DNA from: Candidatus Auribacterota bacterium | GTDB taxonomy: Bacteria; Auribacterota; JAFGBW01 | Direction: 5' to 3' | DNA: 16,914 nucleotides | Assembly: GCA_016932965.1 (NCBI GenBank) | Contig: JAFGBW010000058.1 | Location: forward strand, 1-16,914 | Part shown: positions 1 through 16,914 of the stretch, piece after piece | Layout of the letters: every line of letters starts with the position of its first letter | How positions within the stretch are numbered: the stretch's first letter is position 1 | Notes under the pieces: model-generated | Databases searched by the model: none | The model's input: the letters and a program-made list of their open reading frames with translations, nothing else | What the model was told of the DNA's origin: nothing | Made by a program: the position numbers and the translations under genes

Positions 1-1
1 C

Positions 2-490
2 GATAACCTTGCCAAAAAAATCCGGATGCTTCGGAATTATGGTTCTGAAATCAAGTATCGCCATGAAATCATCGGATATAATTCAAGACTGGATGAAGTT
101 CAAGCCGCCTTTTTATCCGTTAAATTGAAACATTTGGATTCAATCAATGCGCACAAAAGAAAACTGGCTGATATATATCATTCACAATTAAAAGGAGATT
201 TTATCAAACCCGCCTTGGATTCATCCTGTTTTGATGTATACCATATTTTCAATATCCGGCATCCGGAAAGAGATAGAATAAAAGCCTATCTATTAAAAAA
301 AAATATTAAAACTGAAATTCATTATCCTGTTCCTCCTCACAGACAAAATGCCTTGAAGCATCTGTTCAGAGGTCAGTCTTATCCTATAACTGATGAAATC
401 CATCGAACCACTTTGAGTCTTCCTATTTCATACGGACATTCTCGAAAAGAAATCGAGCGAGTGATCGATATTATTAATAACTATTATTAA
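2..490 (+). CDS. DegT/DnrJ/EryC1/StrS-family sugar aminotransferase, C-terminal part (5' partial)
   Basis: This is the C-terminal 162 residues of a PLP-dependent nucleotide-sugar aminotransferase; the reading frame is open to the window edge and the PLP-lysine region lies upstream. The family signature [14 protein letters not shown] is at residues 25-38, preceded by IRMLRNYGS at 7-15, both typical of the DegT/DnrJ/EryC1 fold. Further on, HYPVPPHRQ and LSLPIS resemble the C-terminal part of dTDP-3-keto-hexose 3-aminotransferases (FdtB/QdtB-like), so a 3-amino-3,6-dideoxysugar is a reasonable guess at the product (inference). In the family the enzyme transfers the amino group of glutamate to a keto-sugar nucleotide in the cytoplasm. 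It heads a + strand run of sugar genes, 82 bases before the Nudix gene. The family is secure; the exact substrate is not. Confidence 0.93.
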
Positions 491-572
491 CAAAAAATCA
501 TAGAATCCGGTTATCCGAAATAAGTGCTTACTGAATGATGAAAGTATAAAAGAAGTATAAGTTTTAATTGTT

Positions 573-1022
573 ATGAAGCAATATATTCCTCAGGACTTAT
601 ACAATCAGATTCTCAAAAATATCCCCATTGGCTGCGTGGATATTGCGATCATTTTCAAAGGTAAAATACTTTTGATCAAAAGAAAGGATTCCCCTGCTAA
701 AGGGCAATGGTGGCTGCCGGGAGGCAGGGTCTTAAAGGGGGAAATGATGAAGAATACGGCCCTGAGAAAAGCGCGGGAGGAGGTTGGTATTCAGTGTCAT
801 GCAGGCCCGATCATTTGTACAGCGGAAACTATTTTTCCCGACGGTCCTTATAAGATTCCGGTGCATAGCATCAATTCCTGTTTTCTAGTATACCCAGTAA
901 ATGAAAATATTACTGTCAAAATTGATCCTACGCATTCTTCTGACTACAAATGGGTGGATTCCATTCCAGAAAATATTCATCCATATATCAAAAAATGTTT
1001 GATTGGTGCAGGACTTCAATAA
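573..1022 (+). CDS. Nudix hydrolase, GDP-mannose mannosyl hydrolase-like
   Basis: A 149-residue Nudix-fold protein. The Nudix box runs from G51 to I73: GGRVLKGE, then R65-K66-A67-R68-E69-E70-V71-G72-I73. The first glutamate of the usual REUXEE core is lysine (K66), while the metal-binding E69/E70 pair remains. The N-terminus (M-K-Q-Y-I-P, then an IPIGCVDIAI segment), the WWLPGGRV motif and the position in a glycan cluster fit the GDP-mannose mannosyl hydrolase group (Gmm/NudD-like), whose Nudix box is also altered. Known members hydrolyse GDP-mannose or GDP-glucose to the sugar and GDP, which may tune sugar-nucleotide pools. Length is normal for the group. No clear Shine-Dalgarno is visible before the ATG. 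The fold is certain; the substrate is an inference. Confidence 0.85.
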   Translation: MKQYIPQDLYNQILKNIPIGCVDIAIIFKGKILLIKRKDSPAKGQWWLPGGRVLKGEMMKNTALRKAREEVGIQCHAGPIICTAETIFPDGPYKIPVHSINSCFLVYPVNENITVKIDPTHSSDYKWVDSIPENIHPYIKKCLIGAGLQ

Positions 1023-1082
1023 AAAAATTCTCTCTTCTTGATCCGGAAATAATATTAATAAATTTTATCAGGCATTTCCCGC

Positions 1083-1865
1083 ATGAAAATTTCCATCATT
1101 ACCGTTTGTTACAACAGTGAAAAATATTTGGAACAGGCGATTTTAAGCGTGCTGAACCAGAATTGGCCTGAATTGGAATACATCATCATTGACGGAGGCT
1201 CCACTGATTCCACGGTTTCCATTATTAAAAAATACGAAACAAAACTGGCTTGCTGGATTTCAGAGCCGGACCGGGGCATCTCTCATGCATTCAACAAGGG
1301 GCTGCAAAAAACCACAGGTGATTGGATCGGCATTTTGAATTCCGATGACTATTATGAAAATAACGCCTTCCAGAATCTGACGCCCATTCTCTCAAATTGT
1401 CGGGAAGATATTGTTATAGGACGGATGAATTTTGTTTCTTTTGAACAAAATCAGCTGATCAAACAGGCCAAACCTTTTTTTGATCCTTTGAAACCCGATA
1501 CATTTCTTTTTCCCCATCCTTCTGCTTTTGTCAGACGAAGCTGTTATGAAAAAATAGGTCCCTACAATGAATCATACCGTTTGGCCATGGACACGGATTT
1601 CTTTTTGAGATGCATCAAACAGAACATCCTTCCCCGCTTTCTGGAATACCCCCTGACTAACCAGAGAACCGGAGGAAGAAGCAATTTCCATCGTGTCAGA
1701 TCCCTTTTGGAAAAATTCCGTTCATTGCATGAGAATGGTTTTCATTCTATCCCAATTTATTCAAGAATGACCTGGGAAATCATTTTCAGTTCAGTCAAGA
1801 TCGCCGGCTCCCGTTTAAAAAAAATGCTCGGCCTCTCCCAAGGTCCGGATTTAAAAAATTATTAA
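1083..1865 (+). CDS. family 2 glycosyltransferase (GT-A fold)
   Basis: A 260-residue inverting GT2 enzyme. It opens with MKISIITVCYNSEKYL, the first strand of the GT-A nucleotide-binding fold. DGGSTD at residues 37-42 and the metal-binding NSDD at 86-89 follow, then EPDRGISHAFNKG between them. MDTDFFLRC near residue 190 fits the acceptor-side acidic motif of WcaE/WcaA-like enzymes. No transmembrane segment is obvious, so it is probably a cytoplasmic or membrane-associated enzyme adding a sugar from a nucleotide donor to a lipid-linked glycan. It lies 60 bases after the Nudix gene and 44 bases before a GT4 gene on the same strand, so co-transcription is likely. The ribosome-binding site is poor (CAGG about 11 bases upstream). 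Donor and acceptor cannot be read from sequence. Confidence 0.92.
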   Translation: MKISIITVCYNSEKYLEQAILSVLNQNWPELEYIIIDGGSTDSTVSIIKKYETKLACWISEPDRGISHAFNKGLQKTTGDWIGILNSDDYYENNAFQNLTPILSNCREDIVIGRMNFVSFEQNQLIKQAKPFFDPLKPDTFLFPHPSAFVRRSCYEKIGPYNESYRLAMDTDFFLRCIKQNILPRFLEYPLTNQRTGGRSNFHRVRSLLEKFRSLHENGFHSIPIYSRMTWEIIFSSVKIAGSRLKKMLGLSQGPDLKNY

Positions 1866-1909
1866 CCTTCCGCTTTTATGATATGCCGATTAAATGACCT
1901 TGCCTGATT

Positions 1910-3064
1910 ATGCTTAATTCAGAATCACTGCGCCTTTTAAATGTCGAAAGGAATTATACCTCTATTCCTGTTTATTCTGCTACACGAGGACAAATAGAAA
2001 CAATAAGAAAGGAAATCGACTTAACAATCATCGAGCTTCTTCATTCAAAACAAACCTTTACTCCTCTGACACCGGATGAAAATGAGTATATCACTCGTAT
2101 CAGGGTTCCTTTTTTTCCCAAATGGGAGAGAATAAAATCCCTCCTATTCGTAACCAAAGGGCTCAACGCTGCCGGGATCATTCGTAATCAATTTGATTTT
2201 AATCTGGTGCATTCGCATTTTGCATATGTTGAAGGTCTGGTTGCCAAAAAGATCGCCGAACAATATCAAATCCCCTATGTCATCACCTGCCGTGGTGATG
2301 ATTTGCTCGTCTATCCGAAAAATCCATTCATACGCCGCAAGGTAACGGATGTCTTGACCAGCGCGGACAGAGTCATATGTGTATCAGACTATTTATGCGG
2401 CAAAGCGATTGAATTCGGAGTCTTACCCGAGCGCATTCATTTTATCCCTGATGGCGTCAATACGGATTTCTTCAATACGGATTATCAGAGGTCTGATATC
2501 AGAACAAAACACCGTCTTCAGACTTCAGACTACATCATGATATTTGTTGGTAGACTGGTAAAAGAAAAAGGCATTTATCTGCTTCTTGATGCCTTTAAGG
2601 AAGTGAGCACGAATCATCAGGATCTGCGCCTGGTTGTGGTAGGCAGCGGGAAGGAAAATGAGATGATAAAAAAATTTATCTCAGATCATGATCTTTCGCA
2701 AAAGATCCGTCTGACCGGACCGCTTCAGACGCCGGAAGTCGCTGAATATGTCAAATGTGCCGATGTTCTTGTCCTTCCCAGTGATGGAGAAGCCTGGGGC
2801 AATGTGATTGATGAATCTTTATTCTGCGGAGTGCCTGTGATCGCCACCCGGGTGGGAGGCATACCCGAATTGGTTAAAAATAATGAAACCGGACTTTTAA
2901 TTCCACCTGGTAATCTATCGGCATTAATTCAGGCCTTGCAATTCATGCTTCAAAACAAGGAAAAGTATAAAAAGGAAATCGTGGCGTTTAATCATTTTTC
3001 TGGAATGACAGTAGATCAAACTGCAAAGAAGGTTATTTCAGTCTATGATGAAATATTTTCATGA
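1910..3064 (+). CDS. family 4 glycosyltransferase (GT-B fold)
   Basis: A 384-residue retaining glycosyltransferase with the two Rossmann domains of GT4. The N-terminal domain has HSHFAYVEG at residues 101-109 and the segment VITCRGDD near 124-131. The C-terminal domain has VGRLVKEKG at 213-221, GSGKENEM near 245-252 and the nucleotide-sugar site E294-A-W-G-N-V-I-D-E302, an EX7E motif, followed by GVPVIATRVGGIPE. The first beta strand is probably LRLLNVE at 7-13. The frame is closed by a stop at 1895-1897, so the start can move upstream only a few codons and no other ATG exists; the N-terminus is short compared with many relatives and there is no visible Shine-Dalgarno. Its position within the sugar cluster implies a role in glycan assembly; the sugar is unknown. 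Confidence 0.92.
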   Translation: MLNSESLRLLNVERNYTSIPVYSATRGQIETIRKEIDLTIIELLHSKQTFTPLTPDENEYITRIRVPFFPKWERIKSLLFVTKGLNAAGIIRNQFDFNLVHSHFAYVEGLVAKKIAEQYQIPYVITCRGDDLLVYPKNPFIRRKVTDVLTSADRVICVSDYLCGKAIEFGVLPERIHFIPDGVNTDFFNTDYQRSDIRTKHRLQTSDYIMIFVGRLVKEKGIYLLLDAFKEVSTNHQDLRLVVVGSGKENEMIKKFISDHDLSQKIRLTGPLQTPEVAEYVKCADVLVLPSDGEAWGNVIDESLFCGVPVIATRVGGIPELVKNNETGLLIPPGNLSALIQALQFMLQNKEKYKKEIVAFNHFSGMTVDQTAKKVISVYDEIFS

Positions 3065-3128
3065 ATTTTAATAACTTGTTTTTTCTTATTACTGCTTCAT
3101 CCTTCGTATTTAAAAAGTGATAATCATC

Positions 3129-4982
3129 ATGTGCGGTATTGCTGGAATATTAAATTATTGTAAAGCCACTGCGGATGAAAGAAACTCTGTTTCCGCCATG
3201 ATCCGGTCTCTCCGGCATCGGGGACCTGACGGAGAGGGATATTATCAGGATGATTTTCTCAATTTGGGCCATTGCAGGCTGAAAATCATTGATCTTTCCG
3301 AAGCCGGCAAACAGCCCATGTGCAATGAGGATAACACGTTATGGCTAACCTATAATGGAGAAATTTATAATTACAAGGAATTACGAACGGAATTGATTTC
3401 TTCCGGACATCGGTTCCGTTCCCAGACAGATTCTGAAGTCATCCTCCATGCCTATGAACAATGGGGAACAAACTGCCTCTCCCGTTTCAACGGAATGTGG
3501 GCTTTTGCCTTATGGGACAGCGTCAATCAAGTCCTTTTCTGCTCCAGGGACCGTTTCGGCATCAAACCCTTTTATTATTGCCTGAATGAGAATCAATTCA
3601 TTTTTGCCTCGGAAATGAAAGCCATTCTTCCTGTTTTAAAAAAAAAACCGGGATTGAATGAGGCGGTTTGTAAACAATTTTTGATCACCGGAAAATCCGA
3701 GACAACGCCGGAAACCTGCTATCAAAAAATCCTGCGTTTGATGCCCGGCCATTTTCTAAAAATTCAAAAACCGTTCAAGGAAATCCCAAGTCCAACACAG
3801 TTCTGGGATTTAAACCGTTCCAACCCTCCCATCACCGGAGAGAAGGATCCCTGCCGGGTTTTTCTGGAATTATTTTCCGATGCAGTCCGAGTCCGTCTGA
3901 ACAGCGATGTCCCTGTCGGATCCTGTTTGAGCGGAGGCCTCGATTCCTCGTCCATTGTCTGCATGATCAATCATCTTCTGAAACAAAGCGGATTCCATCC
4001 CGGACAAATAGGCGAAAAATTAAAAACCTTTTCAGCCTGTTATGATCATCCATTCTGCGATGAACGGGCCTACAGCCGGGACATCGCTTCCTGCACCAAC
4101 GCGGAAGAATTCACCATTTTTCCGCAGGGAAAAAATCTGCTTTCCTCATTGAAAACCATGCTTGATTTTCATGATGAACCCTTTCCCTCGACCAGCATGT
4201 TTTCCCAATGGAACGTGATGAAACTGGCAAGGGAAAACCAGGTCACCGTGCTCCTGGATGGGCAGGGCGGGGATGAACTGCTGGCAGGATACCTTCCTTA
4301 TGCCTTTTATTATTTCCTGGATTTGTTTCATAAAAAAAAGGTGTTTCAGGCTGCTCAGGAATATTTCCGTTTCTATCCCATGCTTTCAGAACGTTATTCT
4401 TTCTTTTTTTTACTCAAAACATTATGGAATAAGATTTTTCAAAATAGGACCCCTCCGCCTTCCTTTGCAGCGTACTTTTCATTCCAGGAAAAATACAGCA
4501 CGTATGGAATTCATACGGATTTCAGGGACATGCTGGAAAAAGACCTCTTGAACAATTCCATTCCGGACCTGTTGCGTTATGAAGACAGGAGTTCCATGGC
4601 TTTTTCCATTGAAACGCGACTTCCATTTCTTGATTTTCGTCTGGCCGAATTCATCCACACACTTCCTTCCAATTATCTTTTAAAAAACGGCTGGACAAAA
4701 TGGATCTTAAGGGAATCCATGAAAAGTATCCTGCCTGATGCCGTCCGAATTCGAAAAACCAAGCTGGGATTTGCAACCCCTGAAACCATCTGGCTTCATG
4801 AAAACCTCCTTTCCATCAGGGAATTGTTTTCAAGAACGGAGCGTAAATGGGGTGATTTTCTTCTGAACCGGAAAAAAATCCTGAACGACATTCCCAGTCT
4901 GACCGCTCCCTTATCAAATAACCGGGTTCAGGCGGTCACCCGATGGATTCTGTTTGACTTATGGCTGGAGAATTTTTTATGA
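3129..4982 (+). CDS. asnB: asparagine synthase (glutamine-hydrolysing) family amidotransferase
   Basis: A 617-residue class II glutamine amidotransferase fused to an ATP-pyrophosphatase synthetase domain. I chose the ATG at 3129, not the GTG at 3117, because it gives MCGIAG, with Cys2 becoming the N-terminal nucleophile after Met removal. Glutaminase landmarks are RHRGPDG at 29-35, YNGEIYN at 75-81 and the TDSE motif near residue 100. The synthetase domain has the PP-loop SGGLDSS at 268-274 and DGQGGDELLAGY at 377-388. The family uses glutamine and ATP to amidate a carboxylate. In polysaccharide clusters such genes often sit among glycosyltransferases and may amidate a uronic acid or other carboxylated sugar rather than make free asparagine (known context, inferred role). 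It overlaps the next gene by ATGA, showing tight coupling. Confidence 0.95.
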   Translation: MCGIAGILNYCKATADERNSVSAMIRSLRHRGPDGEGYYQDDFLNLGHCRLKIIDLSEAGKQPMCNEDNTLWLTYNGEIYNYKELRTELISSGHRFRSQTDSEVILHAYEQWGTNCLSRFNGMWAFALWDSVNQVLFCSRDRFGIKPFYYCLNENQFIFASEMKAILPVLKKKPGLNEAVCKQFLITGKSETTPETCYQKILRLMPGHFLKIQKPFKEIPSPTQFWDLNRSNPPITGEKDPCRVFLELFSDAVRVRLNSDVPVGSCLSGGLDSSSIVCMINHLLKQSGFHPGQIGEKLKTFSACYDHPFCDERAYSRDIASCTNAEEFTIFPQGKNLLSSLKTMLDFHDEPFPSTSMFSQWNVMKLARENQVTVLLDGQGGDELLAGYLPYAFYYFLDLFHKKKVFQAAQEYFRFYPMLSERYSFFFLLKTLWNKIFQNRTPPPSFAAYFSFQEKYSTYGIHTDFRDMLEKDLLNNSIPDLLRYEDRSSMAFSIETRLPFLDFRLAEFIHTLPSNYLLKNGWTKWILRESMKSILPDAVRIRKTKLGFATPETIWLHENLLSIRELFSRTERKWGDFLLNRKKILNDIPSLTAPLSNNRVQAVTRWILFDLWLENFL

Positions 4983-6127
4983 AAAATCCGGATATCATCA
5001 TGATCTCAGGGTCTGACTTCAGCCAGACAGATGGACCGGTTTTACATTTTTATTCCCTATTCAGGGCTTTGGATAAAATCCGGCCAGGAATTAAAGCGTA
5101 CGCTCATTTCAGAACCAATACCCCTGACTTTTCGGGTATTCATTATCTTCCGGCCTCACTGCCGGGCATGCTCGCTTCGCTGGAATTTCAAATCAGGTCA
5201 GGCTGGAAAATCATCATGACCTGTTTGACCCGGAAAACCAATTGTCTCTATATCAGAAGCCATTACATGATGTTCATGCCATGGATGTTATCCTGGCTCT
5301 TCCGGATCCCCATGATAACGGAATTCAATGGGATTATCGACGAATACAAACGCCCAAAATGGATTCTTGCATTCGGAAAAATCGTCGAAAAATTCCTGGC
5401 TCGAAAAAGCGCTGCAGTCATCTGCATTACCCAGGAGGTAAAGGAATGGATGATCAAACATTATTCTTTGAAGCCTGATAACATTTTTGTCATCTCCAAT
5501 GCAGCAGACCCCGGCCGGTTTGACGCGGAATACCGGATGGAAATGCGAACACCTTATCAATTGGATCTAAAGCAATTTATTGTCACTTTTGTCGGCAGTC
5601 TAACCTGGTGGCAGGGGGTTTCATTTTTTATTGAAGCAATACCGGAACTAGAAAAAAAAATCCCGGATCTAAAAGTCCTGATCATCGGCGACGGAGGGGA
5701 ATACCCGCATCTTGCCGTCTTGACAAAACAGCTGCATCTGGAATCAAGGGTTTACTTTGCTGGAAAAGTCAGTTCCCATGAAGCGGCACGATACATGCAA
5801 ATTTCTGACGTACTGATCCTTCCCAAGGTTCCTATTACCTGCTCCCCTTTAAAGCTTTATGAATACATGGCAGCCGGCAGACCTGTCGTGGCTTCGGACT
5901 TGCCTGGTTTTGAAATCGTCCAGGAAAGCGGGTGCGGAATCCTTGTCCCGCCAAAAAATCCCGCTGCGATCGCAGAAGCTGTGCTTAAATTGCATGATCT
6001 GACTCAGGATGAACGTCAAAAAATGGGTATGCGTGGTAGAAATAAAATAATTAAAGACCATACCTGGGATGCGGTAGCAATAAAAACATTGAAAATAATC
6101 GAAGAAAAATTGAAAACGGAGAATTAA
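4979..6127 (+). CDS. family 4 glycosyltransferase (GT-B fold)
   Basis: A 382-residue GT4-type enzyme. I chose the ATG at 4979, which overlaps the asnB stop in an ATGA junction and has a GGAG at 4967-4970 with eight bases of spacing; the ATG at 4961 in the same frame has no such site. Numbering from 4979, the C-terminal domain starts near FVGSLTWWQG (204-213), has IIGDGGEYPH (235-244) and carries SPLKLYEYMAAGRPVVAS, the donor-sugar site with the second Glu of the EX7E pair at E295. The first Glu is absent, as in many GT4 proteins with the xPxKLYEYMA form. A hydrophobic stretch near residues 96-113 may touch the membrane. It is the last gene of the + strand sugar run and meets an oppositely directed operon after 79 bases. 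Confidence 0.9.
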   Translation: MKNPDIIMISGSDFSQTDGPVLHFYSLFRALDKIRPGIKAYAHFRTNTPDFSGIHYLPASLPGMLASLEFQIRSGWKIIMTCLTRKTNCLYIRSHYMMFMPWMLSWLFRIPMITEFNGIIDEYKRPKWILAFGKIVEKFLARKSAAVICITQEVKEWMIKHYSLKPDNIFVISNAADPGRFDAEYRMEMRTPYQLDLKQFIVTFVGSLTWWQGVSFFIEAIPELEKKIPDLKVLIIGDGGEYPHLAVLTKQLHLESRVYFAGKVSSHEAARYMQISDVLILPKVPITCSPLKLYEYMAAGRPVVASDLPGFEIVQESGCGILVPPKNPAAIAEAVLKLHDLTQDERQKMGMRGRNKIIKDHTWDAVAIKTLKIIEEKLKTEN

Positions 6128-6206
6128 AAAAGACTTCCATTCCATTCGGATTGATTATAACTGGATAAGGATAGAGAAAAATCCTGTAGTTCCTGTCTAA
6201 AATAGA

Positions 6207-6470
6207 TCAGCTCAACCCGGAATTCTTTTTATAATTTTCCCAATCAGAGAGATTGATCGTTCCCTGTCTGGCAAGAAACACAGCGAGATCTTCTGCAGTT
6301 GCATATTTATTTGAAAGGACCGGATCCTTTTTATCCTGGACAGGATTTTCTTTCTTTTCTTTAAGGACGGCTGGATTTTTAATCTCCGCTTCGAAAGCTT
6401 TTAATATTCCTTCCAAAGCGCGGTTTTCTCTTTCTTCCTTCTCTCTTCGGCTTTCAAACAGCCAGCCCAC
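6207..6470 (-). CDS. small charged protein of unknown function
   Basis: An 87-residue protein that I do not recognise. It starts with GTG at 6470; the frame is closed by a stop a few codons further up, and AAGGAAG (6475-6481 on the complement) lies four bases before it, a good ribosome-binding site that supports translation. The first 55 residues are very rich in Lys and Glu and are probably helical or disordered (GWLFESRREKEERENRALEG). The last 30 residues (ATAEDLAVFLARQGTINLSDW) look like a compact helical segment. No signal peptide, cysteine motif or membrane helix is seen. It lies 24 bases after the receiver-kinase gene on the same strand, so it is likely the last gene of that operon and could act with the kinase; this is only an inference from position. 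Confidence 0.7.
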   Translation of the reverse strand: MGWLFESRREKEERENRALEGILKAFEAEIKNPAVLKEKKENPVQDKKDPVLSNKYATAEDLAVFLARQGTINLSDWENYKKNSGLS

Positions 6471-6494
6471 GTTTCTTCCTTTTTAATCCATTCA

Positions 6495-7754
6495 TTATCT
6501 TACTTCAGGTAAATAAATGGTGATTTTGGTCCCTTTCCCAGTTTCTGAATCGAGATCAATCCTTCCTTTGACGGATTCCACAATGGTTTTGCAAATGGAA
6601 AGTCCCAACCCGGTGCCTTCATTAATGGGTTTCGTCGTAAAAAAGGGTTGGAACAATTTATTCTGTAATTCAGGGGGAATTCCACAACCCCTGTCCCTGA
6701 CTTCAAAAAAGACTTCCTGCGCAGATGGAATTCTTCCCGCTTTTAATGTCACCAAAGGTTCTTCGCTGGGTTTCTCCTTTTTCTGAGTGACTTTTACCGC
6801 GTAAATGGCGTTGTTTAAAAGAGCCATGATCACCTGCTCCAGCTGGCCGGCATTTCCACGTACGGTCAGTTCCTCTTTTGGCATTTCAATCAAAATCGAT
6901 AAATTTTCCTGCTTGGAAAGGATTTGAATCAGTCCCTCAACACTTTTAAAAATATCTTTTAAAGAAATATGTTCTGTCCATTCCTCTTTTCGTTTCGCAA
7001 AATTCAGCATATTCGAAACAATATTCTTGATCTTGTCTACCGCTCCTATGCACTGATTGAGATATCCCAGGAGGGTTGGATTCGATAACTTCATCCGCAG
7101 TAATTCATGATAACCAATGATCCCTGTCAAGGGAGTACGGATTTCATGGATGATCCCTGCCACTAGCTGGCCTGCCATGGCCAGTTTTTCCGAATGAACC
7201 AGCATATTTTCGGTTTCTTTTAATTCCTGATTTTTCTTTTCCAGTTCAAGCACTTTTTCATTCAGAATCCTTTGATTTTCCCGCAATTTTAAAATTTCAT
7301 TCTCCAGATGCTGAACCATTTCAGCCTGATTTTGCTTCAAATATTTGATTTCTTCTTCCGGTTTAAGATTTTCCTTTCTTCCCCGGTAGATCTCTAACAC
7401 CTTGTCCCTAAACGTATCCACATCAATGGGTTTGGGAATATAACCAACGCATCCTGCGGCAATGATTTTTTCACGGTCGCCCCTCATTATTTTTGCAGTC
7501 ACGGCAATAATGGGTATGGAAGTCAGCTCCGGAATCTGTTTAATCTTGATCGTGGCTTCTGTACCGGACATACCAAGCATGTTGATATCCATGAGAATCA
7601 AATCAGGAATGATATCCTTTGCCAATGCGATTCCGCTTAAAGCGTCTTCTGCTTCATAATAATCGAACAATTCCGGTTCAAGAATATAATGAACCAGATT
7701 CCGGTTACTGGGATTATCTTCAATGTACAATATCTTGATCTTCTGAATATCCAT
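6495..7754 (-). CDS. receiver-histidine kinase fusion protein (REC-coiled coil-HisKA-HATPase)
   Basis: A 419-residue soluble two-component protein with the receiver domain first. The receiver (about 5-122) keeps the acidic pair E12/D13, phosphoacceptor D56 in LILMDINM, T86 and K108 in YIPKPID. A long charged coiled coil follows (about 130-190). The HisKA H-box is IIHEIRTPLTGII, with H203. The ATPase domain shows the N-box ALLNNAIYAV (311-320), DRGCGIP (354-360), FQPFFTTK (368-375) and GTGLGLSICK (380-389). No transmembrane or sensory input domain is present, so it probably takes phosphate from a partner kinase through D56 and tunes its own kinase activity. It lies 43 bases after yqgE and 24 before a small gene, all on one strand. 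The RBS is weak (AGGG about 12 bases upstream). Signal and partner are unknown. Confidence 0.94.
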   Translation of the reverse strand: MDIQKIKILYIEDNPSNRNLVHYILEPELFDYYEAEDALSGIALAKDIIPDLILMDINMLGMSGTEATIKIKQIPELTSIPIIAVTAKIMRGDREKIIAAGCVGYIPKPIDVDTFRDKVLEIYRGRKENLKPEEEIKYLKQNQAEMVQHLENEILKLRENQRILNEKVLELEKKNQELKETENMLVHSEKLAMAGQLVAGIIHEIRTPLTGIIGYHELLRMKLSNPTLLGYLNQCIGAVDKIKNIVSNMLNFAKRKEEWTEHISLKDIFKSVEGLIQILSKQENLSILIEMPKEELTVRGNAGQLEQVIMALLNNAIYAVKVTQKKEKPSEEPLVTLKAGRIPSAQEVFFEVRDRGCGIPPELQNKLFQPFFTTKPINEGTGLGLSICKTIVESVKGRIDLDSETGKGTKITIYLPEVR

Positions 7755-7797
7755 TACATCAACTTATCCCTTGCAAACACGAAGGGTTTCCCGCTTT

Positions 7798-8373
7798 TTA
7801 GTTACTTCCCAATATGTCTTCTTCATCGGGCATTTGTGCAATGATTTTATACCGTCCCCCCAATTTCATCAGATTCTCTTTCCAAACGTACCGGGGATGA
7901 TTCGAAAATATCATATCCGTATCAGAAGAAACTATCTTCCACACACCCGATTCTATCTCCGATTCCAATTGGTTTTCCGTCCATCCGGCACAGCCAAGAT
8001 ACAATCTGACATTATCAGAATTCAATTCAGTCCCGCTCAATTGATAAAGCTCAGACAAGCTGGTTACCAAAGCAATATTATCCGCGATCCATTTATCATA
8101 AGTAATGGTATTCTGTCCCCGATAAAGAATCAAAATATGATCAGTATGGACGGGACCGCCAAAATATAAATCCTGATTAAATATCCATTCATTTCCTTCT
8201 AATCCCCGGATCTTGGGAAACTTCTTGATCGATGCCTTATGGTTGATGATAAGCCCAAAAGCTCCCTGTTCATTATGATCACAGATAAAAACAACCCTCC
8301 CCCTGAAATTAGGGTCTTGTAACTCAGGCGTTGCAATCAGGAATTGGCCTTTAACGCTATCATAATCCGTCAT
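7798..8373 (-). CDS. yqgE: YqgE/AlgH family protein (UPF0301)
   Basis: A 191-residue protein of the YqgE/AlgH family (DUF179). It starts with the typical segment KGQFLIATPELQDPNFRGRV (8-27), continues with GAFGLIINH (38-46) and DLYFGGPV (68-75), and has LYLGCAGWTENQLESEI near 123-139, all strong family markers. Length is normal. The family is widespread in Gram-negative bacteria; its biochemical role is unsettled, although AlgH was linked to alginate regulation in Pseudomonas. AAGGA nine bases before the ATG is a good ribosome-binding site, and a -10 like TATAAT with a TTGACT -35 lies upstream (see promoter entry). It appears to be the first gene of an operon with the receiver-kinase fusion, an arrangement that suggests but does not prove a signalling link. 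Confidence 0.95.
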   Translation of the reverse strand: MTDYDSVKGQFLIATPELQDPNFRGRVVFICDHNEQGAFGLIINHKASIKKFPKIRGLEGNEWIFNQDLYFGGPVHTDHILILYRGQNTITYDKWIADNIALVTSLSELYQLSGTELNSDNVRLYLGCAGWTENQLESEIESGVWKIVSSDTDMIFSNHPRYVWKENLMKLGGRYKIIAQMPDEEDILGSN

Positions 8374-8400
8374 GATTTTAATTCCTTATTGTGATTTCAA

Positions 8401-8427
8401 ATTATATAATGAATAATGCAAAGTCAA
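8401..8427 (-). promoter_or_regulatory. putative sigma70-like promoter of yqgE; -10 lies in a palindrome shared with the divergent gene
   Basis: On the complement, TTGACT (8427-8422) and TATAAT (8406-8401) are separated by 15 bases, slightly short for a sigma70 promoter. The -10 is part of the perfect palindrome ATTATATAAT (8401-8410), so the + strand also reads TATAAT at 8405-8410, pointing to the capD-like gene about 40 bases downstream. No good -35 is visible for the + direction. Predicted from sequence only. Confidence 0.45.
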
Positions 8428-8456
8428 TCATTGTTTCTTCAAATCAGGACGTGATC

Positions 8457-9854
8457 ATGCAAAATATATTGATCATCGGTGCCGGAGATGCCGGTAGAAT
8501 CATTGCTCATTCACTCAGCGGAAAAAAACAGACCCGCATCATCGGCTTTCTGGATGACAATCCCGGACTTCATCATAAAATAATCTCAAACATTTGTGTT
8601 CTCGGTCCTGTTCGTTTGCTTTCTGATCTCGCTAAAAAACAAGTGATTTCCGAGGTGATTGTGGCTATTCCCTCGGCCTCGGGAGAATTACTGACTCCTA
8701 TTATCAAGGAAATACTCAATGCCAACCTTTCTTACCGCATAGCTCCCGGATTTTATAATTATAACACACGGGATGTGGATATCCGTTACCCCTTACGGAA
8801 AATTGATATCACTGATCTTCTTGGAAGACATACGGTTGATTTACCCATCTCATTGGTATCTGATTACTTGAGTAACAAACGCGTTTTGATCACCGGAGCC
8901 GGCGGATCCATCGGTTCAGAAATCGCAAGGACCGTGGCCATGTTTCATCCTAAGCAAATCCAGCTGCTGGGACGCGGAGAAGGATCTATTTTTTCCATTC
9001 AAAATGAGCTTTTCATGCGTTTTCATTCCATTTCTCTTCTCCCTTTGATTGTCAATTGTACGGACCGGTCCTCGCTGATGACCTATTTTAAAAAACTTAA
9101 ACCGGATATCATTTTTCACACCGCTGCTCATAAACATGTTCCTTATATGGAACTCAATCCAAGGGAAGCGTTTATCAATAATGTGACAGGGTCATTGAAT
9201 GTCTTTGATGCGGCCGTAACCTCCGGCGTAAAAAATGTGGTGATTCTGTCAACCGATAAGGCGGTCAAACCCAAATGCGTGATGGGAATCAGCAAACGCG
9301 TGGTGGAATGTCTCATTCAAAATGATTATCAAGACACAGGCCCTGTTTTTTCAGGAGTCCGTTTTGGAAATGTTCTGGGTTCCAGAGGGTCAGTGGTGGA
9401 AGTATTTCAAAAACAGATCGAATCCGGGGAACCACTCACGGTCACCCATAAAAACGCTACCCGGTATTTCATGACCATTCCGGAAGCCGCCCAGCTGGTT
9501 ATCATGGCCGGCGCTCTGGCTGAACAGGGACACATGTATGTCCTGGATATGGGAAAGCAAATCCCCATTGTTAAACTGGCAAAAGACTTAATTGAACTCA
9601 ATGGACTGACGCCTCAGAAAGACATTGAAATCATTTTTACCCGACTACGCCGGGGAGAAAAAATGAAAGAATCGCTGCTCGTATCTCCTGAATTTAAAAA
9701 AACTATTCATAATAAAATCTGGGATGATCCCCCTCCTGAAAAAAGACATCCTATCAAATCAAGAATCAATGCCCTTCTGCCGAAACTGGATGCCATGACA
9801 GGCCCACAAATTCTGAAATTCATGAAAGAATTGATCACATCTGGAAAGGGTTAA
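8457..9854 (+). CDS. CapD/WbpM/FlaA1-like nucleoside-diphosphate-sugar 4,6-dehydratase/epimerase, without membrane helices
   Basis: A 465-residue protein. I chose the ATG at 8457 because AGGA at 8446-8449 is seven bases upstream and the protein then begins directly at strand one of a Rossmann domain (IIGAGDAGR, 7-15); a GTG at 8391 is in frame but adds only a polar tail. Two domains follow: an N-terminal NAD/CoA-binding-like domain (1-120) and an extended SDR catalytic domain with TGAGGSIGSE at 146-155, AAHKHVPYME at 223-232, STDKAVKP at 265-272 and M276-x3-K280 where classical SDRs have Tyr-x3-Lys, as in WbpM and FlaA1. Full WbpM-type proteins carry four N-terminal membrane helices before this; they are missing here. 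In the family, UDP-GlcNAc is converted to a 4-keto-6-deoxy sugar for surface glycans. It stands apart from the main cluster. Confidence 0.92.
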   Translation: MQNILIIGAGDAGRIIAHSLSGKKQTRIIGFLDDNPGLHHKIISNICVLGPVRLLSDLAKKQVISEVIVAIPSASGELLTPIIKEILNANLSYRIAPGFYNYNTRDVDIRYPLRKIDITDLLGRHTVDLPISLVSDYLSNKRVLITGAGGSIGSEIARTVAMFHPKQIQLLGRGEGSIFSIQNELFMRFHSISLLPLIVNCTDRSSLMTYFKKLKPDIIFHTAAHKHVPYMELNPREAFINNVTGSLNVFDAAVTSGVKNVVILSTDKAVKPKCVMGISKRVVECLIQNDYQDTGPVFSGVRFGNVLGSRGSVVEVFQKQIESGEPLTVTHKNATRYFMTIPEAAQLVIMAGALAEQGHMYVLDMGKQIPIVKLAKDLIELNGLTPQKDIEIIFTRLRRGEKMKESLLVSPEFKKTIHNKIWDDPPPEKRHPIKSRINALLPKLDAMTGPQILKFMKELITSGKG

Positions 9855-9878
9855 TCGACATCTTATTATGATGCTGTT

Positions 9879-10736
9879 TTATTTTTTCTTGATCCACAAC
9901 GATCCTGGTATCCGTTGCGGATTCCATTTATATGACTTGATCAGACGGCGTACCAGTAAAGGATCGAGAAACCTGACATAAGATGCACAAACTAATACTT
10001 CATAATCGCTTCTATTGACGCTGTAGAAATCCAGCAATACCTGTGATTCCCCAAACACAGCAGGATCATCCTCATAACAAATATCGTATGGAAAAGTAAA
10101 ATCATGGTGGTGAATGATCACTCCCTCATGAAGTCGGGGCAGAATTTCCCTGCAATGAAAACGCGCTTCTTCAGTGGTGTGGCTTGAATCAATGAACAGA
10201 ATATCATTTTCTTTGAGTTCCAAAAATATTTCCGTGGACACATCCTCCACTTTCTCCTGTCTATGTTGAACGTTTATGGGCAGACTCCTTCGTGGTTCCG
10301 GATCAATGCTGATGATACGACCAGTCTTGTTTTTTTTCAAGGCATCCGCTGCGAAATGTGTTGAATGGCCGGATCCAATTTCGACAATCAAGCTGGGTTT
10401 ATATTGTCTTATGATTGAATAGTATAACTCTGGATCGATGGATACGAATGAACCATTATAGATTCTGCCCAAAGGCCATCTAAACTCCGCAATCCATGGA
10501 GTCACGATTGTTTCGAAATTCTTTACTGACGGCTCGAACAAGCTTTCATATTGAATGTAATTCTTCAGAACAATGGCTTTATCAGCCTGATACTTCAAAT
10601 GGTAGGACTTGAACAGCCACTCCTGATACGTCTGTACTGTCCTAAGCAGATAGAAAACAAAAGAAAGCCGTTTGATGTCTTTGAATTTTGCCTGAACAAA
10701 CTGCGGTAAAATTTTTTTAACAATCTGCTTTATCAT
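9879..10736 (-). CDS. class I SAM-dependent methyltransferase
   Basis: A 285-residue protein with a Rossmann methyltransferase domain from about residue 100. Motif I is IVEIGSGHS (117-125), the acidic residue after strand two is D145 in IISIDPEP, and strand four carries FIDSSH (181-186). HHHDFTFPYD at 209-218 follows strand five and resembles the HD motif of the Methyltransf_24 family, many of which methylate sugars or act in glycan clusters. The first 95 residues are a basic, partly helical extension with no obvious signal peptide. AGGA seven bases before the ATG is a good ribosome-binding site. It is the last gene of a - strand group with a pilin-like gene and a GT4 glycosyltransferase, so sugar O-methylation is a plausible but unproven role. 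Confidence 0.88.
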   Translation of the reverse strand: MIKQIVKKILPQFVQAKFKDIKRLSFVFYLLRTVQTYQEWLFKSYHLKYQADKAIVLKNYIQYESLFEPSVKNFETIVTPWIAEFRWPLGRIYNGSFVSIDPELYYSIIRQYKPSLIVEIGSGHSTHFAADALKKNKTGRIISIDPEPRRSLPINVQHRQEKVEDVSTEIFLELKENDILFIDSSHTTEEARFHCREILPRLHEGVIIHHHDFTFPYDICYEDDPAVFGESQVLLDFYSVNRSDYEVLVCASYVRFLDPLLVRRLIKSYKWNPQRIPGSLWIKKK

Positions 10737-10921
10737 CTTCTCATCCTGTTAATAGTGATTGCCGGACCAGTTATTCAGTAATGATCGTTCATTTTTCTCT
10801 TTCAAATAATGGAAGTTGCCAGAAAGAAAGCTCATTAAAATCTTGGTTTGTAAAGATGCATTAAAGCTGTTTTTTCGGCGCTCCCCTCACTGTAAGCCAA
10901 GTAGTTTGGTAGCCGGTGAAT
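10737..10921. other. intergenic spacer with no recognisable gene
   Basis: This 185-base spacer separates the pilin-like gene from the methyltransferase gene on the same strand. It contains the ribosome-binding site of the methyltransferase near 10744-10747. I found no open frame with a good start, no strong hairpin followed by a T run, and no convincing promoter pair (one TTGAAA-like hexamer on the complement has only a weak -10 partner). Confidence 0.5.
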
Positions 10922-11188
10922 TCATGGTATGAATTTTTGATATTGTTCAGACCGTTTTTTTGTCTTCTCATTGATCTGGTCCACCTGATTCTCCAAAGAC
11001 TTTTGAAGAGCTGCCGGTGATTTTGACTGAGAAGAAATACCGGTTTGCTGCATGGTATTTAAATAGGCCGGCAGCCAATACGCCATGATAATGCAGAGAA
11101 TTGCCAGCGCCAGCACCATGCTAAGCAAAGAAAATCCCTGATTTTCATTGACCTCAGCCGGGATATCATGATGCATACAATTTTTCAT
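10922..11188 (-). CDS. small type IV pilin-like (pseudopilin-like) protein lacking the +5 glutamate
   Basis: An 88-residue peptide if started at the ATG at 11188 (84 residues from the ATG at 11176; neither has a good ribosome-binding site). A short charged leader ends in NENQG, then comes FSLLSMVLALAILCIIMAYW, a long hydrophobic helix. The G18|F19 junction fits a prepilin peptidase site, but the residue at +5, normally Glu, is Ser23, as is tolerated in some GspK-like minor pseudopilins. The mature part is only about 70 residues, with a hydrophilic, coiled-coil-like tail ending in KKRSEQYQKFIP and no globular domain. The start overlaps the 3' end of the upstream GT4 gene by 11 to 23 bases, so translation is probably coupled. 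No other pilus or secretion gene is in the window. Function unknown. Confidence 0.65.
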   Translation of the reverse strand: MKNCMHHDIPAEVNENQGFSLLSMVLALAILCIIMAYWLPAYLNTMQQTGISSQSKSPAALQKSLENQVDQINEKTKKRSEQYQKFIP

Positions 11189-12278
11189 GTTTTTCAATGA
11201 TCCGTGAATGATCAAAAGGGTCAAAAAAGGAGACTGATTTTGGAACATAATAAAAAGGGCCTTTGAGAATTTCAAGTGAATAAGTAACCGCCTGCTTTAT
11301 ATCGAGATAAGGATAAATAAACCCCTGCTTCCCCTGTTCGAGCATATCGCTGATACCTCCTGCAGGAGTGGTCACGATAGGGACATGATAGTAAAGACAT
11401 TCTATCTGGGCCATGGAGAGCCCCTCATAACGGGAACAACTTAAAAATAAATTCATACGGGAATAGTACGGCTCCGTATTCTGGACAGCACCTGGAAAGA
11501 TCACTTTTTTAAGCCCGATTTTATGCGCAAAAGCTTGTGTCTTTTCCAATAACGGCCCTGTTCCTATGAAAACAAATTCTGCCTCCGGAACATGCCTGGA
11601 AATTCTGTGTGCAAGGAGTATCAATTCCAGGGGTCTTTTTTGCTCTTTAAAACTCAAAACGGATCCAATCAACAGATGGATACCTGATTTGTCTGATTTG
11701 GGAATGCTGGTATAAAAATCATGCATATCCTGAATCACAACATGCCTTTGTTCGGGACTCACCAGATTCATTTTTAGCGCTTCATCAAGGTTGGATTGGC
11801 AGACAAAAACCGTTCCCTGATTCCACCGGTTTAACCATTTTTCAAAAAAAACAAAACAGATACGAAAAAGAAAATTTCTGAAATAGGGGTGTCCAAAACC
11901 GTGATAAGTATGAAAAATATGTTTTATTCCGGCCAGAACAGCGGCCAATCTCCCCAGAATGGAAGGTTTGGAACAATGCGTATGCAAAAGATCGAATCGG
12001 TATTCGAGAAACAAAAAATATAGCTGAAACAAACAGATCAAATCAAATAAGGGATGAAATCGTCTTTGTAAATACTTGAGGCGGATCACGGTTGTTTTTT
12101 TCAATTCTGAAAAGCAACTCAGAAGGGGCCCCTTTTCACCATAAGCCAGATAAAGTTGATGTTGGGATTTTTTTTCCAGTTCTCGCAGCAGTCTGAAAGT
12201 GGAAATCTGCGCTCCTCCCAATTCAGCCGAGGTCATAAGATGACAAATTTTTTTTACTGTCATGGGAAAATTTCTCAT
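11166..12278 (-). CDS. family 4 glycosyltransferase (GT-B fold)
   Basis: A 370-residue GT4 enzyme. The N-terminal domain starts with ICHLMTSAELGGAQIS (11-26), where GGAQ is the glycine-rich donor loop, and has HTHCSKPSILGRLAA (99-113) and HTYHGFGHP (123-131). The C-terminal domain has IGSVLSFKEQKRP (204-216), FIGTGPLLE (237-245) and the EX7E motif from E285 to E293 in EGLSMAQIE, then VPIVTTPAGG. Start may be the ATG at 12278 or at 12263; the ribosome-binding evidence is weak for both. A hydrophobic patch near 78-92 may help membrane contact. The gene overlaps the small pilin-like gene at its 3' end. It fits sugar transfer to a lipid-linked or surface glycan; substrates are unknown. Confidence 0.92.
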   Translation of the reverse strand: MRNFPMTVKKICHLMTSAELGGAQISTFRLLRELEKKSQHQLYLAYGEKGPLLSCFSELKKTTVIRLKYLQRRFHPLFDLICLFQLYFLFLEYRFDLLHTHCSKPSILGRLAAVLAGIKHIFHTYHGFGHPYFRNFLFRICFVFFEKWLNRWNQGTVFVCQSNLDEALKMNLVSPEQRHVVIQDMHDFYTSIPKSDKSGIHLLIGSVLSFKEQKRPLELILLAHRISRHVPEAEFVFIGTGPLLEKTQAFAHKIGLKKVIFPGAVQNTEPYYSRMNLFLSCSRYEGLSMAQIECLYYHVPIVTTPAGGISDMLEQGKQGFIYPYLDIKQAVTYSLEILKGPFYYVPKSVSFFDPFDHSRIIEKHEKLYAS

Positions 12279-12341
12279 CTGATGAAATTCCCGATAAATT
12301 TAACAGTGCCGGGAATATTTAAAATAAACATTTTTTCCCCA

Positions 12342-12365
12342 CGCAAAAACGCTGAGGCGCACAGA
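12342..12365. repeat. short array of CGC-led octamers
   Basis: Three consecutive octamers, CGCAAAAA, CGCTGAGG and CGCACAGA, fit a loose CGCNNARR pattern with exact eight-base period. It lies in the 108-base spacer between the zinc-ribbon gene end and the GT4 gene start. Similar octamer strings (CGCAGAGA-like) are known to me from intergenic DNA of many unrelated bacteria, with no settled function; identity to those is from memory. Confidence 0.5.
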
Positions 12366-12386
12366 GAAATATCATCAAACAAGCGG

Positions 12387-13328
12387 CTACTCTAGGGACA
12401 CCTTCACTTCCGAACCCTGTCCATGACCAAAGGAAATGATCAATTCAGCCGCCCCCTGCGGGATGGATACTCCGAATTCATTTCGTCCCTCATGAAGTCT
12501 TGTTGAAACCGGATTGGCCATCACCTGGCCTCCTATTTTTACGCTGATCGTGTTGATGAGTACAGGCATTTTCTGAGTGACATGAACATCCACGATCACT
12601 TTAGTATAATTCCTTGAGGCGGTATGAGAGCCGATGGAATACCGTTTGACCTCTTTTTCATAATTGGCTTTTGTAAATGAACCCAATAAAATCGGCTTCA
12701 TGACAACCGGCTTATCAGATTGCCTGTGTTTTTGATGATAGTGTCTCTTATCTTTATGTTTTCCTGGATAGCAATAAGGACAGCGTGTATAACCAGTCGA
12801 GTATCTCTTCTGACACTGTGAACAATAAAAATACTCTGATTCCTGGGGGAAAATGCTCACGAATTCATTCCTGCATTCCGGACATTCAAAAAAATAATAT
12901 CGGCTCAACATGGCGCCGCAATTACGGCAATAACTGCTGCCAGGATCATTGCCTTCTTCACATTTCGGGCAGATCCTGACAACCGAGTTAATATTCACGT
13001 TAAAATGCCGATTGCACTTGGGGCAGCGAACCGCATTCTGATTCAGGTTTATTTTTCTCCCGCAGCTGGAACAAAAAAAAGCACCGGGCTGATTCAACGC
13101 ATTGCAATAAGGACAAATAAATTGATCTGATCTTTTTCTTCCACATTTGGAGCAATAAGCAGCATCAGACTGATTATTGTATCCACAGGATGGACAATTC
13201 CACATCTGGTTCTGAACATTTGGCTGACCTCCTAATATACCCCCAAATAAATCGGATAGCTTATCTCCGGAAAAAGAAAAACAGCTTAATGAAAAAAATA
13301 GTATCAAGGCGGTTAATTTTCTTTTCAT
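12387..13328 (-). CDS. exported multi-zinc-ribbon protein with C-terminal beta-rich domain
   Basis: A 313-residue protein. It begins with a signal peptide (MKRKLTALILFFSLSCFSFS, cleavage likely near residue 20-21; Cys16 does not fit a clean lipobox). Ten CxxC pairs follow, at C45, C72, C102, C120, C149, C169 and so on: 45/48, 59/62, 72/75, 86/89, 102/105, 120/123, 134/137, 149/152, 169/172 and 183/186. Several are 14 residues apart, as in zinc-ribbon/double-zinc-ribbon domains (CPSCG...CSKCG), so about five metal sites are possible. A His/Lys-rich linker (188-205) leads to a beta-rich domain (about 212-313) of unknown family. AAGGAG five bases before the ATG is a strong ribosome-binding site. 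Export of a zinc-ribbon string is odd, since such domains are usually cytoplasmic. Function unknown. Confidence 0.88.
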   Translation of the reverse strand: MKRKLTALILFFSLSCFSFSGDKLSDLFGGILGGQPNVQNQMWNCPSCGYNNQSDAAYCSKCGRKRSDQFICPYCNALNQPGAFFCSSCGRKINLNQNAVRCPKCNRHFNVNINSVVRICPKCEEGNDPGSSYCRNCGAMLSRYYFFECPECRNEFVSIFPQESEYFYCSQCQKRYSTGYTRCPYCYPGKHKDKRHYHQKHRQSDKPVVMKPILLGSFTKANYEKEVKRYSIGSHTASRNYTKVIVDVHVTQKMPVLINTISVKIGGQVMANPVSTRLHEGRNEFGVSIPQGAAELIISFGHGQGSEVKVSLE

Positions 13329-13375
13329 TTATTCTCCTTTTTCATTCCATTATCTGACATCGCTTTAAAAAGGAT

Positions 13376-13404
13376 ATTATCTAAATATTTTTTAAAATTA
13401 GCAA
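13376..13404 (-). promoter_or_regulatory. putative sigma70-like promoter of the zinc-ribbon gene
   Basis: On the complement, a -35 TTGCTA (13404-13399) and a -10 GATAAT (13381-13376) are separated by exactly 17 bases. The start point would fall near 13369, giving a leader of about 40 bases with a strong AAGGAG before the ATG at 13328. Sequence prediction only. Confidence 0.5.
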
Positions 13405-13425
13405 AACAAAATATCAAAATATCTT

Positions 13426-13454
13426 TTTACCCTAATAAGGTGTTTTGTTATAGT
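13426..13454 (+). promoter_or_regulatory. putative sigma70-like promoter of folE giving a leaderless transcript
   Basis: TTTACC (13426-13431) and TATAGT (13449-13454) are separated by 17 bases. Seven bases after the -10 lies 13461, one base before the folE ATG at 13462. There is no purine-rich ribosome-binding site in front of the ATG (the bases are TTTCCTCC), which agrees with a leaderless mRNA. Sequence prediction only. Confidence 0.5.
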
Positions 13455-13461
13455 TTCCTCC

Positions 13462-14007
13462 ATGATGCACGATGCCATTATCAATATTTTACGCTCCATT
13501 GGAGAGGATCCGGAACGACCTGGTTTAATAAAAACTCCTGATCGGGTCGAAAAAACCTATCAATTTTTAACAAAAGGATATAAAGAGAATCCGGAAAAGA
13601 TATTGATATCCGCCATTTTTGATGAACCCTATGATGAGATGGTAGTCGTCAAAAACATCAATATTTATTCTTTATGTGAGCATCACCTCCTACCTTTCCA
13701 TGGGAAAGTCCATGTCGCTTACATACCGGACGGAAAAATCGTTGGACTCAGCAAAATACCCAGGGTCGTCGAAGCTTTTGCACGAAGACTCCAGGTGCAG
13801 GAAAGGCTGACACAGCAGATCGCCTTTTGCATTAATAATACCCTTCAACCAAAAGGAACTGCCGTAGTGATCGAAGCTTATCACCTGTGCCTCGCCATGC
13901 GCGGGGTTGAAAAGCAAAATGCCCATCTCATCACCAGTACGCTTCTAGGCAGATTTCGTTCAGACCGCGGAACTCGTCAGGAATTCATGAGCTTCATCAA
14001 GCAATAA
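13462..14007 (+). CDS. folE: GTP cyclohydrolase I (type IA)
   Basis: A 181-residue FolE enzyme, close to the usual bacterial length. It catalyses GTP to 7,8-dihydroneopterin triphosphate plus formate, the first step to folate and to queuosine-type deazaguanines. The zinc site is complete: C72 and H75 in [10 protein letters not shown] and C143 in [29 protein letters not shown] (95-114) and the final [15 protein letters not shown] are conserved family segments; H74 and H141 are the expected catalytic histidines. Two ATG codons are adjacent (13462 and 13465); neither has a Shine-Dalgarno, and a promoter places the transcript start at the first. It is divergent from the zinc-ribbon gene and not next to other folate genes. 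Confidence in the assignment is very high. Confidence 0.98.
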
Positions 14008-14022
14008 GAGCTGTCCCAGCTC
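14008..14022. terminator. short hairpin between convergent genes
   Basis: GAGCTG-TCC-CAGCTC forms a perfect six-pair stem with a three-base loop directly after the folE stop and before the convergent kinase gene end. There is no T run after it on either strand, so it is not a classical intrinsic terminator; it may protect or end transcripts from both sides. Confidence 0.3.
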
Positions 14023-14038
14023 ATTGATCCAGCCTTCC

Positions 14039-15169
14039 TTATTCCGCAGGTAACTGTTTGACTGCTCTGCGCCTGATGGGGATAGAGATTAGAAACGTGG
14101 TCCCCTGGCCGGGTTTGGATTTAACAGAAATGCTTCCGCCGTGGTCTTTAATAATACGATATGTGATCACAAGCCCCAGACCATTTCCAGTCTCTTTGGT
14201 GGTATAAAAAGGATCAAATATTTTTGTCATTTCTGAAGAGGAAATGCCTTTCCCCTGATCCTTTATCTCTATTTCACATGAATCATTCTTGTCCTGAACT
14301 TGAATATCAATAATCGAACCGGCAGGAGAAGCCTCAATAGCGTTCATGATGACATTGGTGAGAGCTTGTTTCATCCGCGCTTCATCCAAAAGAAATGACT
14401 CATGTTTTCCAGAAGAAAATCGTAAGGTCACATTTTTTTCCTTTGCCATGGCATGAAGCATGGCGACCACTTGCATTATCAGATCATCTATGGAATGAAA
14501 AGCAAACTGAGGATTGGTTGGACGAACCGCATCAAGAAATCGATGGATAATATCATCCAGGCGGGCTAATTCCTTGTTGAGTATTTCGACGGAAGCATTT
14601 ATTTGCTTTTTATTCTGCTTTTTACGGGCAGGAATATTAACCAGCAGACGTTTGAGCAGTTGAGCATGCAAACTCAGGCTGGCAATAGGATTGCCGAGTT
14701 CGTGCGCAAAACCAGCACTGAATGTGATACTGTCATTGAAGCGGGGATTCAGTTGTTCCAGTTTTTCACGCGTGATGTCTTTTATTAGAAACAGCCGGTA
14801 GGAAGGCTGATTAGGCAACAGAAGAGGGACACAAAAGACATTAAGATTCTTTACAACCGGCTCCAGTATTTCTACTTCTCTCTGATAACTGATAAAATCC
14901 AGATTTTTTGTGTTTTCTAACAATTCGAAAATGGGGGATCCGGAAAGGGGATTTTTTTCATCTGTCATCCATCCCATCAAATTAAAAAGATTTTTGGCGC
15001 TTTGATTGATGAATACGGGAGCATTCTTCTGGTCCACCACCAGCAAACCATCCGGAATATAATGAAAAATGCGTTCGAAAAGCTCGCGCTGTGTTTTCAG
15101 ATCCTTAATTTTTAATTTGAAATCTTTTTCAGCCAGGCTGACTTCAATCTCTCCTTCGATTGTTTTCAT
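14039..15169 (-). CDS. soluble PAS-containing sensor histidine kinase (NtrB-like)
   Basis: A 376-residue cytoplasmic kinase. A charged coiled coil (1-35) leads to a PAS-like domain (about 30-135: IPDGLLVVDQKNAPVFINQS, ending in LIKDITRE). The HisKA H-box is FAHELGNPIASLSLHAQLL with H156; the HELGNP form is typical of NtrB/PAS kinases. The ATPase domain has TNVIMNAIEA (271-280, N276), DQGKGIS (304-310), FDPFYTTK (318-325) and GNGLGLVI (328-335). No membrane helix is seen. Start: the ATG at 15169 lies five bases after the receiver-gene stop and has no clear Shine-Dalgarno, so translational coupling is likely. It probably exchanges phosphate with the adjacent receiver protein. The signal is unknown. 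Confidence 0.95.
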   Translation of the reverse strand: MKTIEGEIEVSLAEKDFKLKIKDLKTQRELFERIFHYIPDGLLVVDQKNAPVFINQSAKNLFNLMGWMTDEKNPLSGSPIFELLENTKNLDFISYQREVEILEPVVKNLNVFCVPLLLPNQPSYRLFLIKDITREKLEQLNPRFNDSITFSAGFAHELGNPIASLSLHAQLLKRLLVNIPARKKQNKKQINASVEILNKELARLDDIIHRFLDAVRPTNPQFAFHSIDDLIMQVVAMLHAMAKEKNVTLRFSSGKHESFLLDEARMKQALTNVIMNAIEASPAGSIIDIQVQDKNDSCEIEIKDQGKGISSSEMTKIFDPFYTTKETGNGLGLVITYRIIKDHGGSISVKSKPGQGTTFLISIPIRRRAVKQLPAE

Positions 15170-15174
15170 GTCGT

Positions 15175-15579
15175 TTATAATCTGGGGGAAAGAAATTTAT
15201 CAATCAGGGAAAGAAGCTGATTTCTGTCCAAAGGTTTGGTGAGAAGCGCCTGGGCACCTGTCTGGGAAAGCCAGTCAGATTCCATTTTATTCAATACCGA
15301 CGAGAGAGCCGTCAAAAGAATGATGACCGGTCGAGATTCAAAAGGAAGTTCTTTGATGAGCCGGCAGATTTCAAAACCGTCCATCTCTGGCAACATGACA
15401 TCTAAAATCAACAGGTTGGGTTTGAAGTTGAGAATCTGAGAATAGCCAATTTCTCCCCGGGAGGTTTTGACGATGTCATATTTTTTCAAAGAAGATAAGA
15501 GGTCATGAATTTCATCCAAAAGTTTAACATCATCTTCAATGATCAGTATTTTTTTTAGCTTGCTTTTTGAATAATCCAT
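15175..15579 (-). CDS. stand-alone response-regulator receiver protein
   Basis: A 134-residue CheY-type single receiver domain. The acidic pocket is E15-D16-D17, the phosphoacceptor D60 lies in LILDVMLPEMDGF, and T90 and K115 (LLTKPLD) complete the site. No output domain follows, so it acts by protein interaction or as a phosphorelay shuttle. GAGG five bases before the ATG is a fair ribosome-binding site. It sits between two histidine kinases on the same strand, five bases upstream of the NtrB-like kinase start, so this kinase is its most likely partner. Confidence 0.95.
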   Translation of the reverse strand: MDYSKSKLKKILIIEDDVKLLDEIHDLLSSLKKYDIVKTSRGEIGYSQILNFKPNLLILDVMLPEMDGFEICRLIKELPFESRPVIILLTALSSVLNKMESDWLSQTGAQALLTKPLDRNQLLSLIDKFLSPRL

Positions 15580-15825
15580 TTCATCCTCATGATTTCTGCT
15601 GATTGATTATTAAATCCTTTCTTTTTTAACAATGATATTCTCAAAACACACGAAAAAAATACATATCAGGATAATCCATTCCATTTCCTCCTTCTCTCAT
15701 TAACCCATCATAGCTTTACTCGGTTGTTTTGCAATAGGCTGTATGCCCTTAAACTGTCAGGAACCTCAGCTTATTTACAGATAAAAGAAAAAAAACATAA
15801 ACCATCATGCTGTTTTTCGTGTCGT
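15580..15825. other. spacer between two signalling genes
   Basis: This 246-base spacer between the GGDEF-like kinase end and the receiver gene start is AT-rich. On the complement it contains an excellent AAGGAGG (15693-15687) followed by two short overlapping frames described separately. I see no clear terminator hairpin after the kinase stop and no convincing promoter for the receiver gene. Confidence 0.5.
15610..15684 (-). CDS. possible 24-residue membrane peptide or leader peptide
   Basis: The frame starts at the ATG at 15684, reads MEWIILICIFFVCF, a single hydrophobic helix, then a basic tail ending in KKERI, and stops with TAA at 15610-15612, 31 bases before the receiver gene. AAGGAGG precedes it, but with only two bases of spacing, too close for good use. 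With the ideal seven-base spacing the same site serves a second ATG at 15679, in another frame, which gives only 12 residues (MDYPDMYFFRVF). Either could be a leader peptide, or the site could be a relic. Too short to judge by composition. Confidence 0.25.
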   Translation of the reverse strand: MEWIILICIFFVCFENIIVKKERI

Positions 15826-16914
15826 TCAGGATGCAGAATCCCTGTCCGAAGTGGGGACTTTAGCCTGATAGATCCATTCAAGCAATTCATCACAGCTGTT
15901 TCCATTTTCACCCAGCGTTGCGGAAATGACTCTTATTTTTATTTGGTTTTGCAGTTTATTTTTTTCGACATATTCCTCCAAAAGATGTTGTGTTTTTTTC
16001 GATAAAATTTTTGCACTGTCTCCATCCACAAAAGAAAACGCATAGATTTCAGCTTGTTCTTCCAGCATGACTGTCTCTATTAACTCAAAAAGATTGTTGA
16101 TGATCAGTTCTTTCAAATCCAGAAAAATCCGTTTTGAAAATTCTGATTTAACTCTGTTCTTTATTGACTCACCGATGAATTCAACGGCAATTCTCAAGAC
16201 AGAAAGGTTTAATTCCCGGTCAAGGGCTTCATGAATACGGTCATTGAAATAAACTTTCAGATAATCTTTTCCTTTGTATCTGGGTAAAGTGAAGAAAAAA
16301 GAAGATCCTTTTATCCCATCGCTTTCAGCCCAGATTTTTCCATGATGCATTCCGACCAGTTCCTTGGCGATGGCTAAACCCAGTCCGGTGCTAGGAGATC
16401 CAATCAGAGGGGTACTGCTTATCCTGAAAAATCGTTCGAATATTTTATCACAAAGTTGCGGTGGGATGCCGGGTCCGTCATCATCCATCTGGATCCTTAT
16501 TTCCTGATCGTTCACCTGCATAGAAACCCGGATGTGTCCTTCAATAGGCGTAAACTTAATGGCATTTCCTAATAAATTGGTGAAAATAATCTGCATTTTT
16601 TCCCCGTCACAATAAATATCAAGAGTATCTCTGTCAAAATTCTCTGTGATAGTGATTTTTTTCTCATCACTTTTGATTTTTTGATTATTGATCTCATTTC
16701 GCATGATCGATATGAGATCGGTTTTATACCGGTTGAATTTTATTTTACCCGTTTCAATTTTGGATATGCTCAGCAAATCTTCTATGATTTTTTGCAGACG
16801 GCTGGTATTGCGATGGGCCATATTCAGATATTCTTTCTGCTCTTCCCTCACTTCTCCTTTATATCCTTCCAAAATCTGGGAAAGTGCCTCCTTGATAATC
16901 ATCAAAGGAGTGCG
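15826..16914 (-). CDS. sensor histidine kinase with C-terminal degenerate GGDEF-like domain (5' partial)
   Basis: This is the C-terminal 362 residues of a kinase whose start lies beyond the window. The first residues RTPLMIIKEAL are the second half of an H-box, so the phosphoacceptor His is just outside. The HisKA helices are followed by an ATPase domain with LLGNAIKFTP (N-box), DDDGPGIP, FERFFR and STGLGLAIAK, all intact. From about residue 222 a further domain of 130 residues matches the layout of a GGDEF domain: YFNDRIHEALDREL, then LSVLRIAVEF, a central stretch, then a hairpin FSFVDGDSAKIL where GGDEF should be, and finally IKIRVISATLGENGNSCDELLEWIYQA. The GGDEF signature and the acidic metal-binding residues are gone, so it should not make c-di-GMP. 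It heads the signalling group that continues with the receiver gene. Confidence 0.9.
   Translation of the reverse strand, partial: RTPLMIIKEALSQILEGYKGEVREEQKEYLNMAHRNTSRLQKIIEDLLSISKIETGKIKFNRYKTDLISIMRNEINNQKIKSDEKKITITENFDRDTLDIYCDGEKMQIIFTNLLGNAIKFTPIEGHIRVSMQVNDQEIRIQMDDDGPGIPPQLCDKIFERFFRISSTPLIGSPSTGLGLAIAKELVGMHHGKIWAESDGIKGSSFFFTLPRYKGKDYLKVYFNDRIHEALDRELNLSVLRIAVEFIGESIKNRVKSEFSKRIFLDLKELIINNLFELIETVMLEEQAEIYAFSFVDGDSAKILSKKTQHLLEEYVEKNKLQNQIKIRVISATLGENGNSCDELLEWIYQAKVPTSDRDSAS

Follow-up and report, generated by a model that had tools for sequence, protein, structure and literature searches.

Zinc ribbons are treated as markers of the cytoplasm, and a lineage that repeatedly exports them departs from that expectation. 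The locus described here raises the question of what a chain of such ribbons would do behind a signal peptide, and how its cysteines could stay loaded with metal outside the cytoplasm. The window (the whole stretch of 16,914 nucleotides that was analyzed) carries on its minus strand an open reading frame encoding 313 amino acids plus a stop; a preliminary description, which gave no strand, had reported an exported protein with multiple CxxC pairs at this position. That protein is real, and its leader, ten CxxC pairs, linker, and beta-rich domain were all confirmed (Table 1). We give about an even chance to the reading that it is a metal-stabilized envelope adaptor, in which a chain of ribbons presents a ligand-binding tip. 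This reading builds on the four parts just named, the homologues, and the recurrence of exported ribbons, all read from the sequence, and on a predicted fold of the C-terminal domain; that the ribbons are loaded with metal, that the envelope is reducing, and that the protein acts as an adaptor are the parts that we infer.

Table 1. Positions of the gene, its parts, and the upstream spacer in the window
Feature	Position	Strand	Basis
Exported multi-zinc-ribbon protein gene	12387..13328	-	ATG plus AAGGAG; leader, ribbons, and C-terminal domain conserved in homologues
Signal peptide, SPase I type, aa 1-20 (MKRK...SFS/GDK)	13269..13328	-	n-region, core, small -3/-1 residues
Ten CxxC pairs, aa 45-186, ~five Cys4 zinc ribbons (DZR / Zn_Ribbon_1 type)	12771..13196	-	Pfam, spacing, count
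His/Lys-rich linker, aa ~187-207	12708..12770	-	Sequence; homologue linkers
C-terminal beta-sandwich, aa 209-313, predicted carbohydrate-binding-module-like	12390..12704	-	AF2 model, structural matches
133-bp spacer to divergent folE (folE: 13462-14007, +)	13329..13461	.	ORF positions

Leader, zinc ribbons, and linker

The start codon is the ATG at 13328, preceded at a distance of a few bases by AAGGAG. The leader opens with an MKRK n-region of charge +3, continues with a hydrophobic core of 15 residues (aa 5 to 19; mean Kyte-Doolittle value, 2.14), and ends at a plausible cleavage site, SFS/GDK, with small residues at -3 and -1. Signal peptides were called by simple rules, which found leaders in all four homologues of full architecture, the window protein included, and in a ribbon-free homologue of the C-terminal domain; the homologue leaders end in VVVA/D, LALA/M, and TAFA/V. 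These leaders support the clear signal peptide and the export proposed in the preliminary description, and neither of the two outcomes that it had named as speaking against export, an uncleaved anchor facing the cytoplasm or a family of leaderless cytoplasmic homologues, was found. Even if the leader stayed uncleaved, the positive-inside rule would put the ribbons outside. A lipoprotein, which the same description had proposed to check for, was rejected: C16 is preceded by S-L-S, which is no canonical lipobox, and the homologues have no lipobox there. The gene product is predicted to be Sec exported and soluble, in the envelope or extracellular.

The ten CxxC pairs span C45 to C186 and account for 20 of the 20 mature cysteines. 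A chance origin of the pairs was rejected: over 20,000 shuffled versions of the sequence, the number of pairs averaged 1.3 and never exceeded 7, compared to the 10 observed. The pairs fall into CxxC...CxxC sets of four cysteines, as in a double zinc ribbon, and Pfam scored DZR (PF12773) at 63 bits over four stretches (cut-off, 27.3) and Zn_Ribbon_1 (PF13240) at 55.9 bits (cut-off, 25). The 20 paired cysteines and the His/Lys-rich linker noted in the preliminary description were both found. Pfam listed no rubredoxin match at an E value of ≤1 and no thioredoxin domain (WCGPC) in the window protein. In the full-length AlphaFold2 model (mean pLDDT, 61; pTM, 0.36) the ribbons were poorly predicted and give no reliable pairing; a nested pair at 102/149 is possible.

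Homologues and surroundings of the gene

A homologue search covered 59 relatives and then 44 genomes of the phylum, and a ribbon search added one more homologue, in G020. The arrangement of leader, ribbons, basic or His-rich linker, and C-terminal domain is kept in four genomes of the phylum. The G001 homologue has the same order, with 40% identity overall; that of G012 has the linker HHHHHHDEPH, and that of G020 has a Lys-rich linker, KKKKHEKKHEKKH. The window, G001, G012, and G020 proteins contain 10, 8, 4, and 4 CxxC pairs and 20, 16, 8, and 9 mature cysteines, respectively. Only one of these cysteines, in G020, lies outside a CxxC pair (8 of 9 paired there), and such nearly complete pairing is as expected for Cys4 sites. 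The core common to all four consists of the first ribbon and the ribbon of C120/C134, and the extra pairs beyond it are insertions. A locus in Bosea was rejected as a relative, the match being a chance or ribbon-like one of 27 residues. Apart from the homologue, the G020 genome encodes a 1,057-aa protein with a signal-like N-terminus and no assigned domain (L216:4542-7715, +; G020:C23).

When the C-terminal domain was used as the query in 384 genomes, one further homologue was retrieved, from another phylum (G190), which consists of a signal peptide and the C-terminal domain and has no ribbons. The C-terminal domain is therefore an exported module in its own right, to which ribbons are added in variable number. 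Among the options offered by the preliminary description, a scaffold presenting the C-terminal domain is the best supported, ahead of a metal store or a sensor.

The gene is surrounded in the window by the divergent folE, glycan and capsule genes, and histidine kinases, and these surroundings do not decide between the explanations. A conserved operon was rejected, as the gene neighborhoods differ in G001, G012, and G020; gene context therefore gives no clue to function. In the upstream spacer there was no convincing regulatory palindrome, and by eye no Zur-like palindrome was recognized; both candidates were rejected, since the repeats there are weak and AT rich and the promoter matches are at chance level. 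Elsewhere in the window, a short ORF at 10922-11275 (-), which overlaps a glycosyltransferase ORF at 11166-12278, has a middle like a pilin-type hydrophobic N-terminus (NQGFSLLSMVLALAIL).

An alternative is that the protein is an extracytoplasmic buffer or scavenger of zinc or another metal, with several ions held by the ribbons and the His-rich linker and the C-terminal domain acting as an anchor. Consistent with this, the window protein combines 20 thiols with a His-rich linker, three homologues have 9 to 10 mature His residues (counted outside the leader), including a natural HHHHHH in G012, and the CxxC pairs expand from 4 to 10. However, zinc ribbons hold metal tightly and structurally, which is a poor fit to a store, and the G020 homologue, with its Lys-rich linker, has only 3 mature His residues. 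The neighbors (folE, glycan genes, and kinases) include no metal transporter in the window, the gene lacks a Zur-like palindrome recognizable by eye upstream, and the single-ribbon exported protease and thioredoxin proteins described below are unlike stores. We consider a metal buffer unlikely.

Predicted fold of the C-terminal domain

A construct of 105 residues (aa 209 to 313) was modeled by AlphaFold2 from a five-sequence alignment with a pLDDT of 93.3 and a pTM of 0.86. The model contains eight strands and no helix, and this confident prediction bears out the beta-rich C-terminal domain of the preliminary description. Comparison by Foldseek and VIA-align matched the predicted fold to 8pxu over most of the domain (Z score, 11.0), followed by 3gza (9.7), 6org (9.2), CBM35 2w1w (9.0), and CBM32 2v72 (8.2); most matches had Z scores of 7 to 9 at ~10% identity. 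By these matches the predicted domain stands nearest to carbohydrate-binding modules and to accessory domains of glycosidases, and it has the form of a galactose-binding-like beta-sandwich, a common fold and thus weak proof of kinship. In predicted fold it resembles CBM35/CBM32 and the accessory domains of GH29 and of an Akkermansia blood-antigen enzyme, but it differs from them in having no catalytic partner domain and no Pfam family, at ~10% identity; the Pfam search found none under HMMER filters that limit weak matches. Binding of a ligand, such as a glycan, is suggested but not proved by the model, since the fold is widespread.

In the adaptor reading, the mature protein left by signal cleavage would carry about five Cys4 zinc ribbons in a row, joined through a basic His-rich linker to a beta-sandwich resembling carbohydrate-binding modules. 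Each ribbon would most likely act as a small metal-stabilized unit for folding and protein contact. Lined up, the ribbons could serve as a stalk or adaptor whose length varies and which carries a ligand-binding tip, probably directed at a glycan or an envelope polymer.

Exported ribbons elsewhere in the genome and beyond

Searching G000, the genome that contains the window, with DZR, independently of any profile built in the analysis, identified nine genes; six of them have a leader or N-terminal hydrophobic segment immediately before the ribbon. These six are the window gene, two aspartyl proteases (Pfam E values, 3.7e-17 and 3.1e-15), a thioredoxin (4.1e-9), a TPR protein (below the cut-off), and a double-ribbon/beta protein, which may keep its hydrophobic segment as an uncleaved anchor. 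A profile of exported ribbons added a J-domain protein (L107:16417-17085, +; G000:C154; DnaJ E value, 3.2e-12), and the genome has at least six exported-ribbon proteins besides the window gene. The J-domain protein consists of a leader, a zinc ribbon, one transmembrane (TM) segment, and the J-domain; its ribbon and J-domain are on opposite sides of the TM segment, so that the ribbon would be outside if the J-domain is cytoplasmic, and a trans-envelope co-chaperone with an outside ribbon is possible. G001 has counterparts of the aspartyl protease and thioredoxin ribbon proteins.

Among the loci matched by the ribbon profile, a leader directly before the ribbon was found at 9 of 11 in the order, which is not an unbiased rate, the loci having been chosen partly as exported. 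In the rest of the phylum, 1 of 31 loci was genuine (G020); G012, which has the full architecture, is not among these 31. In other phyla 3 of 62 were genuine, all in G146. Two loci were rejected from this count, L071 as an antisense reading and L210 for its non-signal N-terminus. The profile was built from exported ribbons and its bias favors exported cases; the rarity elsewhere is therefore meaningful. In G146 (L187, L201, and L212), ribbons stand behind leaders on two PEGA-domain proteins (E values, 5e-20 and 7e-23) and on a barrel-like protein, which has the look of an outer-membrane barrel and a terminal GLGFRF and received no barrel family from Pfam. The design apparently spread there independently.

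It is conceivable, although we hold it to be quite unlikely, that the exported ribbon is a general envelope module, a folded, metal-dependent N-terminal tag, set after the signal peptide, that would dock or sort unrelated proteins to a common partner in a thiol-reduced envelope; such a module would have its scope in the order and, separately, in another phylum (the PEGA and barrel-like proteins).

Other proteins of the same genome carry similar parts in other forms. A lipoprotein (L110:3404-3748, +; G000:C66) with the lipobox FFSGC and a glycine zipper (Pfam Gly-zipper_Omp, 6e-9) carries a CxxC ribbon at its C-terminus and thus adds another exported ribbon, its parts in reversed order. Two small paralogous proteins (L109:3027-3347 and 5405-5785, -; G000:C295) have a leader and CxxC pairs, the second pair lacking one cysteine in one of the two.

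Redox setting of the envelope

Neither the disulfide-forming partners VKOR and DsbB nor the oxidases haem-copper oxidase (COX1) and cytochrome bd were found in the window's own genome, which is 92.6% complete, so that families may lie in its gaps; the searches matched controls such as E. coli. Apparently, the organism, an uncultivated bacterium, is oxygen independent or an anaerobe. In 530 kb of its contigs, soluble ORFs predicted as exported by a crude signal call showed no even-cysteine bias (26 even to 33 odd counts), and cysteine content was 0.85% in predicted exported ORFs compared to 1.48% in other ORFs. In bacteria, a surplus of even cysteine counts among exported proteins tends to go with the presence of DsbA and DsbB/VKOR, and obligate anaerobes tend to keep cysteines out of exported proteins (PMC12453122). 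The preliminary description had allowed for thiols outside the cytoplasm if they were metal loaded or the habitat anoxic, and this proviso fits both the missing VKOR, DsbB, COX1, and cytochrome bd and the lack of an even-cysteine bias.

A DsbD-like gene (L106:8614-10332, -; DsbD_TM E value, 1.6e-16; C-terminal thioredoxin) lies ~90 bp from, and divergent to, the gene for the exported ribbon-thioredoxin (10418-11029, +; G000:C144). The pairing suggests reductant delivery to the envelope and thus makes reduced, metal-loaded ribbons outside the cytoplasm plausible; it is not kept in G001, where the ribbon-thioredoxin has other neighbors. The cysteines of the proposed adaptor could stay metal loaded because the host is an apparent anaerobe with no dedicated thiol-oxidizing system detected and with a DsbD-type exporter and a ribbon-thioredoxin. 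Repeated export, the lack of a detected disulfide-forming quinone partner, and DsbD beside a ribbon-thioredoxin suggest that the folds usable outside can depend on how oxidizing or reducing the envelope is. Exported ribbons would then be expected to track the loss of VKOR/DsbB across anaerobic lineages, which offers a direct genomic test.

The same setting bears on two alternatives to the adaptor. In one, to which we give only a slim chance, the CxxC knuckles bind Fe in a rubredoxin-like manner or cycle between dithiol and disulfide, and the protein is an envelope carrier of electrons or thiols, fed by the ribbon-thioredoxin and DsbD. The knuckles are of the CPxCGY type and resemble those of rubredoxin; DsbD and the ribbon-thioredoxin are divergent neighbors in the genome, in which (92.6% complete) neither the oxidases nor the quinone partners that form disulfides were detected. 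On the other hand, Pfam gives DZR and Zn_Ribbon_1 and no rubredoxin at an E value of ≤1, the window contains no gene for a cofactor partner, and DsbD is absent beside the G001 thioredoxin. In the other, which we consider just as improbable, the ribbons become oxidized outside the cell, and the protein is an ordinary cysteine-rich repeat held by disulfides. In aerobes, the CxxC cysteines of exported proteins are normally oxidized, but no VKOR, DsbB, or aerobic terminal oxidase was found here, the exported ORFs have no even-cysteine bias, and the profile scores are those of canonical Cys4 ribbons.

Relation to known ribbon proteins

The window protein has the same knuckles and spacing as the double zinc ribbon families (PF12773 DZR/PF13240 Zn_Ribbon_1). 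The usual DZR members examined are cytoplasmic proteins that begin with the ribbon or proteins that have it in a cytoplasmic tail, whereas here about five ribbons follow a cleavable leader. Single-TM proteins of the TcaA/YvbJ type have a cytoplasmic ribbon, placed before the TM segment, and another domain outside. The window protein shares with them a ribbon near the N-terminus and another domain outside, but its hydrophobic segment (aa 5 to 19) comes before the first ribbon (aa 45), an arrangement that places the ribbon outside. Thioredoxin-2 (TrxC) joins a ribbon to a thioredoxin in the cytoplasm; the companion ribbon-thioredoxin of the window's own genome is the same fusion but carries a leader, and the window protein differs from TrxC in having no thioredoxin domain. 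The domains of the window protein are thus known ones, and it is their location and combination that are unusual. Membrane-linked ribbons have been assigned to the cytoplasm (PMC12419801; PMC10030591), and we found no description of exported zinc ribbons in the open-access literature, subscription papers being outside the scope of the search.

Least probable of all is that the protein is cytoplasmic, its start having been misjudged or its leader being non-working: zinc ribbons are overwhelmingly cytoplasmic, and nearly all matching ribbons in other phyla are at cytoplasmic positions, but leaders in 4 of 4 homologues and in the ribbon-free relative, the AAGGAG just upstream of the leader's ATG, and the genome-wide recurrence of signal-ribbon fusions argue against it. 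A different placement of the ribbon was seen by eye in SpoVG-like proteins of many genomes of the phylum (L043, L056-L062, L077, and L084), which carry a zinc ribbon at the C-terminus.
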